Assembly (NCBI RefSeq): GCF_001458395.1
Contig: NZ_CYSR01000040.1
Coordinates: 186,001 to 250,000 of the forward strand
Length of the DNA stretch: 64,000 nucleotides
Source of the DNA: Leisingera aquaemixtae
Lineage (GTDB): Bacteria > Pseudomonadota > Alphaproteobacteria > Rhodobacterales > Rhodobacteraceae
Direction: 5' to 3'
Positions 1 through 64,000 of this stretch are shown here, piece after piece. The position numbers and the translations under genes were made by a program. A model generated the notes under the pieces. It worked only from the letters and a program-made list of their open reading frames with translations. It searched no databases and had not been told where the DNA came from. Each line of letters starts with the position of its first letter. The first letter of the stretch is position 1.

Positions 1-1
1 C

Positions 2-94
2 ATCCACACCGGATATGCAGGCCCCGACCACCCGCAGCTGCCGCAGCTGGCCGAAAGCGGCTATCTGAAGGCCGTGTTCTTCCGGCTGGACTGA
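2..94 (+). CDS. C-terminal end of an RlmI-like rRNA methyltransferase (partial)
   Basis: Only the last 30 codons are present, ending in TGA at 92-94; the gene begins before the window. The visible tail contains DHPQLPQ and then ESGYLKAVFFRLD. It resembles the extreme C-terminus of RlmI-type SAM-dependent 23S rRNA cytosine-C5 methyltransferases, which end in a DHP...P...YLK pattern. The stop lies six bases before the GTG of the PIN gene, so the two are probably co-transcribed. I recall the same pairing of a methyltransferase and a PIN protein in Rhodobacter (names of the RSP_2647/RSP_2648 type), which supports the call. The catalytic domain is not visible, so this rests on a short tail and on context. 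Confidence 0.5.
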   Translation: MHTGYAGPDHPQLPQLAESGYLKAVFFRLD

Positions 95-100
95 TCCGGG

Positions 101-643
101 GTGAAGCTGCTCCTCGATACGTGCGTCCTCTATCCGACGGTGATGCGGGAAATGCTCCTGGGCGCGGCGCGCCTGGGCCATTTCACCCCGCTCTGGTCCG
201 CCCGGATCCTGGGCGAATGGGAACGTGCGGCGCTGAAGCTCGGCCCCGAAGGCGCGGCGCAGGCCAAGGCAGAGACCGCGCTGGCCCGCGCGCACTGGCC
301 CAAGGCCGAAGTTGCCCCCGCACCGGGCATAGAAACCCGCCTCTGGCTGCCCGACAGCGCCGACATTCACGTGCTGGCCGCCGCCATCGCAGGCCATGCC
401 GACGCTATCGTGACGGTCAACAACAAGGACTTCCCCCGTCACACCCTGGCCGAAGAAGGGCTGGAGCGCCTTGGCCCGGACGAGCTCCTCTACCGCTTCT
501 GGCTTGAGGACAGCGCCGGCATGGATGCCCTCGGTGCGCAAGTGCTGGCTGAGGCCAACCGTCTATCCGGGGGCCGCTGGGAAATCCGCCCGTTGCTCAA
601 GAAAGCCCGCCTGCCGCGGCTGGCCAAGGCCCTGGCGGGCTGA
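101..643 (+). CDS. PIN-domain protein (RSP_2648-like family)
   Basis: A 180-aa protein starting at GTG, six bases after the upstream stop. It opens with LLLDTCVLYP, the first PIN strand with the conserved Asp at residue 6. E39, D88 in the SADIH segment, D101 in ADAIVTV and D110 in NNKDF complete the usual acidic metal site of PIN ribonucleases. Unlike VapC toxins it has no small antitoxin gene beside it. It follows the RlmI-like methyltransferase directly, so a role in RNA processing or maturation is more plausible than a toxin-antitoxin module. The substrate is unknown. The family assignment is confident from the motifs; nuclease activity is inferred. Confidence 0.8.
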   Translation: MKLLLDTCVLYPTVMREMLLGAARLGHFTPLWSARILGEWERAALKLGPEGAAQAKAETALARAHWPKAEVAPAPGIETRLWLPDSADIHVLAAAIAGHADAIVTVNNKDFPRHTLAEEGLERLGPDELLYRFWLEDSAGMDALGAQVLAEANRLSGGRWEIRPLLKKARLPRLAKALAG

Positions 644-650
644 CCGGTGT

Positions 651-672
651 TTCATCTTTCCTGAAATACTCC
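651..672. repeat. Intergenic repeat of the TTCATCTTTCC...ATACTC type
   Basis: This stretch reads TTCATCTTTCCTGAAATACT and lies just after the PIN gene stop. It is followed by a GAGGGGCCGGCCCCTC palindrome near the end of the minus-strand M48 gene. The reverse complement matches the sequences at 37451-37474 and 55736-55759. It lies between convergent genes and may act with the palindrome as a transcript 3' end. Confidence 0.6.
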
Positions 673-718
673 GGGGAGTTTGAGGGGCCGGCCCCTCAAT
701 CCCGCCCTTGCCGCAGGC

Positions 719-1405
719 TCAGCCCCTGGACCATTTCGCTTCCAGCCGCTCCAGCGCGGCCATGCGCTCATCGGTCTTGGGATGGCTCATCAGCCAGGCC
801 GGCGCCATGCCGGCGCGCGCCTGCGTCAGCTCTTCCAGCTTGGCAAACAGGCTTTTCTGCGGCGCCAGGCCGATCCCCGCCTTGGTCAGCAGCGCCGCGG
901 CATATTCATCCGCTTCGTATTCATCGCCGCGCGACAGCCGCGCCGCCAGCAGCGAGGTCAGCGCCCCGGCAATCCAGGGGCCGATGAAGGGAACGTACCG
1001 GCCCAAGATCAGCATCAGCGCCGTGCGCAGCGCATTCTGCCCGGAGAAATCGACCATCCGCTTGCGCGCATGCCCCAGCGCCACATGGCCCAGCTCATGC
1101 GCAATCACCGAGGCCAGTTCCTCTGCGCTCACCTCGCCATTCTGGTACTTGCGGTAAAAGCCGCGGGTGATGAAGATCCGCCCGTCCGGCGCCGCCAGCC
1201 CGTTGACCGGATCGACCTCATAGATGTGGACAGGGATACGCGCGATGTTCAGCGCCGCCGCCAGCCGGTCGGTCAGCCGCTTCAGCCGCGGGTCCGCCAG
1301 CTCGGTCGAGCGCTGATCCAGCTCGCGATTGGTGCGCCAGACGGATATCCGGTACATCACAAGGCCATAAAGCACGGCCAGCAGAATTGGCATGAAGCGC
1401 AGCAT
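719..1405 (-). CDS. M48-family zinc metalloprotease, membrane anchored
   Basis: A 228-aa protein. An N-terminal membrane segment (about residues 3-20) precedes a peptidase domain with the zinc motif HELGH at 103-107 and a downstream third ligand in DEYEADEYAA, around E164. This is the HExxH plus glutamate arrangement of M48 (HtpX/Oma1-like) peptidases. At 228 aa it is a compact version without TPR repeats. The likely role is quality control of membrane or periplasmic proteins; no substrate can be read from the sequence. Met1 (1405) and Met5 (1393) are both possible starts. The gene is divergent from the ThrE-like exporter, with 161 bp between them. Confidence 0.85.
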   Translation of the reverse strand: MLRFMPILLAVLYGLVMYRISVWRTNRELDQRSTELADPRLKRLTDRLAAALNIARIPVHIYEVDPVNGLAAPDGRIFITRGFYRKYQNGEVSAEELASVIAHELGHVALGHARKRMVDFSGQNALRTALMLILGRYVPFIGPWIAGALTSLLAARLSRGDEYEADEYAAALLTKAGIGLAPQKSLFAKLEELTQARAGMAPAWLMSHPKTDERMAALERLEAKWSRG

Positions 1406-1566
1406 GCTTCAGATATGGGCCGAAACCGCGCCGCCAGCAAGAGGCAGCGGCCGCGAAGCCTTGCACCCAGCGCAGGCCGCCATGCAAAATCCGCACTCGC
1501 CGCCGCGCGCCGCATCCATTAAGGGGGCTGAACCCCAAGGCACCCCAGAACAACGGCATCCGGCAC

Positions 1567-2739
1567 ATGGCACTCCTGTCTCAGCTCCGCAACATCGCCG
1601 ACACAGGCGAGACCCTGCACCGCAGCGGCTGTGCGCCCTACAAGATCGAGAAATACCTGCAGTTCTATGCCAGAAAGCAGGGCATCAACGTGATCGTGCA
1701 GGCCACCCCCACATCGATCTCCTGCCAGTTCCCGGACGAGGACAACCAGTTCATCATCCGCCGCCTGGAGCCCGCCCAGATCAACCTCAGCCTGCTGGCG
1801 CGCACCATCATCCGCATCAACGCGGTGGAGGATCCGGGGATCGAGGAGCCGGGCCGGTACCCTGCCTGGCTGATCATGGTGGCCAATATCGCCATACCGC
1901 CGGCCTTCCTCACCCTGATCGGCAGCGCGCTGACGACAATTGCGCTGTCGGCGGTGCTGGGCTTCCTGGTCTGGCTCTGCCAGCTGTTCTGCCGCGGTGA
2001 CCGGGTGATCCTGGTCGAATTCCTCTCGGCGCTGGTCGCGGGGCTGGCGGTGTCGCTGGTCAGCAGCATGGGGGTGGAGGTGCCGGTCTGGGGCACCTGC
2101 ATCGCCGCCATCGTGCTGTTCGTGCCGGGGCTGTCGATCGCCAACTCCCTGGAATGCCTTGCCTTCAACGACGTGATCTCCGGCTCCAGCCTGTTTGCCC
2201 AGTCGATCTTCGTGCTGATGAAACTGTTTATCGGCATCTACATCGGCGTCAGCATCGGCGCCGAGCTGTGGGGGGCGACGCCGCAGGTGAAGAACGTGAA
2301 CGAAGTCCTGTGGTGGATGCCCTATCTGGCGCTGCCTGCGCTGTCGTTCTCGATCGGGGTGATCTTCAATGCCCGGCTGGTGGATATCGTGCGGGCGCTG
2401 CCAGTCACCGTGCTGGGCATGTGGGGGCCGCTCTACCTCGGCTTCGGCAGCGGCTGGATCGTCGGCACCTGGGTCACCGCCATGTGCATCACCCTTTACG
2501 GCACCTGGCTGGCCAAGACACTGAACCTCACCGGCGCGATCTACATCGTGCAGGGCATCCTGATCCTGGTCCCCGGCAGCCGGGTGCTGATGAGCGCGAC
2601 GCAGTCGCTGTTCAATGAAACCCTGATGGCGGACGCCAGCATCGGCCTGTCGGCACTGCTGATGTTCTCGGCCATCGTGGCGGGGCAGGTGACGGCGCTG
2701 GCGCTCTATTCGCAGAAGAACCGCAACCTCGCCAGCTAG
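1567..2739 (+). CDS. Threonine/serine exporter family protein (ThrE-like)
   Basis: A 390-aa protein. The N-terminal half has the soluble/amphipathic segment and first hydrophobic helices of the ThrE (DUF1212) domain: an early HRSGCAPYKIE segment, then repeated hydrophobic stretches. The C-terminal half has the second membrane domain (DUF3815-like), giving about ten membrane segments in one chain. In many bacteria these two halves are separate proteins; here they are fused, as in Corynebacterium ThrE. Efflux of threonine, serine or small peptides is the known role of the family. It converges with the HD-GYP gene, and the two 3' ends overlap by four bases. Confidence 0.8.
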   Translation: MALLSQLRNIADTGETLHRSGCAPYKIEKYLQFYARKQGINVIVQATPTSISCQFPDEDNQFIIRRLEPAQINLSLLARTIIRINAVEDPGIEEPGRYPAWLIMVANIAIPPAFLTLIGSALTTIALSAVLGFLVWLCQLFCRGDRVILVEFLSALVAGLAVSLVSSMGVEVPVWGTCIAAIVLFVPGLSIANSLECLAFNDVISGSSLFAQSIFVLMKLFIGIYIGVSIGAELWGATPQVKNVNEVLWWMPYLALPALSFSIGVIFNARLVDIVRALPVTVLGMWGPLYLGFGSGWIVGTWVTAMCITLYGTWLAKTLNLTGAIYIVQGILILVPGSRVLMSATQSLFNETLMADASIGLSALLMFSAIVAGQVTALALYSQKNRNLAS

Positions 2740-4187
2740 GCGCTGCGCTCAGCCGCCGGCAGGTCCCATTCCGCCGCCGCCAAGGGCGCGTCCGAGGCCG
2801 AGGGCCAGCCGCTGGCGGTCACCGCATCCTGCAGCGCGGCATAGCAGTCCGGGTCGATGGCGGGGCCAGCCATGCCGTCCATGATGGCATAGGTCTTCTC
2901 CAGCGGCATTGCCGCACGGTAGGGGCGCTCGGCGGTCAGCGCGTCAAAGATATCGGCCACTGCCATCACCCGCATCTCCTGCGTCAGCTGGCTGGCATCC
3001 ATTCCGTACGGATAGCCCTTGCCGTCCAGCCGCTCATGATGTGCAGCGCTCACATCCGCAAGCTCCTGGAAGGCGGCAATCCGGCTCAGCACCTCGTGGC
3101 CCAGCACCGGGTGGCGCTTCATCAGGGCAAACTCCTCATCCGTCAGCTTGCCGGGCTTGTCCAGGATGGTGTTGGAGATCCCAAGCTTGCCGATATCATG
3201 CAGCAGCGCTCCGCGCACCATCCAGCGGCGCCGTCCGGGGGCATAGCCCAGCTGGTCGCAGATCAGCCCGGTGTAACGCGCCACCCGCTGCGAATGGCCG
3301 TGGGTAAACGGGCTTTTGGCGTCGATCACCAGCGAAAACGCCCGCGCGATCTCATCCAGGTAGTCTTCATCCACAGTATGGATATGCTGCGCCTGCGGGG
3401 TGGCAAAGACCTCCGCCTCCAAGCCCGGGTCCTGCAGATCCGCCAGGAAGCCGGGGCGGCGGATCACCGCGGTGAATACCGGCACAAGGTCCGGGTCGAA
3501 CCAGCTGCCTGCGCGTGCTTCCAGCTCCGCCGCGGCGGCCTCAGCGCCCGCACTGGCGGCAAAGACGTCCGCCACCTGCGCCATCAGCGCGATGCGCGAA
3601 AACAGCGGGATTGCCGCGCCCTTCAGGCCCTGCGGCTGGCCGCCGCCGTCCCAATGCTCATCCAGGCTGGCGATGCCCTCCGCCACATCCTCGGAGAAGC
3701 GCATCTGCCGGGCGATACTGGCGCCGCGGTTGCAGCGGGTCTCGATCAGCTCGCCGGCCAACTGGCCGTTCCTGGCAATCACATGGCCCAGCGTTTTCAG
3801 CTTCTGCAGCGGGCTGGCCCCCAGCGCGGTGTTGCGCAGCAGGAACTCGATGCCCTGCCGGGAGCCGCTCACCGTCTTGAAGTTCTGTTTGAAGGACAGA
3901 TCATCGGTCAGATACAGCTGGCAGATGCGGGCCGCATTGGAGCTGCACCCCAGATCCTTCAGCAGCAGCGTGAAATAGAGGTCGGAGGGCGCCTGCGGCG
4001 GCAGCTCCAGCTCCCGCGCGGCCTGCATGCCGATCCAGCAGCAGCGCACGCAATGGCCCTTGGGCTGGCCTTCGGTCAGATCCAGCGCATGGCTGAGCGC
4101 GCCCAGCAGCTCCCCCAGCCGCAGAATGTCCTGCGGTGCGGCACCGCCGGCCGGGCCGGGACTGGTCGGGGAAAAAATATATGTCAT
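2736..4187 (-). CDS. Tandem HD-GYP protein (degenerate first copy, intact second copy)
   Basis: A 483-aa protein. The C-terminal half is a complete HD-GYP domain: HGHSQRVARY (~296-305), the HDIG motif HDIGKLG (330-336) and HHERLDGKGYPYG (383-395), followed by the expected VADIFDALTAERPYR. The family hydrolyses cyclic di-GMP. The N-terminal half looks like a decayed copy: GHCVR (44-48), KDLG (77-80) where HDIG would be, and LDEHWDGGGQPQGLKG (~175-190) in place of the GYP motif. This suggests a catalytically dead, perhaps regulatory, first domain. No membrane segment or receiver domain is present, so it is probably cytoplasmic. It stands alone and shares the 4188-4372 gap with the end of minE. 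Confidence 0.85.
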   Translation of the reverse strand: MTYIFSPTSPGPAGGAAPQDILRLGELLGALSHALDLTEGQPKGHCVRCCWIGMQAARELELPPQAPSDLYFTLLLKDLGCSSNAARICQLYLTDDLSFKQNFKTVSGSRQGIEFLLRNTALGASPLQKLKTLGHVIARNGQLAGELIETRCNRGASIARQMRFSEDVAEGIASLDEHWDGGGQPQGLKGAAIPLFSRIALMAQVADVFAASAGAEAAAAELEARAGSWFDPDLVPVFTAVIRRPGFLADLQDPGLEAEVFATPQAQHIHTVDEDYLDEIARAFSLVIDAKSPFTHGHSQRVARYTGLICDQLGYAPGRRRWMVRGALLHDIGKLGISNTILDKPGKLTDEEFALMKRHPVLGHEVLSRIAAFQELADVSAAHHERLDGKGYPYGMDASQLTQEMRVMAVADIFDALTAERPYRAAMPLEKTYAIMDGMAGPAIDPDCYAALQDAVTASGWPSASDAPLAAAEWDLPAAERSA

Positions 4188-4372
4188 AGGCCTTCGGCAG
4201 TAAAATGCGGAAGGACCATGACTAAGCGGACAGGATTAACCTGCCCTTACCCGGCGCAGGATAGGGGCGGGGTCTCTGCGCCCGATTTTCGTAAAATGCC
4301 CGGGGCCGCCGTTTGGCAGCCCCGCGGTCAGAATGCAGAGGCCGCCGCCTGGCAGCCCCCAGGGTCCCGGCC

Positions 4373-4636
4373 CTAATTCACACCCAGCTTGCCTGGGAAC
4401 TCTATGTTGATCTCCAGGCTCGACAGCTCGTCGCCGCGCTCCATGCGGATGTCGATCGCCTCGTCGCCGATCTGCATGTGGCGGCGGATCACTTCCAGGA
4501 TTTCGCGCTGCAGCTGCGGCAGGCAGTCGGGGCGGGCGCCGCCGCTGCCGCTGCGCTCATGCGCCAGCAGGATCTGCAGCCGCTCCTTGGCCGTGCTGGC
4601 AGAGGCTTTGCGGGGGCGAAGGGAAAATCCGAACAT
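4373..4636 (-). CDS. minE: Cell division topological specificity factor MinE
   Basis: An 87-aa protein of the usual MinE length. It begins MFGFSLRPRK, the amphipathic membrane-targeting N-terminus, followed by the TAKERLQILLAHER segment that contacts MinD. The C-terminal topological domain has ILEVIRRHM and ends in LEINIEFPGK. I chose the ATG at 4636 rather than upstream starts because it gives the family-standard N-terminus and leaves a four-base gap after minD, as expected in an operon. MinE stimulates MinD ATPase and drives Min oscillation, keeping Z-rings at mid-cell. Confidence 0.93.
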   Translation of the reverse strand: MFGFSLRPRKASASTAKERLQILLAHERSGSGGARPDCLPQLQREILEVIRRHMQIGDEAIDIRMERGDELSSLEINIEFPGKLGVN

Positions 4637-4640
4637 CCGC

Positions 4641-5489
4641 TTACACCGCCCGGCGGAACAGGCGCTGCAACAGGCCGCGACGAGGGTCCGCGGCAATCCG
4701 CATCTCGATCTGCTCGCCGATCAGCCGGCCCACTGCGTCCTCATAGGCCGCCGCCGCCGCCGAGGGGTCATCCAGCACCACCGGCACGCCCAGGTTGGAG
4801 GCGCGCAGCACCGCCGGGCTTTCGGGGATGATGCCCAGCAGCGGCACCGCCAGAACCTCCAGCACATCCTCTACCGTCATCATCTCGCCGCTCTCGATGC
4901 GGGATTTGTCGTGGCGGGTGATCAGCACCTGCGCCTTCACCGGCTCTGCGCCGGCTTTGCTGGCGCGTTCGGTGATGCTGTTCAGCAGCCCCAGCACCCG
5001 GTCGCTGTCGCGGACAGAGGAGACCTCGGGGTTGGTGACAACAATCGCCTCATCGGCAAAATGCATCGCCATCTGGGCGCCGCGCTCGATCCCTGCCGGG
5101 CTGTCGCAGATGATATAGTCGAATTCCTCGCGCAGCTCGTCCAGAACCCGTTCAACGCCTTCCTTGGTCAGCGCATCCTTGTCGCGGGTCTGCGAGGTGG
5201 GCAGCACCGACAGGGTTTCCAGCCGCCGGTCGCGGATCAGCGCCTGCTTCAGCTTGGCGTCGCCCTGGATCACGTTGATGAAGTCGAACACCACCCGGCG
5301 CTCGCAGCCCATGATCATGTCCAGGTTGCGCAAACCGACGTCGAAGTCGATTACCACCGTCTTGTGGCCGCGCCGGGCCAGCTCGGCGCCCACTGCCGCC
5401 GAAGTTGTGGTCTTGCCGACACCGCCCTTGCCCGAGGTGACAACAATCACCCGGCCCAGCGGCTCTTCCAGTTTCAGGTCCTTGCTCAT
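4641..5489 (-). CDS. minD: Septum site-determining ATPase MinD
   Basis: A 282-aa ParA/MinD-type ATPase. The deviant Walker A motif GKGGVGKTT lies near residues 20-28. VIDFDVGLRNLDMIMG and the CDSPAGIERGAQ segment are diagnostic of MinD. The C-terminus ends in an amphipathic helix with LLQRLFRR, the membrane-targeting sequence. The start at 5489 (MSKDLK) was preferred to longer forms because it sits directly before the VIVVTSGKGG strand. It is the middle gene of minC-minD-minE on the minus strand. MinD recruits MinC to the membrane and is displaced by MinE. Confidence 0.95.
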   Translation of the reverse strand: MSKDLKLEEPLGRVIVVTSGKGGVGKTTTSAAVGAELARRGHKTVVIDFDVGLRNLDMIMGCERRVVFDFINVIQGDAKLKQALIRDRRLETLSVLPTSQTRDKDALTKEGVERVLDELREEFDYIICDSPAGIERGAQMAMHFADEAIVVTNPEVSSVRDSDRVLGLLNSITERASKAGAEPVKAQVLITRHDKSRIESGEMMTVEDVLEVLAVPLLGIIPESPAVLRASNLGVPVVLDDPSAAAAAYEDAVGRLIGEQIEMRIAADPRRGLLQRLFRRAV

Positions 5490-5527
5490 TCGTCCTGCCT
5501 CTCTCATTCCAGCCCTCTTTACAGCCT

Positions 5528-6292
5528 TCATCCCAAGGCTTCCACACACAGCCGCTCGTCCTGCAGGAATACCTGCACCGGGCGGTTCAGCAGCTCCGGC
5601 TCCAAATTCTCGCTCGTCCGGTACAGCCCGGCGACCGCCAGCAGCTCGGCGTCCAGGCTGTGGCAGAAGATCCGGGCAGTCTCGTCGCCCTCGGCGCCGG
5701 CCATCGCCCGGCCGCGCAGCCGGCCATAGACATGGATGCTGCCGCGCGCGATCAGCTCGGCGCCCGAACTGACCGGCCCGACCACCACCAGATCGCCGCC
5801 TTCGGCCACCACCGTCTGGCCGGAACGCACCGGCTGGGTGATCAGCCGGTTTTCCGGCGGCCTGAGTTTCTTGGGGAGTTCGCGGCGGGGACCGGGCCTG
5901 GTGCTGCCTTCCATGTTGAGCGGCGCATCCTTGCCGCTGGCAATGGTGATCAGCCCGGCGTCCTCAGCCGCGGAGATCTGTTCCGGCGTGGCATTCTGCA
6001 CCCCGAACACCGCCAGCCCGCGGCTGCGCAAGCAGTCCGTCAGTGCCCGCAGCTCGGCCGGGCGGGACAGGCCGGGCGCCTGCGCCAGATCCAGGATCAG
6101 CGGCGCGCCGTCAAAGAAATGGGGGTTCCAGCGAAGCTGCGCGTCCAGCGCTGCATAGAAGGCCTGGTCCAGCGGCCCGTCTTCCGGGCGCAGCGCAACA
6201 GCGGTGAAATACCGCCCGCGGATCTGGAAAGGCTTAACGGCAGCGGCGGGGGCGCCGCCACGGGGGGGTATGTCTTGATGCGGCACGCTCAC
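5528..6292 (-). CDS. minC: Septum site-determining protein MinC
   Basis: A 254-aa protein and the first gene of the min operon. The N-terminal alpha/beta domain (FQIRGRYFTAVALRPED, then PLILDLAQAPG and RGLAVFGVQNA) binds FtsZ. A proline- and arginine-rich linker leads to the right-handed beta-helix domain with RSGQTVV, GDLVVVGPVSSGAELIARG, IHVYGRLRGRAMAG and ARIFCHSLDAELLAVAG. These are the characteristic MinC C-terminal repeats used for dimerisation and MinD binding. It inhibits Z-ring assembly at the poles. The region 6293-6491 upstream should hold the operon promoter. Confidence 0.93.
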   Translation of the reverse strand: MSVPHQDIPPRGGAPAAAVKPFQIRGRYFTAVALRPEDGPLDQAFYAALDAQLRWNPHFFDGAPLILDLAQAPGLSRPAELRALTDCLRSRGLAVFGVQNATPEQISAAEDAGLITIASGKDAPLNMEGSTRPGPRRELPKKLRPPENRLITQPVRSGQTVVAEGGDLVVVGPVSSGAELIARGSIHVYGRLRGRAMAGAEGDETARIFCHSLDAELLAVAGLYRTSENLEPELLNRPVQVFLQDERLCVEALG

Positions 6293-6491
6293 GCGATGCT
6301 CCTGCTCGGGGAATGCGGCTTTGGTCCGCGGCTTCTTTTCCTCTTGGGTAGCGTTTGGAGCGCGGCCCGTTCAACCGGGGAACGGCGGCTTCGGCGGACA
6401 TGCGCCGGATGCCGCAGGCACCGGCGGATTTCCGCACGCGGGCTGCTTCCGGTTGCGTAGAAAACCGTTGCCAGCCCGCGGCTGGCGGCGG

Positions 6492-7922
6492 CTAAAGCGG
6501 CAGCGGCGCGGACTGGCCTGAGGTTTCCAGGTCCCAGATTGCGGCCCACTGCGTGTCCTGCCGCTCCAGGATCAGATAGTTGCGCTCCGCCGCATAGCGC
6601 CCGGCCTGGCCGGGGATCTTGCGGATGCGGACAGGGTGGCCGGGCAGGGGCGCATCGCCCAGCCAGGACAGCATCCCCAAGACCCGCGCCCAGGCCCTGG
6701 GCGGCGCCCGGTGGGAAATGCCCGAAGCCACCAGCTGGTGCAGCATCTTGCCATCGCCCAGCGGCATCTCGCCGCGCGCGGCCAGGTGGATCTCACCGGA
6801 CACGGCAGCGATCTTCTGGCCGTCCAGCGCGGCGATATCGCGCGCCATCCGCAGCATCCGCCGCCAGGAGGCCCGATGCGCCCGGCTTTGCCATTGGTCG
6901 CGCAGGTCGTCCTCATATTCCTGCATCCGCGGGGTGAGCACCATCAGCAGCTCCAGCAGCGACAGCCGCGGCCCCAGCAGGGGCACGCTGGACAGCAGGA
7001 AGGTCTGCCCCGGTGCCTCCCGTTTCACCTCGGCTTTCATCATCTGCCAGCCGCCGCGCGCCATCACCCGGCGGCGGCTGCGCTCCGAGCGCAGGTCGGG
7101 CGCCAGCAGCCGCAGCCCCGGGGCCTCGATGCGCCAGCCCAGATGGGTGCCTTCGGGGTCCGCAAACCGCGCGGGCAGGTCGCCGTCGCAGCAGCCGTGC
7201 TGAAACAGCAGCGCCGCCTCGCGGGCCATCGCAAACAGCGTCTGGCCCACCGGCGAATAGGTGCTGGAGCGCCGCAAGCTGCCCCATCCGTCGCATATGT
7301 CATGATCGTCCCATTGCATCAGCGAGGGCACGCGGGCCGCGAGCCACGCAAGCTCCGGCGCGCTGTAAACCGCGAGGTAGCGGCGCAGAAAGCCTTCCCG
7401 CAGATGCTGGCGCAGGCTGGCCAGATCCTCCCGCGAGGGGTCGCTAGGCAGTTTGTCCGGCCAGCCATTGCTGAGCCGGTGGCCCTGCGTGACCTCATCG
7501 GCATAAACCTGGTCGCCGCCATGCAGCAGCAGTGAGAAAGGGCGCTTTTGATGTTCCGCGCCCATCCGCGCCCACATGGCGTTGCGCTCAGCCCCGTCGC
7601 GGTCCAGGTCGCCGTGCTCCTCGCCGTTGCAGGAGGCATAGGCGATCCGCATGTCCCCGCCGAACCCGCCCGCGACTTCATACCGCGCGCCGTCCCACTG
7701 GTAGGAGGAGGGCCGGCCCGCAGGCAGCGCAAAACGCGCGCGCAGCACCGAGACGTTTGCGTAATCCGCCAGCCGCTCGGGCCGAAGGTTCATGCCGCCG
7801 GCAGAAACAGGCGGCACAGGCAGACCCTTGGGCGCGATAAACAGCGCCGCAAGCTGCATCTGGCCATCGCGCAGATCGTCGAGGATCAGGATGGGGCCGG
7901 TGATCGGGGTGCTGCTGCTCAT
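6492..7922 (-). CDS. PhoD-like metallophosphatase (alkaline phosphatase D family)
   Basis: A 476-aa protein if it starts at the ATG at 7922 (MSSSTPITG). The upstream in-frame ATG would add 13 residues rich in cysteine and arginine that do not look native. Metallophosphatase motifs are visible in order: IAYASCNG, LLHGGDQVYAD, QWDDHDICDGWGS, AVSGEIHLAARGEM. These are the PhoD-type metal ligands. There is no signal peptide or twin-arginine motif, so this is probably one of the cytoplasmic PhoD-like proteins rather than a secreted alkaline phosphatase. The substrate is unknown. It stands alone downstream of nothing obvious on its strand. Confidence 0.82.
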   Translation of the reverse strand: MSSSTPITGPILILDDLRDGQMQLAALFIAPKGLPVPPVSAGGMNLRPERLADYANVSVLRARFALPAGRPSSYQWDGARYEVAGGFGGDMRIAYASCNGEEHGDLDRDGAERNAMWARMGAEHQKRPFSLLLHGGDQVYADEVTQGHRLSNGWPDKLPSDPSREDLASLRQHLREGFLRRYLAVYSAPELAWLAARVPSLMQWDDHDICDGWGSLRRSSTYSPVGQTLFAMAREAALLFQHGCCDGDLPARFADPEGTHLGWRIEAPGLRLLAPDLRSERSRRRVMARGGWQMMKAEVKREAPGQTFLLSSVPLLGPRLSLLELLMVLTPRMQEYEDDLRDQWQSRAHRASWRRMLRMARDIAALDGQKIAAVSGEIHLAARGEMPLGDGKMLHQLVASGISHRAPPRAWARVLGMLSWLGDAPLPGHPVRIRKIPGQAGRYAAERNYLILERQDTQWAAIWDLETSGQSAPLPL

Positions 7923-8097
7923 ACAGCAACAGGACCTAGGTGCGACGGCCCGCGCAATCAACCGCTGCGGGGGAATGCGGCGGGATATTTGCCCGCACTG
8001 CGGCTGAATTGCGCTGGCGCTGCGCAGAAGGGCATGGTCAAGATGTGCCGGGCCGCCTGCCAGGGGGCGGATTTCCTCATAGTTCAGGAGGCTTAGA

Positions 8098-8466
8098 ATG
8101 CAATGGGCTTTACTTGCGGCATCCCTGCTGGCCGCGCTGTGGACGGGTGTTCATGCCATCATCGGCGGCCGGGAATGCGCAGCGCCGCTGGCGCGGGACC
8201 GGCAGCTTCCGGATGCGGTGCGTGAGACCACCTTGTTATGCTGGCATCTGGTGACCGGCTGCCTGGGCCTTATGGCTGTGTTTCTCTTTGCAGGTGCCCG
8301 CGGCTCGGCCGAGATGGCCCTGGCCGGAACAGGCATGGCAGCGGTGATGGCGGCGACAGGCCTCCTGATGCCGCCGCTTCGCAGGGTGAAATACGGCCTG
8401 CTGCCGCAAGGCTGGCTGTTCGTGCCGGTTGCGGCCTTGGGCGCATGGGGCCTGTGGGGCGGCTAG
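8098..8466 (+). CDS. Small integral membrane protein, unknown function
   Basis: A 122-aa protein preceded by a good ribosome-binding site (CAGGAGG, about seven bases before the ATG). Hydrophobic stretches near residues 3-20, 47-65, 72-92 and 103-120 suggest four membrane helices. RRVKYGLLPQG in a cytoplasmic loop is the most distinctive motif. The protein resembles small conserved membrane proteins of Rhodobacterales but I cannot name a family. It is isolated: 175 bp lie before it and a repeat-containing region of 224 bp after it. Confidence 0.65.
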   Translation: MQWALLAASLLAALWTGVHAIIGGRECAAPLARDRQLPDAVRETTLLCWHLVTGCLGLMAVFLFAGARGSAEMALAGTGMAAVMAATGLLMPPLRRVKYGLLPQGWLFVPVAALGAWGLWGG

Positions 8467-8485
8467 CGGCAGCGCGCGGGGGCAG

Positions 8486-8561
8486 GCGGCGCTCCCGCCC
8501 GTGCGGCCTGCATTGAGAATGCCGTCCTCCCGGTTGGGCCCGGCGCCGGACCTGAAGGTCC
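8486..8561. repeat. Partial intergenic repeat (module 1 of the composite element)
   Basis: GCGCTCCCGCCCG, a short hairpin region, then TCCCGGTTGGGCCCGGCGCCGG. The same order (CTCCCGC, hairpin, TTGGGCCGGGCGC) occurs at 14387-14462 and at the left end of the composite repeats at 40086, 42282, 48054 and 60332. The rest of this gap has further GC-rich direct repeats (GCGCATCCTGCCCGGC, twice). Confidence 0.55.
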
Positions 8562-8690
8562 GGCGCGCATCCTGCCCGGCGCGCATCCTGCCCGGCGGGC
8601 AGGATGCCATGCCCAAGGCTGCCAAGGGGCGGCGGCGTCAGCCGCGGCACCTGCAGGCGCGGGAGCGCTTCAAGGTCTGTGTGAAAGGCC

Positions 8691-9875
8691 TCAGCGCGAC
8701 AGCTCGCGCATCCCGCGTTCCAGCCCGTCCAGGGTCATCGGAACCATCCGGTCCTCAAAGATCTCGCGGATCATGCCGATCGAATGGGTGTAGTCCCAGT
8801 ATTTCTCCGGCACCGGGTTGATCCACAGGTTCGCCGCCCAGGCGCCGCGCGCGCGCTGCAGCCAGACCTGGCCCGCTTCCTCGTTCCAATGCTCATTGGC
8901 GCCGCCGGGATAGGCAATCTCATAAGGCGACATCGAGGCATCGCCCACGAAGATGCACTTATAGTCCGGCCCGTAGGTGCGCAGCACCTCATGGGTAGGG
9001 ATCTTCTCGTCCCAGCGCCGCCGGTTGTCGCGCCAGACGCCTTCATAGAGGCAGTTGTGGAAGTAGTAGTATTCCAGATGCTTGAACTCGGCCCGCGCGG
9101 CTGAGAACAGCTCCTCCACCACCTGGATATGCGGATCCATCGAGCCGCCCGCGTCGAGGAACAACAGCACCTTCACCGCATTGTGCCGCTCCGGCCGGGT
9201 CTTCACGTCCAGATAGCCGTGCTCGGCGGTGGAACGGATCGTATTGTCCAGATCCAGCTCCTCATGTGCGCCCTGGCGGACCCAGCGGCGCAGCCGCTTC
9301 AGCGCCACCTTGATGTTGCGGGTGCCCAGCTCGACATCGCCGTCGAGGTTCTTGAACTCGCGCTTGTCCCAGACCTTGACCGCGCGTTGGTGCCGGCTCT
9401 TGTCCTGCCCGATGCGCACCCCCTCGGGGTTATAGCCATAGGCGCCAAAGGGCGAGGTGCCCGCGGTGCCGATCCATTTATTGCCGCCCTGGTGGCGGCC
9501 CTGCTGTGCCTTGAGGCGATCCTTCAGCGTCTCCATCAGCTTGTCAAAGCCGCCAAGCGCTTCGATCTCGGCCTTCTCCTCGGCGCTCAGATGCTTTTCC
9601 GCCATCTTGCGCAGCCATTCCTCGGGGATGTCCACCGCCTCCATCACGGCTTCGGCGGGGATCGCCTCCAGCCCCTCGAAGGTGGCGGCAAAGGCGCGGT
9701 CGAACTTGTCGATGTTGCGCTCGTCCTTCACCATCGCGGCGCGGGCGAGGAAGTAGAAGGCCTCGATGTCATAGGTGGCCAGCCCTGCCTTCATGCCCTC
9801 CAGGAACGTCAGGTACTCGCGCAGGGAGACCGGAATGGACGCCTTGCGCAGGTTTTCAAAGAAGGGCTGGAACAT
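8691..9875 (-). CDS. VWA-domain protein (CoxE-like), partner of MoxR ATPase
   Basis: A 394-aa protein starting at an ATG with GGAGG upstream. The N-terminal half is helical (YLTFLEGMKAG, FYFLARAAMVKDE). A central KWIGTAGTSPFGAYGYNP segment is followed by a von Willebrand factor A domain with KVLLFLDAGGSMDPH. That MIDAS motif reads D-A-G-G-S-M instead of the classical DxSxS. CoxE-like VWA proteins work with MoxR AAA+ ATPases in metallo-enzyme maturation or protein assembly. The MoxR gene lies upstream on the same strand, with a DUF2927 lipoprotein and a 55-aa membrane protein between. The client protein is unknown. Confidence 0.85.
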   Translation of the reverse strand: MFQPFFENLRKASIPVSLREYLTFLEGMKAGLATYDIEAFYFLARAAMVKDERNIDKFDRAFAATFEGLEAIPAEAVMEAVDIPEEWLRKMAEKHLSAEEKAEIEALGGFDKLMETLKDRLKAQQGRHQGGNKWIGTAGTSPFGAYGYNPEGVRIGQDKSRHQRAVKVWDKREFKNLDGDVELGTRNIKVALKRLRRWVRQGAHEELDLDNTIRSTAEHGYLDVKTRPERHNAVKVLLFLDAGGSMDPHIQVVEELFSAARAEFKHLEYYYFHNCLYEGVWRDNRRRWDEKIPTHEVLRTYGPDYKCIFVGDASMSPYEIAYPGGANEHWNEEAGQVWLQRARGAWAANLWINPVPEKYWDYTHSIGMIREIFEDRMVPMTLDGLERGMRELSR

Positions 9876-9896
9876 CGCGGGGGCCTCCGGCTCGGG

Positions 9897-10064
9897 TTAC
9901 GCCAGCACCCGGTGGGTCACGATGGTTGCCAGCAGGCCGAGAATACCAAAAACGATGGCATAGACAGCCCCGTATTGCAGCATGTCCAGGGTGTTGCCGC
10001 CACGTTTGCGGGCCTTCATTGCGCCAATAAGGGCGCCCAGCACCAAGCCGGCAATTACGATCAT
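9897..10064 (-). CDS. Small membrane protein, 55 aa
   Basis: A short gene read on the minus strand from the ATG at 10062-10064 to TAA at 9897-9899. The protein begins MIVIAGLVLGALIGA, has a basic loop KARKRGG, then LDMLQYG and a second hydrophobic helix VYAIVFGILGLLATIV, ending in HRVLA. Two membrane helices with a positively charged loop is a coherent design, and the reading frame is closed. It lies 21 bases upstream of the VWA start and 33 bases downstream of the DUF2927 stop, as part of the same apparent operon. The Shine-Dalgarno sequence is weak. Function unknown. Confidence 0.7.
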   Translation of the reverse strand: MIVIAGLVLGALIGAMKARKRGGNTLDMLQYGAVYAIVFGILGLLATIVTHRVLA

Positions 10065-10097
10065 GTCTCTATCCGTTTCTGTTCTGTCACTGCCGGA

Positions 10098-11519
10098 TCA
10101 GGGGGCAGAGGGGCGCAGCGCGGCGATTTCCTCCAGCCGCGCCTCGACCACCCAATCCGGGCCAAAGCCGTACCTTGCCCATCCCAGGCTGTCCAGCCTG
10201 ACCCGGCGGGCTTCGACGCTGCGGCCCTCCAGCTCCAGCGCCTCCGCCTGCAGCATCAGCAGCGTCGACAGCAGCGCCGCGTTCTCATGCGCGGCCGCAG
10301 TGTCCGCCGCCGGCCCCAGCCGCGCCAGCGCCGCCGCCCCGTTGCCGGTGGCAATCTCATAGGCGGCCAGCTGCACCGTCAGCTTGGCCTGGTGCATCCG
10401 GGTGCCGGGCAGGCCCCGCAGGTAGCTCATCGCGGTGTGGAAATGCCGCAGCGCCAGCTCTGGCTCGCGCACATGCAGCATCCGGCCCAGGGTGTAATGG
10501 CTCAGGGCGCGGCGGTGGTCCTGCCAGCCCAGGCTGCGGGCAATCTCCGCAGCCCGGTTGGCGGCCCGCAGCCGCTCCCGCAGTGAGGCGCTTGGCCCCA
10601 GCGCCTGCTCATAGGCGGTGATCCAGGCCCGCGGCGTTTCCGGCAGCCAGACGGCGGCCGTGCCGGCACCGCCCGGATTAAGCCGCGCCAGGACCGCCGG
10701 CAGCCGCTCCGCCACTTCGGCCCGGCTCATGCCGGTGCGCAGCTCGGGCGCATAGGTGGCGCGCAGGATCAGCATGTCAAAGCCGGTCAGCACCGCGTGG
10801 ACGTTGTCGTCATTGAAGATCGAATCCGGCAGCCGGTACAAGTCGTTCAGCGGGCCAAGCGCCTGGGCCAGTTCCTCATGCAGGCAATCGCGCACCTCCT
10901 GCGGGCTGACGTCATTGGGGATGAACACCGCCAGCCGCTCTCGGCTGCGCAGCAGCGACCAGTTGGTGCGGGCGCTGCGCCGGTTGCGCCGGTATTCCGC
11001 CAGCGAGGACACATTCGGCACCACGAAACAGGCCGCCTTGGGCAGCGCCCGCCGGATCTCCGCGCGGGAGACCGACTGGATCGTGATGCTGGCACTGTCG
11101 CCGGACACCCGGCGGACCGGGATCCCGGCCTCGTCCCGCAGCCGCGCCAGGAGCGCGTTGAGGTCGCGGCTGAACCCGGGCGCGGGGCTGCCCGTCACCC
11201 GCAGGGTGATCGGGCCTTCGAAGCGGGTGAACTGGGGCAGGGTGCTGCCGCCTTCCAGCCGGAAATGCAGGTCAAGGAAATCGCGCGCGATATCGGCGTT
11301 GGAGCGCTGCGGCGGCTGCGGCCACCGGGCGGGGAACACCTTGACCGGCGGCAGCGCGGCCGGGGCCGCCGCCGCCCGGGTCGGCGCCTCCACCCGGGCC
11401 GAAGGCACGGCACAGGCGGCCAGCGCCAGCAGTGCCGCCGCCGCGGCAGCACCCCGCAGCAGGCGCAGGCCCAGGCGGCAGGCAGGCAGGTGTGAAACCG
11501 GGGCAGCGTCAGCAGGCAA
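10098..11519 (-). CDS. DUF2927 lipoprotein
   Basis: A 473-aa protein. The start is TTG at 11517-11519, with AGGAG about ten bases upstream. A basic, hydrophobic leader ends in the lipobox LAAC (around residue 35), so it is probably an outer- or inner-membrane lipoprotein. Residues ~70-280 match DUF2927: FEGPITLRVTG, CFVVPNVSSLAEYRRNRR and CLHEELAQALGPLNDLYRLPDSIFNDDN. The HEE...SIFND arrangement looks like a degenerate metallopeptidase-type site; this is an inference. The C-terminal part is helical and TPR-like (ALSHYTLGRMLHV, RHFHTAMSYLRGL). It lies between the MoxR ATPase and the VWA protein. Confidence 0.8.
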   Translation of the reverse strand: MPADAAPVSHLPACRLGLRLLRGAAAAAALLALAACAVPSARVEAPTRAAAAPAALPPVKVFPARWPQPPQRSNADIARDFLDLHFRLEGGSTLPQFTRFEGPITLRVTGSPAPGFSRDLNALLARLRDEAGIPVRRVSGDSASITIQSVSRAEIRRALPKAACFVVPNVSSLAEYRRNRRSARTNWSLLRSRERLAVFIPNDVSPQEVRDCLHEELAQALGPLNDLYRLPDSIFNDDNVHAVLTGFDMLILRATYAPELRTGMSRAEVAERLPAVLARLNPGGAGTAAVWLPETPRAWITAYEQALGPSASLRERLRAANRAAEIARSLGWQDHRRALSHYTLGRMLHVREPELALRHFHTAMSYLRGLPGTRMHQAKLTVQLAAYEIATGNGAAALARLGPAADTAAAHENAALLSTLLMLQAEALELEGRSVEARRVRLDSLGWARYGFGPDWVVEARLEEIAALRPSAP

Positions 11520-11648
11520 TCAGGCGTCTCCTATCAGCCCGGACACGTCAGCCCGGCTCTTACCCTTCTGATAGGGGAATGCGGCAGCAATTAGAAGGGA
11601 AACGGGCAGGCGCCGGAAATGGCGCCCGCCGGGTGGTGCAAGCGGGCG

Positions 11649-12488
11649 TCAGCGCCGCCCGCGGGCCATGAAGGCGAGGCGCTCGAAAAGATGCACGTCC
11701 TGTTCGTTCTTCAAAAGCGCCCCATGCAGCTTGGGCAGCGCATCGGCGCCGCCGCGGGCAATGTCCGCAGGGCTCAGATCCTCGGCCAGCAGCAGTTTCA
11801 GCCAGTCGATCACCTCGGAGGTCGAAGGCTTCTTCTTCAGCCCCTGCGTTTCGCGGATCTCGTAGAACTGGGTCAGCGCCGCGGTCAGCAGCGCGTCCTT
11901 GATGCCGGGATGATGCACCTCGACGATCTTCTTCATCGTCTCCGCATCCGGGAACCGGATGTAGTGGAAGAAGCAGCGGCGCAAAAAGGCGTCCGGCAGC
12001 TCCTTTTCGTTGTTGGAGGTGATGATCATGATCGGGCGGTGCTTCGCCTTGACCGTCTCGCCGGTCTCGTAGACGTGGAACTCCATCTTGTCGAGTTCCT
12101 GCAGAAGGTCGTTGGGAAACTCGATATCGGCCTTGTCGATCTCGTCGATCAGCAGGACGACTTTCTCGTCCGCCTCAAACGCTTCCCACAGCTTGCCTTT
12201 CCTGATGTAGTTTTTCACGTCGTGCACGCGCTCGTCGCCCAGCTGGCTGTCGCGCAGGCGGCTGACGGCATCATATTCATACAGGCCTTGCTGCGCGCGG
12301 GTGGTGGACTTCACGTTCCACTCGATCATCCTCAGCCCGAGGGCCTCTGCAACCTGCTTGGCCAGCTCGGTCTTGCCGGTGCCCGGCTCGCCCTTGACCA
12401 GCAGCGGCCGCTCCAGTGTCACCGCCGCATTGACCGCAACTTTCAAATCATCCGTTGCGACATATTCTTTAGTGCCCTGAAATTGCAT
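11649..12488 (-). CDS. MoxR-family AAA+ ATPase
   Basis: A 279-aa AAA+ protein. Walker A is GEPGTGKTELAK and Walker B is VVLLIDEIDKAD. Sensor-1 (MIITSNNEKELPDAFLRR) and the arginine finger region follow. The start was placed at 12488 (MQFQGTKEYV) because the 21 upstream in-frame residues are non-conserved in character. MoxR ATPases act as chaperones that insert metals or assemble complexes together with VWA-domain proteins. The first gene of the minus-strand group MoxR - DUF2927 - 55-aa protein - VWA. It shares a 187-bp divergent promoter region with dksA. Confidence 0.9.
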   Translation of the reverse strand: MQFQGTKEYVATDDLKVAVNAAVTLERPLLVKGEPGTGKTELAKQVAEALGLRMIEWNVKSTTRAQQGLYEYDAVSRLRDSQLGDERVHDVKNYIRKGKLWEAFEADEKVVLLIDEIDKADIEFPNDLLQELDKMEFHVYETGETVKAKHRPIMIITSNNEKELPDAFLRRCFFHYIRFPDAETMKKIVEVHHPGIKDALLTAALTQFYEIRETQGLKKKPSTSEVIDWLKLLLAEDLSPADIARGGADALPKLHGALLKNEQDVHLFERLAFMARGRR

Positions 12489-12675
12489 ATCTTTCCTGTT
12501 CCAGTCATGATCGGTGCCGCAGCGCCCAGTTCTTATCACGGTTTTAACCAAACCGCGCCACTATTGTGTAGTGACATTCCTTCCCGATAGGGATAAACGC
12601 TGCGGCAGAGGGGGAAGCCAAAATGTTCAGGTGCCGATTATGACCAGCATTATGGGCCAGACCGAAGGAGCCGAA

Positions 12676-13098
12676 ATGAAGCAAGAGGTGTTTCTGCCGG
12701 ACGACTACCGACCGGCCGAAGATGAGCCGTTCATGAACGAACGGCAGCTTGAGTATTTCCGACGCAAGCTATTGAATTGGAAGCAGGAACTACTGTCTGA
12801 CAGCCGCGAGACCATTGAAGGGCTGCAGGGCAATACCCGCAACATTCCCGATGTCGCGGACCGTGCCAGCGAAGAAACCGACCGCGCGCTGGAACTGCGC
12901 ACCCGCGACCGCCAGCGCAAGCTGGTCGCCAAGATCGACTCTGCGCTGCGCCGCATCGACGAGGGCGAATACGGCTATTGCGAGGTGACCGGCGATCCGA
13001 TTTCGCTGAAGCGTCTGGATGCGCGCCCGATCGCCACCATGAGCCTCGAAGCGCAGGAGCGCCACGAGCGCCGCGAAAAGGTTCACCGCGACGACTGA
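12676..13098 (+). CDS. dksA: RNA polymerase-binding transcription factor DksA (single-cysteine type)
   Basis: A 140-aa protein from the ATG at 12676, with GAAGGAG seven bases upstream. The long coiled-coil carries NIPDVADRASEETD at its tip, containing the DxxDxA signature of DksA, and continues into ALRRIDEGEYGYCEVTGDPI. DksA binds the secondary channel of RNA polymerase and works with ppGpp in the stringent response. Only one of the four zinc-finger cysteines remains: the first CxxC is CEVT and the second is SLEA. Such cysteine-poor DksA proteins are known in alphaproteobacteria and resemble the zinc-independent DksA2 type. It is followed by a strong terminator. Confidence 0.92.
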   Translation: MKQEVFLPDDYRPAEDEPFMNERQLEYFRRKLLNWKQELLSDSRETIEGLQGNTRNIPDVADRASEETDRALELRTRDRQRKLVAKIDSALRRIDEGEYGYCEVTGDPISLKRLDARPIATMSLEAQERHERREKVHRDD

Positions 13099-13133
13099 CC
13101 GCTGTCTGCAGCGGGCAAACCGACAATTAGTTG

Positions 13134-13163
13134 ACGCCGGGGTCTTTTGCTCCGGCGTTTTTT
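13134..13163 (+). terminator. Rho-independent terminator of dksA
   Basis: ACGCCGG (13134-13140) pairs with CCGGCGT (13152-13158), extended by two further pairs. The loop is TCTTTTG and a run of six T residues follows. It begins 36 bases after the dksA stop. Confidence 0.85.
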
Positions 13164-13200
13164 GTTTCATTGGGAGCGGGCGGAGAATCTGCAGGAGCCC

Positions 13201-14367
13201 ATGGAACTCAAAGGCCTGAAAATAACTGTCATCGGCGCCGGGATCGGCGGGCTGACCGCGGCGCTTGCGCTGCGCCGCCAGGGGGCTGCCGTGACCGTTC
13301 TGGAGCAGGCCGAGGCGATTTCCGAAGTCGGCGCGGGCCTGCAGATCACCCCGAATGGCGTCGCGGTGCTGAAGGCGCTGGGGCTGGCCGATGACCTGGC
13401 CTGGTGCTCCCAGCGGGCGCGCGCGGTTGTGCTGCGCGGCCACCGCCGCGGCAATCAGGTGCTGCGGCTGGACCTCGATGAATACGCGGCCGGATTGCCC
13501 TATTACTTCGTGCACCGCTCCGATCTGGTCGGCATTCTGGCCGGTGCCGCGCGCCGCGAGGGCGTGCAGGTGCGGCTGCTGCAAAAGGTGGAGCGGGTGG
13601 AGCCCGGGCCGCAGCCTGTGGTGCATCTTGGCAATGGCGCCCAATGCGGCGGCGACTTGGTGATCGGCGCCGATGGCTTGCACTCGAAAACCCGCGCCGC
13701 GCTGAATGGCGCGGACAAACCGGTCTTTACCGGCCAGGTCGCGTGGCGCGCCACTGTTCCCAACCATCTGAACCTGCCGCCCGAGGCGCAGCTGTTCATG
13801 GGGCCGGGGCGGCATCTGGTGGCCTACCCCTTGCGCGATGGCAGCCTGGTCAATCTGGTGGCGGTGCAGGAGCGCCGCGCCTGGGCCGAGGAAGGCTGGA
13901 ACTTCCAGGACGACCCGGCCAATCTGCGCGCTGCCTTCGCGGGCTTTGGCGGCAGTGCCGCGGCGCTGCTGGACGCGGTGCAGGAGGTGCTGCTGTGGGG
14001 CCTGTTCCGGCACCCGGTCGCAGCCCGCTGGCAGGGCGAAAACACCGCCATTCTGGGGGATGCCGCGCATCCAACGCTGCCGTTCATGGCGCAGGGCGCC
14101 AATCTGGCGCTGGAGGATGCCTGGGTGCTGGCCCGCGCGCTGCAAGAGGCCGAGGGGGTCAGCGCCGGTCTGGCACTGTATCAGTCGCGCCGTCTGGAGC
14201 GCGCGCAGAAGGTCGTGCAGGCCGCCAGCCGCAATGCCTGGAAATACCACTTGCGCGCACCGCTCAGCTGGCCTGCGCATCAGGTGCTGAAACTGGGCGG
14301 GCGGTTCGCCCCCGATAAGATGGTCAGCCAATTCGACTGGATCTACCGCCACGACGTCACCGCCTGA
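13201..14367 (+). CDS. FAD-dependent monooxygenase (salicylate hydroxylase/UbiH-like)
   Basis: A 388-aa class A flavoprotein monooxygenase. The FAD-binding GAGIGG dinucleotide motif is near residue 12, followed by LEQAE for the ribose contact. The DG motif is GDLVIGADGLHSKTR and the GD motif LGDAAHPTLPFMAQGANLALED. The start at 13201 (MELKGLK) places the GxGxxG strand at the usual distance; the longer frame runs into the dksA terminator. Family members hydroxylate aromatic compounds using NAD(P)H. The substrate (salicylate, 6-hydroxynicotinate or another aromatic acid) cannot be decided, because no catabolic genes flank it. Confidence 0.82.
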   Translation: MELKGLKITVIGAGIGGLTAALALRRQGAAVTVLEQAEAISEVGAGLQITPNGVAVLKALGLADDLAWCSQRARAVVLRGHRRGNQVLRLDLDEYAAGLPYYFVHRSDLVGILAGAARREGVQVRLLQKVERVEPGPQPVVHLGNGAQCGGDLVIGADGLHSKTRAALNGADKPVFTGQVAWRATVPNHLNLPPEAQLFMGPGRHLVAYPLRDGSLVNLVAVQERRAWAEEGWNFQDDPANLRAAFAGFGGSAAALLDAVQEVLLWGLFRHPVAARWQGENTAILGDAAHPTLPFMAQGANLALEDAWVLARALQEAEGVSAGLALYQSRRLERAQKVVQAASRNAWKYHLRAPLSWPAHQVLKLGGRFAPDKMVSQFDWIYRHDVTA

Positions 14368-14386
14368 GAGGCGGGGCAGGCAGGGG

Positions 14387-14462
14387 CCTCCCGCCCGTCG
14401 CAGGCTCATTTGTGAAATGAGCCGCTCCCGTTGGGCCGGGCGCCGCGCTGGCGCGCGGCGCG
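14387..14462. repeat. Partial intergenic repeat (module 1) with hairpin
   Basis: CTCCCGCCCG, a GGCTCATTTGTGAAATGAGCC hairpin region (arms of eight bases), then GCTCCCGTTGGGCCGGGCGCC. It has the same architecture as the left module of the composite repeat at 60332. It lies between convergent monooxygenase and xthA genes, so the hairpin may also serve as a transcript end. Confidence 0.6.
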
Positions 14463-14487
14463 GACCGGGCCTGGATGTCCAGTTCGC

Positions 14488-15294
14488 CTAGATGTCCAGT
14501 TCGACCCAGACCGGCACGTGATCGGACGGCTTTTCGCGGCCGCGCACGTCCTTGTCGATCTGGCAGTCCAGCAGCAGGTCGGCGGCCTGCGGCGTCAGCA
14601 GGAAGTGGTCGATGCGGATGCCGTCATTCCGGTTCCAGGCGCCGGCCTGGTAGTCCCAGAAGGAATAATGCCCCGGCCCCTGATGGCGGGCACGGAACGC
14701 TTCGGTGAAGCCCAGGTTGACGATCCGCTGGAACGCGGCCCGGCTTTGCGGGCGGAACAGCGCATCCTCCGCCCAGGCCTCCGGCCGCTTGGCATCCTCG
14801 GCCTGCGGGATGATGTTGTAATCGCCCGCCATCAGTGCAGGCATCTCATCGGCCATCAGAGCCTCGGCGCGGGCTTTCAGCCGCTCCATCCAGGCAAGTT
14901 TATAGGCGTATTTGCCGCCCGCCACCGGGCTGCCGTCCGCCTCCAGCTCCACCGGGTTGCCGTTGGGCAGGTAAAGACCGCAGATCCGGATCGCCTGCTT
15001 GCCCGTCACGGTGGCCTCGATCCAGCGCGCCTGTTCGTCGCTATCGTCGCCGGGCAGGCCGCGGCGCACATCCTCCAGCGGCAGTTTCGACAGGATCGCC
15101 ACCCCGTTGAAACTCTTCTGGCCGTGGGTCTCCACATTATATCCGCGGTCTTCGAAGAGGTCGCGCGGGAACGCCTCATCCACCGATTTGATTTCCTGCA
15201 GCACCACCACGTCCGGCTGCGCCTCATCCAGCCAATCCGGCAGCGCCTGGGCCCGGGCCTTGATGCCATTGATATTGAAGGTGGCGATTTTCAT
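14488..15294 (-). CDS. xthA: Exodeoxyribonuclease III
   Basis: A 268-aa protein of standard length. Exonuclease III/AP endonuclease motifs occur in order: ATFNINGIKAR (metal-site Asn), VVLQEIKSVD (catalytic Glu), GLYLPNGNPV, MAGDYNIIP (Asp-Asn pair), IRIDHFLLT and PSDHVPVWVELDI at the C-terminus. It cleaves abasic sites and has 3'-exonuclease activity in base-excision repair. It is monocistronic, convergent with the monooxygenase, and divergent from the repeat-protein operon across a 360-bp AT-rich gap. Confidence 0.93.
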   Translation of the reverse strand: MKIATFNINGIKARAQALPDWLDEAQPDVVVLQEIKSVDEAFPRDLFEDRGYNVETHGQKSFNGVAILSKLPLEDVRRGLPGDDSDEQARWIEATVTGKQAIRICGLYLPNGNPVELEADGSPVAGGKYAYKLAWMERLKARAEALMADEMPALMAGDYNIIPQAEDAKRPEAWAEDALFRPQSRAAFQRIVNLGFTEAFRARHQGPGHYSFWDYQAGAWNRNDGIRIDHFLLTPQAADLLLDCQIDKDVRGREKPSDHVPVWVELDI

Positions 15295-15420
15295 GGCTTG
15301 TCTCCGGCCCAGGTTGCGGTATTTGAAGCCGATCTATCGCTGAATCGGCGCCCCGGGGCAAGCCCGGCGCCTGCAGCGCGAATCACCGGTGCGCCGCCGA
15401 ATCGGCAGGTTTTGCGCCGG

Positions 15421-15654
15421 TGAAAAATAACCCCCAGGTTGATTATACTTATTTTGCAAAATTGAGCGTGTGAATAACGCGGTGAGTAATTTGTGGATTA
15501 ATCGAATTAAATTAAAATTCGCAAAAAATAGCGAGGCGAAGTTAAAGTTGCGGTTTTAAATAAATGCAATGTGGGATTGCATTTTTCGTTTGCGCTGTGC
15601 GCCAGCCGTGCCAGCGTCGAGGAGCCTTTTGTCTCTAACGAATGGGGTTCCAAC
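15421..15654 (+). promoter_or_regulatory. AT-rich control region upstream of the FSSGS-repeat operon
   Basis: The 15295-15654 gap holds no gene. From about 15421 it becomes strikingly AT-rich compared with the rest of the window. It contains a perfect palindrome ATTTTGCAAAAT (15451-15462) and an inverted repeat TTAATCGAATTAA (15498-15510). The second lies between a possible -35 (TTGTGG, 15491-15496) and -10 (TAAAAT, 15513-15518), a good place for an operator. A leader hairpin follows at 15562-15586. No regulator gene is adjacent. The promoter assignment is by eye and weak; the palindromes are certain. Confidence 0.5.
15562..15586 (+). terminator. Leader hairpin, possible attenuator
   Basis: AAATGCAAT (15562-15570), loop GTGGG, ATTGCATTT (15576-15584), then TT. 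The stem is perfect over nine bases with a T-rich tail. It sits about 70 bases before the ATG of the repeat protein, inside its presumed leader. It could attenuate transcription or shape mRNA stability. Confidence 0.45.
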
Positions 15655-16257
15655 ATGACTGCTCAGCGTAAAACCAAGGACATCCGCGCAACCCGTCCGG
15701 CCGCAGGCGCAAGCCTGTTTGCGGGTGATGCGACCGAGATGTTCTCCTCCGGCTCCGCGCCGGAATGTACTGCGGATCTGACGGCAGGGGAGGGTTTGAC
15801 GCTGTTTTCCTCCGGCTCGCTGCCACAGAGGGCCGACCGCTGGGCTGGCGGGGAAACCGGTCTGTTTTCATCCGGCTCGGCGCCCTTGGCCAGCGGCGGA
15901 ACCGCAACCGGCGATCTGGTGGAGATGTTCTCCTCGGGATCGGCACCGGCGGCGCAAAGCGATGCTGCCGCAGGCGATCTGGTTCAGCTGTTCTCCTCGG
16001 GGTCGGCCCCGCAAGCGCAATCAGAAGTTGCCGCGGGCGATCTGACAGAGATGTTTTCTTCCGGCTCCGCCCCGGCGGCGGGTGAAACTGCATCCGGGGA
16101 TCTGACGGAAATGTTCTCCTCCGGCTCTGCGCCCGCGGCAACGGCAGAGGCCGGCGCAGGCGACGGCACGCATCTGTTCTCCTCCGGGTCCGCACCGGCA
16201 CCGAAGGCGCGCACCAGCGCTGGCGATGCGACCCGGCTGTTCTCTTCGGGCAGCTGA
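15655..16257 (+). CDS. FSSGS-repeat protein (nine copies), possible multi-core precursor
   Basis: A 200-aa protein. After a basic 23-residue N-terminus (MTAQRKTKDIRATRP...) come nine repeats of about 20-21 residues with the pattern G-[DE]-x-x-x-[ML]-FSSGS-[AL]-P. The last copy ends exactly at FSSGS-stop. Spacers are Ala-, Ser-, Thr- and Glu-rich and variable; the core is nearly invariant. There is no signal peptide or membrane segment and only one cysteine. Start at 15655 was chosen because the upstream GTG at 15571 lies within the leader hairpin and has no Shine-Dalgarno. The layout (short leader, repeated cores, then an unknown enzyme-sized protein and an exporter) recalls RiPP precursors with multiple cores. 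A repeated docking motif or structural protein is equally possible. I recall DUF6749/DUF6902-type family names in Rhodobacteraceae for such neighbours, unverified. Confidence 0.75.
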   Translation: MTAQRKTKDIRATRPAAGASLFAGDATEMFSSGSAPECTADLTAGEGLTLFSSGSLPQRADRWAGGETGLFSSGSAPLASGGTATGDLVEMFSSGSAPAAQSDAAAGDLVQLFSSGSAPQAQSEVAAGDLTEMFSSGSAPAAGETASGDLTEMFSSGSAPAATAEAGAGDGTHLFSSGSAPAPKARTSAGDATRLFSSGS

Positions 16258-16264
16258 CCGGAAC

Positions 16265-16288
16265 GGGGCCGGTCTCCCTCCCGGCCCC
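16265..16288 (+). terminator. Intercistronic GC hairpin (possible partial terminator)
   Basis: GGGGCCGG (16265-16272) pairs with CCGGCCCC (16281-16288) seven bases after the repeat-protein stop, without a T run. Such a hairpin between the first and second genes can give a high first-gene to downstream-gene ratio, as found in precursor peptide operons. Confidence 0.45.
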
Positions 16289-16352
16289 TGACCAGGAGCG
16301 GCTCCGGTTTCCGGGGCCGCCGCCGCGCCGCACCCATCCGAAAGAGGTTTCC

Positions 16353-17414
16353 ATGGCCCAGATCATCCCGTTTTTCTCTCCTGCCGCCCGCCAGTCCCGG
16401 GCCGATGCGCAAGGGGCGCTGATCGCCGGTTTCGCAGCCCGCCGGCGTAGCCAGGAGGATGTGTTCTGGCTCAAGGAAAATGCGGAGCTGCTGAACATTC
16501 TCGAATGCACCGGAGCGGATGTAAGGGCTGAGGCCCTGGCGCCCCTGCAGCCGTTTTACGAGGGCGCGGCGCGCCACATCAGTTTCTTCCGCCAGTACTA
16601 CCGCTTCATCTTGTCGATCTGCCTGGATCTGGAGGATCTGGGCCTGCCGGGGCAGACCGGGGCGCAGATTGCCCAGTGGGTTTGCGCCCAGGGGCTGCCC
16701 GCGGCGGAGCTGTCCGACCTGCAGCGCGCCGAGGCCCGGCGCCTGCTGGCACGGCGCGGCATCCCCCTCCGGGACGACGGGCTGGACGACCGGCTCCGCA
16801 GCTTTATCTCCCGCCCGCAGACCTTCGCCATTCCCAACAAAAAGGCCGCCTACGAGCTGACCCACATCGTGTTTTATCTGTCCGAGTACGGGCGCCGGGA
16901 TCCGGGGCTGCCAGCGGCTGCCGTGACCAGCCTCGAATTCGCGGGTCTGGTAGCCTTTCTCGACCAGAATGCCGACCTGCTGGCGGAGATCTGCATTGCC
17001 ATGCGCTATGCCGGACAGCAGCCGCCGGCCGCGTGGGAGGCTTGGCTCGACAGGCAGGTTTCCGCCTATATGCTCGCTAAAGATGAATTTTGTGGACTTC
17101 ATGATGCGTATCACGAGTATTTTGTGACCAACTGGCTCATGCTGCTGTCCGGCCGTCCGGCCTTCCGGCAGCCGGTCCCCCTGGGGGCGGTGCATGTGTC
17201 GGCGCAGCAGGGAGGGAGCATTTTGAGGAGCCTGTCTGAAGCCGTGTTTGATGCCGGAACGGCGCGGGCCAGCTGGAGCGCGGTGAAAGCGCGCGCCGAG
17301 GCGGTGCTGAGCGAGGAGCAGCACCGGATCCTGACCGCGGCAGAACGCAGCTGCGCCGGGTTTGCCGGATTTTTCGAAGGGTTTGCCCGCGCGGGCAGCG
17401 CAGGGGCGGCGTGA
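16353..17414 (+). CDS. Uncharacterised 353-aa helical protein, partner of the repeat protein
   Basis: The start ATG has AGAGG six bases upstream. The protein opens with MAQIIPFFSPAARQ and is predicted mostly helical by eye. Distinctive histidine-bearing segments are AAYELTHIVFYLSEYGRRDP (around residue 165-185) and FCGLHDAYHEYFVTNWLML (around 250-268), which could form a metal or substrate site. I do not recognise a named enzyme family; the ELTHIVFYL segment resembles Rhodobacterales DUF6902-like proteins, from memory only. The stop overlaps the transporter start (TGATG), showing translational coupling. Codons near 17080-17125 are unusually AT-rich for this genome. A modifying enzyme or chaperone acting on the FSSGS repeats is an inference from context. 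Confidence 0.75.
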   Translation: MAQIIPFFSPAARQSRADAQGALIAGFAARRRSQEDVFWLKENAELLNILECTGADVRAEALAPLQPFYEGAARHISFFRQYYRFILSICLDLEDLGLPGQTGAQIAQWVCAQGLPAAELSDLQRAEARRLLARRGIPLRDDGLDDRLRSFISRPQTFAIPNKKAAYELTHIVFYLSEYGRRDPGLPAAAVTSLEFAGLVAFLDQNADLLAEICIAMRYAGQQPPAAWEAWLDRQVSAYMLAKDEFCGLHDAYHEYFVTNWLMLLSGRPAFRQPVPLGAVHVSAQQGGSILRSLSEAVFDAGTARASWSAVKARAEAVLSEEQHRILTAAERSCAGFAGFFEGFARAGSAGAA

Positions 17415-18325
17415 TGCGCTGTTCCCGCAACCAGGCGCTGGCCGGGGCGCTGCTGGTGGTTGCCTACACAGGGCTGATTGCCTCTGCCGACGGGATCACC
17501 AAGCTGCTTGCGGGTCAGTACGCCGCGGCCCAGCTCTATGCGCTGTCGGGTGCCATGGTTGCAGGCTTCTGCCTGCTGGCGGACCGGCTGCCGGCCGTGC
17601 GCGGCGGTTTCCGCACCAAGTGCCCGCGGGCGATGGCGCTGCGCTCCGGCGCGACACTGGTTGCGGCGGTGTGCTTTTTCTATGCCTTCCGGCTGCTGCC
17701 CTTTGCTGAGGTGTTTGTGTTCATCGGGCTGATGCCGCTGCTGGCGGGCGCCATGTCCGGGCTGGTGCTGAAGGAGCCGGTGCGCCCGGCTGCCTGGGCG
17801 GCGCTTGGCGCTGGATTTGCGGGGGTGCTGTTCCTGTTTCCGGGCGGGGTCGCCTCCGCCACGCCGGGCCATCTCGTGGCTTTTGCCGCGGCGGTTTCCG
17901 GCACATTTTCCATGACACTGGCGCGGTTTATCGGCCGCTATGAAAGCAATTCGCTGGCCCAGGTCTTTTATCCCAACCTGACCCTTTGCCTGGTTATGCT
18001 GGTGCTGCTGCCCTTTGTCTGGGTCCCGATGCCGCTGGCGGATGCGGGCTGGGCCGCGGCCTATGCCTTCCTGCTGTTCGGGGCGCGCTGGCTTCTGGTG
18101 GTGGCGCTGCGGCTCCTGGCCTCCTACGCCGTCACCCCGCTGATGAATTTGCAGTTCATCTGGATGGCGGTGATCGGCGCGGTGTTCTTTGGGGAGTTTC
18201 CGCCCGCTGCCACCTATTTCGGCGGCGCCATCGTCATTGCCTCTGGCCTTTATCTGGTCTGGGACCAGTTCGCCCCGGCGATGCCGAGGCTGCGCAATCC
18301 GGGACGGCTGCAAACCGATCCGTGA
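17411..18325 (+). CDS. DMT-superfamily (EamA) transporter
   Basis: About 300 aa with ten hydrophobic segments arranged as two EamA repeats: the first spans roughly residues 8-135, the second about 150-285. Motifs such as FAEVFVFIGLMPLLAGAMSG and NLQFIWMAVIGAVFFGEFPP are typical of drug/metabolite exporters of the inner membrane. The start may be GTG at 17411 or ATG at 17414; either way it overlaps the previous stop, so the gene is coupled to the 353-aa protein. The coupling suggests that it exports, or protects against, a product of that operon. The substrate is unknown. A double hairpin follows it. Confidence 0.85.
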   Translation: MMRCSRNQALAGALLVVAYTGLIASADGITKLLAGQYAAAQLYALSGAMVAGFCLLADRLPAVRGGFRTKCPRAMALRSGATLVAAVCFFYAFRLLPFAEVFVFIGLMPLLAGAMSGLVLKEPVRPAAWAALGAGFAGVLFLFPGGVASATPGHLVAFAAAVSGTFSMTLARFIGRYESNSLAQVFYPNLTLCLVMLVLLPFVWVPMPLADAGWAAAYAFLLFGARWLLVVALRLLASYAVTPLMNLQFIWMAVIGAVFFGEFPPAATYFGGAIVIASGLYLVWDQFAPAMPRLRNPGRLQTDP

Positions 18326-18372
18326 CCTGGCTTGCGGGCGCCCAACAGCGCCGGAATTCTCGGCACCTCAGG

Positions 18373-18418
18373 CCCGGAAAACACGCGTTTTCCGGGTCGT
18401 TTCCCGCGCCGGGAAACG
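18373..18418. terminator. Back-to-back double hairpin between convergent genes
   Basis: CCCGGAAAAC/GTTTTCCGGG (18373-18396) is followed at once by CGTTTCCCG/CGGGAAACG (18398-18418). Both stems are perfect. The element lies between the 3' ends of the transporter (plus) and erpA (minus), suggesting a bidirectional transcript end. It resembles the pairs at 21405, 39358 and 45210. Confidence 0.6.
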
Positions 18419-18435
18419 TGCCGGCAGGGGCGGGA

Positions 18436-18759
18436 TCACATGGAGAACGAGGTGCCGCAGCCGCAGCTGGAGGTGGCGTTGGGGTTTTCGATGGTGAACC
18501 GCGCGCCGATCAGCTCTTCGGTGAAATCAATCACCGCGTTCTCCAGGAACGGAAGCGACACGGCGTCGACCACCACTTTTTCCCCCTGTCCCTCCAGGAC
18601 CAGATCATCGGGTTTCGCCTGGTCCAGCGCGATCTCATACTGGAAGCCGGAGCAGCCGCCGCCTTCGACCGCGACGCGCAGCGCCTGGCCCTGATCCGCG
18701 GCGCCGATCTCGGCCAGCCGGGCAAAGGCGCGGTCGGTGACTTTCGGGGGCAGGTTCAT
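18436..18759 (-). CDS. erpA: Iron-sulfur cluster insertion protein (ErpA/IscA family)
   Basis: A 107-aa A-type carrier. The three conserved cysteines are C36 in EGGGCSGFQYE and C99/C101 in the C-terminal SSCGCGTSF. The length and the GGCSGFQY plus CGCG arrangement are standard. It carries 2Fe-2S or 4Fe-4S clusters from the assembly scaffold to apoproteins in the cytoplasm. No suf or isc genes are nearby, which favours an ErpA-like housekeeping copy, although IscA/SufA cannot be excluded by sequence alone. It is divergent from dgt with 90 bp between the starts. Confidence 0.85.
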   Translation of the reverse strand: MNLPPKVTDRAFARLAEIGAADQGQALRVAVEGGGCSGFQYEIALDQAKPDDLVLEGQGEKVVVDAVSLPFLENAVIDFTEELIGARFTIENPNATSSCGCGTSFSM

Positions 18760-18849
18760 ACGGTCTCTCCAAAGCTGATGTTGCAGCGCAAGTCATTATA
18801 TAGAAAGGTGCCATCCAGGCAGCAAGATTTGCCAGGGAAAAGATTTGAT

Positions 18850-20001
18850 ATGCATGCGCCTTATGCCACGATGCCGGACCGCAGCCGCGGGCGGCAGGTT
18901 CCGGAGGAGGAAAGCTCCTTCCGCTCGCCCTTTCAGCGCGACCGCGACCGGATCATCCACGCCAGCGCCTTCCGCAGGCTCAAGCACAAGACGCAGGTGT
19001 TTGTGGAGCATGAGGGTGACAACTACCGCACCCGCCTGACCCATTCGATCGAGGTGGGGCAGGTGGGCCGCACCATTGCCGGCGCGCTGGGGCTGAACCA
19101 GGAGCTGACCGAGGCGGTGGCGCTGGCGCATGACCTGGGCCACACGCCGTTTGGCCACACCGGCGAGGACGCGCTGCATGCGCTGATGGAGCCCTACGGC
19201 GGCTTTGACCACAACGCCCAAGCGATCCGCATCGTGACCCGGCTGGAGCGGCACTATGCCGAGTTCGACGGCTTGAACCTCACCTGGGAAACCCTTGAAG
19301 CGATTGCCAAACACAACGGCCCGGTGGTGGGGGAGCTGCCCTGGGCGCTGGCCGAATGCAACGCTGAGGTCGATCTGGAACTGCACACCCACGCCAGCGC
19401 CGAGGCGCAGGTGGCGGCGCTGTCCGATGACATCGCCTATAACAACCACGATCTGCACGATGCGCTGCGGGCGGAGCTGTTCACCGACGATGACCTGGCC
19501 CGGCTGCCGCTGCTGGACAAGGCTTACGGCCAGGTCGACACGCTATACCCGGGTCTCGACCCGAACCGCCGCCGCCACGAGGCGCTGCGCCGGTTCTTCG
19601 GAGTGATGGTGAGCGATGTCATCGACACCGCCCGCCTCCTGCTGGCGGAAAGCGGCGTGCAAAGCGTCGAGGAGGTCCGCGCGCTGGGGCATCCGGTGGT
19701 GAAATTCTCCGATCCCTTGTGGCGTGACCTGAAGGAGATCCGCGCCTTTCTGTTCACCCGCATGTACCGCGCACCCTCGGTGATGGAGAAGCGCGCCAAG
19801 GTGGCCAAGGTGGTGGAGGCGCTGTTTCCCTACTTCCTCGACAATCCGCTGGAGATGCCGGAGCGCTGGCAGGCCGACATTGCCGCAGCCGAAGACCGCA
19901 CCGCGCTGGCGCGGATCGTGTCCGACTACATCGCCGGCATGACCGACCGCTTTGCCCTGCAGCAGCATGAACGGCTGATCGGGGTGAAGGTCGAGGTCTG
20001 A
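18850..20001 (+). CDS. dgt: Deoxyguanosinetriphosphate triphosphohydrolase-like protein
   Basis: A 383-aa HD-domain protein. RSPFQRDRDRIIHASAFRRL at the N-terminus and KTQVF, RLTHSIEVGQVGR, then HDLGHTPFGHTGEDAL form the HD metal site. DDIAYNNHDLHDALR supplies the downstream Asp. This is the shorter dGTPase type (dgt-like, about 380-400 aa) common in alphaproteobacteria. The family hydrolyses dNTPs to deoxynucleosides and triphosphate. Start at 18850 is the last ATG before the conserved region. It is next to erpA and close to argS, an arrangement typical of Rhodobacterales. Confidence 0.9.
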   Translation: MHAPYATMPDRSRGRQVPEEESSFRSPFQRDRDRIIHASAFRRLKHKTQVFVEHEGDNYRTRLTHSIEVGQVGRTIAGALGLNQELTEAVALAHDLGHTPFGHTGEDALHALMEPYGGFDHNAQAIRIVTRLERHYAEFDGLNLTWETLEAIAKHNGPVVGELPWALAECNAEVDLELHTHASAEAQVAALSDDIAYNNHDLHDALRAELFTDDDLARLPLLDKAYGQVDTLYPGLDPNRRRHEALRRFFGVMVSDVIDTARLLLAESGVQSVEEVRALGHPVVKFSDPLWRDLKEIRAFLFTRMYRAPSVMEKRAKVAKVVEALFPYFLDNPLEMPERWQADIAAAEDRTALARIVSDYIAGMTDRFALQQHERLIGVKVEV

Positions 20002-20395
20002 GGGCTTCCAGCTGCTGTTTCTGTCCTTTCGCATGTGCCGTGCAGTGGCAGGGGCAGAGTAGAGAAGGCGGCGCCGCCAACGGGGGCGGAGGATAGGGCC
20101 GGAACGCCAGCGCGCCCCGGGTCCGGTCAAAAGCTTCGTCAGTCAGACGCCCCTGCACCTTTTGTTGAGGTGGTCTTTGGGGTCCTGGGCTCCTGTGCGC
20201 GCGGGGTGCCAGATCCGCGCCATGTGCTGCAGCGGAAGTAACCATCGCAGATCCCGGTTAAGGCCGTGCAAGCAGGGCGTGCGCTGCGGCGGGCTTTGGC
20301 GCAACGCCGTGCGGCGGGCTTGTGCAGGGCTGAATGTTCCCGTAATGTTCCCGTAATGTTCTCGTGAAGATCATTTGACTTTGAGGATTGCCGGA
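20002..20395. other. 394-bp gap with no convincing gene
   Basis: Short frames exist on both strands but have Arg/Pro/Cys-rich, shadow-like translations and no family signature. The right part has an imperfect TGCGGCGGGCTT direct repeat (20286-20331) and three tandem 11-base units described separately. I see no tRNA or known structured RNA here. Confidence 0.5.
20333..20365 (+). repeat. Three tandem 11-bp repeats upstream of the GFA gene
   Basis: AATGTTCCCGT (20333-20343), AATGTTCCCGT (20344-20354) and AATGTTCTCGT (20355-20365) lie head to tail, 31 bases before the ATG of the GFA-family gene. An 11-base period puts the units on one face of the helix. This suits cooperative binding of a regulator at the promoter; no regulator gene is adjacent. 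Confidence 0.6.
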
Positions 20396-20788
20396 ATGAT
20401 TGAAGGAAGCTGCTGCTGCGGTGCGGTGAAGTTTGAACTGCTGGCGCAGCCTGCGCTGATGGGCACCTGCCATTGCTCCCGCTGCCGCAAGGCCGGGGCC
20501 AGCACCATCGTCTTTGTCAAGAAAGGCGACCTGCGCTGGATCGAGGGCAGGGAGGAGGTGGCGCTGTACCAGCCCGCGCCGCCGTACAAATACGGCCGCT
20601 GCTTCTGCCGGATCTGCGGCAGCTCCCTGGGGGAGATCCTGTCGCAGGAGGACAGCTTCCCCATCGCCGCAAACGCGCTGGACGGGGAACTGGAGGTCAG
20701 GAACAGCTTTCATGAGTTCGTTGGCGAGAAGCCCGGCTGGTCCGAAATCTGCGACGGTGCAAAGCAGTCGGAGGGGCATCCTGCGTAG
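20396..20788 (+). CDS. GFA-family (CENP-V/GFA) zinc protein
   Basis: A 130-aa protein with the full set of GFA zinc ligands: GSCCCGAVKFE at residues 3-13, TCHCSRCRKAGAS near 27-39 and CFCRICGSSLGE near 67-78. The fold is that of glutathione-dependent formaldehyde-activating enzyme, but most family members have unknown substrates, so a formaldehyde role should not be assumed. The start at 20396 gives the standard N-terminus directly before the first cysteine cluster. It stands alone between a gap with tandem 11-mers and a strong terminator. Confidence 0.85.
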   Translation: MIEGSCCCGAVKFELLAQPALMGTCHCSRCRKAGASTIVFVKKGDLRWIEGREEVALYQPAPPYKYGRCFCRICGSSLGEILSQEDSFPIAANALDGELEVRNSFHEFVGEKPGWSEICDGAKQSEGHPA

Positions 20789-20885
20789 GAGCTCTGGCAT
20801 CTGCAGGTGCCGTTCGTTTCGGGGGCTGCTCCCTTGCCTGTATTGGCAGGTTTGAGGGCAGGGGCGTGTATCCCCATTCAAATCA

Positions 20886-20917
20886 CAGCCCGGGCCGTTT
20901 GCGGCCCGGGCTGTTCT
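20886..20917 (+). terminator. Terminator after the GFA gene
   Basis: CAGCCCGGGCCG (20886-20897), loop TTTG, CGGCCCGGGCTG (20902-20913), then TTCTT. A perfect 12-base stem. Confidence 0.75.
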
Positions 20918-21062
20918 TGCCGGCCCGGCCTGCGCTTGCCGGTCTGTGCCGGTCTTTGTGTTCTCCTCGCCGAATTGGCTTTAAACCGTGCTATGATCTG
21001 GCCCTATGATGCCGCAAGGCATCGGCGCTATCCGCTGGGAGAGGCAGAACAAGGGGCAAGCC

Positions 21063-21362
21063 ATGGCACGCTGGACCGTCACCTTCACAGACAAGCCGGA
21101 AATGGACCGGGTGCGCAGCGACAGGAAGCGGCGCGAGGCGCATATCGCCTTTGTGCGGTCGCGGCCCGAGCTGCAGATCGGCGGCGCGCTGGCGATGCGG
21201 CCGATGCAGGACTTTCCCGGCGCGATCTGGAACGTGGAGGCCGAAACCCGCCAGGATGTGGAGCGGCTGATCCTGCAGGACCCGTATTATGTCGCCTCCC
21301 TGCGCCGCTACACGATCACGGAATGGGGCACCGCCTCAGCCGTGCAGAACATCCTGTCCTGA
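21063..21362 (+). CDS. YciI-like protein
   Basis: A 99-aa protein matching the small ferredoxin-like YciI fold. It has MARWTVTFTDKPEM at the start, HIAFVRSRPELQIGGAL in the middle (with the family histidine), and VERLILQDPYYVASL near the end (the QDPY motif). YciI-like proteins are putative hydrolases/lyases acting in catabolic or unknown pathways; the function here is not defined. Start at 21063 is favoured by the AAGGGGC Shine-Dalgarno about eight bases upstream and by the domain boundary. It precedes argS with a double hairpin between them. Confidence 0.8.
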   Translation: MARWTVTFTDKPEMDRVRSDRKRREAHIAFVRSRPELQIGGALAMRPMQDFPGAIWNVEAETRQDVERLILQDPYYVASLRRYTITEWGTASAVQNILS

Positions 21363-21404
21363 CCCGCTGACGGCCAGGCCGGACGGCGCGCCGCGGCAGC
21401 GGCG

Positions 21405-21450
21405 CATTTTTCCGGCGCGGAAAAATGGCCGGAAAATTTGAATTTTCCGG
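21405..21450. terminator. Back-to-back double hairpin
   Basis: CATTTTTCCG/CGGAAAAATG (21405-21427) and CCGGAAAATT/AATTTTCCGG (21429-21450), both perfect stems of ten bases, lie just after the YciI gene. The T-rich arms make this a plausible terminator. Confidence 0.6.
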
Positions 21451-21546
21451 TGCCGCCCGCCTGAGGCCCGGGGCTGCCCCTGCAATCCTGTTGACCCTTC
21501 CTGCGGCCCCCGGTATCCGCAGTGCTGAACAGTTGGGACGCCAGAT

Positions 21547-23292
21547 ATGAACCTCTTCACCGATATCCGCTCGCTCGTGATCGACAGCCTAACCGCCATG
21601 ACCGGCGAGGGCGCGCTGCCCGAGGGGCTCGATTTTGCCAATGTCGCGGTGGAGCCGCCGCGCGATGCCGCCCATGGCGACATGGCGACCAATGCGGCGA
21701 TGGTGCTGGCCAAGCCCGCAAAGATGAAGCCGCGCGACATTGCCGAGGCGCTGGCTGCCAAGCTGGCAGCGGACGATCGGATCACGAGCGCAGAGGTCGC
21801 AGGCCCCGGCTTCCTGAACCTGCGGCTGGCCCCGGGCATCTGGCAGGGCGTGCTGAAATCGGTCCTGGACGCAGGCACGGATTTCGGCCGCTCGGACGTC
21901 GGCGCGGGCAAGCGGGTGAACGTGGAATATGTCTCCGCCAACCCGACCGGCCCGCTGCATGTGGGGCACACCCGCGGCGCGGTGTTCGGGGACGCGCTGG
22001 CGGCACTGCTGGCCTATGCCGGATATGACGTCACCCGCGAGTATTACATCAACGACGGCGGCGGCCAGGTCGATGTTCTGGCGCGCTCTGTCTACCTGCG
22101 TTATCTGGAAGCACATGGGCAGGACGTGGCCTTTGCCGATGGCACCTATCCGGGCGATTATCTGAAGCCGGTGGGGCAAGCGCTGAAGGACAAGGCGGGC
22201 GATGCCTATCTCGACCAGCCCGAAGAAGTCTGGCTGGCTGAGGTCCGTGAATTTGCTACCGATGCGATGATGCAGCTGATCCGCGAGGATCTGGCCCAGC
22301 TCGGCATCGAAATGGATGTGTTCTACTCCGAAAAATCCCTCTACGGCACCGGCAAGATCGAGGCGGCGCTGAAGGAACTGGATGCCAAGGGGCTGATCTA
22401 TCAGGGCGTTCTGGAGCCGCCGAAGGGCAAGAAGCCCGACGATTGGGAGCCGCGCGAGCAGACCCTGTTCAAATCCACCGATCACGGCGATGACGTCGAC
22501 CGGGCGGTGAAGAAATCGGATGGCACCTGGACCTATTTCGCGCCCGACATCGCCTATCACTACGACAAGGTGGAACGCGGCTTTGACGAGCTGATCGACA
22601 TTTTCGGCGCCGACCACGGCGGCTATGTCAAGCGGATGAAGGCCGCGGTGTCGGCGCTGTCCGATGGCCGGGTGCCGCTGGATATCAAGCTGTGCCAGCT
22701 GGTGAAGCTGTTCAAGGACGGCCAGGAATTCAAGATGTCCAAGCGGGCAGGGACCTTTGTCACCCTGCGCGATGTGGTCGATGCCGTCGGCGCGGACGTC
22801 ACCCGCTTTATGCTGCTGACGCGCAAGAACGACCAGGGCTTCGATTTCGACCTCGACAAGGCGCTGGAGCAGTCCAAGGACAACCCGGTGTTCTACGTGC
22901 AATACGCCAACGCGCGGATCTGCTCGACCCTGCGCAAGGCAGAGGAGCAGGGGATTGCGGCGGATGATGCGGCGCTCAACGCCGCCGACCTCACCCTGGT
23001 GTCCGATCCGGCGCAGCTGGCGGTGGCCAAGAAGCTGGCCGAATGGCCGCGCCTGGTGGAAATCGCGGCCCGCACCCATGAGCCGCACCGGGTGGCCTTC
23101 TATCTTTACGATCTGGCGTCGGAGCTGCACGGGCTGTACCACCTCGGGAAATCGCAAGAAGGTTTACGATTTGTTAACGAGAGCAGCCAATCGGCAACAC
23201 ATGCGAATTTGGCCCTGGCCAAAGCCGTTTCCGTTGTCATTTCGGCTGGTCTTGGTATTCTTGGCGTGAAACCGGCAGAAGAGATGCGATAA
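21547..23292 (+). CDS. argS: Arginyl-tRNA synthetase
   Basis: A 581-aa class I synthetase of normal length. The N-terminal Add-1 domain ([20 protein letters not shown]) precedes the catalytic signature [20 protein letters not shown] (HIGH-type motif HVGH). The second motif, [11 protein letters not shown], is a good KMSKS sequence, which not all ArgRS have. The DALR anticodon-binding domain follows, with [16 protein letters not shown] and [17 protein letters not shown] at the end. It charges tRNA-Arg. It heads the conserved series argS - SPOR - nagZ - scpA - scpB. Confidence 0.97.
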
Positions 23293-23409
23293 CCAAAACG
23301 GGGCGTCAGCCCCTGCGGTTAAAATTGCACACCGCCGGAGTGAGGCAGTTGAAGAGACTTGGGGCGCGGCGCCGTTTCGGCGCTGCCAAACCGGGCAGTG
23401 AGGCGGAAA

Positions 23410-24576
23410 ATGGCGTATTTTGCGCAGGCGGGCCAGGGGCACGCCTACATACAGGGTGGTGTTCAAAGGCAGGACACCGCAACTGGCGGGGCCTACGGGC
23501 AGCAGTACTCCGATCAGCATTACACCGGCCCGGGCGCGGAGCCGGCATACGGTTATGAAGATCCGGCCTACGGGTATCAGCCTGACGGCCAGGGCTATGA
23601 TGCGCAGGAGTATGCAGCCTACGCCGCGCCTGCCGGGTTGCGGGCGCGATTCTCCCGCAGCCTCAGCCTGCTGGGTGCTGCGGCCTCGGTTGCGCTGGTC
23701 GCGGGGATTGGCGTCTGGGGCTACAAGCTGGTGATGCGCGATGTCAGCGGCGTGCCGGTGGTGCGCGCGGCCGAAGGGCCGATGCGCGAACAGCCCGCGA
23801 ATCCGGGCGGCTCCCAGGCGGATCATCAGGGGCTTGCGGTGAATGCGGTGGCCGCCAGTGGCAGCGCCGAGGCACCGGCTGACCGGCTGACCCTGGCACC
23901 GCCTGCGATCCGGCTAACCGAGGACGACAAACCGCTGCCGCAGCTGGCCGCGGAAACCGCCCCGGCGGAGCTGCCGGCCGTTCCGGCAGAACCGGAGGCG
24001 GCTGAAGCCCCCGGTGTCAGCGAGGACGCGGTGGCCTCTTTCCAGAACGGCGATATCGACGCGCTGGTCGCAGAACTCGCCCGCGAGTCGGAAACGCTGT
24101 CGGCTGCGGTGCCCGCCTCGGCGCAGGCGCCTGCCATCGTGCAGCCGGAACCGCTGCAGCCTGGCCTGGCCGCGGCAGCGCCGTCGCCCGCCGTTCTGAA
24201 TGCGCCCGGCGTCAAGCACTCGCTGCGGCCCTCGGCCCGGCCCGCACGGTTCAGCCCCGCTCCGGCCGCAGCCGCACCGGCAGCCCCTGCCGCTGCCGTT
24301 GATGTCGACCCGGCCACCCTCCCAGCCGGCACACGGCTGGCGCAGCTCGGCGCCTATGAAAGCCCGGAAGTCGCGCGCGCCGAATGGGACCGCATCCATG
24401 CCCGCTTTGCCGATTACCTGGAAGGCAAGCAGCGGGTGATCCAGCGCGCCGAAAGCGGCGGCCGCACCTTCTACCGCCTGCGGGCGATGGGCTTTGCCGG
24501 ACTGTCGGATGCCCGCCGCTTCTGCTCGGCGCTGGTGGCTGGAAATGCCGACTGCATTCCGGTAACCACACGGTAA
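23410..24576 (+). CDS. SPOR-domain membrane protein
   Basis: A 388-aa protein starting at 23410 (GAGG upstream). The first ~75 residues are rich in Tyr, Gly and Gln (AYGYEDPAYGYQPDGQGYDA). A single membrane helix follows (LGAAASVALVAGIGVWGYK, near residue 105), then a long Ala/Pro/Glu-rich periplasmic linker. The C-terminal ~75 residues form a SPOR domain: TRLAQLGAYESPEVARAEWD...FYRLRAMGFAGLSDARRFCSAL. SPOR domains bind denuded septal peptidoglycan, so this bitopic protein probably works at the division site. Adjacent nagZ (peptidoglycan recycling) fits. Confidence 0.85.
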   Translation: MAYFAQAGQGHAYIQGGVQRQDTATGGAYGQQYSDQHYTGPGAEPAYGYEDPAYGYQPDGQGYDAQEYAAYAAPAGLRARFSRSLSLLGAAASVALVAGIGVWGYKLVMRDVSGVPVVRAAEGPMREQPANPGGSQADHQGLAVNAVAASGSAEAPADRLTLAPPAIRLTEDDKPLPQLAAETAPAELPAVPAEPEAAEAPGVSEDAVASFQNGDIDALVAELARESETLSAAVPASAQAPAIVQPEPLQPGLAAAAPSPAVLNAPGVKHSLRPSARPARFSPAPAAAAPAAPAAAVDVDPATLPAGTRLAQLGAYESPEVARAEWDRIHARFADYLEGKQRVIQRAESGGRTFYRLRAMGFAGLSDARRFCSALVAGNADCIPVTTR

Positions 24577-24586
24577 CGAACCGCCT

Positions 24587-24663
24587 GGCCGCAAGGCCGG
24601 GCAGCGCCCGCCCCGCCCCCAGGGCGGGCGCTTTGCACCCACCCCGGGCCGGGCGCTGCCCTC
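24587..24663. repeat. GGCCGGGCAGCGCCC-type intergenic repeat, copy 1
   Basis: The sequence GGCCGCAAGGCCGGGCAGC opens the element and GGGCGCTGCCCTC closes it, so the ends pair as GGGCAGCGCCC/GGGCGCTGCCC. The middle has a nested GCCCGCCC/GGGCGGGC hairpin and GGGCGCTTTGCACCC. The same order of blocks occurs at 29214-29325. It lies between the SPOR gene and nagZ, both on the plus strand. Confidence 0.65.
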
Positions 24664-24693
24664 CCGGATCCAAGGGGGCGATAGGGCACACTC

Positions 24694-25698
24694 ATGACTT
24701 TTGGAGCCACCATCCTCGACGCCGACGGCCTGCGCCTGAGCGCAGATGAAAAGGCGTTCTTCCGCGATGCCGATCCCTTCGGCTTCATCCTGTTTGCCCG
24801 CAACATCGAAAGCGCCGATCAGGTGCGCGCGCTGTGCGGCGACTTCCGCGAGACTGTGGGCCGCGACTGCGTGATCACCATCGACCAGGAGGGCGGCCGG
24901 GTGCAGCGGCTGCGCGCGCCGCTGGGGCGCAACTGGCTGCCGCCGCTGGAGCATGTTGAGCGGGCCGGCGCCGGCGCCGAACGCGCCATGTACCTGCGCT
25001 ACCGGCTGATCGCGCATGAGCTGCACGGCCTCGGCATCGACAGCAACTGCGCGCCGATTGCCGATGTGGCCTGCGCGGAGACCCACGAGTTCCTGAAGAA
25101 CCGCTGTTACGGCGAAGACACCCGGTCCGTTGCCGCCATCGGCCGCGCGGTGGCGCAGGGGCATCTGGACGGCGGCGTGCTGCCGGTGCTGAAGCATATC
25201 CCCGGCCATGGCCGCGCCACCGCCGACAGCCATCTGGACCTGCCGCATGTGGCCAGCGCTCCGGAGACACTGGAGCAAAGCGACTTTGCCGCCTTCAAAG
25301 CGCTGAACGATCTGCCGCTGGGGATGACCGCGCATCTGGTCTATGACGCCTATGACAGCCGCCCGGCCACCACCTCGCCGGTGATGATGCAGCTGATCCG
25401 CGAGCAGATCGGCTTTGACGGGCTGATCATGACCGACGATATTTCGATGAAGGCGCTCAAGGGCGCGCTGGCGGACATCACGCGGGACTCGCTGGCGGCA
25501 GGCTGCGACGTGGTCCTGCTGTGCAATGCGCCGCTGGCGGACCGGATCGCCGTGGCGGAGGCCGCGGGCCGCATGACAGCGGCAGCGCAAACCCGCGCAG
25601 ACCGCGCGCTGGCAGCCCGCAAACCCCCTGCGGATCTTGACATTCAGGCCGCCGAAGACGAACTTGCCGCCCTCATGGGCGGGCAGGTGTATGGCTGA
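24694..25698 (+). CDS. nagZ: Beta-N-acetylhexosaminidase NagZ
   Basis: A 334-aa glycoside hydrolase family 3 protein of the short bacterial NagZ type. GFILFARNIES, DQEGGRVQRLRAPL and the catalytic loop KHIPGHGRATADSH (containing the conserved His and Asp) are diagnostic. The nucleophile region is LIMTDDISMKALKG. It removes GlcNAc from anhydro-muropeptides in cytoplasmic cell-wall recycling and has no signal peptide, as expected. It works upstream of AnmK, encoded at 44085 in this window. The stop overlaps the scpA start by eight bases. Confidence 0.94.
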   Translation: MTFGATILDADGLRLSADEKAFFRDADPFGFILFARNIESADQVRALCGDFRETVGRDCVITIDQEGGRVQRLRAPLGRNWLPPLEHVERAGAGAERAMYLRYRLIAHELHGLGIDSNCAPIADVACAETHEFLKNRCYGEDTRSVAAIGRAVAQGHLDGGVLPVLKHIPGHGRATADSHLDLPHVASAPETLEQSDFAAFKALNDLPLGMTAHLVYDAYDSRPATTSPVMMQLIREQIGFDGLIMTDDISMKALKGALADITRDSLAAGCDVVLLCNAPLADRIAVAEAAGRMTAAAQTRADRALAARKPPADLDIQAAEDELAALMGGQVYG

Positions 25699-26485
25699 GC
25701 AGACACTCTTTTCAGACGCGGACACATCGGTAGAGGAACGGCTGGCGGCCGAGGACCTGATCGTGGACGTGGACGGATTCGAAGGCCCGCTCGACCTGCT
25801 TTTGACGCTGTCGCGCACCCAGAAGGTGGACCTGCGCAAGATCTCCGTGCTGGAGCTGGCGCGGCAGTATCTGACCTTTGTCGAGAAGGCCAAGGAGCTG
25901 CGGATCGAACTGGCGGCGGATTATCTGGTGATGGCGGCCTGGCTCGCCTTCCTGAAGTCCCGCCTGCTGCTGCCCCCCGACCCGGAGGAAGAGGGGCCAT
26001 CGGGCGAGGAACTGGCCGCCCACCTGGCGTTCCAGCTGGAGCGTTTGCAGGCGATGCGCGACGCCGCCGCGCGGCTGATGGGCCGCGACCGGCTGGGCCG
26101 CGACTTCTTCGGGCGCGGCGAGGAAGAGACCATCGCCCGGATCAAGACCGTCACCTATACCGCCAATCTCCTGGATCTGATGCAGGCCTATGCCCGCATC
26201 CGCACCAAGGAGGATTTCCGCCCCTTCGTGATGGACCGCGACTCGGTTTTCACCATGGAGGAAGCGCTGGACCGGATGCGCCACCTGTTGGGCTTTACCG
26301 GCGATTGGACCGACCTGATCAGCTATTTGCCGGACGGCTGGCACAGCGATCCGGTGAAACGCCGGTCGGCCACCGCGGCGACCTTTGCCGCCTCGCTGCA
26401 GCTGGTCAAGGAAGGCAAGGCCGAGCTGCGCCAGAGCGAAACATTTGCGCCGCTCCAGCTGCGCAGCCTGAACGAGGATAGCTGA
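25691..26485 (+). CDS. scpA: Segregation and condensation protein A
   Basis: A 264-aa kleisin. FEGPLDLLLTLSRTQKVDLRKISVLELARQY at the N-terminus is the canonical ScpA signature, followed by ELAADYLVMAAWLAFLKSRLLLP. The C-terminal winged helix ends LRSLNEDS. The ATG at 25691 overlaps the nagZ stop (ATGGCTGA), so translation is coupled. It bridges SMC head domains with ScpB in chromosome condensation and segregation. Confidence 0.95.
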   Translation: MAEQTLFSDADTSVEERLAAEDLIVDVDGFEGPLDLLLTLSRTQKVDLRKISVLELARQYLTFVEKAKELRIELAADYLVMAAWLAFLKSRLLLPPDPEEEGPSGEELAAHLAFQLERLQAMRDAAARLMGRDRLGRDFFGRGEEETIARIKTVTYTANLLDLMQAYARIRTKEDFRPFVMDRDSVFTMEEALDRMRHLLGFTGDWTDLISYLPDGWHSDPVKRRSATAATFAASLQLVKEGKAELRQSETFAPLQLRSLNEDS

Positions 26486-27168
26486 TGGAAGACCAGATCA
26501 TGGACGGTCAGAGCCAGGGCGCTCCCGTCCGCGAAGACAATGACTCGCTGTTTGACGCGCCGCCGATGGCGGAGCAAGAGCGGATGGTGGAGGCGGTGCT
26601 GTTTGCCAGCGCCGAGCCCGTCACCCTGCGCGATCTGGAAAGCCGGATGCCGCATGGCTGCAACCCGCGCGAGGCGGTGGAGCATCTGCGCAAGCGCTAT
26701 GAGGGCCGCGGCGTGCGGGTGGTGCGTCTGGGCGATGCCTGGGCGATCCGCACCGCGCCGGACCTTGGCTTCCTGATGCAGAAGGAAACCACCGAGCTGC
26801 GCAAGCTCAGCCGCGCCGCGATCGAAACGCTGGCGATTGTCGCCTACCACCAGCCGGTCACCCGCACCGAAATCGAGGAGATCCGCGGCGTGTCGGTGTC
26901 GCGCGGCACCATCGACCAGCTGATGGAGATGAACTGGATCCGCCTGGGCCGCCGCCGCATGACCCCGGGCCGCCCGGTGACATTTGTGGTGACGCCGGAC
27001 TTCCTGGATCACTTCGGCCTGGAAAGCGCCCGCGACCTGCCGGGCCTGAAGGAGCTGCGCGCCGCGGGCCTGCTGGAAAACCGCCCGCCGCCGGGCAGCC
27101 TGCCGCTGGGCCAGAGCGGCGACGAGGACGACGAGCCGGAAGAACAGGCGGAACTCTTCGAGGAGTGA
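26485..27168 (+). CDS. scpB: Segregation and condensation protein B
   Basis: A 227-aa protein with two winged-helix domains. VEAVLFASAEPVTLRDLESRM opens the first, and LSRAAIETLAIVAYHQPVTRTEIEEIRGV with GTIDQLMEMNWIRLGRRR the second; both are typical of ScpB. It has an acidic C-terminal tail. The start overlaps the scpA stop (TGATG). It forms the SMC-ScpAB condensin-like complex with ScpA. Confidence 0.95.
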   Translation: MEDQIMDGQSQGAPVREDNDSLFDAPPMAEQERMVEAVLFASAEPVTLRDLESRMPHGCNPREAVEHLRKRYEGRGVRVVRLGDAWAIRTAPDLGFLMQKETTELRKLSRAAIETLAIVAYHQPVTRTEIEEIRGVSVSRGTIDQLMEMNWIRLGRRRMTPGRPVTFVVTPDFLDHFGLESARDLPGLKELRAAGLLENRPPPGSLPLGQSGDEDDEPEEQAELFEE

Positions 27169-27279
27169 TGCCCCGGCAGCGGCAGCTGCCGGGCGCTTGC
27201 CCGGCGCACGCCGCATGCCCCGAAATGGTCTCAATCTGGCGGTACAGTCCCAGGCAGAGCAAAGCATGGGGCCAGCACG

Positions 27280-27480
27280 GTGAATATCAACTGGATCATC
27301 AACATGGTGCTGCGGCGGCTTGTCAGCCGCGCGGTGGGCGCCGGTGTGAACGCAGGCATCAACGCCGTCGCCAGGCGCAGCAAGCCGCAGGACCGCGGTC
27401 AGGGGCAGAGCGCCCCGCCGGTGCAGCAGGCGGGCCGCTCGCGCATTCCCTCCGTCAAGCAGGGGCGCCGCCAGCGCTAG
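27280..27480 (+). CDS. Small basic protein, 66 aa, unknown
   Basis: A GTG start is preceded by a GGGG Shine-Dalgarno-like run. The N-terminus MNINWIINMVLRRLVSRAVG can form one amphipathic or membrane helix, followed by GAGVNAGINAVARR and a basic, Gln- and Arg-rich tail ending RRQR. The arrangement after scpB is one I recall from other Rhodobacterales, but no function is known. Its last 26 bases overlap the 3' end of the convergent MFS gene. Confidence 0.6.
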   Translation: MNINWIINMVLRRLVSRAVGAGVNAGINAVARRSKPQDRGQGQSAPPVQQAGRSRIPSVKQGRRQR

Positions 27481-28606
27481 GCGCCGCCGGTTTCAGGCCA
27501 AGCGCCTCCAGCGCGGCACTGGCCGACAGCAGCGCCGACACGCCCAGGCAGCCCGCAAGCCCCCAGACGGCATAAGCGGCCGCTCCGGTAAAAGGCGCTG
27601 CAAAGACACATAAGTAAGTCACGGTGCTGAACAGCCCCATGATGGCGCCGCGCTGCCCGGGGTCCAGCAGCGTCACCCGCGCCACCACCAGGTTCAGCGC
27701 CAGATGCTGGCCGATCCCCCACAGCACCGCCAGCCCCAGCAGCAGCCCATAGCTGTCCGCCCAGACCATCATCAGCAGATAGCTGGCCGTGACCGCCAGG
27801 AACACCGGCGGCGTGGCGCGCGCCAGGCCCAGCCGGTCCAGCAGCGGATCAAGCAGCACCGCCAGCCCGAACCCGATGCCGTAAAACAGCGGCAGAAGCC
27901 CGGCTTGGGTAATGCTCAATCCCAGGCCTTGGGTGATATGCGCGCCGGTGAAGAAATAGCTGCTGTAGAACCCCAGCATCATCAGTGCGGTGGACAGCAG
28001 CCCGCGGACAATTCCCGGCACCCGCAGCGCCGTCAGCGGCGAGGTCGCCTGGCTGCTGGGGCTGCCCGCAGCGCGCAGGGAGGCGGAGGCGGCCCAGAGC
28101 AGCAGCGCCACAGCTGCCAGCGTGCCATAGACCGCGCGCCAGCCCGCCAGATCGGTGGCCCAGGCGCTGACGCTGACGCCCAGCACCAGCGACACCGTCC
28201 AGCCCGACAGCACCAGCCCCAGCACCCGCGCCTCGCGCCCCTTGGGGGCAATCACCATCGCCAGCGTGTAGATCGAGGGCAGGGCGGCCCCCGCCGCCAG
28301 CCCGCAGACCGCCTGCGCCGCCATCAGCATCCGGACATCCGCCGCCGCCGCGCTGGCCGCCAGCCCGGCGCCCAGCAGCAACAGCGCCGCCCGCAGCAGC
28401 CGCCCTGCACCGATCCGGTCCGCCAGCGGCGCCAGCAGCAGTGCCGCCGCCGCCACCCCTAGCCCATAGGCGCTGGCCGCCCGCATCACCTCTGCGGTGG
28501 TGGCATTCAGGGTTTGGCTGACAGCGGACACCACCGGCGACAGCAGCAGCGAGTTCGCACCAATCACGCCTATCGCGCTCATCAAGATCAGAATCGGGGT
28601 TCGCAT
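27455..28606 (-). CDS. MFS transporter
   Basis: A 383-aa protein with about twelve hydrophobic segments. MRTPILILMSAIGVIGANSLLLSP starts the first helix. The second to third helix region carries LAPLADRIGAGRLLRAALLL, the MFS motif A equivalent (D-R-x-G-R). It resembles DHA1-type drug or metabolite efflux proteins. It is divergent from an Lrp/AsnC-type regulator with two overlapping inverted repeats in the 71-bp interval. It is therefore probably controlled by that regulator, perhaps for amino-acid or toxic-analogue export. Confidence 0.85.
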   Translation of the reverse strand: MRTPILILMSAIGVIGANSLLLSPVVSAVSQTLNATTAEVMRAASAYGLGVAAAALLLAPLADRIGAGRLLRAALLLLGAGLAASAAAADVRMLMAAQAVCGLAAGAALPSIYTLAMVIAPKGREARVLGLVLSGWTVSLVLGVSVSAWATDLAGWRAVYGTLAAVALLLWAASASLRAAGSPSSQATSPLTALRVPGIVRGLLSTALMMLGFYSSYFFTGAHITQGLGLSITQAGLLPLFYGIGFGLAVLLDPLLDRLGLARATPPVFLAVTASYLLMMVWADSYGLLLGLAVLWGIGQHLALNLVVARVTLLDPGQRGAIMGLFSTVTYLCVFAAPFTGAAAYAVWGLAGCLGVSALLSASAALEALGLKPAAPSAGGAPA

Positions 28607-28609
28607 GGG

Positions 28610-28654
28610 TTTACCTTTAAGAATGTTCAGGTAAATCTGCTATGCGCTGAACAT
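28610..28654. promoter_or_regulatory. Overlapping inverted repeats in the MFS/Lrp divergent promoter
   Basis: Two inverted repeats overlap: TTTACCT (28610-28616) with AGGTAAA (28629-28635), and ATGTTCAG (28623-28630) with CTGAACAT (28647-28654). Both are perfect. They occupy most of the interval between the divergent starts, as expected for an autoregulated Lrp-type operator. Confidence 0.65.
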
Positions 28655-28677
28655 GGTTCTGTGAAGGGCGGGCGAAG

Positions 28678-29208
28678 ATGGCAGAAGAAAAAACAGATGG
28701 GATTCGGAAAACGGCTGGGACTTCCCGCGCGCTGGACGCTTTGGACCGAAAAATATTAGGCGCGCTGAGCCGGGATGCGACACTGTCCTACGCCGCAATC
28801 GGCCAGGACGTCGGACTGTCGGCGCCCGCGGTGCATGAGCGGGTCAAGCGGCTGCGCGCGTCGGGCACCATCGAGGCAACGGTGGCGCGGCTCGACGGTG
28901 CCGCGGTGGGCAAGCCGCTGCTGGCCTTCATCCATGTGGATACCGAGGGCTGGGGCGTGACCACCGGCCTGCTGGCGCTGCAGGAGATGCCTGAACTGGA
29001 GGAGGTGCACAGCTCCGCCGGGGACACCAACCTGATCCTGAAGGTCCGCGTCGCCTCCCCCAAGGCGCTGGAGGGGCTGCTTGCGCGGATCTATGAGGTC
29101 GGCTGCGTGCGCGCCACCCGCACCTATACGGTGCTGTCAACGCATCTTGACCGGCCGGTGCAGGCGGGCACGACACAGAATCTGGCAGAAGGCGGGCCGG
29201 TGAAATAG
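28678..29208 (+). CDS. Lrp/AsnC-family transcriptional regulator
   Basis: A 176-aa protein. LDALDRKILGALSRDATLSYAAIGQDVGLSAPAVHERVKRL is the AsnC-type helix-turn-helix. The C-terminal RAM ligand-binding domain contains LLAFIHVDTEGW, LEEVHSSAGDTNLILKVRV and VRATRTYTVLS. It begins with an extra ~17 polar residues. These regulators bind amino acids and form octamers. It is divergent from the MFS transporter, its probable target. The effector cannot be read from the sequence. Confidence 0.88.
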   Translation: MAEEKTDGIRKTAGTSRALDALDRKILGALSRDATLSYAAIGQDVGLSAPAVHERVKRLRASGTIEATVARLDGAAVGKPLLAFIHVDTEGWGVTTGLLALQEMPELEEVHSSAGDTNLILKVRVASPKALEGLLARIYEVGCVRATRTYTVLSTHLDRPVQAGTTQNLAEGGPVK

Positions 29209-29213
29209 TCCGC

Positions 29214-29325
29214 CCGGCCGAAAGGCCGGGCAGCGCCCGACCCTCCCCGTCAAACCGAAGGTTTGCCTGCGGCAAAACGGGGAGGGCGCTTTCAGCACCC
29301 GCCCCGAGGGCCGGGCGCTGCCCTC
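29214..29325. repeat. GGCCGGGCAGCGCCC-type intergenic repeat, copy 2
   Basis: GGCCGAAAGGCCGGGCAGC opens the element and GGGCCGGGCGCTGCCCTC closes it. An inserted inner hairpin joins CTCCCCGT to ACGGGGAG around AAACCGAAGGTTTGCCTGC. The blocks match copy 1 at 24587-24663, but this copy is longer inside. It lies between the convergent Lrp regulator and dCTP deaminase genes. Confidence 0.65.
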
Positions 29326-29332
29326 ACCGCGA

Positions 29333-30412
29333 TCAGGCTGGCGTCTTGAAATGCTTGGACAGCTTCAGCCCCTGGCCCTGGTAGTTCGACGCAATACCGG
29401 CACCGTAAAGCTGCTCCGGCACTTCGGCCATCTTCTCATAGACCAGACGTCCCACCACCTGGCCGTGCTCCAGCACAAAGGGCGCCTCGTGGCAGCGCAC
29501 CTCCAGCACCCCGCGCGATCCGGCCCCGCCCGCGGCGTCATGGCCAAAGCCAGGGTCGAAGAAGCCCGCGTAATGCACCCGGAATTCGCCCACCATCGCC
29601 AGATAAGGCGCCATCTCGGCGGCAAAGGCGGGCGGGATATGCACCGCCTCGCGGCTCACCAGGATATAAAACGCGCCGGGATCCAGGATGATGCGGCCAT
29701 CCTTGGTGCGCACCTCCTCCCAGTATTCCTGCGGGTCGTATTCGCCAATCCGGTCCAGGTCGATCACCCCGGTATGCGGCTTGGCGCGGTAGCCGACCAG
29801 GTCGGTGCCCGGCAGTTTCAGATCGACGGAAAAGCCCAGCCCGTCCTCGATCACGGCCTCGCCATCGACCAGCGGGGTCCCTGCGTGCAGCATCTTCAGC
29901 TCTGCATCCGACAGCACCGCCTGGCCGCGGCGGAAGCGGATCTGGTTCAGCCGCATGCCCGGGCGCACCAGCACCGAGAAGGAGCGCGGACAAATCTCCG
30001 CGTAAAGCGGGCCGGTGTAGCCGGGCTTGATCCGGTCGAACTCCTCGCCGCCGTCGGTGATGGTGCGGGTCAGGAGGTCCAGCCGCCCGGTGGAGCTTTT
30101 GGCATTGGCCACGGCGGAAACATCCTGCGGCAGCGCAAGACCTTCCATCAAGGGCACCACATAGACGCAGCCCTTTTCCAGCACCGCGCCGCCATCAAGG
30201 CTGATGCGGTGCATCTCGAATTCCGTCAGACGGTCGGAGACGCTGCGGCCCTGGCCCGCCAGAAAGGACGCGCGCACCCGGTAGGCAACATTGCCCAGCC
30301 GCAGGTCGAGGCTGGCAGGCTGCACCTGACCCTCCACCAGCGGGGTGCTGACGGTGATAGCGCCGTTCTCCAGCATGTTTTCAATGGTTTGGCTGGGCAA
30401 AACGCCTGTCAT
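29333..30412 (-). CDS. dcd: dCTP deaminase, double-length type
   Basis: A 359-aa protein; the E. coli enzyme is about 193 aa. Start at 30412 (MTGVLPSQTIE) matches the family N-terminus better than the in-frame upstream codons. The first half has VQPASLDLRLG and SSTGRLDLLTRT (dCTP deaminase motif with the conserved Ser/Arg). The second half has LDPGAFYILVSREAVHIPP and FDPGFGHDAAGG, a second dUTPase/DCD-fold domain. It resembles the fused alphaproteobacterial form. It deaminates dCTP to dUTP for dTTP synthesis. Whether the second half is catalytic is uncertain. Confidence 0.88.
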   Translation of the reverse strand: MTGVLPSQTIENMLENGAITVSTPLVEGQVQPASLDLRLGNVAYRVRASFLAGQGRSVSDRLTEFEMHRISLDGGAVLEKGCVYVVPLMEGLALPQDVSAVANAKSSTGRLDLLTRTITDGGEEFDRIKPGYTGPLYAEICPRSFSVLVRPGMRLNQIRFRRGQAVLSDAELKMLHAGTPLVDGEAVIEDGLGFSVDLKLPGTDLVGYRAKPHTGVIDLDRIGEYDPQEYWEEVRTKDGRIILDPGAFYILVSREAVHIPPAFAAEMAPYLAMVGEFRVHYAGFFDPGFGHDAAGGAGSRGVLEVRCHEAPFVLEHGQVVGRLVYEKMAEVPEQLYGAGIASNYQGQGLKLSKHFKTPA

Positions 30413-30500
30413 TTTCTGTCCCTCCCTGCGCCGGATTTTCCGGCGATGCTGGCCCAATCGGCCCCGCTGCGCAATCGGCAATTCAGGGCCGGGATATGAA

Positions 30501-30530
30501 AACGCCCGGGTGCCGAAGCACCCGGGCGTT
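30501..30530 (-). terminator. Terminator of tRNA-Pro
   Basis: A perfect 13-base stem AACGCCCGGGTGC/GCACCCGGGCGTT (30501-30513, 30518-30530). Read on the minus strand the loop is TTCG, a stable tetraloop, and T residues follow. It is 8 bases beyond the tRNA 3' end. Confidence 0.8.
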
Positions 30531-30537
30531 TTTCAAA

Positions 30538-30614
30538 TGGTCGGGCTAGCAGGACTCGAACCTGCGACCTTCCGTCCCCCAGACGGACGCGCTACCAGGC
30601 TGCGCCATAGCCCG
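30538..30614 (-). tRNA. tRNA-Pro (anticodon GGG)
   Basis: A 77-base cloverleaf including an encoded CCA. On the minus strand it begins CGGGCTA and its acceptor pairs with TAGCCCG. The D arm contains AGCCTGGTAGCGC. The anticodon stem TCCGT/ACGGA encloses the loop CTGGGGG, giving anticodon GGG at 30578-30580. The T loop is GGTTCGAATCC. It reads proline codons CCC and CCU. A terminator follows; no integrase or duplicated 3' end is present, so it does not mark an island. Confidence 0.96.
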
Positions 30615-30776
30615 TTGAACAGCCTTCTAACCGTTTTCACGGCAGGGGCAAGAGGGGGCGGCAAGATTTTTTGCGCATCCGCCCGGAAATCCTGCCGGCT
30701 GAGGCAGTTGCAGGCCCGCGCGTGCAGGCCTTCGTGTGTGCGGGGGCGCTTCCCGGCGCGGGAAACGCCCGTGAAA

Positions 30777-32525
30777 TCAGGGGAGGTCCAGACCGGACCC
30801 GGCGCCGGAGACCGGTGGCCCTGCAACTGCGCCGCGGGCCGCCAGGGCGCGCAGATCTTCGGCGCAGGCAGCGATTGCGGCCACCGTCTGCGGCGGCAGG
30901 CTGCGGACAGCGGCCAAATGGGACAGAACACCGGGGTGTGGCAGGACATGGGCAGGGGCGTCGGCCGCCTCGCCGGTTTCGGCCTCAGGCGCTGCCGCCG
31001 GGCTGTCTTGCGGCTGGTCCGGCTCAGCATCCGCATCCGCGTCAGGGTCAAAGCCGGAGCCAAATTCCAGCGCATCAACCTGCCGGGCGGCCTGGTCCAG
31101 ATCGTGCGGCGGGAAGGCGGCGGCAGGATCGGCCGCGGCGTCTGCGTCATCCGCGCCGGGGTCTGCCTCCATGGCGGCGGCAAACGGCTCTGCGCCGTTG
31201 CCAAAGTCCAGCGGCTCTTCCGGCTGAACGCCCGCCGCGGCAGCCAGGGTGTCCAGGGACGGGTCAGGTTCGGGTGAGGGGGCTGCCAGCGGATCAGCCG
31301 CTGCAGGGCCTGTGTGGTCTTCCGCCGTTTCCTGGGCCGAAAACTGTTCCGGCAGATCAGCCGTGTCCGAATCCGCCGGGAAGTCCGGAGCTGCTTGCGG
31401 TGCAGGGTCCACAGGCTGCGCGCTGTCTGCAGGCTCTTGCGCGTCCGCCCGGAGGGTTTCCGCAGCGGACGTATCCTCCAGCACGGGCGGCTCTGCTGCG
31501 GTCAAGGGAGGCTCATCCGGAAGGGTTTCAGCGGAACCGGTTTCAGCCGGTGTGCCAAAGCCGTCCGGCGCGTCCGGCTGTGCCTCTGCGGCGGCAGGCG
31601 GTGCCGCTGCCGGCTCGGTTCCCGCCTCCCAGCCCGCGCTGTCATCGCCGTCTTGCGGGTCTTGCCGGTCTTCCGGTGCGGGGTCGAGCGGGGCGGAGTC
31701 TGCGGGGGCAGCCGCTGTTGCTGTGGTCTCTTCAGCCGAGTCCTCAGCGGCGGCCTCGCTCCAGGGGGAGGCGGTGTCTGGTTCCACCGCAGGGGCATGG
31801 GGTGTCTCTGTGGCCTCTGCCGCCGCGGGCGCGGTGCCATCCGCTGCCGGGTCTTGCGCCTCAAGGGGGGAAGGGGCGGATGGGCCAGGTTCTGATTCTG
31901 CCGCCGCCCCGGTCTCGTCCTCCGCACCGGTCTCTGCGGCGGGCGCAGCCAGATCCATCCGCATCTGCGGCTCTGGCGCAGCGGCGGGTTCAGCGGCGTC
32001 AGCGGCGGTTTCCTCAGTTTCCGGGGCATCCGCCGGGGCAGCGGGGATTACAGCTGCGGGGGCGTCTGCCGGGTCCTGCAGGATGTCGTCTGCCGCGGCG
32101 TCCTGTTGCGGGAAGCCGACCACATTGCTGGCTTCGGAACCCGTGTCCTCTTCTGCCGCCTGCTCATGGCTCAGCTCCAGCGAGCTTTGCCAGTCATCGC
32201 CCAGCCTGTCCGCCGGCGGCACCGGCGCGGAGCGCTCGGCGGCTGCGCCGTCGACGGGGTGCGAGAACTCCGCCACATGAGCGGGGCCATGCTCGCGCAG
32301 CAGCGCCTGAACGTCCTTGATCGACATCCCGTCGTCATGCAGCAATTTCTTGATGCCGCCCAGAAGCCGCATATCCGCAGGCCGGTAATAGCGGCGCCCG
32401 CCGGCCCGCTTGACAGGTTTGACCTGGGTGAACTTGCTCTCCCAGAAGCGCAGAACATGCGCCTGCACGCCCAGCCAGTCCGCAACTTCGCTGATGGTGC
32501 GGAAGGCGTCCGGTGATTTTGACAT
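30777..32525 (-). CDS. MerR-family regulator with very long acidic Ala/Pro tail
   Basis: A 582-aa protein. Residues 1-90 form a MerR-type helix-turn-helix: [22 protein letters not shown], then [34 protein letters not shown]. Residues ~110-510 are low-complexity, dominated by Ala, Pro, Glu and Asp. The last ~60 residues look folded again ([32 protein letters not shown]). MerR proteins of this ihfA-linked Rhodobacterales group normally carry a shorter tail, as I recall. The insert is acidic and repetitive without exact repeats. It is downstream of ihfA on the same strand, 16 bases apart, so probably co-transcribed. Target genes are unknown. Confidence 0.85.
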
Positions 32526-32541
32526 GGCTCAATTGGTCCCG

Positions 32542-32844
32542 TTATTTACGGTTGCCGTCTGCCACGCGGTCTTTCATCAGGTGGGAAGGCCGGAAGGTCA
32601 GCACGCGGCGCGGCTGAATCGGCACCTCTTCGCCGGTCTTCGGGTTCCGCCCGACCCGGGCAGACTTATCCCTTACGCTGAATGTCCCGAACGAGGAGAT
32701 CTTCACCTGTTCACCGCGCACCAGGGCGTCCGACATATGCTGCAGCATGCTTTCCACCAGCTGCGCGCTTTCATTGCGCGACAGGCCGACTTCCCGGAAA
32801 ACAGCTTCACTCAAATCCATTCGTGTCAGTGTTTTTTCGCCCAT
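32542..32844 (-). CDS. ihfA: Integration host factor subunit alpha
   Basis: A 100-aa HU/IHF-family protein. [23 protein letters not shown] forms the dimerisation helices and [30 protein letters not shown] the beta-arm with the intercalating Pro. RRVLTFRPS closes the fold. The GRNPKTG motif and the leader MGEKTLTR distinguish IHF-alpha from HU. Start at 32844 was chosen for this standard N-terminus. It bends DNA and forms a heterodimer with IhfB, encoded elsewhere. It lies between fabH and merR in the conserved block. Confidence 0.93.
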
Positions 32845-32945
32845 ACCAATCCCCGTTGTTTGCCAAAGCATAGGGCGCAGGGAAATTCCCTGTCAATATC
32901 AATGAATTGCGCGGGGTGTTTCGGGCGGGATTCCGGATGGAAGAG

Positions 32946-33920
32946 TTACCAGCGCAGCACAACGGCACCCCAAGCCAGACCGCCGCCGATGGCTTCGGTC
33001 ACAATCAGGTCGCCTTCTTTGATCTGGCCGCGCTCTTTGCCGACAGACAGGGCAAGCGGAATGGAGGCCGCGGAGGTATTGCCGTGATCCTGCACGGTTA
33101 CCACCACATTGTCCATGCTCAGGCCCATTTTCTTGGCGGTGCCCTGAATGATGCGGATATTGGCCTGATGCGGCACGATCCAGTCCACATCCGCCGCCGA
33201 CAGCCCGGCGCGGTCCAGCGCGGTGTTCGCGGTAGAGGCGAGTTTTTCCACCGCGTGGCGGAACACCTGGTTGCCCTGCATCCGCAGATGGCCGGTCGAC
33301 TGGGTCGAGGACACGCCGCCGTCGACATACAGCAGATCCTTGTAGCGGCCGTCCGAGTTGAGATCGGTTGCCAGAATGCCGCGGTCCTTGTTGGTGCCCG
33401 CCAGCTCCTGGCCCTCCAGCAGCAGCGCGCCGGCGCCGTCGCCGAACAGCACGCAGGTGGCCCGGTCGGTCCAGTCCATGATCCGGCTGAAGGTCTCGGC
33501 GCCGATCACCAGCACCCGGCTGGCCTGGCCCGAGGCGATCAGCGCATTGGCGTTGCTGAGCGCATAAACGAAGCCCGCGCACACCGCCTGCACGTCAAAG
33601 GCAAAGCCCTTGGTCATGCCCAGCTTGGACTGCACCATGGTGGCGGCAGAGGGGAATGTGAGGTCGGCGGTGGAGGTGGCCACGATGATGGCGTCCACAT
33701 CGTCAGCGGTCAGGCCCGCATCTGCCAAAGCGCGTTCTGCGGCCTTGGCAGCCATATCCGATGTGGTTTCTCCCTCAGCGGCGAAATGGCGGCGTTCGAT
33801 GCCGGACCGGGTGCGAATCCATTCGTCCGTGGTGTCCAGCGAGGTCTCGAATTCCGCGTTTTCAACCACCCGTTCAGGGAGATAGTGCCCTATGCCAACA
33901 ACTACCGCGCGTCGCGTCAT
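32946..33920 (-). CDS. fabH: Beta-ketoacyl-ACP synthase III
   Basis: A 324-aa KASIII. The catalytic triad is visible: Cys in DVQAVCAGFVYAL, His in PHQANIRI and Asn in HGNTSAAS. The N-terminus RRAVVVGIGHYLPERVVEN and the C-terminus GGGLAWGAVVLRW are typical. The start at 33920 avoids a non-conserved 30-residue extension into plsX. It condenses acetyl-CoA with malonyl-ACP to start fatty-acid synthesis. It follows plsX by 16 bases and precedes ihfA. Confidence 0.95.
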   Translation of the reverse strand: MTRRAVVVGIGHYLPERVVENAEFETSLDTTDEWIRTRSGIERRHFAAEGETTSDMAAKAAERALADAGLTADDVDAIIVATSTADLTFPSAATMVQSKLGMTKGFAFDVQAVCAGFVYALSNANALIASGQASRVLVIGAETFSRIMDWTDRATCVLFGDGAGALLLEGQELAGTNKDRGILATDLNSDGRYKDLLYVDGGVSSTQSTGHLRMQGNQVFRHAVEKLASTANTALDRAGLSAADVDWIVPHQANIRIIQGTAKKMGLSMDNVVVTVQDHGNTSAASIPLALSVGKERGQIKEGDLIVTEAIGGGLAWGAVVLRW

Positions 33921-33936
33921 CCGGTGCCTGCCTATT

Positions 33937-35049
33937 TCAGTCTTTTTCGGTGGCCGCCCGCGGGGTGCGGGAAGCAGTATTATCTTGGGTATGCGCGCCG
34001 GCAGATGCAACCCGCGCGGCCAGTTTTTCGGCGAAACCGTGCTGCGCCAGGCGGAAGGCGAGCTTCACCGCCGCCGAAACGCCGGTGGCATCCGCGCCGC
34101 CGTGGGATTTCACCACGGTGCCGTTCAGGCCCAGGAATACTCCGCCATTGACGCGGCGCGGGTCCATCCGCTTGGACAGCCGCTTGAGCGAGGTCATCGC
34201 CAGCAGCGCCGCAATCTTGGACAGGAAGGAGTACTGGAAAGCTTCGCGCAGTGCGGTGCGCATCACCCGGGCGGTGCCTTCGCCGGTCTTGATCGCCACA
34301 TTGCCGGTGAAGCCGTCGGTGACGATCACATCCACCGCGTTGCCGGGAATGTCGCTGCCCTCGACAAAGCCCACGAACTCGTAACTCGCCTGCGCCGCAT
34401 TGTCCGCAATCAGCCCGAAGGCCTCTTTCAGCTCGGCGCGGCCCTTGTGTTCTTCGGTGCCCACGTTCAGCAGCCCCACCCGCGGGCAGGCGATGTCCAT
34501 GGAATTGCGCACGTAAGAGGTGCCCATCAGGGCGTATTGCAGCAGGTCCTCGGCATCCGCCTTCACGTCGGCCCCGACATCCAGCATCACGTTGAAGCCC
34601 TGCGGGTTCAGCGACGGCCACAGGATCGCAATGGCGGGGCGGTTGATGCCCGGCAGCTTGCGCAGCCGCAGCATGCTGAGCGCCATCAGCGCGCCGGTGT
34701 TGCCGCAGGAGACCGCACCGCCTGCCTCGCCGTTCTTGACCGCCTCCAGCGCGGACCACATCGAGGTGCCCTTGCCGTTGCGCATCACCTGCGAGGGCTT
34801 GTCCTCCATCGTCACCACATCGCGGACATCGCGAATTTCGACGCGGCCCTTAAGGGCGCGCTTTTTGGCGACAAGAGGTTGCAGCTGCTCGGCGGGGCCG
34901 TGCAGGATGAACCCGATATCCGGGTTTTTCTGTGCCGACATGTCAATGCCGGCCACTACAACAGCAGGGCCGGCGTCTCCGCCCATGGCGTCAACAGAAA
35001 TGATGATGCGGCCGGCTTCTGCCTGATTTTTCGCGGGTTTACCCGTCAT
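33937..35049 (-). CDS. plsX: Phosphate acyltransferase PlsX
   Basis: A 370-aa protein. ISVDAMGGDAGP at the N-terminus is the PlsX signature, with AVSCGNTGALMALSML, INRPAIAILWPS and DVIVTDGFTGNVAIKTGEG further on. It forms acyl-phosphate from acyl-ACP for phosphatidic acid synthesis. It sits between rpmF and fabH, the classic rpmF-plsX-fabH order of proteobacteria. Confidence 0.95.
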   Translation of the reverse strand: MTGKPAKNQAEAGRIIISVDAMGGDAGPAVVVAGIDMSAQKNPDIGFILHGPAEQLQPLVAKKRALKGRVEIRDVRDVVTMEDKPSQVMRNGKGTSMWSALEAVKNGEAGGAVSCGNTGALMALSMLRLRKLPGINRPAIAILWPSLNPQGFNVMLDVGADVKADAEDLLQYALMGTSYVRNSMDIACPRVGLLNVGTEEHKGRAELKEAFGLIADNAAQASYEFVGFVEGSDIPGNAVDVIVTDGFTGNVAIKTGEGTARVMRTALREAFQYSFLSKIAALLAMTSLKRLSKRMDPRRVNGGVFLGLNGTVVKSHGGADATGVSAAVKLAFRLAQHGFAEKLAARVASAGAHTQDNTASRTPRAATEKD

Positions 35050-35086
35050 GCGAAAGCCTGCCTGGCATCAGGATCCGGTCCGTGGC

Positions 35087-35293
35087 TTACGCCGCGTCCT
35101 CGTCGATCTCGATTTCGTCAGCTGCCGCGACGATTTCCTTGTCGTCGTAATGGCCGCAGGACGGGCACACGTGGTGCGGGCGCTTCAGCTCGCCGCAGTT
35201 GCCGCATTCGTTCGGGTTCGCAGCAACCAGTGCATCGTGCGCGCGGCGGTTGTTGCGGCGCGATTTGGATACTTTGTTCTGTTGGACGGCCAT
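35087..35293 (-). CDS. rpmF: 50S ribosomal protein L32
   Basis: A 68-aa protein. [22 protein letters not shown] is the L32 N-terminus; [20 protein letters not shown] carries the four zinc-binding cysteines. An acidic tail follows. It lies upstream of plsX. The 225-bp region before it includes a TTAGGC/GCCTAA hairpin and should carry a promoter of its own. Confidence 0.96.
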
Positions 35294-35518
35294 GTCTCAA
35301 CCTTTGTCTGTTTGGGCCTTGGGGCCATCCCCGCGGCGCGATTGCATTCGTGTTCGATCGGTGTGACGTGCGTTTAGGCGGCTGCCTAAGCATTGTCCAA
35401 CCAAAAATTCCGATGAGCGCGCGAAAATACTGCGAATCTCCGGCGGCGCAAGGTGTTTTTTAGGGCAGCGCCGCGCCCGGCGCCAGAAACAATTTCCGCA
35501 TGTGCGAAAAAACTGCCT

Positions 35519-36055
35519 CTAGTCCTCATCTTTGAGCTGCCCGCGCAGCGCGGCAAGCCCGGCAAAGGGTTTGGCGTCCTCGTCCCGCATCGGCGCCACG
35601 CCGTCTTCGGCATAGACCGCCTCGCCCAGTTCGGCGCCGTCCTTGCGCGGGTAGGGCGGGATGTGCAGCGCCAGCGCCTCGGCCATCACCTGGCCCGGGT
35701 CGATATGGCTGCCCAGCGGCTCGATGCTGTCGTCGTCGGGCATTTCCACCTCGGCGCCTTCCGGCGTTTCGTAGCGGGCGGTATAGGTGAGGTTCACCTT
35801 TTCCTCGATCCGGCTTGTCACCGGTTCCAGCGTGACCACGCAGTCCTGCACCACGGTCGCGCCCAGGGCGCCGGTCAGCTGCCAGTCGCGCTTGCCCAGG
35901 GCCTTGATCTCTCCGGTGAAGCGGACCTTGCGCAGGGCATTCACCCCCAGCTCTGCGGCCAGGGCGGCCAGCTCCTCCTTGCCCGGGATGATTTCAAAGG
36001 CGGTCGGGGTGTTCTGCGGCAGGTCCGCCACCCGCAAAGCGGTGCTCTCAGACAT
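35519..36055 (-). CDS. DUF177 (YceD) protein
   Basis: A 178-aa acidic protein with the DUF177 core: FTGEIKALGKRDWQLTGALGATVVQDCVVTLEPV (the CVVTLEPV motif) and the C-terminal LALHIPPYPRKDG in place of the usual LSLPxxPxH. YceD proteins accompany rpmF in most proteobacteria and affect 23S rRNA or ribosome processing in studied cases. It is upstream of rpmF on the same strand and divergent from bamE with 99 bp between. Confidence 0.87.
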   Translation of the reverse strand: MSESTALRVADLPQNTPTAFEIIPGKEELAALAAELGVNALRKVRFTGEIKALGKRDWQLTGALGATVVQDCVVTLEPVTSRIEEKVNLTYTARYETPEGAEVEMPDDDSIEPLGSHIDPGQVMAEALALHIPPYPRKDGAELGEAVYAEDGVAPMRDEDAKPFAGLAALRGQLKDED

Positions 36056-36154
36056 GTTGGGGACTTTCGTTTCTTGAACCGGAAGCGGTCATTAGGTAAT
36101 CGGGTTGAAAGACGTATTCAAGCCGCGCTGTGCGGCGAGGCTCGGGGGGCCCTC

Positions 36155-36628
36155 ATGTTTCCAAAGGCGTTTCATTACAAGTCCGTTCTGCGCGGCGCGG
36201 TATTTGCGGCGGCCGGGCTGGCGCTGGCGGCCTGCGCGTCGGTCTACCGCAAGCATGGCTACGTGCCCACACCGGGCCAGCTGGCCGAGGTGGTGCCGGG
36301 GATCGATACAAGGGATTCGGTGGCCGAAACCATCGGGGTGCCGTCCTCGACCGGAGTGCTGAACGAAAGCGGCTACTATTATGTCGCGACCCGCTTCCGC
36401 CACTATGGCGCTGCCGCGCCGAAACCGGTGGCGCGGGACCTGGTGGCGATCAGCTTTGACGCGCAGGGCGTGGTGGAGGGCATCCGCCGCTACAGCCTGG
36501 AAGACGGCAAGGTGGTGCCGCTGGAACGCCGGGTGACCAGTTCCGGGGTGGAAGACAGCACCTTCCTGCGCCAGCTGCTGGGCAACCTGGGCAACTTCGG
36601 CCCCGGCCAGCTTCTGAATTCCGAGTAA
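36155..36628 (+). CDS. bamE: Outer membrane protein assembly factor BamE
   Basis: A 157-aa lipoprotein. The leader ends in LALAACAS with the lipidated Cys around residue 26. The BamE fold is marked by GYVPTPGQLAEVVPGIDTRDSVAETIGVPSS, the two helices before the beta-sheet, and ARDLVAISFDAQGVVEGIRRY. It belongs to the BAM complex that inserts outer-membrane beta-barrels. It is divergent from DUF177. The start at 36155 precedes a basic residue and the hydrophobic leader. Confidence 0.88.
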   Translation: MFPKAFHYKSVLRGAVFAAAGLALAACASVYRKHGYVPTPGQLAEVVPGIDTRDSVAETIGVPSSTGVLNESGYYYVATRFRHYGAAAPKPVARDLVAISFDAQGVVEGIRRYSLEDGKVVPLERRVTSSGVEDSTFLRQLLGNLGNFGPGQLLNSE

Positions 36629-36708
36629 CCCGGTTTCACGGCTGTGCTGCCGCTTCTGCGCCCGGACATGCGCGCCGCGCCAGCGCGGGCCTGCAGCAAA
36701 GGGCAGCC

Positions 36709-37455
36709 ATGGCAGAGCCGGATCTATTGCTGAGCAGAGGCCAGTACCGCGCCCGGCTGGCCGCCGGTGCGGCGGATGTGGCGGCGGCGCAGGCCCTGCG
36801 GACGCTGTGTTTCCGCACCCCTGGCACCGACTGCGACGCCTTTGACAGCCGCTGCGCCCATGTCCTGGTCGAGCACGCGGCGAGCGGCACCCTGGTCTGC
36901 TGTTTCCGGCTGCTGGTGCTGCCGAACGGCGGCGGGCTGGAGCACAGCTATGCGGCGCAATTCTATGAGCTGCCGGGCCTTCGCGGCTTTGCCGGCCCGA
37001 TGGCGGAGCTGGGCCGCTTTTGCATCCATCCGGACTGGCACGACCCGGACATCCTGCGGCTCGCCTGGGGGGCAATGACGGGCCTGGTCGACGGGCAGGG
37101 GGTGCAGATGCTGTTCGGCTGCGCCTCCTTCGCGGGCACCTCTGCCGCGCCGTATCTGGACACGTTTGCGCTGCTGCGGCAGCGGCACCTGGCGCCGGCG
37201 CAGTGGCGGGTGGGGGAGAAGGCGTCCGAGGTGGTCCGCTATGCGGCTGAGCTGCAGCAGGTGCCGGATTTGAGGCGGGCGCTGCAGGCAATGCCGCCCC
37301 TGCTGCGGACCTATCTGGCGATGGGCGGCTGGGTCAGCGACCATGCGGTGGTGGACCGGCAGATGAACACGCTGCATGTGTTCACCGGTCTGGAGACCGG
37401 CGCGATCCCGGAGGCCCGCAAGCGGCTGCTGCGCGCGGTGGCCGGGGGATTTTGA
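36709..37455 (+). CDS. olsB: Ornithine lipid N-acyltransferase OlsB-like protein
   Basis: A 248-aa GNAT-fold acyltransferase. QALRTLCFRTPGTDCDAFDSRCAHVLVE at the N-terminus, then MAELGRFCIHPDWHDPDILRLAWG and GVQMLFGCASFAGTS are strongly characteristic of OlsB (L-ornithine N-alpha-acyltransferase). It transfers 3-hydroxyacyl groups from ACP to ornithine to make lyso-ornithine lipid, completed by OlsA. OlsA is not adjacent. It lies downstream of bamE. The stop codon is embedded in a copy of the GAGTATTTTTGGAAAGATGAA repeat. Confidence 0.85.
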   Translation: MAEPDLLLSRGQYRARLAAGAADVAAAQALRTLCFRTPGTDCDAFDSRCAHVLVEHAASGTLVCCFRLLVLPNGGGLEHSYAAQFYELPGLRGFAGPMAELGRFCIHPDWHDPDILRLAWGAMTGLVDGQGVQMLFGCASFAGTSAAPYLDTFALLRQRHLAPAQWRVGEKASEVVRYAAELQQVPDLRRALQAMPPLLRTYLAMGGWVSDHAVVDRQMNTLHVFTGLETGAIPEARKRLLRAVAGGF

Positions 37456-37474
37456 GTATTTTTGGAAAGATGAA
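37451..37474. repeat. GAGTATTTTTGGAAAGATGAA repeat
   Basis: This copy begins in the last codons of olsB and its TGA is the olsB stop. A near-identical copy lies at 55736-55759 and an inverted copy at 651-672. Confidence 0.7.
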
Positions 37475-37518
37475 CGGGGAGCGTTGACGCGATTTTGCCG
37501 CCGGGGTAGCTGGCTGGC

Positions 37519-39327
37519 ATGGCACGTATTCCTCTTTTGCAGATGTCCGGCATTTCCCTCACCTTTGGGGGCGATCCGGTTTTTTCGAACCTCGATCTGG
37601 TGGTGCAGCCCGGCGACCGGGTGGCGCTGGTGGGCCGCAACGGCTCGGGAAAATCCACGCTGATGAAGGTGATGGCGGGGATTGTTGAAGCCGATCAGGG
37701 TGACATCGTGGTGCCGCCGGGCAAGTCGGTTGGCTACATGGAGCAGGACCCGAAGATGGAGGGTTTTGCTACCTTAGGCGATTTTGCCGCCAGCGAGCTG
37801 GACCCCGGCGAAATGTACAAGGTGGAGCGCGCGGGCGAAGGGCTGAAGTTTGATCCGGCAAGGCCCGTGGAAACCGCCTCCGGCGGGGAGCGCCGCCGCG
37901 CCGCGCTGGCCAAGCTGATGGCCGAAGCGCCGGACCTGATGCTGCTGGACGAGCCCACGAACCACTTGGATATCGAGGCGATCACCTGGCTGGAGAACGA
38001 ACTCAAAGGCACCCGCGCGGCTTTTGTGCTGATTTCGCACGACCGGGCGTTTCTGCGGGCGCTGACCCGCGCCACCCAGTGGGTGGACCGCGGCGAGGTG
38101 CGGCGCCAGGAGAAGGGGTTTGAGGATTTCGAGGCCTGGCGCGACAAGGTCTGGGAAGACGAGGACATGCAGCGCCACAAGCTGAACCGGCTGATCAAGT
38201 CGGAAAGCCGCTGGGCGGTCGAAGGCATCTCGGCCCGGCGCAAGCGCAACATGGGCCGGGTGCGGGCACTGCAGGATCTGAAGGCGGAGCGCGCCGGCCA
38301 GATCAAGCGGCAGGGGGCGGCGGAGATGGCGCTGGAGGCCGGCCCCAAGTCCGGCCGCAAGGTGATCGAGGCCGAGGGGCTGAGCAAGGCGTTTGGCGGC
38401 AAGCAGATTGTCAGGGACTTCTCGCTGAAGGTGCAGCGCGGCGACCGGGTGGCTTTTGTCGGCCCGAATGGCGCGGGGAAGACCACTCTGCTGAAGATGC
38501 TTTTGGGCATGGAAGAGCCGGATGCAGGCAAGGTGCAGCTGGGCACCAATCTGGAAATCGCGCTGTTCGACCAGACCCGCGATCAGCTGGACGGCGATTC
38601 GACCCTGTGGGAGAACCTGACCGCCGATCCCTTGCTGGGGATATCCGGCAAGGCGGATCAGGTGATGGTGCGCGGCCAGCCCAAGCACGTTGTGGGCTAC
38701 CTCAAGGAATTCCTGTTCGACGAGCGTCAGGCGCGGGCGCCCGTGCGGTCGCTGTCGGGCGGCGAGAAGGCGCGGCTGTTGCTGGCGCGGCTGATGGCGC
38801 GGTCCTCAAACCTTCTGGTGCTGGACGAGCCGACCAACGACCTGGATGTGGAAACGCTGGACCTGCTGCAGGAGCTTTTGGACAATTACGACGGCACCGT
38901 GCTGCTGGTGAGCCACGACCGGGATTTCCTGGACCGGGTGGCGACCACCACAATTGCGATGGAAGGCGACGGCAAGGCCACGGCCTATGCCGGCGGCTGG
39001 AGCGATTACATCGCGCAGCGCGGGCCGCTGGAGGTTGCGGAGCGGCCTGAGAAGGTGAAGCCTGCGAAGTCCAAGCCGAAGCAGGAGGCCCAGCCCAAGG
39101 ACGGCCTCAGCTTCAAGGAAAAGCACCGGCTGGAGGCGCTGCCCGGCGAGATCGAGCGGCTGGAGGCGGAAATCGGCAAGCTGCAGGAGCTGATGAGCGA
39201 CCCGGAGCTGTTCACCCGCGAGCCGGTCAAGTTCAAGAAGGCCACCGAGGCGCTGGTGGAGCGGCAGGAGAAGCTGGCCGCCGCCGAAGAGGAATGGCTG
39301 CTGCTGGAGGAAAAAGCCGGGGGCTGA
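37519..39327 (+). CDS. ABC-F family ATPase (Uup-like)
   Basis: A 602-aa protein with two ABC ATPase domains and no membrane segment. The first has GRNGSGKST (Walker A), SGGERRRAAL (signature) and LMLLDEPTNHLD (Walker B). The second has GPNGAGKTT, LSGGEKARLLLARL and LLVLDEPTNDLD. Between them is the interdomain linker with a short arm. The C-terminus is charged and coiled-coil-like (HRLEALPGEIERLEAEIGKL), as in Uup. ABC-F proteins act on ribosomes or nucleic acid; the exact role is uncertain. A ribosome-protection type is less likely given the Uup-like tail. Confidence 0.88.
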   Translation: MARIPLLQMSGISLTFGGDPVFSNLDLVVQPGDRVALVGRNGSGKSTLMKVMAGIVEADQGDIVVPPGKSVGYMEQDPKMEGFATLGDFAASELDPGEMYKVERAGEGLKFDPARPVETASGGERRRAALAKLMAEAPDLMLLDEPTNHLDIEAITWLENELKGTRAAFVLISHDRAFLRALTRATQWVDRGEVRRQEKGFEDFEAWRDKVWEDEDMQRHKLNRLIKSESRWAVEGISARRKRNMGRVRALQDLKAERAGQIKRQGAAEMALEAGPKSGRKVIEAEGLSKAFGGKQIVRDFSLKVQRGDRVAFVGPNGAGKTTLLKMLLGMEEPDAGKVQLGTNLEIALFDQTRDQLDGDSTLWENLTADPLLGISGKADQVMVRGQPKHVVGYLKEFLFDERQARAPVRSLSGGEKARLLLARLMARSSNLLVLDEPTNDLDVETLDLLQELLDNYDGTVLLVSHDRDFLDRVATTTIAMEGDGKATAYAGGWSDYIAQRGPLEVAERPEKVKPAKSKPKQEAQPKDGLSFKEKHRLEALPGEIERLEAEIGKLQELMSDPELFTREPVKFKKATEALVERQEKLAAAEEEWLLLEEKAGG

Positions 39328-39357
39328 AGCGGCTTTTTCGATTAGGGCAGCGAGGCT

Positions 39358-39412
39358 GACCAAATGTTTCGCGCGCGAAACATTTGGTCAAAGTTTCTGC
39401 CGTAAAACTTTG
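39358..39412. terminator. Back-to-back double hairpin after the ABC-F gene
   Basis: A perfect 32-base palindrome built from GACCAAATGTTTCG and CGAAACATTTGGTC (39358-39389) abuts a second inverted repeat CAAAGTTT/AAACTTTG (39389-39412). It lies in the convergent interval of the ABC-F and acetyltransferase genes. Confidence 0.65.
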
Positions 39413-39472
39413 GAATTCATTGGGAAATGTTAAGCGCAGGTTAAGGTGGCGGTCGCTGCTTTGACCGTTTGA

Positions 39473-40027
39473 TTACCTGCGCTGAGGGCGCGCGGGATTG
39501 CCCGTGACGGTCTCACCTGCGGCGACGTCTTTGGTCACTACTGCCCCGGCTCCGACAATGGCGCCGTCGCCAATGGCGACGCCGGGCAGGATGATCGCAC
39601 CGCCGCCGATCCAGACATCTGCACCAAGGGTAACGGGATAGGCGATCTCAAGGCCCTTGGCCCGCAAGACCCTGTCCTTGTGGTGCTGTGCGCAATAGAT
39701 CTGCACATTTGGCCCCAGCATGGTGCCATTGCCGACGGTGACTGGGGCGGTGTCCAAAATGGTGCAGCCCGCGTTCATGTAGACATTATTGCCCAGGGTG
39801 ATGTTGAGGCCATAGGCGCAGTGAAACGGCGCCTCGATCAAGCAATTTTCGCCGTGGGCGGCAAAGAGCTTGGCGAGCGGCGGGCTGAGCTGTTCCGCAG
39901 GATCAGGGGGCGCCCCATTGTGCTGGTGCACCGCTACCCGGGCCTGATGGCGCAACGCTGACAGTTCGCTGTCCCGGCAACAGTACCACTCACCCGCCTG
40001 CATTTTCTGCCGTTCTGACTTGGTCAT
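39473..40027 (-). CDS. Sugar O-acetyltransferase (maltose acetyltransferase type)
   Basis: A 184-aa left-handed beta-helix enzyme. MTKSERQKMQAGEWYCCRDSEL is the Mac N-terminal domain; the hexapeptide repeats include YGLNITLGNNVYMNAGCTILDTAPVTVG, the catalytic histidine region (AQHHKDR) and VWIGGGAIILPGVAIGDGAIVGAGAVV. Start at 40027 excludes a non-conserved 41-residue extension. It transfers acetyl from acetyl-CoA to a sugar, perhaps a maltose or Nod-factor-like acceptor. It is isolated by the composite repeat copy at 40086. Confidence 0.87.
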   Translation of the reverse strand: MTKSERQKMQAGEWYCCRDSELSALRHQARVAVHQHNGAPPDPAEQLSPPLAKLFAAHGENCLIEAPFHCAYGLNITLGNNVYMNAGCTILDTAPVTVGNGTMLGPNVQIYCAQHHKDRVLRAKGLEIAYPVTLGADVWIGGGAIILPGVAIGDGAIVGAGAVVTKDVAAGETVTGNPARPQRR

Positions 40028-40085
40028 GGGGGGCCTCCTTGCCGCGAGTGAAGGGTGGGCGGCAGGGATTGTCAATTGCCCGGGG

Positions 40086-40293
40086 AGCTCCCGCGCCCGC
40101 AGGGGCCATGGCTGCGCCAAGGCGCCTTTGTGCGGCCTTGGGCCGCGCACCGCTGGCGCGGTGTGAAGGGGATTGGCTGAGAAGCGCTTCAGGGGCAGGT
40201 TTGCCCTGAAGACGCGTTTTCGAGTGTGTGATCCGCTGCTTGCGCGTCAAGGGTGAACCGTGCTGCGCACGGCGGCTGTGCCGCCCTTGACCC
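40086..40293. repeat. Composite intergenic repeat, copy A
   Basis: Three modules in order: (1) GCTCCCGCGCCCGCAGG to CGGCCTTGGGCCGCGC; (2) GCTGAGAAGCGCTTCAGGG to TTTGCCCTGAAGACGC (40177-40215), a hairpin; (3) GCGTCAAGGGTGAACCG to CCGCCCTTGACCC (40244-40293), a hairpin with TCAAGGG/CCCTTGA ends. The element fills the gap between the acetyltransferase and the SDR gene. Confidence 0.75.
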
Positions 40294-40311
40294 GCAACCA
40301 GCGGCGGGGCG

Positions 40312-41067
40312 TCAGCGCATGCGCAGAGCGCCGTCGATGCGGATGACCTCGCCGTTGAGGTAGCCCATTTCGACGATGAAACCTGCGAGGCGGCCGTATT
40401 CGCGCGGATCGCCCAGGCGGGCGGGGTTGGGGACGTCTGCCGCCAGCTGCTGCTGCACTTCTTCCGGCAGGCCCGCCAGCATCGGGGTCATGAAGATGCC
40501 CGGCGCGATGGTCATCACCCGGATGCCGGAAGACGCCAGATCGCGCGCCATCGGCAGGCACATGCCGGCAACCCCACCCTTGGAGGCGGCATAGGCGGCC
40601 TGGCCCTTTTGCCCGTCAAAGGCTGCGATGGAGGCGGTGTTGATGATCACGCCGCGGGCGTTGTCATCATCGGGCGTGTTCTTGGCGATTTCCACGGCGG
40701 CGAGGCGGGCGACGTTGAAGGTGCCGACCAGGTTGATGTCGATGGTGCGCTTGTAGGCATCGAGCGGGTGCGCGCCCTCCTTGCCCACGGTCTTGGCGCC
40801 GATGGCGATGCCCGCGCAGTTCACGCAAGCGGTGATCTTGCCCATCTTTTCCGCCGCATGGGCGATGGCGGCAGAGACCGACTCTTCGCTGGTCACATCG
40901 GTCTGGGCGAAATGCCCGCCGATTTCTTCTGCCACCTGGGGGCCGCGCTCCGCATCGCGGTCGAGGATGGTGACCTGGGCGCCTTGTTCGGCGAAATAGC
41001 GCGCGGTGGCCTCACCCAGGCCGGATGCGCCGCCGGTGATCACGGCTGCGGTATCTGTAAGTTTCAT
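40312..41067 (-). CDS. SDR-family 3-hydroxyacyl-CoA dehydrogenase
   Basis: A 251-aa short-chain dehydrogenase. The Rossmann motif is TGGASGLGEAT; NCAGIAIG is the NNAG equivalent. The catalytic Ser, Tyr and Lys are in NTASIAAFDGQKGQAAYAASKGG. It resembles HSD17B10-type (type II) 3-hydroxyacyl-CoA dehydrogenases, which act in beta-oxidation with NAD+. It has a strong Shine-Dalgarno (GGGAGGAG) and a perfect operator-like TGAACG...CGTTCA repeat just upstream, suggesting TetR-type control by fatty-acid availability. Confidence 0.85.
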   Translation of the reverse strand: MKLTDTAAVITGGASGLGEATARYFAEQGAQVTILDRDAERGPQVAEEIGGHFAQTDVTSEESVSAAIAHAAEKMGKITACVNCAGIAIGAKTVGKEGAHPLDAYKRTIDINLVGTFNVARLAAVEIAKNTPDDDNARGVIINTASIAAFDGQKGQAAYAASKGGVAGMCLPMARDLASSGIRVMTIAPGIFMTPMLAGLPEEVQQQLAADVPNPARLGDPREYGRLAGFIVEMGYLNGEVIRIDGALRMR

Positions 41068-41090
41068 GAGCGGGGCTCCTCCCGATTATC

Positions 41091-41104
41091 TGAACGTGCG
41101 TTCA
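41091..41104. promoter_or_regulatory. TetR-type operator upstream of the SDR gene
   Basis: TGAACGTGCGTTCA, a perfect inverted repeat with a two-base centre, 24 bases upstream of the SDR start codon. It lies beside ATATAAT/AGATAAT -10-like sequence on the minus strand, so binding would block the promoter. TGAACG-N2-CGTTCA is the shape of many TetR operators. No tetR gene is adjacent. Confidence 0.65.
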
Positions 41105-41168
41105 TATAATGGGTTTGCCCCAGGCCTGTCCAGCGGGACGGGGCGTCGCGGCCGCGGCAGCGCGGATG

Positions 41169-42086
41169 TCAGCCTGCCATCAGGCGCCGGTCGAGCCGTG
41201 CCAGCGGGCGCAGCAGGCGGCCGAGCGGCGGCCAGAGGCCCCAGGTGCCGCCCAGCCGGTGCAGTCTGGCGCCGGTGCCGAGCTTGAACCGGGCCAGGCC
41301 GGGAGCGTCCTCGGTATTGATGAGGCCCAGATCCAGGCGGCAGATGCCTTTTGAGGCAAGCCAGCTGGCGGCCTCCCACAGCAGGAGCGTATGGGCGCTG
41401 AGCTGTTTGCCGCGCCGGGTGGTGTGGGCGATGTGGTAGGTGGCGGTGCTGCCGTGGGTGAGGATCAGGATGGCGGCGGCGGGGTCCTTGCCCTCAAAGG
41501 CCTGAAAGAGTTTCGCCTGCCCCTTGTTTTCGCGCGCATAGGCGAGGGTGAGGCCAATGGGCCAGCTGCGGTAACCGCGCATCGTTTGCTGTTGCGCGTC
41601 GGCCTGAAACAGCCAGTGGCGCACGTCGTGCGGCAGGTTCTGGCGGGTGAGGCGGAGGGTCTGCGCCTCGCCGTGTTTCAGCCGGTTGCGCCATTTCTGA
41701 TGCAGGGCGGCGCGGCGCTGGTCCGGATCGCCGGTCAGATCCCAAAGCGCAGCATGGGCTGGCGTGGCCAGCGGCACCGCGCCGAGGCGGGCGAGATGCG
41801 GCGCCGGGGCCTCTGGCGACAGGATCAGAGGGGTGCGGCCCAGGCCCTGGCCGCGCAGCGCGGCCATCAGCGGGGCGGGGTTGCCGAGGTCCGCCCGGTT
41901 CACCATCGCCAGCCGCAGCCCGCCGGGCAGGCGGCGCTGCAGCACCAGCGTGCCGTCCAGCACCAGCGGCGCCTGGCCGCAGGCCATCAGCGCGCGGGCA
42001 AACTCCGGCGATTGCTGGAGGGCGCGAAGCTGCGGGCGGGCGGTTGCCGCGGCGGGCAAGTCGGGATCGGGGGCGCTGTCGAACAT
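41169..42086 (-). CDS. GNAT-superfamily (BioF2/FemAB-like) acyltransferase
   Basis: A 305-aa protein. HQKWRNRLKHGEAQTLRL is the start of a BioF2-like acetyltransferase domain; GYRSWPIGLTLAYAREN and AFEGKDPAAAILILTHGSTATYHIAHTTRRGKQLSAH resemble the CoA-binding and FemAB-like parts. The final segment LDLGLINTEDAPGLARFKLGTGA is typical of this group. Start at 42086 (MFDSAP) gives a continuous, plausible protein. The substrate is unknown; members often act on lipid or peptidoglycan precursors. It is divergent from a 45-aa membrane peptide gene. Confidence 0.72.
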   Translation of the reverse strand: MFDSAPDPDLPAAATARPQLRALQQSPEFARALMACGQAPLVLDGTLVLQRRLPGGLRLAMVNRADLGNPAPLMAALRGQGLGRTPLILSPEAPAPHLARLGAVPLATPAHAALWDLTGDPDQRRAALHQKWRNRLKHGEAQTLRLTRQNLPHDVRHWLFQADAQQQTMRGYRSWPIGLTLAYARENKGQAKLFQAFEGKDPAAAILILTHGSTATYHIAHTTRRGKQLSAHTLLLWEAASWLASKGICRLDLGLINTEDAPGLARFKLGTGARLHRLGGTWGLWPPLGRLLRPLARLDRRLMAG

Positions 42087-42131
42087 GGCCCCATTAACGC
42101 GCTGGAAACCTAAATCAGGGTTAATGAACGC

Positions 42132-42269
42132 ATGAAAAAGGCAACACAGATCATGGGGCAGACGGCGGCGGCCCCGCGGATGACCAAGGCAGCGGCGCTG
42201 CTGATTGCGATCGGCCTGTCGGTGCCGGTGTTTCTGGTAATGACGGTGGTGGAGGCGGTGGTGTTCTGA
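42132..42269 (+). CDS. Small membrane peptide, 45 aa
   Basis: The protein starts MKKATQIMGQTAAAPRM and ends in a single hydrophobic helix LLIAIGLSVPVFLVMTVVEAVVF. The charge pattern (basic end, hydrophobic tail) suggests a small inner-membrane protein. The Shine-Dalgarno is poor. It is divergent from the GNAT gene, with 45 bp between the starts. No homologue family is recognised, so a spurious frame cannot be excluded. Confidence 0.45.
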   Translation: MKKATQIMGQTAAAPRMTKAAALLIAIGLSVPVFLVMTVVEAVVF

Positions 42270-42281
42270 GGCGGCCGGCCG

Positions 42282-42497
42282 GGCTCCCGCGCCCGCAGGT
42301 GCATTGGCTATGCCGCTGTGCCTTTGTGCGGCCTTGGGCATGGCGCCGCTGCGCGGCGCGCTGCTGCGCAGCAAATAGATTGCTGAGAGGCGCTTAAGGT
42401 CAAACCTGCCCTTAAGCGCCAGTTCCAGCCTATTCCGGCCAGCTCCGCCTCAAGGGTAAACCGTGCTGCGCACGGCCGCTGGCGTGGCCCTTGACCC
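42282..42497. repeat. Composite intergenic repeat, copy B
   Basis: Same three modules as copy A. Module 2 (42382-42420) is GCTGAGAGGCGCTTAAGG to CTGCCCTTAAGCGCC; module 3 (42448-42497) is CTCAAGGGTAAACCG to GGCCCTTGACCC. The left part has an extra pair: TTGGGCATGGCGCC (42334-42347) and GGCGCCATGCCCAA (42567-42580) are inverted copies. The 42270-42684 gap has no gene besides this and the terminator. Confidence 0.75.
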
Positions 42498-42637
42498 GGG
42501 GATGGACTCGGTGCTGATCTGTTGCGGATCGAAGCCAGGGAAGCGCCGCCGCGCCGCGCGGCAGCGCGGCGCCATGCCCAACCATGAAGCTCCATCTTTG
42601 ATGCAGCTGGAATGGGCGGGAGATCCTGCGGCCATGA

Positions 42638-42666
42638 AAAAAGGGAGCGCGGAGGCTCCCTTTTCC
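42638..42666 (-). terminator. Terminator of tyrS (possibly bidirectional)
   Basis: GGGAGC (42643-42648) pairs with GCTCCC (42655-42660), with A residues before and T residues after, so it can end transcription in either direction. It lies about 20 bases past the tyrS stop. Confidence 0.7.
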
Positions 42667-42684
42667 CGTTTCAAGCCGAATGGT

Positions 42685-43941
42685 TCAGCCGTCCAGCCGC
42701 ACCAGGGCGTGGCGTTTTTTGCCCGCGCTCAGCTTGATCGGCGAGGCCAGCGCGCCCGCGTCGATCATCAGGCCTGCGTCGGTCAGCGGCTGGTCGTCGA
42801 TCTTGGCGCCATGCTCCGCAATCAGGCGTTTGGCATCCTTGCCGGATTTGGCGAGGCCGGATTTCACGATCAGCTGCACGATCGAAATGCCGTCGCCCAG
42901 ATCGGCGGGCGACAGGGTCAGGGTGGGAAGGTCATCGCCGACACCGCCCTTCTCGAACACCTCGCGCGCGGTGGCTTCCGCCGCTGCTGCCGCTTCGGCG
43001 CCGTGGCACAGGGTGGTCACCTCATTGGCGAGGATCACCTTGGCGGCGTTGATCTCCGATCCTGCCAGCGCGCCCAGACGCTCGCATTCCGCCACCGGCA
43101 GCTCAGTATAGAGCTTGAGGAACCGGCCCACGTCCGCATCGGTGGTGTTGCGCCAGAACTGCCAGAACTCATAAGGCGACCGCATCTCCGCATTGAGCCA
43201 GATCGCGCCTTCGGCGGTCTTGCCCATCTTCTTGCCGTCCGAGGTGGTCAAGAGCGGCGAGGTGAGGCCATAGACCTCATGGTCGATCACCCGGCGGGTC
43301 AGGTCGATGCCGTTGACGATATTGCCCCACTGGTCCGAGCCGCCCATCTGCAGGATGCAGCCGTAGCGGCGGTTCAGCTCCATGAAGTCGTAGGCCTGAA
43401 GGATCATGTAGTTGAATTCGAGGAAGCTGAGCGACTGCTCGCGGTCGAGACGCGATTTCACGCTTTCGAACGACAGCATCCGGTTCACCGAGAAATGGCG
43501 GCCGATGTCGCGCAGGAATTCCAGGTAGTTCAGGCCGTCCAGCCATTCGGCGTTGTTCAGCATCAGCGCCTTGTTCGGCGCGTCGGTGTCATAGTCGATG
43601 TAGGCAGAGAACACCTTCTTGATGCCCGCGATATTGTCGTCGATCTGCGTCTCGGTCAGCAGCGGCCGTTCGTCGGCGCGGAAGGAGGGGTCGCCCACCT
43701 TGGTGGTGCCGCCGCCCATCAGGGTGATCGGCTGGTGGCCGGTTTTCTGGAACCAGCGCAGCATCATGATCTGGATCAGCGAGCCGACATGCAGCGACTT
43801 CGCGGTGGCGTCAAAGCCGATATAGGCCGGGCGCACACCTTGCAGCAGGGCTTCGTCCAGCCCTTGATAATCGGTGCAGTCCGCGAGGAACCCGCGTTCC
43901 ATCATGACTGCGACGAAATCCGATTTCGGTGTGTAGGTCAT
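42685..43941 (-). CDS. tyrS: Tyrosyl-tRNA synthetase
   Basis: A 418-aa class I synthetase. [18 protein letters not shown] contains the HIGH-type motif HVGS and [15 protein letters not shown] the KMSKS equivalent (KMGKT). [29 protein letters not shown] forms the tyrosine pocket. The C-terminal S4 domain is present ([19 protein letters not shown]). Start at 43941 avoids ten non-conserved residues. It charges tRNA-Tyr. Divergent from anmK with 143 bp between. Confidence 0.96.
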
Positions 43942-44084
43942 AACATGCCTCGGTCTATGGTTTTGCCCCATGCCCTATAAATCGCATTGACGTGGGTTGG
44001 AACCTGTTTTCCCGGCAAAATATGCGCTGTAGTATGCGGCGCGAACGGGCGGGACGGCCCGGATCCTAGAAAGGGGCAGGGGCC

Positions 44085-45194
44085 ATGAGCAAGGCCATTG
44101 GGAAAACGGGCGCGGTCAGGGCGCTTGGCGCGATGAGCGGCACCTCGCTGGACGGGGTGGATGCGGCGGTGGTGGTCACCGACGGCGCGCGCATTCACGG
44201 GTTTGGCGAGAGCAGTTACCGGGAGTATTCGGCAGAGGAGCGCAGCGTCCTGCGCGCGGGGCTGGGCAAATGGACCGGGCCGGAGGTGGAGGCCGCGGCA
44301 GAGGTTTGCGATGCGGCCCATGCGGCGGCGCTGGCGGAGTTCGCGGATGTGGAGATCGTCGGCTTTCACGGCCAGACCCTGGCCCATGCGCCGCGGCTGC
44401 GGGGGACCCTGCAGGTGGGCGACGGCGCGGCGCTGGCCGAACATCTGGGCAAGCCGGTGGTCTGGGATTTCCGCTCTGACGATGTGGCGATGGGCGGCGA
44501 GGGCGCGCCGCTGGCGCCGTTCTTTCACTTTGCCTGCGCGAAATACATCGGTGCGGAACGGCCCTTGTGCTTCCTGAACCTCGGCGGGGTCGGCAACCTG
44601 ACTTATGTGGATCCGCGGTTCGAGAGGCCGGAAGAACCGGGCGCGCTCTTGGCGTTTGACACCGGTCCGGCCAATGCGCCGGTCAATGATCTGGTGCAGG
44701 AGCGCTTGGGCATTCCCTGGGACGCGGACGGCAAGGTGGCGCGCTCCGGCACCGTGGAAACCGGCGCGCTGGAGCTGTTTCTGGCTGAGCCCTATTTCGC
44801 AAGGATGCCGCCCAAGTCGCTGGACCGGAACGATTTTGCCGAGATGGTCGGGCTGGTCAAGGAGCTGAGCGATGCGGATGCGGCGGCGACCTTGGTCGCC
44901 ATGTGCGCAGCCGCTGTGGCACAGGGCATGGAGCATTGCCCGGAATCGCCGGAGGTCGTGCTGGTCACCGGCGGCGGGCGCCGCAATCCGGTGCTGATGG
45001 AGATGCTGCGGGTGTCGCTCGATTGCCCGGTTAAGCCGGTGGAGGATGCTGGGCTCGACGGCGACATGCTGGAGGCGCAGGCCTTTGCCCATCTGGCGGT
45101 GCGTGTGGCGCGCGGCCTGCCGACTTCGGCACCCGGCACCACAGGGGTGAGTGCCTGTGTCGGCGGCGGGGTGGTCAGCGTGCCGGAGGCGTGA
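44085..45194 (+). CDS. anmK: Anhydro-N-acetylmuramic acid kinase
   Basis: A 369-aa protein of the ASKHA superfamily. [15 protein letters not shown] near the N-terminus is the AnmK signature; [22 protein letters not shown] and [14 protein letters not shown] are further family motifs. It phosphorylates and opens anhydro-MurNAc released during peptidoglycan turnover, downstream of NagZ (24694). The start has AAAGGGGCAGGGG before it. A tyrS-anmK divergent pair is usual in Rhodobacterales. Confidence 0.93.
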
Positions 45195-45209
45195 GCGCTG
45201 CGGCCGGGC

Positions 45210-45257
45210 GCAAGAATTTTCTGAAAATTCTTGCCAAATTTCTTCAGAAGAAATTTG
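45210..45257. terminator. Back-to-back double hairpin between anmK and the cupin gene
   Basis: GCAAGAATTTT/AAAATTCTTGC (45210-45234) and CAAATTTCTTC/GAAGAAATTTG (45235-45257) adjoin with no gap. Both stems have 11 base pairs. They fill the space between convergent stops at 45194 and 45261, so the element probably ends both transcripts. Confidence 0.7.
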
Positions 45258-45260
45258 CGC

Positions 45261-45680
45261 TTAGCCGCGCGGAATGTCGAAGCCCGGAGCGGCGAGCTCA
45301 AACCCCTCGAACTCGAACCCCGGCGACACCGTGCAGCTGACCAGCGTGTAGTCCCCGGTGCTGCGGGCGGCCTGCCAGTGGCCTTCCGGCACGATCAGCT
45401 GCGGCGCGCCCTTGGCCAGATCCGGGGTCAGCAGGTGGTCCTGCGCCGGGCCTTCGTCCGTTGCCGCCAGCGACAGCACCAGCGGCGCGCCGGCGTGGTA
45501 GAGCCAGATCTCAGCCGCATCGACGCGGTGCCAGTGGCTGGCCTCGCCGGTCTTCAAAAGGAAGTAAATACAGGTGCCTGCGGGGCGCCCTTCGTTCCCG
45601 GCCCGCCAGGTCTCTCTGTACCAGCCGCCCTCCGGGTGCTGCTGCAGGCCAAGGTGTTCGATGATCTGATCCGCGTCCAT
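45261..45680 (-). CDS. DUF985 cupin protein
   Basis: A 139-aa protein. [18 protein letters not shown] is the DUF985 N-terminal motif; [29 protein letters not shown] holds the cupin metal site (H-x-H...E). [15 protein letters not shown] carries a later histidine and the C-terminal [16 protein letters not shown] completes the barrel. DUF985 proteins are structurally related to sugar epimerases, but their substrate is unknown. Start at 45680 preserves the family N-terminus. Divergent from selO. Confidence 0.87.
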
Positions 45681-45737
45681 GCCTGCTCTCTCCGCTTTCA
45701 TGCTGGTAAATCTCAATCCCGATCATATGTTTGGGCC

Positions 45738-47156
45738 ATGACACTCAGGATCCCTTTTGACAACACCTACGCCGCTCTGCCAGGGCAGTTCCACTCCAAA
45801 CTGCCTCCGCAGGCGGTGAAGGCGCCCCGGCTGGTGGCGTTCAACGAGGATCTGGCGCGGACCCTGGGGATCACGCCCGGAGATTCGGCGGAGATGGCGG
45901 AGATGTTCGGCGGCAACCGGGTGCCGGACGGCGCCGATCCGCTGGCGCAGCTCTATTCCGGGCATCAGTTCGGCACGTACAACCCGCAGCTGGGCGACGG
46001 GCGCGCGATCCTGCTGGGAGAGACCGTCGGCACCGACGGCAAGCGCCGCGACATCCAGCTGAAAGGGTCGGGGCGGACGCCCTATTCCCGGGGCGGCGAC
46101 GGGCGCGCGTGGCTGGGGCCGGTCCTGCGCGAATATGTGGTGAGCGAGGCGATGCACGCGCTTGGCATTCCGACCACCCGGGCGCTGGCGGCGGCGGAGA
46201 CCGGCGAGACCGTCTGGCGCGAGGGCGGCTTGCCCGGTGCGGTGCTGACGCGGGTGGCGGCAAGCCATCTGCGGGTCGGGACGTTCCAGGTGTTCGCCGC
46301 CCGCGGCGACAAGGCGAGCCTGCGGCAGCTGACGGACTATGCCGTTGCCCGCCATTACCCGGGGGCGGAGGGGCCGATGGGGCTGCTCAGCGCGGTACGC
46401 GATGCGCAGGCCGAGCTGATTGCGGCGTGGATGGCGGTGGGCTTCATCCACGGGGTGATGAACACCGACAATTTCTCGATCTCGGGGGAGACCATCGACT
46501 ACGGGCCGTGCGCCTTCATGGATGTCTACCACCCGCACACGGTGTTCTCCTCGATCGACCGCGGGCGGCGCTATGCCTATGCCAACCAGCCCTCGATTGC
46601 GGTGTGGAACCTGGCGCAGCTGGCGACCGCGCTGATCCAGCAGCTGGACGACCCGCAGGACGGTGTCGCGCAAGCCACTGAAATCGTGCACGCGATGCCG
46701 GACCGCACGGAGGCAGCCTGGCTGGCCCGCTTCCGCGCCAAACTGGGGATCACCTCGGCCCGGGAGGGCGATCTGGAGCTGGTCACCGCCCTGTTGCAGC
46801 TGATGGCGGAAAACCAGTGCGATTTCACCAATACCTTCCGGGCTCTGGCAGAGGGCACGGCACGGGATCAGTTCACCGGTCCGGCGGCCTTTGACGCCTG
46901 GGCGGAGGGCTGGCAGGCGCGGCTGGAGGGGGAGCCGGACCCGCAAGCGGTGATGCGCCGCGCCAACCCGGCCTTCATCCCGCGCAACCACCGGATCGAG
47001 GACATGATCGCAGGCGCGGTGGCAGGGGATTACACCCTGTTCCACCGGCTGAACGATGTGCTGGCCCGCCCTTACGACGACCAGCCGGAGCACGCCGATC
47101 TGCAGCGCGCGCCGCTGCCCGAGGAAGTGGTGCAGGCGACCTTCTGCGGCACCTGA
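45738..47156 (+). CDS. selO: SelO/YdiU-family pseudokinase AMPylase
   Basis: A 472-aa protein, the typical bacterial YdiU length. [27 protein letters not shown] is the family signature, followed by [20 protein letters not shown] in the ATP site and [24 protein letters not shown] for metal binding. SelO transfers AMP to protein substrates using an inverted ATP and helps redox balance; the bacterial form lacks the selenocysteine. The C-terminal region ends in VVQATFCGT, with a cysteine near the end. Confidence 0.93.
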
Positions 47157-47162
47157 GCCCTT

Positions 47163-47190
47163 GTTCTTCTGGCTGGAAATATCCTCGGGG
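47163..47190. repeat. Diverged GGAAATATCCTCGGGGG intergenic element
   Basis: TTCTTCTGGCTGGAAATATC followed by CTCGGGGG lies after selO. It has the same ATCTTTCC...ATACTCC-like layout as 651-672 but is more diverged. A GCCGCAGGCTC stretch and GGGGGC/GCCCCC pairs follow it. Confidence 0.35.
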
Positions 47191-47314
47191 GTGAATTGAG
47201 CCGCAGGCTCAAGAGGGGGCAGACAGCCCCCTGCGCCCCCCCTGCGGCCGGATGCCGGTTGTGCTAGGGCCGCATTGTGCGCCACACTTTCGCAAAGCCC
47301 CGGAGAGAGAGCAG

Positions 47315-48019
47315 ATGCCGAAGAAACCGCCGCCGGATACCCTGCGGATTGCCACCTACAACATCCAGAAATGCGTCGGCATGGACCTGCGCCGGCGGCC
47401 GGAGCGCACCTTGCAGGTGCTGTCCGGGCTGGGCGCCGATGTGGCGGTTCTGCAGGAGGCCGACAAGCGGCTGCCGCCGCGGCCTGCGGCGCTGCCGCAT
47501 TTCCTGGTCGAGGAGACCGGCTGGCAGGCGGTGGACCTGGGCGGGGCGGGGTCACTGGGGTGGCATGGCAATGCGGTGCTGTTCCGCGACAGCGTGCGGC
47601 TGCGGGCCGAGGGCCATATCGCGCTGCCGGGGCTGGAGCCGCGCGGTGCGGTCTGGGCGCTGTTTGAAACAGAGGCGGGGCTGGTCCGGGTGATCGGTGC
47701 GCATCTGGGGCTGCCGGGGCGCGCCCGGCGCGGGCAGATGCATGCGCTGGCCCGGGCGGCGGAGGCGGATAACGCCGCAGTGGTGCTGGCCGGGGATTTC
47801 AACGAATGGTCGCGCTCGCCGGTGCTGGAGCATATCGCCCCGGCGCTGACCTTTCTGCCGCCGAAAGCCAGCTTTCCGGCGCTGCGGCCGCTGGGGGCGC
47901 TGGACCGGATCGCCCATTGCCGGCGGCTGGAGGCGGTTGCGCATGGGGTGCATGGCGCGCGGCCGGCGCATATCGCCTCCGACCATTTGCCGGTCTGGGC
48001 GGATTTGCGCGCGGTCTGA
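47315..48019 (+). CDS. Endonuclease/exonuclease/phosphatase-family protein
   Basis: A 234-aa EEP-superfamily protein. LRIATYNIQKCVGMD starts the fold with the metal-site Asn; VAVLQEADKRL gives the catalytic Glu; VVLAGDFNEWSR the Asp-Asn pair; IASDHLPVWADL the final Asp-His. The start at 47315 has GGAGAGAGAG just upstream. The family spans nucleases, lipid phosphatases and sphingomyelinases, and the substrate here is not decided. No signal peptide is evident. Paralogous in fold to xthA at 14488. Confidence 0.85.
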   Translation: MPKKPPPDTLRIATYNIQKCVGMDLRRRPERTLQVLSGLGADVAVLQEADKRLPPRPAALPHFLVEETGWQAVDLGGAGSLGWHGNAVLFRDSVRLRAEGHIALPGLEPRGAVWALFETEAGLVRVIGAHLGLPGRARRGQMHALARAAEADNAAVVLAGDFNEWSRSPVLEHIAPALTFLPPKASFPALRPLGALDRIAHCRRLEAVAHGVHGARPAHIASDHLPVWADLRAV

Positions 48020-48053
48020 CTGTCAGACTGGCTGATTGTCTCGGAAGGGGAGG

Positions 48054-48258
48054 TCTCCCGCGCCCGCAGGCGCTTCAGGCTGCGCCTGAAACCCCCTGGC
48101 GGCCTTGGGCCGGGCGCTGCTGCGCAGCGCAGAGTGTTTTCTGCTGAGAGGCGCTTAAGGGCAGGATTGCCCTTAAGCGCCATTTCAAGTGTGTGATGTG
48201 CTGATCCGCGTCAAGGATGAACAGCGCTGACGCGCTGCGGCTTTGCCGTCCTTGACCC
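48054..48258. repeat. Composite intergenic repeat, copy C
   Basis: The clearest copy. Module 2 (48143-48181) has a perfect 14-base stem: GGCGCTTAAGGGCA pairs with TGCCCTTAAGCGCC around GGAT. Module 3 (48208-48258) has GTCAAGG and CCTTGAC ends. The left module ends in CGGCCTTGGGCCGGGCGC. It lies between convergent genes (EEP protein and RNA helicase). Confidence 0.78.
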
Positions 48259-48277
48259 AGATCAGCACGGGGATCGG

Positions 48278-49594
48278 TCAGCGCGCGCGCTGTTTCTGGC
48301 CGCGGCGCTGGGCGTTTGCGGGTGCTCCGCCCTGCGGTTTGCCCTGGCCGCTGCTGCTGCCGGCGCCGCCACGGCGGCGCTGGCCGCCGGGCTTGCTGCC
48401 GCCGCGGCGTCCACCGGGACGTCCGCCCGGTTTGCCGACGGGCGCTGCCGGGTCAGGCATCGCTTCCCAGGCGCGGCCGGAGGCGACGGGGATGGTGATC
48501 TTCATCACCTTCTGGATCGCCTTCAGCTCTTCCATCTCATCCGGAGAGCAGAACGCGATGGCGGAGCCATCCTTGCCCGCGCGCGCGGTGCGGCCGATGC
48601 GGTGCACATAAGCGTCGGGCACATTCGGCAGCTCGTAATTGTAGACGTGCTTGACGTCCGGGATATCCAGGCCGCGGGCGGCCACGTCGGTGGCAACCAG
48701 CACCTTGATGTCGCCGGATTTGAATGCGGCGAGGGCGCGTTCGCGCTGGCCCTGGCTTTTGTTGCCGTGGATCGCGGCGGCGGCAAAGCCTGCCTTGTCC
48801 AGCACCTTCATCAGCTTTTCCATGCCGTGTTTGGTGCGCCCGAACACCAGCGCGCGCTCGTGCTTGTGCTCTGCCAGCAATTCCTTCAGCAGGCTCAGCT
48901 TTTCGGCCTTGGCGATGAAGTGCACCGACTGGGTGACCTTGTCGGCAGCCTTGCCCGGAGGCGAGACTTCGATGCGGACCGGGCTTTGCAGGTAGGAGTT
49001 GGCGATCTCGTTCATCTGCTTGGGCATGGTGGCCGAGAACAGCATGGTCTGGCGTTCGGCGGGCAGCAGCGCCGCAATCTTGCGCAGGGTGTGGATGAAG
49101 CCGAGGTCCAGCATCTGGTCGGCCTCATCGAGCACCAGGAAGTCGCAGGAGCCAAGGTCGAGCGCGCCGCGGTCGAGGATGTCGATCAGGCGGCCCGGGG
49201 TGGCGACCAGGATGTCGGTGCCCTTGGCAATGCGGGAGATCTGCGGGTTGATGGAGACGCCGCCCACCACCAGGCCGACCTTCATCGGGGTGCCTTCGGT
49301 CAGGCCCTTCAGGGTGTCGGCGATCTGGTTGGCCAGCTCGCGGGTGGGGGCCAGCACCAGGCCGCGCACGGTATTGGCGGCGGGTTTACGGCCGTATTGC
49401 ATCATCTGCGCGATCAGCGGCACGCCAAAAGCGGCGGTCTTGCCGGTGCCGGTCTGCGCCAGGCCCAGAACGTCCTTGCCGTTCAAGGCATGCGGAATGG
49501 CGCGGGCCTGGATCGGGGTGGGGTCATTGAGGCCCATGTCCTGGAGACGGGCAAAGAGCTTTTCAGGAAGCCCCATGGTCGAAAATTCAGTCAC
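48278..49594 (-). CDS. DEAD-box RNA helicase (RhlE-like)
   Basis: A 438-aa protein. Q motif region PTPIQARAIPHAL, motif I AQTGTGKTAAF, PTRELA, motif II VLDEADQML, motif III SATMP, VATDVAARGLD and motif VI HRIGRTARAG are all present. The C-terminal ~70 residues are basic and Gly/Arg/Gln-rich (GGRPGGRRGGSKPGGQRRRGG), typical of RhlE. The start is GTG at 49594, with AAGGA about seven bases upstream. It unwinds RNA, for instance in ribosome assembly or RNA decay at low temperature. Confidence 0.92.
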   Translation of the reverse strand: MTEFSTMGLPEKLFARLQDMGLNDPTPIQARAIPHALNGKDVLGLAQTGTGKTAAFGVPLIAQMMQYGRKPAANTVRGLVLAPTRELANQIADTLKGLTEGTPMKVGLVVGGVSINPQISRIAKGTDILVATPGRLIDILDRGALDLGSCDFLVLDEADQMLDLGFIHTLRKIAALLPAERQTMLFSATMPKQMNEIANSYLQSPVRIEVSPPGKAADKVTQSVHFIAKAEKLSLLKELLAEHKHERALVFGRTKHGMEKLMKVLDKAGFAAAAIHGNKSQGQRERALAAFKSGDIKVLVATDVAARGLDIPDVKHVYNYELPNVPDAYVHRIGRTARAGKDGSAIAFCSPDEMEELKAIQKVMKITIPVASGRAWEAMPDPAAPVGKPGGRPGGRRGGSKPGGQRRRGGAGSSSGQGKPQGGAPANAQRRGQKQRAR

Positions 49595-49944
49595 GTATCG
49601 TCCTTTCACGGCCCTGCGCTCAGCACGGGCCGGATCCGCTGCAGCACAGCGGTGTCTTGCGGGGCAGGGACCTCGGGCGCGCGCTGGCCGGATGCCAGGC
49701 CGCTGGCCTCTGCAATCCCCACGCGTGATTTTGGGAATGGCGGCATATCACTAGACCCCGGGTGTTCTGTCACGCACATGCGGTACGGCCGGTATTGGTC
49801 TCTGCTCACGCGGCAGGGAGGGATGCCTGTGAGCCAAATGGCTGTGGATAAGCGGTTTGTCAACTGTTGATGCGTGTGAAAAGCCGGTTTTCGGCGCAGG
49901 TTGCATCCGTTAAAGAGGAAGCCCAGAAAACCGCGAGGACGTAA
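49595..49944. promoter_or_regulatory. 350-bp intergenic region upstream of helicase and fur/mur
   Basis: This region holds no convincing gene. It carries the helicase promoter on the minus strand and the fur/mur promoter on the plus strand. A consensus DnaA box TGTGGATAA lies at 49843-49851, about 94 bases before the Fur start codon. A long 5' leader for the helicase is possible, as for cold-induced helicases. Confidence 0.45.
49843..49851 (-). promoter_or_regulatory. Single DnaA-box match
   Basis: TGTGGATAA, the exact reverse complement of the DnaA box TTATCCACA, in the fur/mur promoter. Only one copy is present and there are no neighbouring AT-rich 13-mers, so it is not an origin. Confidence 0.4.
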
Positions 49945-50358
49945 ATGGCAAAGACGATTATCGCCCGCTGCGAGCGCAAGGGCCTGCGCATGACCGGCCA
50001 GCGCCGGGTGATTGCCCAGGTGCTGCAGGACAGCGATGATCACCCGGACGTCGAGGAGCTGTACGCCCGCGCCAGCGCGATGGACGCCGGCATTTCGATC
50101 GCCACCGTGTACCGGACGGTGAAGCTATTTGAGGAGGCGGGCATTCTGGAGCGGCTGGAGTTCGGCGATGGCCGCGCGCGCTATGAGGATGCCGAGCGCG
50201 AGCATCACGACCATCTGATCGACATGAACACCGGTGAGGTAATCGAGTTCTGCGATCCGGAGATCGAGGAGCTGCAGGAGCGGATCGCCCGCAAGCTGGG
50301 CTATGAGCTGCGCGGCCACAAGCTGGAGCTTTACGGGGTGCCGCGCAAGACGGATTGA
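49945..50358 (+). CDS. fur: Fur-family metal regulator (Fur/Mur)
   Basis: A 137-aa protein. CERKGLRMTGQRRVIAQVLQ is the first helix-turn-helix segment and ISIATVYRTVKLFEEAGILERLEFGDGRARYE the recognition helix. REHHDHLIDMNTGEVIEFCDPEIEELQ forms the metal site, without the second CxxC zinc pair of classical Fur. In alphaproteobacteria such proteins usually act as Mur (manganese) regulators. The symbol fur is used in the broad sense. It is monocistronic, upstream of a DMT exporter. Confidence 0.88.
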   Translation: MAKTIIARCERKGLRMTGQRRVIAQVLQDSDDHPDVEELYARASAMDAGISIATVYRTVKLFEEAGILERLEFGDGRARYEDAEREHHDHLIDMNTGEVIEFCDPEIEELQERIARKLGYELRGHKLELYGVPRKTD

Positions 50359-50388
50359 GGCGGCGCTGGCGGCCTGCGATGCATGTCG

Positions 50389-50405
50389 TATCACAAAAGG
50401 TGATA
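50389..50405. promoter_or_regulatory. Inverted repeat upstream of the DMT gene
   Basis: TATCAC-AAAAG-GTGATA (50389-50405), a perfect 6-base inverted repeat in the interval between fur and the DMT transporter. It may be an operator, but the sequence does not identify the regulator. Confidence 0.4.
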
Positions 50406-50525
50406 TGTCTGCTAACGTCTTGTCATGCAGCGGCGCCGGAAACGGAGTTGCCGGGGCGCGGGCGCTGATGTTTTTTGTCCGGACGGTCCGGCACGCAGCC
50501 GGTCCGCAAGACAGGACGCGCCTTC

Positions 50526-51419
50526 ATGAACAATCTGCACGGCATTCTTCTGGTCATTGCCTCGATGGCTTTCTTCACGCTTGAGGACATGTTCATCAAG
50601 CAGCTGTCGGGCACCTTGCCGGTCGGGCAGATCCTGATCTGCCTGGGGGTTGGCAGCGGGCTGGTCTTTGCGGTGATGGCGCGGATGCAGGGGCACAGCC
50701 TGTTTGCGCCGCGCTGCTGGCGGCTGCGGCCTGTCCTGCGGGCATCGACTGAGGCGGTGTCGGCGATGAGCTTTGCCTCGGCGCTGGCGCTGGTGGATAT
50801 TTCGGTGGTGGCGGCGGTGTTTCAGGCAACGCCGCTGGTGATCACCATGGGGGCGGCGCTGTTTCTGGGCGAGCAGGTCGGCTGGCGGCGCTGGCTGGCG
50901 ATCTGCGTCGGCTTTGCCGGGGTCTTGCTGATCATCCGGCCGGGGCTGGACAGTTTCGAGCCTGCGGCGCTGCTGGTTGTGATCGCGGTGCTGGGGGTTG
51001 CGATGCGGGACCTGATGACGCGGGTGATGGACAGTGCGGTGCCTTCCACCGTTGTCAGTTTTCAGGCGTTCCTGGCGGTGATCCCTGCGGGTCTGCTGCT
51101 GCTGGCCTTCACGCCCGGCGAAGTGCAGGCGATGGAGCAGAGCGAATACCTGATGATGGCAGGCGGGGTGCTGTTCGGGGTGTTGGGGTATTACGGGATT
51201 GTCACCGCGACGCGGGTGGGGGACGCCTCGGCGGTGACGCCGTTCCGCTATACCCGGCTGCTGTTCTCGATCCTGGCGGGCGTGCTGGTCTTTGGCGAGC
51301 GGCCCGATGCGCTGACCCTGGCGGGGGCTGCGCTGATTATCGGGTCGGGGCTTTACACCTTTGTGCGCGAGCAGCGGCTGGCACGGCGGGCGCGCCGTGC
51401 GGCAGCGGCTGCGGCCTGA
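50526..51419 (+). CDS. DMT-superfamily (EamA) transporter
   Basis: A 297-aa protein with about ten hydrophobic segments in two EamA repeats. MNNLHGILLVIASMAFFTLEDMFIKQLSG starts the first repeat. SFASALALVDISVVAAVFQATPLVITMGAALFLGE and VTPFRYTRLLFSILAGVLVFGERPD are typical of S-adenosylmethionine- or metabolite-type EamA permeases. Start at 50526 removes an unlikely upstream extension. Its substrate is unknown. It is an unrelated context to the DMT gene at 17411. Confidence 0.85.
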   Translation: MNNLHGILLVIASMAFFTLEDMFIKQLSGTLPVGQILICLGVGSGLVFAVMARMQGHSLFAPRCWRLRPVLRASTEAVSAMSFASALALVDISVVAAVFQATPLVITMGAALFLGEQVGWRRWLAICVGFAGVLLIIRPGLDSFEPAALLVVIAVLGVAMRDLMTRVMDSAVPSTVVSFQAFLAVIPAGLLLLAFTPGEVQAMEQSEYLMMAGGVLFGVLGYYGIVTATRVGDASAVTPFRYTRLLFSILAGVLVFGERPDALTLAGAALIIGSGLYTFVREQRLARRARRAAAAAA

Positions 51420-51467
51420 CGTCCCGGCTGGCAGAAATCCTCCGCCCTGTTGGCGCAAACAGCGGTT

Positions 51468-52868
<1,401 letters not shown>

Positions 52869-52891
52869 GAGCGTTCCGTTTGGACGCTGAA

Positions 52892-52926
52892 AAGCGCCTC
52901 GAACGTTTGTTCGGGGCGCTTTTTTA
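52892..52926 (+). terminator. Rho-independent terminator of eno
   Basis: AAGCGCC-TCGAAC pairs with GTTCG-GGGCGCTT around GTTT, followed by six T residues (52892-52926). Confidence 0.9.
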
Positions 52927-53112
52927 TGGCAGGGAAGCCGAATGTGTTTGACGGCGGTCTTGCGCAAGGCTGGCTTTGGAACGCCGCAAGCGCCGCGGTG
53001 CCGAGGGCAGCGGGGGCGCCGAAGTCATGACGGGACATTAACACGCATCAAGGACCGCGTTGCCGGAAACAGGCATTCTGGACCCGCACCACCCTTAGCG
53101 CAGGAGCCTGAT

Positions 53113-53277
53113 ATGACCCCCGTTCGCCTCATTTTGCTTGCTCTGATAAATCTGCCGCTGCTGCTTGCAGCGTGTACTGAGCCCGGCGCTTATCCCGTCA
53201 GCGGTGAGGAGTGCGGGCCGGATGATCCGGTGCTGGAGCTTGATGCAGCCGATTGCCCGGCGGGGTCGGCAATCTGA
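53113..53277 (+). CDS. Tiny lipoprotein 1, 54 aa
   Basis: The ATG is preceded by CAGGAG. The leader RLILLALINLPLLLAAC is a lipoprotein signal with Cys at about residue 21. The mature part is only about 34 residues: TEPGAYPVSGEECGPDDPVLELDAADCPAG. It shares the C-x-x-PG-x-YP-x-[ST]-G...DDPV pattern with the next small gene, and I recognise no family. A small outer- or inner-membrane lipopeptide is likely; function unknown. Confidence 0.6.
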   Translation: MTPVRLILLALINLPLLLAACTEPGAYPVSGEECGPDDPVLELDAADCPAGSAI

Positions 53278-53478
53278 TCCGCTTGCCGCGGCAGCTGCCC
53301 GCGTCCGGGCCTGAACGGTACAAAGCCGGGAGGGGCGGAAACCCTTCAAAAGCGCGCGTTTTCTGGCTTTTACCTTCCGGAAGCTGCATGTGTGGCCCGG
53401 ATCACAGACGCTCACGCAGGCGTTACGGTATGGTGATCCTGCGCAGCGCAAGGGCGGTGCGGGAAAGGGGAACAGGCC

Positions 53479-53631
53479 ATGAGGACGCGAATTCTGCGCA
53501 CAGTGGCGATCTGTGCAATTCTTTCGGCAATAATCGGGTGCAGCGGGCCGGGGACTTATCCGTTCACCGGGCAGACCGCCTCGGCGGACGATCCGGTCAA
53601 ACGGGTGAACCTCGGCGCGGAATTGCGCTGA
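53479..53631 (+). CDS. Tiny lipoprotein 2, 50 aa, paralogue of lipoprotein 1
   Basis: The protein is MRTRILRTVAICAILSAIIGCSG then PGTYPFTGQTASADDPVKRVNLGAELR. The leader ends in a lipobox (IIGC) and the mature part aligns with the 53113 gene: C-x-x-PG-x-YP-x-[ST]-G, then DDPV. The tandem arrangement implies a duplication. A perfect 12-base hairpin follows the stop at 53669-53702. Confidence 0.55.
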   Translation: MRTRILRTVAICAILSAIIGCSGPGTYPFTGQTASADDPVKRVNLGAELR

Positions 53632-53668
53632 AACCGGATGCGCGGCCAGACGTCAGGCCGCGTCCGGA

Positions 53669-53702
53669 GATCTGGCGCCCTGGCGGGGGAGGGCGCCAGA
53701 TC
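53669..53702. terminator. Terminator hairpin between tiny lipoprotein 2 and the glycine-zipper gene
   Basis: GATCTGGCGCCC (53669-53680) pairs with GGGCGCCAGATC (53691-53702). GTTCACTTAAC is repeated directly after it, the second copy reaching into the stop codon of the glycine-zipper gene. It probably ends both convergent transcripts. Confidence 0.65.
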
Positions 53703-53724
53703 AAGTTCACTTAACCAGGTTCAC

Positions 53725-54000
53725 TTAACACGGGGCAGTGTAATAGGTGCCGTCGCCGCGGGAATAGGCGCATTGCTTGGTCTGGTTGTTCTGGGCAACC
53801 ATAGTGCCTGCCGCTGCGCCGCCGAGGGCAGCGATCAGGCGCCAGTCGTCGTCGGCCTTGAGCGCGTCAGCCGCGATCAGGCCGGCTGCGGCGCCGCCTG
53901 CCACTCCGGCAACGGTGCGCTGTTCCGGGGTCAGGTTGGTGCAGGCGCCCAGGCCCAGTACGGCGCTGCTTGCGAGAGCAGGAATCCAGCGGAAAGTCAT
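53725..54000 (-). CDS. Glycine-zipper lipoprotein
   Basis: A 91-aa protein. MTFRWIPALASSAVLGLGAC is a lipoprotein leader with the lipobox Cys at residue 20. The mature part has glycine-zipper segments VAGVAGGAAAGLIA and LGGAAAGTMVAQ, a fold seen in many small outer-membrane-associated lipoproteins. KQCAYSRGDGTYYTAPC may be a disulfide-bonded tail. A strong Shine-Dalgarno (GGAGGAAG) precedes the ATG. Role not known; likely envelope integrity. Confidence 0.75.
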   Translation of the reverse strand: MTFRWIPALASSAVLGLGACTNLTPEQRTVAGVAGGAAAGLIAADALKADDDWRLIAALGGAAAGTMVAQNNQTKQCAYSRGDGTYYTAPC

Positions 54001-54208
54001 ATTCTTCCTCCATTTTCATTGGTCCGGCCGGCCAGTTTAAGGGCCGCAGGTGGCACTATAACTCCCGCGGCTTCCATATGGTTCCGCAGTGTTGCGTGAT
54101 TTTCCGGCTGCGGCGCTAATCCGCCCGCAAGGGGCTGCGGCGGCAGGCTTTTGCCGCAGCCACGGGCGCACCGGAGGCAGGCGCGCCAAACGGCGGCCGG
54201 GTGCAGCG

Positions 54209-54658
54209 CTACAGGGTTTTCGTCATCAGGATGCAGTTCCTGCGCGGCTGGAAGCGGGTGCGCAGATAGAGCCTCTGGGCGGTCTCGTTTTCGCGGTCGA
54301 CCTCCAGATGCAGGGCGCGCACGCCCGCTGCTGCCAGTGATTTCGGCAGCTCGGTCAGGACCTCGGTGGCGATGCCGCGGCCGCGCACGGCGGGGCGGAT
54401 GTAGAGTTCATCGACAAACCCGTCCATGCCGCCGAACTCCACCGACCAGCCGAAGGTGATCACGATGTAGCCGATCGGCGCGCGGGTGGGGCCGATCAGG
54501 TAGACCGCGCCGTAAGGGTGGCCGTTCAGGAGCGGATCAATCCCGGCGCGGCGGTGCGTGTCGCTGCTCTCCAGCCCGGATTCGGCGTGGAAGGCGGCAA
54601 CCAGCGCCAGCACCGTGTCGAGGTGTTCGGGCTTGGCGAGGTGCAGGGCGGCGCTCAT
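54209..54658 (-). CDS. GNAT-family N-acetyltransferase
   Basis: A 149-aa protein. VDELYIRPAVRGRGIATEVLTELPKSLAAAGVRALHLEVDRENETAQRLYLR is the acetyl-CoA binding motif A and motif B of GNAT enzymes (RGRGIA). Its start at 54658 overlaps the upstream nucleoside hydrolase stop by four bases (ATGA), so it is translationally coupled. Substrate unknown. The preceding 54001-54208 gap has no gene. Confidence 0.87.
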   Translation of the reverse strand: MSAALHLAKPEHLDTVLALVAAFHAESGLESSDTHRRAGIDPLLNGHPYGAVYLIGPTRAPIGYIVITFGWSVEFGGMDGFVDELYIRPAVRGRGIATEVLTELPKSLAAAGVRALHLEVDRENETAQRLYLRTRFQPRRNCILMTKTL

Positions 54659-55596
54659 AGGCGGGCCAGCCTTTCGGTCAGGAGTGTGAAAAAGCCGTCG
54701 GCGTCGGCATCGCCGATGAACAGGGCATTGGGTGTGCGGTCCGTGACGCCCCACCAGTCGGCCACCGTCATGCCGAGGGTCAGGCTGGAGGATGTTTCGA
54801 TTTCGACGTTCACATGGCGGCCGGAGAACAGCTCAGGCTTGAGCAGCCAGGCGATGACGCAGGGGTCATGCAGCGGGCCGCCCTCGGAGCCGTATTTCTC
54901 CATGTCGAAGCGCTCGAAGAAGTCGAGCATCTCGGCGGTGAAGCGGCCAACGCGGGTATTGAGGGCGCGGATCGCCTCGACACGCGGTTTGGTGGCCAGC
55001 ACCTTATGCGTCACATCCAGCGGCATCACGGTGATCGGGGCGCCGGATCTGAACACGATTTCAGCGGCTTCGGGGTCGGCGTAGATGTTGAATTCTGCCG
55101 CCGGGGTGATGTTTCCGACTTCGAAATAGGCGCCGCCCATCATCACGATTTCCTGCACCCGCTCGATGATGTCGGGGGCGGTGTTGAAGGCGGCGGCGAT
55201 GTTGGTGAGCGGGCCCAGGGTGCACAGCGTGACGGTGCCCGGCTCCTGCGCGCGCAGGGTGGCGATGATGAAATCCACCCCGTGACCCTCTGCCAGCGGC
55301 ATCTGCGGCTCCCACAGCTTTGGCCCGTCAAGGCCGGTCTGGCCGTGCACATGCTCAGCCGTGATCAGCGGCCGGGCAAGCGGCGCCTTGCTGCCTGCGT
55401 AGACGGGCACATCGGTGCGGCTCGCGGCCTCGCAGGTGATGCGGGCGTTCTTGCTGGTGAGTGGCAGCGGCACATTGCCGGCAACGCAGGTGATACCGAG
55501 CAAATCCAGATCCTCTGGACTGGCCAGCGCCAGCAGGATGGCGACCGCATCATCCTGGCCGGGATCTGTGTCGATGATGATTTTCCTGGCGCTCAT
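54655..55596 (-). CDS. Inosine-uridine preferring nucleoside hydrolase family protein
   Basis: A 313-aa protein. IIIDTDPGQDDAVAILLAL is the signature metal-binding DxDPGxDD loop, and TLCTLGPLTNIAAAF is the second family motif. EIVMMGGAYFEVGNITPAAEFNIYADPEAA carries the substrate-binding segment. It hydrolyses nucleosides to base and ribose in purine or pyrimidine salvage. It is transcribed with the coupled GNAT gene. Confidence 0.9.
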   Translation of the reverse strand: MSARKIIIDTDPGQDDAVAILLALASPEDLDLLGITCVAGNVPLPLTSKNARITCEAASRTDVPVYAGSKAPLARPLITAEHVHGQTGLDGPKLWEPQMPLAEGHGVDFIIATLRAQEPGTVTLCTLGPLTNIAAAFNTAPDIIERVQEIVMMGGAYFEVGNITPAAEFNIYADPEAAEIVFRSGAPITVMPLDVTHKVLATKPRVEAIRALNTRVGRFTAEMLDFFERFDMEKYGSEGGPLHDPCVIAWLLKPELFSGRHVNVEIETSSSLTLGMTVADWWGVTDRTPNALFIGDADADGFFTLLTERLARL

Positions 55597-55735
55597 TGCG
55601 GTCTCCGTAAATCGTGAGCCACGAGACTACGCGCAGTTCGGACGGGATTGAACCGCCGACTGGCGGGGCCGCGCAAATTTCCGGAGATTTCCCGCGACGG
55701 AAACGTGCGGTCCGCCCGGCGGCAGGGCGCCGGAA

Positions 55736-55759
55736 TTTGAGTATTTATAGAAAGATGAA
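55736..55759. repeat. GAGTATTTATAGAAAGATGAA repeat
   Basis: Near-identical to 37451-37474 and to the inverted copy at 651-672. It lies just beyond the 3' end of mazG. Neighbouring sequence upstream (55660-55712) also has short inverted GTTTCC/GGAAAC segments. Confidence 0.65.
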
Positions 55760-55774
55760 GCAGAAGGCGCGCGC

Positions 55775-56590
55775 TCAGGCGCGCTCGTCTGCCTTCACCG
55801 CGTCCCAAAGCGCATCCATTTCGGCCAAGTCGCTGTCTTCGGGGCGTTTGCCGCGGGCGGCGAGCTTGGCCTCGACGCCCTCGAACCGGCGGGTGAACTT
55901 GGCGTTGGCGGCGCGCAGGGCGGCTTCGGGCTCGACCCCCAGGTGGCGGCCCAGGTTGGCCATCACGAACAAAAGGTCGCCGAATTCCTCCTCGACCTCG
56001 GCGTGGGAGAGGGTGTCGCGGGCTTCCACCAGTTCGGCGCATTCTTCGGTGATCTTGGCGATGACATTGGCTGCTGACGGCCAGTCGAAACCGACACGGG
56101 CGGCGCGTTTCTGCAGCTTGTAGGCGCGCAGCAGGGCGGGCAGGCCGATGGCGACCCCGTCCAGCGTGCCTTTCTGCTCCTTGCCTGCGCGCTCCGCGGC
56201 CTTGATCGCTTCCCAGTCGAGGGTCTGCTGTTCGGCGGATTTATCGCGGCTTTCCTCCCCGAACACATGCGGGTGGCGGGAGACCATCTTGTCCGACATC
56301 GTCCGCACCACGTCCTGAAAGGTGAAGTGGCCGGCCTCCTCGGCCATCCGGGCGTGGAAGACGGACTGGAACAAGAGGTCGCCCAGTTCCCCCTTCAGCT
56401 CATCCCAGGCTTCGCGCTCAATCGCGTCGGCAACTTCATACGCTTCTTCAATGGTATAGGGGGCGATGCTGGCAAAATCCTGTTCGATGTCCCAGGGGCA
56501 GCCGGTTTGCGGATCACGGAGCCGCGCCATGATTTCCAGGAGGCGCTCGATGCCCGCGGACTGGTCGTGGATCAGGTCTGTTTCTTGCAT
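55775..56590 (-). CDS. mazG: Nucleoside triphosphate pyrophosphohydrolase MazG
   Basis: A 271-aa protein with two MazG domains: TIEEAYEVADAIEREAWDELKGELGDLLFQSVFHA near the N-terminus and ITEECAELVEARDTLSHAEVEEEFGDLLFVMAN near the C-terminus. The EExxD plus ExxD motifs bind metal. It removes pyrophosphate from non-canonical or excess NTPs. The start at 56590 (MQETDLIH) is in keeping with the family N-terminus. It is divergent from the M20 amidohydrolase with 63 bp between. Confidence 0.92.
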   Translation of the reverse strand: MQETDLIHDQSAGIERLLEIMARLRDPQTGCPWDIEQDFASIAPYTIEEAYEVADAIEREAWDELKGELGDLLFQSVFHARMAEEAGHFTFQDVVRTMSDKMVSRHPHVFGEESRDKSAEQQTLDWEAIKAAERAGKEQKGTLDGVAIGLPALLRAYKLQKRAARVGFDWPSAANVIAKITEECAELVEARDTLSHAEVEEEFGDLLFVMANLGRHLGVEPEAALRAANAKFTRRFEGVEAKLAARGKRPEDSDLAEMDALWDAVKADERA

Positions 56591-56653
56591 TGCGGCTGCT
56601 CTTTTTCCGGTGTCAGATGCATCATCCCGAGTCTGGAGCAGGAGTCCACCCCA

Positions 56654-57820
56654 ATGCCCGTTGTGAACCGTATTGCCGATTACGCCGAGGAGATGAAGGC
56701 CTGGCGGCGGTATCTGCACCAGATCCCGGAGCTGGCACTGGACCTGCCCAAGACGGCCGCCTTTGTGGCGGAGCGGCTGCGGGAGTTCGGGGTGGATGAA
56801 CTGCACGAAGGCATCGCGCAGACCGGCATGGTGGCGATCATCAACGGGCAGGGGGAAGGACCAACGATAGGGCTGCGTGCTGACATGGACGCGCTGCCGA
56901 TCCCGGAAGAGACCGGGGCGGACTACGCCTCAGGCCATGCGGGCAACATGCATGCCTGCGGCCATGACGGCCATACCGCGATGCTGATGGGGGCGGCGAA
57001 GTACCTGGCGGAGACGCGGAACTTCAGGGGCCGGGTGGCGCTGATCTTTCAGCCTGCGGAGGAAGCCATCGGCGGCGCCCGCATCATGGTCGAGGAAGGC
57101 ATCATGGAGCGGTTCGATATCGGCGAGGTCTATGCGCTGCACAATGCGCCGGGCCTGCCGGAGGGGCATTTCCTGACCACGCCGGGGGCGCTGATGGCGG
57201 CAACGGATGAGTTCCGTATTCATATCAAGGGCGCGGGCGGCCATGCGGCGATGCCGCATGAGACCCGCGATCCGGTGATGGCGGCCTGCGGCATGGCGCA
57301 GGCGATCCAGACCATTGTCAGCCGCAACCATCACGCGCTGCAGGATCTGGTGGTCTCTGTCACCCAGATCCACACCGGCACCACCGACAACGTGGTGCCC
57401 GATACCGCCTATATCAACGGCACGGTGCGCAGCTTTGACCCTGCCGTGCAGAAGATGGTGATGCGGCGGATGAAGGAGATCGTTGCGGGGCAGGCGGCGA
57501 GCTATGGGGTGGAGGCGGAACTGGACTATGAAACCGGCTACCCGGCGACCTACAACGATGCGGAAAAGACTGCCTTTGCGGTGGAGGTCGCCAGGGAGAT
57601 CTCCGGCGCGGGCAATGTCGAGGCCGAGGGCGGCCGCGAGATGGGGGCGGAGGATTTTGCCTATATGCTGCAGGTGCGCCCGGGCTCCTACCTGTTTCTG
57701 GGGCAGGGCGACAGTGCCGGGCTGCATCATCCGAAGTACGATTTCAACGATGACATCGCGCCGGTGGGGGCATCCTTCTTTGCCCGGCTGGTGGAGCGTG
57801 CGCAGCCGCTTGGCGGGTAA
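56654..57820 (+). CDS. M20-family amidohydrolase (hippurate hydrolase/aminoacylase-like)
   Basis: A 388-aa protein. RADMDALPIPEETG and MHACGHDGHTAMLMGAAKYL form the M20D metal site; IFQPAEEAIGGARIM gives the catalytic Glu pair; GAGGHAAMPHETRDPVMAAC the lid-domain histidine. These are the marks of hippuricase, IAA-amino acid hydrolase and aminoacylase proteins. It precedes two ureohydrolases on the same strand (79 bp gap), so a role in breaking down acylated guanidino or amino compounds is plausible. The natural substrate is unknown. Confidence 0.88.
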   Translation: MPVVNRIADYAEEMKAWRRYLHQIPELALDLPKTAAFVAERLREFGVDELHEGIAQTGMVAIINGQGEGPTIGLRADMDALPIPEETGADYASGHAGNMHACGHDGHTAMLMGAAKYLAETRNFRGRVALIFQPAEEAIGGARIMVEEGIMERFDIGEVYALHNAPGLPEGHFLTTPGALMAATDEFRIHIKGAGGHAAMPHETRDPVMAACGMAQAIQTIVSRNHHALQDLVVSVTQIHTGTTDNVVPDTAYINGTVRSFDPAVQKMVMRRMKEIVAGQAASYGVEAELDYETGYPATYNDAEKTAFAVEVAREISGAGNVEAEGGREMGAEDFAYMLQVRPGSYLFLGQGDSAGLHHPKYDFNDDIAPVGASFFARLVERAQPLGG

Positions 57821-57898
57821 GGCCCGCCGCAGGTGACAGCGGCCGGCGCAGCCGGTATCTGATCAGAAACGGAAGCCGTATCAAAGGGACGCAGAGCC

Positions 57899-58867
57899 AT
57901 GGCACTGGAAGACGCGAAACATATGATCGACCACGCCTTCACCCGCGAGGATCTTAAGGGGCTGAGTTTCGAGATCACCTTTGGCGGCGCCACGTCTTTC
58001 CTGCGCCGCAAGTATACCAAGGATCTGACCGGCGTGGACATTGCCGTCACCGGCGTGCCCTTTGACCAGGCGGTGACCAACCGGCCCGGCACGCGGCTGG
58101 GGCCGCGGGCGATCCGCGAGGCCTCTGCCCTGCAAAGCCCGGATGAGCCCTATGGCTGGCCGCATAAGCCGCTGAGCACGCTGGCGATTGCGGATTACGG
58201 CGATCTGGCCTTTGACCATGCCAATGTGCCGGAATTCCCGGCAGCGCTGACGGAGCATATCCGGGGCATTCTGGCCGCGGATACGTCCTCGGTCGTGCTG
58301 GGCGGCGATCACTATATCAGCTTTCCGGTCCTGAAGGCCTATGCCGAGAAGTACGGCCCGATCTCGCTGTTGCAGTTCGACGCCCACACCGACACCTGGC
58401 CGGATGACAACATGGAGCGGGTGGATCATGGCACCATGTTCTATAAGGCCGTGAAAACGGGGATTGTGGATCCCAAAACCTCGGTTCAGGTGGGGATCCG
58501 CACCACCAATGAGGACACGCTGGGCGTCAATATCATCGACGCCCCCACCGTGCATGAAATCGGCCCGGTGGAGACCGCGCGGCGGATCAAGGAGATCCTG
58601 GGGGACAGGCCAACTTATCTGACCTTTGACATCGACTGCCTGGACCCCGCCTATGCGCCCGGCACCGGCACGCCGGTCTGGGGCGGGTTGAGCTCGGCGC
58701 AGGTGGCGCGCATCCTGCGCGGGATTGCCGGCATCAATATCAAGGGCGGTGACGTGGTGGAGGTCTCTCCCCCCTTTGACACAACCGGTGCAACTGCTAT
58801 TGCCGGGGCACATGTGGCGACGGAGATCATCTGCCTTCTGGGCTGGAACATGAGAGACAATGACTGA
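57899..58867 (+). CDS. Ureohydrolase 1 (agmatinase-like)
   Basis: A 322-aa ureohydrolase. The binuclear manganese site motifs are VVLGGDHYISFP, LLQFDAHTDTW and YLTFDIDCLDPAYAPGTGTP. The family includes agmatinase, guanidinobutyrase and guanidinopropionase. The first motif has Tyr where agmatinases often have Ser (GGDHS), so substrate choice may differ from its neighbour. It overlaps the next ureohydrolase start by eight bases. The two are tandem paralogues, presumably forming an operon. Confidence 0.85.
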   Translation: MALEDAKHMIDHAFTREDLKGLSFEITFGGATSFLRRKYTKDLTGVDIAVTGVPFDQAVTNRPGTRLGPRAIREASALQSPDEPYGWPHKPLSTLAIADYGDLAFDHANVPEFPAALTEHIRGILAADTSSVVLGGDHYISFPVLKAYAEKYGPISLLQFDAHTDTWPDDNMERVDHGTMFYKAVKTGIVDPKTSVQVGIRTTNEDTLGVNIIDAPTVHEIGPVETARRIKEILGDRPTYLTFDIDCLDPAYAPGTGTPVWGGLSSAQVARILRGIAGINIKGGDVVEVSPPFDTTGATAIAGAHVATEIICLLGWNMRDND

Positions 58868-59807
58868 CTTCAATCAACCGATCAGCGGAAATGACCTGGC
58901 CCGGTTCTCGGGACCGAACACCTTTATGCGGCTGCCGCAGGCCACCTCGCTGGACGGCTTGGATGTTGCGGTTCTGGGGGTTCCGATGGATATCGGCACC
59001 TCCTGGCGGTCCGGAACCCGGTTCGGCCCCAAGCAGATCCGCGCCGAAAGCGCGATGCTGCGGCCCTATAACATGGCCACCGGCGCGGCGCCGTTCGACA
59101 GTCTGAACATAGCCGATATAGGCGATCTGGCGATCAACACCTTCTCGCTGCCGGATTCGCTCAGAATCATCCAGGACAGCTATGAGGCGATCCTGTCGGG
59201 CGCGGTGATCCCGGTGGCGATGGGCGGCGATCATTCGATCACGCTGCCGATCCTGCGCGCCATTGCCAAGAAATACGGTCCCGTGGCGCTGGTGCATGTG
59301 GATGCCCATGCCGATGTGAACGACGAGATGTTCGGCGAGCGCGAGACCCATGGCACCGTGTTCCGCCGCGCCTATGAGGAAGGGCTGATTGTTCCGGACA
59401 AGACCTATCAGATCGGTATCCGCGGCACCGGCTATGCCGCCACCGATTTTTCCGAGGCGCAGAGCTGGGGCTTCCAGCATTTCCCGGCGCAGGAATTGTG
59501 GAACCGGCCGCTGCACCAGATGGGTGCGGAAATTCGCCGCGATATCGGCAATAGGCCGGTCTATGTGAGCTATGATATTGATAGCCTTGACCCGGCCTAT
59601 GCGCCGGGCACCGGCACGCCGGAAATCGGCGGGCTGACAACGCCGCAGGCGCTGGAACTGATCCGGGCGCTGAAGGGGGTCAATATCGTCGGCTGCGACA
59701 TGGTAGAGGTGTCGCCGCCTTACGATCCCTCTGGCAACACCGCTTTGGTGGCCGCAAACCTGCTCTATGAGCTGTTGTGCGTGCTGCCGGGCGTGGCAAC
59801 GAGATAA
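58860..59807 (+). CDS. speB: Ureohydrolase 2 (agmatinase-like, SpeB family)
   Basis: A 315-aa ureohydrolase. MGGDHSITLP, LVHVDAHADV and YVSYDIDSLDPAYAPGTGTPEIGG are the classic SpeB metal-ligand motifs. It starts at ATG 58860, overlapping ureohydrolase 1. Agmatinase makes putrescine and urea from agmatine; guanidino-acid hydrolysis is also possible. Its HS in the first motif makes this the more agmatinase-like of the pair. Which substrate each takes cannot be decided from motifs alone. Confidence 0.85.
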   Translation: MTDFNQPISGNDLARFSGPNTFMRLPQATSLDGLDVAVLGVPMDIGTSWRSGTRFGPKQIRAESAMLRPYNMATGAAPFDSLNIADIGDLAINTFSLPDSLRIIQDSYEAILSGAVIPVAMGGDHSITLPILRAIAKKYGPVALVHVDAHADVNDEMFGERETHGTVFRRAYEEGLIVPDKTYQIGIRGTGYAATDFSEAQSWGFQHFPAQELWNRPLHQMGAEIRRDIGNRPVYVSYDIDSLDPAYAPGTGTPEIGGLTTPQALELIRALKGVNIVGCDMVEVSPPYDPSGNTALVAANLLYELLCVLPGVATR

Positions 59808-59892
59808 GCGGTCCGGCCTCACGGAACAGGCCGGGGGAGGGCCGCGCAGGGAGGAGGCAAGGCTTGACCTTGAAACCGCATTGAGGCGGCTG

Positions 59893-60321
59893 ATGCTGCT
59901 GGGCTGGCTGCTGCTGGCCGCCGTTGTCGCCGGGCTGGGGTTCATCCGCCTGGCGCCAAGCGATCCGCTGGACTGGAACACCCAGCCGGAGTTCACCGAG
60001 GACAAGGAGTTCCGCGGCGGCGTGTTCCGGGTGGTCAGAACCGGGCCGGACGGGCTGGAGCGGTTCCACCGCATCGCCAGCCATGCCCCGCGCACCAGCG
60101 TGCTGGCGGGCGGCCCGGACGACGGCATGGTGACCTATATCACCCGCACCCAGGTGCTGGGATTTCCCGATTACACCACCGCGGCGCAGGACGGCGATCT
60201 GTTGAAGGTCTACGCCCGGCTGCGGTTCGGCCGCTCCGATCTGGGCGCCAACAGGGAGCGGATCAACGGCTGGCTGGCGGAGATGGACGGGGCCTCGCAG
60301 GAAGCCTCCGCCGGGCAATAG
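59893..60321 (+). CDS. DUF1499 membrane-anchored protein
   Basis: About 142 aa from ATG 59893. One hydrophobic N-terminal segment LLGWLLLAAVVAGLGFI anchors a small domain with IRLAPSDPLDWN, APRTSVLAGG, MVTYITRTQVLGFPDYTT and VYARLRFGRSDLGANRERINGWL. These match the DUF1499 pattern. The start is uncertain: an alternative TTG lies four codons upstream, and the GGAGG further up is too distant. It is probably periplasmic and of unknown function. It follows the ureohydrolases by 85 bp. Confidence 0.75.
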   Translation: MLLGWLLLAAVVAGLGFIRLAPSDPLDWNTQPEFTEDKEFRGGVFRVVRTGPDGLERFHRIASHAPRTSVLAGGPDDGMVTYITRTQVLGFPDYTTAAQDGDLLKVYARLRFGRSDLGANRERINGWLAEMDGASQEASAGQ

Positions 60322-60331
60322 CGGCGCGGGG

Positions 60332-60556
60332 CGCTCCCGCCTGCTCGCGGGCTTTTGAAAAAGCCCCTCGCAGTTGGGCCGGGCGCCGCGCTGGGCGCGG
60401 CGCGGGCTCTTCCGCCTCTGGCGGCAGAGCCTGTGGGTTTTGCTGAGAGGCGCTTCAGGGGTGGGCTGCGCGTAAAGACGCCATACAGGTTGTGTTAGTT
60501 TCTGCCGCGTCAAGGGCAAGCCGCGCTGAAGTGCGGTGGCTGCGCCACCCTTGACC
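60332..60556. repeat. Composite intergenic repeat, copy D
   Basis: Modules in order: GCGCTCCCGCCTGC with a GGCTTTTGAAAAAGCC hairpin and GTTGGGCCGGGCGCC; GCTGAGAGGCGCTTCAGG to AAGACGCC (60441-60482), a decayed hairpin; GCGTCAAGGGCAAGCC to CCACCCTTGACC (60507-60556), a hairpin. The 60322-60656 gap has no gene besides it. Confidence 0.72.
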
Positions 60557-60656
60557 AGTCGTGGTGTCTGTAGAATGTGATGCGTGGCATCTTCTGAGTT
60601 GGATGCTTGCCGAATGCGCTGACCAACAACGCTATTTTTGATCAAGGAAGTCATTT

Positions 60657-61061
60657 ATGACCGTGAATTTCACCAAGTCTGTTCTGTCACTGATGTGCTG
60701 TGCGCTTCTCGCAGCCTGCGGCGGCGCGCCCGCCAGCAATGAAATGCAATTCGACAATGATGGGAATGGCCGGTTCAGTGGCAGTGCCGGTGCCGACTGG
60801 ACAGCTCAGGAGATCAGAACACACGCCTCTGGTGCGGTATGCGGCAATGGACCTGTTGCGGAATTCAATGTGAGGGCGTTGCCGACTGCACCGGGTTACA
60901 AAATTTTCTCCGGTTCTTGCGCAAACGGCGGGGGGAGCTTCCCCGTGGCAGGCGGAGGGCAGGATTACATCGTCACCGCGCAGCCCGTCCAGGCGGCGCC
61001 GGTGGTGGCGACGGCGCGGAACAGTCCGGCTTGGGACGGCTCCACCCCGTTTGTGGATTGA
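60657..61061 (+). CDS. Putative lipoprotein, 134 aa, unknown
   Basis: MTVNFTKSVLSLMCCALLAACGG is a lipoprotein leader with the lipobox LAAC. The mature part is small and beta-rich by appearance: NDGNGRFSGSAGADWTAQEIRTHASGAVCGNGPVAEFNVRAL, then CANGGGSF and a Pro/Ala-rich end. Two cysteines could form a disulfide. I recognise no family. A good start context is lacking, but the composition and leader argue for a real gene. It follows the composite repeat copy D. Confidence 0.65.
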   Translation: MTVNFTKSVLSLMCCALLAACGGAPASNEMQFDNDGNGRFSGSAGADWTAQEIRTHASGAVCGNGPVAEFNVRALPTAPGYKIFSGSCANGGGSFPVAGGGQDYIVTAQPVQAAPVVATARNSPAWDGSTPFVD

Positions 61062-61282
61062 TGGCGCAGGCATCCCTTCCGTGTGCCAGAGCGCGAGGGC
61101 GGTCATGAGGCCCTCCCTCGTGATTTCAACAAAGATGACCTGCCGCGCTGTTATTTGTTCAAGCGTGGCTGCGGCCCCGGGTGAGGGAAAAAGAATGCCC
61201 GGGCTGCCAAGCTCAACGAAGGCGTCTTTGCTGGACATCTGCATGCACGTTCGAGGGGCTGCGAAACAGTCGACGGGGCGGC

Positions 61283-61582
61283 TTAGAGGTGAGGCAGCTC
61301 TGACGGGGCTGCTGAAGAACCGGCGGTTGCCCCCAGCGACGCCGACAGGCAACTGCTTTGCACCTCGCGCCACATCGGCACGTTCAGCGACATCTGGCAT
61401 TGCGCCATGAACATGCGGCCGTCGACTTGCAGGCAGCGCAGCTCTCCCAGCTCAACCCGGGCGCCGGATTTGTCGGTGCAATAGCAGTCTATGGTCTTGC
61501 CGCCTGGCGCCTTCACGTCCGCCAGTCCCAGCTCAGGCAGGGTGAGGAGGATTGTGGCAATAAGGACTCTGGCATGTCGCAT
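61283..61582 (-). CDS. Small secreted cysteine-containing protein, 99 aa
   Basis: MRHARVLIATILLTLPELGLA is a Sec signal peptide. The mature part has six cysteines in all, starting DCYCTDKSGARVELGELRCLQVDGRMFMAQCQMSLN, then CLSAS. This resembles small periplasmic proteins often annotated as hypothetical in Rhodobacterales. It could form two or three disulfides. It converges on the 134-aa lipoprotein across 221 bp that hold no clear gene. Confidence 0.65.
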   Translation of the reverse strand: MRHARVLIATILLTLPELGLADVKAPGGKTIDCYCTDKSGARVELGELRCLQVDGRMFMAQCQMSLNVPMWREVQSSCLSASLGATAGSSAAPSELPHL

Positions 61583-61642
61583 GGCTCTAGCATATCACAT
61601 GGGGGTCACTTGGCCAAAACATGAACAACAATAGGCGCGCCC

Positions 61643-62698
61643 ATGGTTCCCGAAGAACGGCTGGAACAGATCCTGCAGCGGTTTCAGTATCTTGAAGCCG
61701 CAATGGCAGATGGCGCCGGCGGCGGGGACATTGCGGCACTTGCCAAGGAATATTCCGACCTGCGCCCGGTGGCGGAGCAGGTGACGGCCTACCGCAAGCT
61801 GCAAAGCGATCTGCAGGAGGCCGAGCTGATGCTGGCGGATCCGGATATGAAGGATCTGGCAGCGGAAGAGATTCCGGCGCTGAAGGCGGCGATCCCGGAG
61901 GCCGAGCATGCGCTGCAGCTGGCCTTGCTGCCCAAGGACGCCGCCGACAGCCGTCCGGCGATGCTGGAGATCCGTCCCGGCACGGGGGGCGATGAGGCGG
62001 CCTTGTTCGCAGGCGATTTGCTGCGCATGTACCAGCGCTATGCCGAAGGGCAGGGCTGGAAATTCGACATCATCGAAGAGCAGATGACCGAACTGGGCGG
62101 CATCAAGGAAGTGGTCGCGCATATCAAGGGCGAAAATGTTTTTGCCCGGCTGAAGTACGAATCCGGTGTGCACCGGGTGCAGCGGGTGCCCGCGACCGAG
62201 AGCGGCGGGCGCATCCATACGTCGGCGGCGACAGTGGCGGTGCTGCCGGAGGCGGAGGATGTGGACATTCACATCGACGCCAACGACATCCGCATCGACA
62301 CCATGCGGGCCTCGGGCGCAGGCGGGCAGCATGTGAACACCACCGACTCGGCGGTGCGGATCACCCACCTGCCGACGGGGCTTATCGTGACCTCGTCTGA
62401 AAAGTCCCAGCACCGCAACCGCGAGATAGCCATGCAAGTGCTGAAGACCCGGCTGTATGACCTGGAACGGCAGCGGATCGACAGCGAACGCTCGGCGGAC
62501 CGGGCGAGCCAGGTGGGCTCGGGCGACCGCTCGGAGCGGATCCGCACCTACAACTTTCCGCAAGGCAGGATGACCGACCACCGCATCAACCTGACGCTTT
62601 ACAAGCTGGATCAGGTGATGGGCGGCGATCTGGATGAGATTATCGACGCGCTGACGGCGGACAATCAGGCCCGGCTCTTGGCCGAGATGGGGCAGTGA
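61643..62698 (+). CDS. prfA: Peptide chain release factor 1
   Basis: A 351-aa class I release factor. The catalytic GGQ lies in [53 protein letters not shown] and the C-terminal [28 protein letters not shown] are RF1-type. It recognises UAA and UAG. It is followed by prmC with an overlapping start (TGA/GTG), the classical prfA-prmC pair. Confidence 0.95.
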
Positions 62699-63552
62699 GC
62701 ATGGCAGAGACCGCGGCACAGGCGATGGCGGCTGCAACGGCGCGGCTGCGGGCGGCAGGGGTGCCGGATCCGGCGCGGGATGCACGGGTGCTGCTGGCCC
62801 ATGCGGCCCGCATCGAGGCCAGCCGGGTGACGCTGATCGCGCCGGAGGAGCTGGCGCCGGAGGTGGCCGAGCGCTATGAGCAGCTGATTGCGCTGCGGGC
62901 GGTGCGGGTGCCGGTCTCGCATCTGATCGGCGAGCGGGAGTTTTACGGCCGCCGCTTCAAGGTGTCGCGCGATGTTCTGGACCCGCGGCCCGAGACCGAG
63001 ATACTGGTCGAGGCGGCGCTGGCAGAGCCTTACAGCCGGGTTCTGGACCTTGGCGTCGGCTCCGGCTGCATTCTGGTGACGCTTCTGGCCGAGCGGCAGG
63101 AGGCGACTGGGCTGGGGGTGGATATCAGCGAGGCGGCCTGCCTGCAGGCCAGCGCCAACGCGGTGCTGCACCGGGTTCAGGCGCGGGCCGATATCCGGCA
63201 ATCCGACTGGTTTGAGGCGGTTGAAGGACAGTTCGACCTGATCGTCTCGAACCCGCCCTATATCGCGCTGGACGAGATGGAAGGCCTGTCGGCGGAGGTA
63301 CGCGGGCATGAGCCCGGTATTGCGCTGACCGATGGCGGCGACGGGCTGGGGGCCTACCGGCGGATCGCCGCGCAAGTGGCCGGGCATCTGGCGCCAGGCG
63401 GGCGGGTGCTGCTGGAAATCGGGCCGTCGCAAGGCCAGGCGGTCAGCGCGCTGCTGGAAGAGGCCGGTCTGAGCGGCATTGCCGTGCTGCAGGATCTGGA
63501 CGGGCGCGACCGGGTGGTGCGGGCGCATTCCAGCGTAAAGAGCGGCGTTTGA
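62695..63552 (+). CDS. prmC: Peptide chain release factor N5-glutamine methyltransferase
   Basis: A 285-aa protein starting at GTG 62695 (or ATG 62701) within the prfA stop. The SAM-binding motif is [18 protein letters not shown] and the catalytic NPPY is in [42 protein letters not shown] is the substrate domain. It methylates the GGQ glutamine of release factors. Ends just before the region leading to DUF4167. Confidence 0.95.
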
Positions 63553-63766
63553 CACGGAAATTCGCGAATTCGAAAGAAAAAACACAGAAAATACCATTGT
63601 GCCCCTTGTCTGGGGCTGCGGAAAATGGTTACTCAGAAGGAGCCGCTTTAGGAGAAAGCTCTCGAAGCCTTCCCGCGGCATCAAGCCCAAAAAAGCTTAT
63701 GATCCGGCGTTGAGGCGCGCACGATATGGGTCTACGGCGCATTAACTCAAGGCTTACGTTAGGCAT

Positions 63767-64000
63767 ATGAGATCGTCCAAATCACGTTCACGTTCCAAGT
63801 CGAACCGGAACCGTCCCAATGGCGCCAATGTTGTCAACCGCGTGTTCGACAGCTCCGGTCCCGAAGGCAAGGTGCGCGGAACGCCCCAGCAGATCATCGA
63901 CAAATACAATCAACTGGCCCGCGATGCGCAGCTGAGCAATGACCGGGTTGCCGCTGAGAACTTTCAGCAGCACGCCGAGCATTACCTGCGCATGCTGAAT
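63767..64000 (+). CDS. DUF4167-family protein (N-terminal part)
   Basis: The first 78 codons are in the window; the gene continues past its end. The visible protein starts MRSSKSRSRSKSNRNRPNG, then NVVNRVFDSSGPEGKVRGTPQQIIDKYNQLARDAQLSNDRVAAENFQQHAEHYLRMLN. That is the DUF4167 signature, typical of alphaproteobacteria downstream of prmC. The Arg/Ser-rich start suggests nucleic-acid or ribosome contact; the function is not known. Confidence 0.85.
   Translation, partial: MRSSKSRSRSKSNRNRPNGANVVNRVFDSSGPEGKVRGTPQQIIDKYNQLARDAQLSNDRVAAENFQQHAEHYLRMLN

What the first reader, a model, noticed from the sequence alone, without database searches (positions are those of the whole stretch)
15655..18325. 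Three-gene system: FSSGS-repeat protein, unknown 353-aa protein and coupled DMT exporter
Seen directly: nine near-identical G-[DE]-x-x-x-[ML]-FSSGS-[AL]-P repeats in a 200-aa soluble protein, each about 20-21 residues, with highly variable spacers. Downstream are an enzyme-sized protein with conserved His segments and an exporter joined by a TGATG overlap. Inference: the invariant cores with divergent spacers, a short basic leader, a hairpin that could favour first-gene expression and a dedicated exporter resemble a multi-core ribosomal peptide (RiPP) system. If so, the 353-aa protein would be a new modifying enzyme, acting on Ser or Phe in FSSGS. Alternatives are a repeat scaffold that docks the 353-aa protein, or a surface/stress protein.
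Basis: partly seen in the sequence, partly recalled or inferred. Interest (0 to 1): 0.85.

Follow-up and report, generated by a model that had tools for sequence, protein, structure and literature searches.

The report
Multi-copy pentapeptide precursor with likely epimerase
Marine Roseobacter-group bacteria carry a gene encoding several identical copies of a five-residue peptide next to an enzyme related to a reported peptide epimerase; the five residues match in the copies of one gene but change from genus to genus, so this looks like an undescribed family of ribosomally made, modified peptides.

Summary
In detail: a 200-aa soluble protein with nine FSSGS units, a 353-aa protein and an EamA transporter form one operon. 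The 353-aa protein is Pfam DUF6902 and is homologous to DUF6895 (E 8e-25, hhalign 97.5%), a family with a published lasso-peptide epimerase (title only seen). In a 394-genome family sample a profile of the repeat protein hits 100 genomes, all among the 108 with DUF6902, each just upstream of it; the other 286 have no hit. The four residues after the G-[DE]-xxxx-[FY] frame are 98-99% identical within a precursor, with 96-98% of codon differences synonymous, but only 34-75% identical between precursors (blind control): 46 distinct cores in 104 precursors. Seven of nine diverged DUF6895 loci read, in three phyla, have a small precursor-like ORF upstream. Best reading: a new multi-core RiPP-type system with DUF6902 as core-modifying enzyme, probably an epimerase. 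The transporter is optional (79 of 104) and the hairpin is not special.

The parts
15655..16257 (+). multi-core precursor (200 aa, nine units ending in FSSGS)
   Evidence: profile hits only in genomes with DUF6902
15655..15723 (+). leader: basic 23-residue N-terminus; M[TNSA][AV][LQ] start in 28 of 34 precursors listed (start codon chosen partly by that motif)
15724..16254 (+). array of nine units: frame G-[DE]-x4-F (third unit GG), then four invariant residues SSGS; variable spacers
16258..16352 (+). intergenic stretch with two GC-rich hairpins, not stronger than composition predicts
   Evidence: z -0.36; no terminator-like site there
16353..17414 (+). DUF6902 protein, 353 aa; predicted core-modifying enzyme (epimerase-like, DUF6895 relative); conserved H171, D208, E212, Y253-H254
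17414..18325 (+). EamA/DMT-family transporter, 303 aa, overlapping the enzyme gene by TGATG
   Evidence: downstream in 79 of 104 assessable loci

Best explanation
The locus is a multi-core RiPP-type system. The first gene makes a precursor with a short leader and several units (nine here; 2-20 in relatives). In each unit the frame G-[DE]-xxxx-F positions the enzyme, and the next four residues (SSGS here) are the part kept constant within the gene. The DUF6902 protein, a relative of the DUF6895 peptide epimerase, modifies every unit, most likely by inverting a C-alpha centre (L to D) at or beside the third core residue (mostly Ser or Thr) or the Phe, with a conserved His/Asp/Glu/Tyr-His set as acid-base or metal site. 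A protease encoded elsewhere would cut the units apart, and the EamA protein would export the short peptides where it is present. The product probably works as a lineage-specific signal or antagonist. Shown here: the anatomy, the homology, the strict co-occurrence, and within-gene identity against between-genus change of the core. Inferred: modification, epimerisation, the residue, cleavage, export, function.
For: DUF6902 E 2.3e-145 and DUF6895 E 8.4e-25 on the same protein; 46 of 46 diverse DUF6902 proteins also hit DUF6895; hhalign 97.5%, E 4.9e-12 over 184 columns against ten DUF6895 proteins, all ten above the Pfam cut-off; shared invariant or nearly invariant Y..TH..F, [DE]xG, D...E and YH. 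A DUF6895 member is described as a lasso-peptide epimerase in a paper title (reference list of PMC13352647). Precursor profile: 100 of 394 genomes, all among the 108 with DUF6902, none of the other 286 (Fisher p 9e-85, not corrected for relatedness). Reading 106 loci, 104 have a precursor of two or more cores upstream on the same strand. Units chosen by frame alone, blind to the core (86 precursors, 556 units): residues 2-5 identical 0.98-0.99 within a precursor, 0.34-0.75 between, codon differences 96-98% synonymous, against 32-51% in the five positions after G and 23-28% in the spacer. 46 distinct cores in 104 precursors, at least 64 changes on a quick DUF6902 tree. Seven of nine DUF6895 loci in Pseudomonadota, Actinomycetota and Bacillota have a small ORF upstream with a related leader and an aromatic/aliphatic core.
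Against: No direct sign of modification or cleavage. No protease, RiPP recognition element or known RiPP enzyme showed in the Pfam scan of eight flanking proteins; recognition elements were not searched for otherwise. EamA proteins are recalled as exporters of small metabolites, and 25 of 104 loci lack one. The locus sits at a stable chromosomal place (xthA in 64 and erpA in 59 of 65 long loci), unlike mobile biosynthetic clusters. The epimerase link rests on one paper title; the paper was not held. Two of 106 loci (L106, L125) show no precursor, and one further family genome (G285, L150) has a short DUF6895-like ORF with no precursor that I could see. Two of nine DUF6895 loci (L239, L240) lack the related leader, and some leader similarities are weak. 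The tree behind the change count is weakly supported (54 of 103 inner branches open). No structure could be predicted and no solved relative was found.
Confidence: 0.6

Rival explanations
1. The DUF6902 protein modifies the units but by chemistry other than epimerisation (for example dehydration, cyclisation or hydrolysis at Ser/Thr/Cys).
For: Only part of DUF6902 aligns with DUF6895 (184 columns at 18% identity), and core residue 3 is Ser or Thr in 88 of 95 precursor consensuses (seven of them misregistered).
Against: The residues conserved in one family are conserved in the other, which favours shared chemistry.
Confidence: 0.3
2. Docking scaffold: the units bind DUF6902 without being changed, and the repeat protein is a multivalent scaffold or inhibitor for the enzyme; core and binding pocket co-evolve.
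For: Strict co-occurrence and the kept frame fit binding as well as modification; no protease among the flanking proteins scanned.
Against: Residues that change between genera while staying identical within a gene are more natural for a product than for a docking motif; the homologous family includes a reported peptide-modifying enzyme.
Confidence: 0.17
3. A structural or stress repeat protein whose units are homogenised by tandem duplication and gene conversion, with no peptide product.
For: Some precursors do hold near-identical long arrays, such as L027 with 20 copies, and repeat number varies.
Against: Codon differences inside the core are 96-98% synonymous while spacer differences are 23-28% synonymous, and in the genus the same unit is recognisable across species (18 of 21 genomes keep the GGETG-type unit), so identity is kept by selection on the protein. 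No profile hit without DUF6902 in the sample.
Confidence: 0.08

Closest known systems
DUF6895 lasso-peptide epimerase (Shi et al., ACS Catal 2026; seen only as a title in the reference list of PMC13352647)
   Same: Homologous enzyme family with shared conserved residues
   Different: Multi-core precursor and no lasso protease or cyclase among the flanking proteins scanned; DUF6902 forms its own Pfam family
MslH, epimerase of lasso peptide MS-271 (PMC10406935; title and start of abstract seen in a search listing)
   Same: An enzyme that inverts a C-alpha centre of a ribosomal precursor (C-terminal Trp of MslA); title calls it metal-dependent acid/base catalysis
   Different: No sequence link was tested here; recalled to be of the calcineurin-like metallophosphatase fold
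Multi-core RiPP precursors such as cyanobactin PatE and fungal dikaritins (recalled)
   Same: Several product cores separated by constant recognition stretches, cores variable between strains
   Different: No YcaO, PatA/PatG-type protease or DUF3328 protein among the window proteins scanned; different enzyme family
Multi-copy peptide pheromone precursors such as yeast alpha-factor (recalled)
   Same: Identical product copies within one gene, changing between lineages
   Different: Bacterial, no secretion signal visible in the leader, enzyme partner

Membership tests
DUF6902 (PF21843) | profile score above curated cut-off over the full model | tested here: met
   484 bits against cut-off 27, positions 1-351
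DUF6895 (PF21836) epimerase family | profile score above cut-off | tested here: met
   88.2 bits against 23.8; 46 of 46 DUF6902 members hit it; but the match covers profile positions 17-238 of 289
DUF6895 (PF21836) epimerase family | invariant Y/H/F/G/D/E/YH residues of ten DUF6895 proteins | tested here: met
   DUF6895 Asp217 corresponds to Glu178 in DUF6902
DUF6895 (PF21836) epimerase family | peptide epimerase activity | not testable with these tools
   needs bench assay; one DUF6895 member reported in a title only
RiPP (general) | genetically encoded precursor beside its modifying enzyme | tested here: met
   100 of 100 genomes with a profile hit have one just upstream of DUF6902 (tables compared by eye); that the enzyme modifies is homology-level only
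RiPP (general) | post-translational modification and leader/follower removal | not testable with these tools
   no mass data; no protease among eight flanking proteins scanned
Lasso peptide | B (protease/RRE) and C (cyclase) proteins nearby | tested here: not met
   flanking proteins are AAA ATPase, DksA, FAD oxidoreductase, exonuclease III-like, Fe-S assembly, HD phosphohydrolase, GFA-type, and one without a Pfam hit (8 proteins)
Anti-phage defence system | PADLOC model match | tested here: not met
   0 matches for the three proteins

The most novel reading that the evidence does not exclude
The Roseobacter group holds a chromosomal peptide signalling (or rival-recognition) system in which each lineage releases many copies of its own private, DUF6902-modified (D-residue) tetra- or pentapeptide. 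The modifying enzyme keeps up with ever-changing cores, and the DUF6902/DUF6895 superfamily is a broad peptide-epimerase superfamily with its own precursors across phyla.
Probability: 0.3. Interest if true: 0.92.

Novelty: new variant of a known kind. Interest (0 to 1): 0.8.

Why it matters
If right, this is an undescribed class of modified ribosomal peptides, present in about a quarter of the sampled genomes of a major marine bacterial family (108 of 394) in a stable chromosomal place. It would give a function to two DUF families, an enzyme family that naturally handles dozens of cores (useful for peptide engineering), and a candidate non-AHL signal in the Roseobacter group. Within-gene identity and between-genus change make the product boundary readable from sequence, and the question is directly testable by co-expression and mass spectrometry.

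Tried and rejected
A viral-contig scan with the 353-aa protein (16 pattern matches, none confirmed) and a plasmid search with it found nothing. Hairpin after the precursor: 14 stretches folded, lowest z-score -1.80, so rejected as evidence. Promoter/terminator scan: two sigma-70-like sites (15420-15449 upstream of the operon, 17047-17074 inside gene 2; 0.4 expected) and no terminator-like site between genes 1 and 2. Anti-phage defence: no PADLOC match. Paper searches: DUF6902, PF21843, FSSGSAP, FTSWSGP and FTSGSAP in 0 papers; DUF6895 in one reference list; searches for epimerases in RiPPs and for roseobacter RiPPs gave nothing on this system in the listings. All within open-licence PMC only.

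Weak points of my counts. The 4-mer test chose the upstream ORF by repetition, and units were taken only if they matched the consensus core in at least three of five places, which inflates core identity; the frame-only control was run to remove that second bias and gave the same result. One search left out loci under three copies (8) and L101, L106, L117, and seven of its 95 consensus cores were misregistered. In one search, 17 core labels were set by hand: eight of the 95 automatic ones (seven really changed) and nine loci added (L059, L098, L101, L107, L109, L116, L117, L123, L124). L106 and L117 were false picks in the 4-mer test, L117 later being read by eye. The 80 named loci are the best of 378 relatives found. 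That searched the same 394 genomes follows from the handles listed; unlisted genomes could not be compared.

Full report
Observation. The window (a Leisingera genome by its nearest named relatives, 82-88% identical DUF6902) carries at 15655-18325 a three-gene operon on the + strand. Gene 1 (200 aa) has a basic leader and nine FSSGS units; gene 2 (353 aa) and gene 3 (303 aa) overlap by TGATG. The nine cores are encoded by different codons yet identical in amino acids. The genome has one DUF6902 gene and one precursor; a second precursor match is at E 0.7.

Enzyme. Gene 2 is Pfam DUF6902 (E 2.3e-145) and also scores above the cut-off for DUF6895 (E 8.4e-25); all 46 members of a diverse DUF6902 alignment hit DUF6895. 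Profile-profile comparison of 46 DUF6902 with 10 DUF6895 proteins gives 97.5%, E 4.9e-12, over 184 columns; the ten are above the DUF6895 cut-off. Residues invariant or nearly so in both sets are Y167, T170-H171, F174, G180, D208, E212 and Y253-H254 (window numbering). [quoted passage not shown] 2026, reference list of PMC13352647, of which I saw passages); I could not read that paper. That these residues form the catalytic site is inference.

Distribution and co-occurrence. DUF6902 is in 21 of 21 genomes of the genus, the window's own included, and in 108 of 394 genomes sampled across the family. A profile built from 16 precursors hits 100 of 394. All 100 belong to the 108; none of the other 286 has a hit (Fisher p 9e-85, ignoring relatedness). 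Comparing the two tables by eye, each of the 100 has a hit just upstream of DUF6902 on the same contig and strand; four genomes have a further hit on another contig (G071, G097, G293, G372). The eight DUF6902 genomes without a hit are G083, G085, G143, G183, G307, G326, G331 and G404. Of 106 loci whose DNA I held (G413 and G183 not fetched), 104 have an upstream precursor with at least two cores on the same strand: 96 from the 4-mer test after removing two false picks, and eight read by eye. Most lie within about 150 nt, a few further (L120 552 nt). L106 and L125 have none that I could see; L125 is a very divergent enzyme (129 bits). In the named set 79 of 80 loci show the array. Against the rule: G285, a family genome outside the 108, has a 228-aa DUF6895-like ORF (38.9 bits) with no precursor that I could see (L150). 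G784, fetched for the same reason, has the usual precursor, enzyme and transporter (L151).

The core changes between genera but not within a gene. When units are picked by the frame G-[DE]-xxxx-[FY] alone, blind to what follows (86 precursors, 556 units), the next four residues are 0.98-0.99 identical within a precursor and 0.34-0.75 between precursor consensuses. Codon differences between units are 96-98% synonymous there, against 32-51% in the five positions after the G and 23-28% in the spacer. An earlier count with units chosen by core similarity gave 0.94-0.99, 0.32-0.68 and 89-98% (95 precursors, 713 units). With labels set by hand where needed there are 46 distinct cores in 104 precursors, among them FSSGS (22), FTSWS (14), FTSGS, FSSGA, FTSGL, FVSWS, FSTSC, FTNWC, MMCCS and YIAGL. 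A quick tree of the enzyme needs at least 64 core changes, but more than half of its inner branches are weak. Two precursors of the family set mix two cores by a strict count (L053 and L079). Among named loci Ruegeria pomeroyi (L195) has FSTSC units between FSSGS units and L167 alternates FTSGS with FTTSA. These look like stages of switching. In the genus the core is fixed (176 FSSGS and 10 YSSGS in 21 genomes), with 4-10 copies. Many arrays end exactly at the core, or at core-GP plus two or three residues, which suggests the C-terminal edge of the product.

Wider family. I read nine loci with DUF6895 genes above the Pfam cut-off outside the family. In seven (L147, L148, L149, L152, L236, L237, L238) a small ORF lies directly upstream with a related leader ([SA]G[ILA][ILV][DN]... 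and a few positions on a hydrophobic pair) and a core rich in W, Y, F, V, L (GYVLAWDKYVLVV, GPWFVL, WTFVSPNYVYK, WAFIVKGKFVFK, EWELATKHFLL). Pairwise similarity of these leaders ranges from clear to weak, and E-values were computed against nine sequences only. L239 has a different small ORF ahead of a tandem pair of DUF6895 genes, and for L240 I could assign none. A below-cut-off match (G522, L153) showed nothing clear. Hosts are Pseudomonadota (unnamed G539, G614, G772, G039), Kitasatospora, Streptomyces and Pseudalkalibacillus. This fits a superfamily of peptide-modifying enzymes with precursors encoded upstream.

Surroundings. The operon lies between an exonuclease III-like gene (opposite strand) and an Fe-S assembly gene (opposite strand), followed by an HD-domain phosphohydrolase; an FAD-dependent oxidoreductase lies beyond the exonuclease gene, and whether it has any part in this was not tested. 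Of 65 long loci, 64 hold xthA and 59 erpA within the stretch (order not scored). An EamA gene follows in 79 of 104 assessable family loci and 70 of 80 named ones. The Pfam scan of eight flanking proteins showed no protease or known RiPP enzyme. The hairpin is ordinary.

Judgement. Co-occurrence, homology to a peptide-modifying family, and a core held constant within a gene by protein-level selection but replaced between genera together make a multi-core RiPP-type system the best reading (0.6). That the chemistry is epimerisation is about even odds; position 3 of the core (Ser or Thr in 88 of 95 consensuses) or the Phe is the likeliest site. Signal or antagonist as function is a guess from the private-code pattern.

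Noticed in passing
L147, L148, L149, L152, L236, L237, L238: Small ORFs directly upstream of DUF6895 genes share a leader and aromatic/aliphatic cores across three phyla; possible undescribed precursor family.
   Followed up: partly
L239 (Streptomyces fungicidicus plasmid p1) 2451-7688: Two tandem DUF6895 genes behind a 62-aa ORF, with a cytochrome P450 and a serine hydrolase gene: a candidate peptide cluster.
   Followed up: no
L147 4266-9885: DUF6895 locus with a C39/C70-like papain-fold peptidase, an MFS transporter and an O-methyltransferase; the peptidase could be a processing protease of the kind not seen in the Roseobacter loci.
   Followed up: no
L195, L206, L079, L053, L167: Precursors with two core types, apparently intermediates of core switching.
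   Followed up: partly
L106, L125, L150 5902-6585: Two DUF6902 genes with no visible precursor upstream, and a 228-aa DUF6895-like ORF in another family genome also without one.
   Followed up: partly
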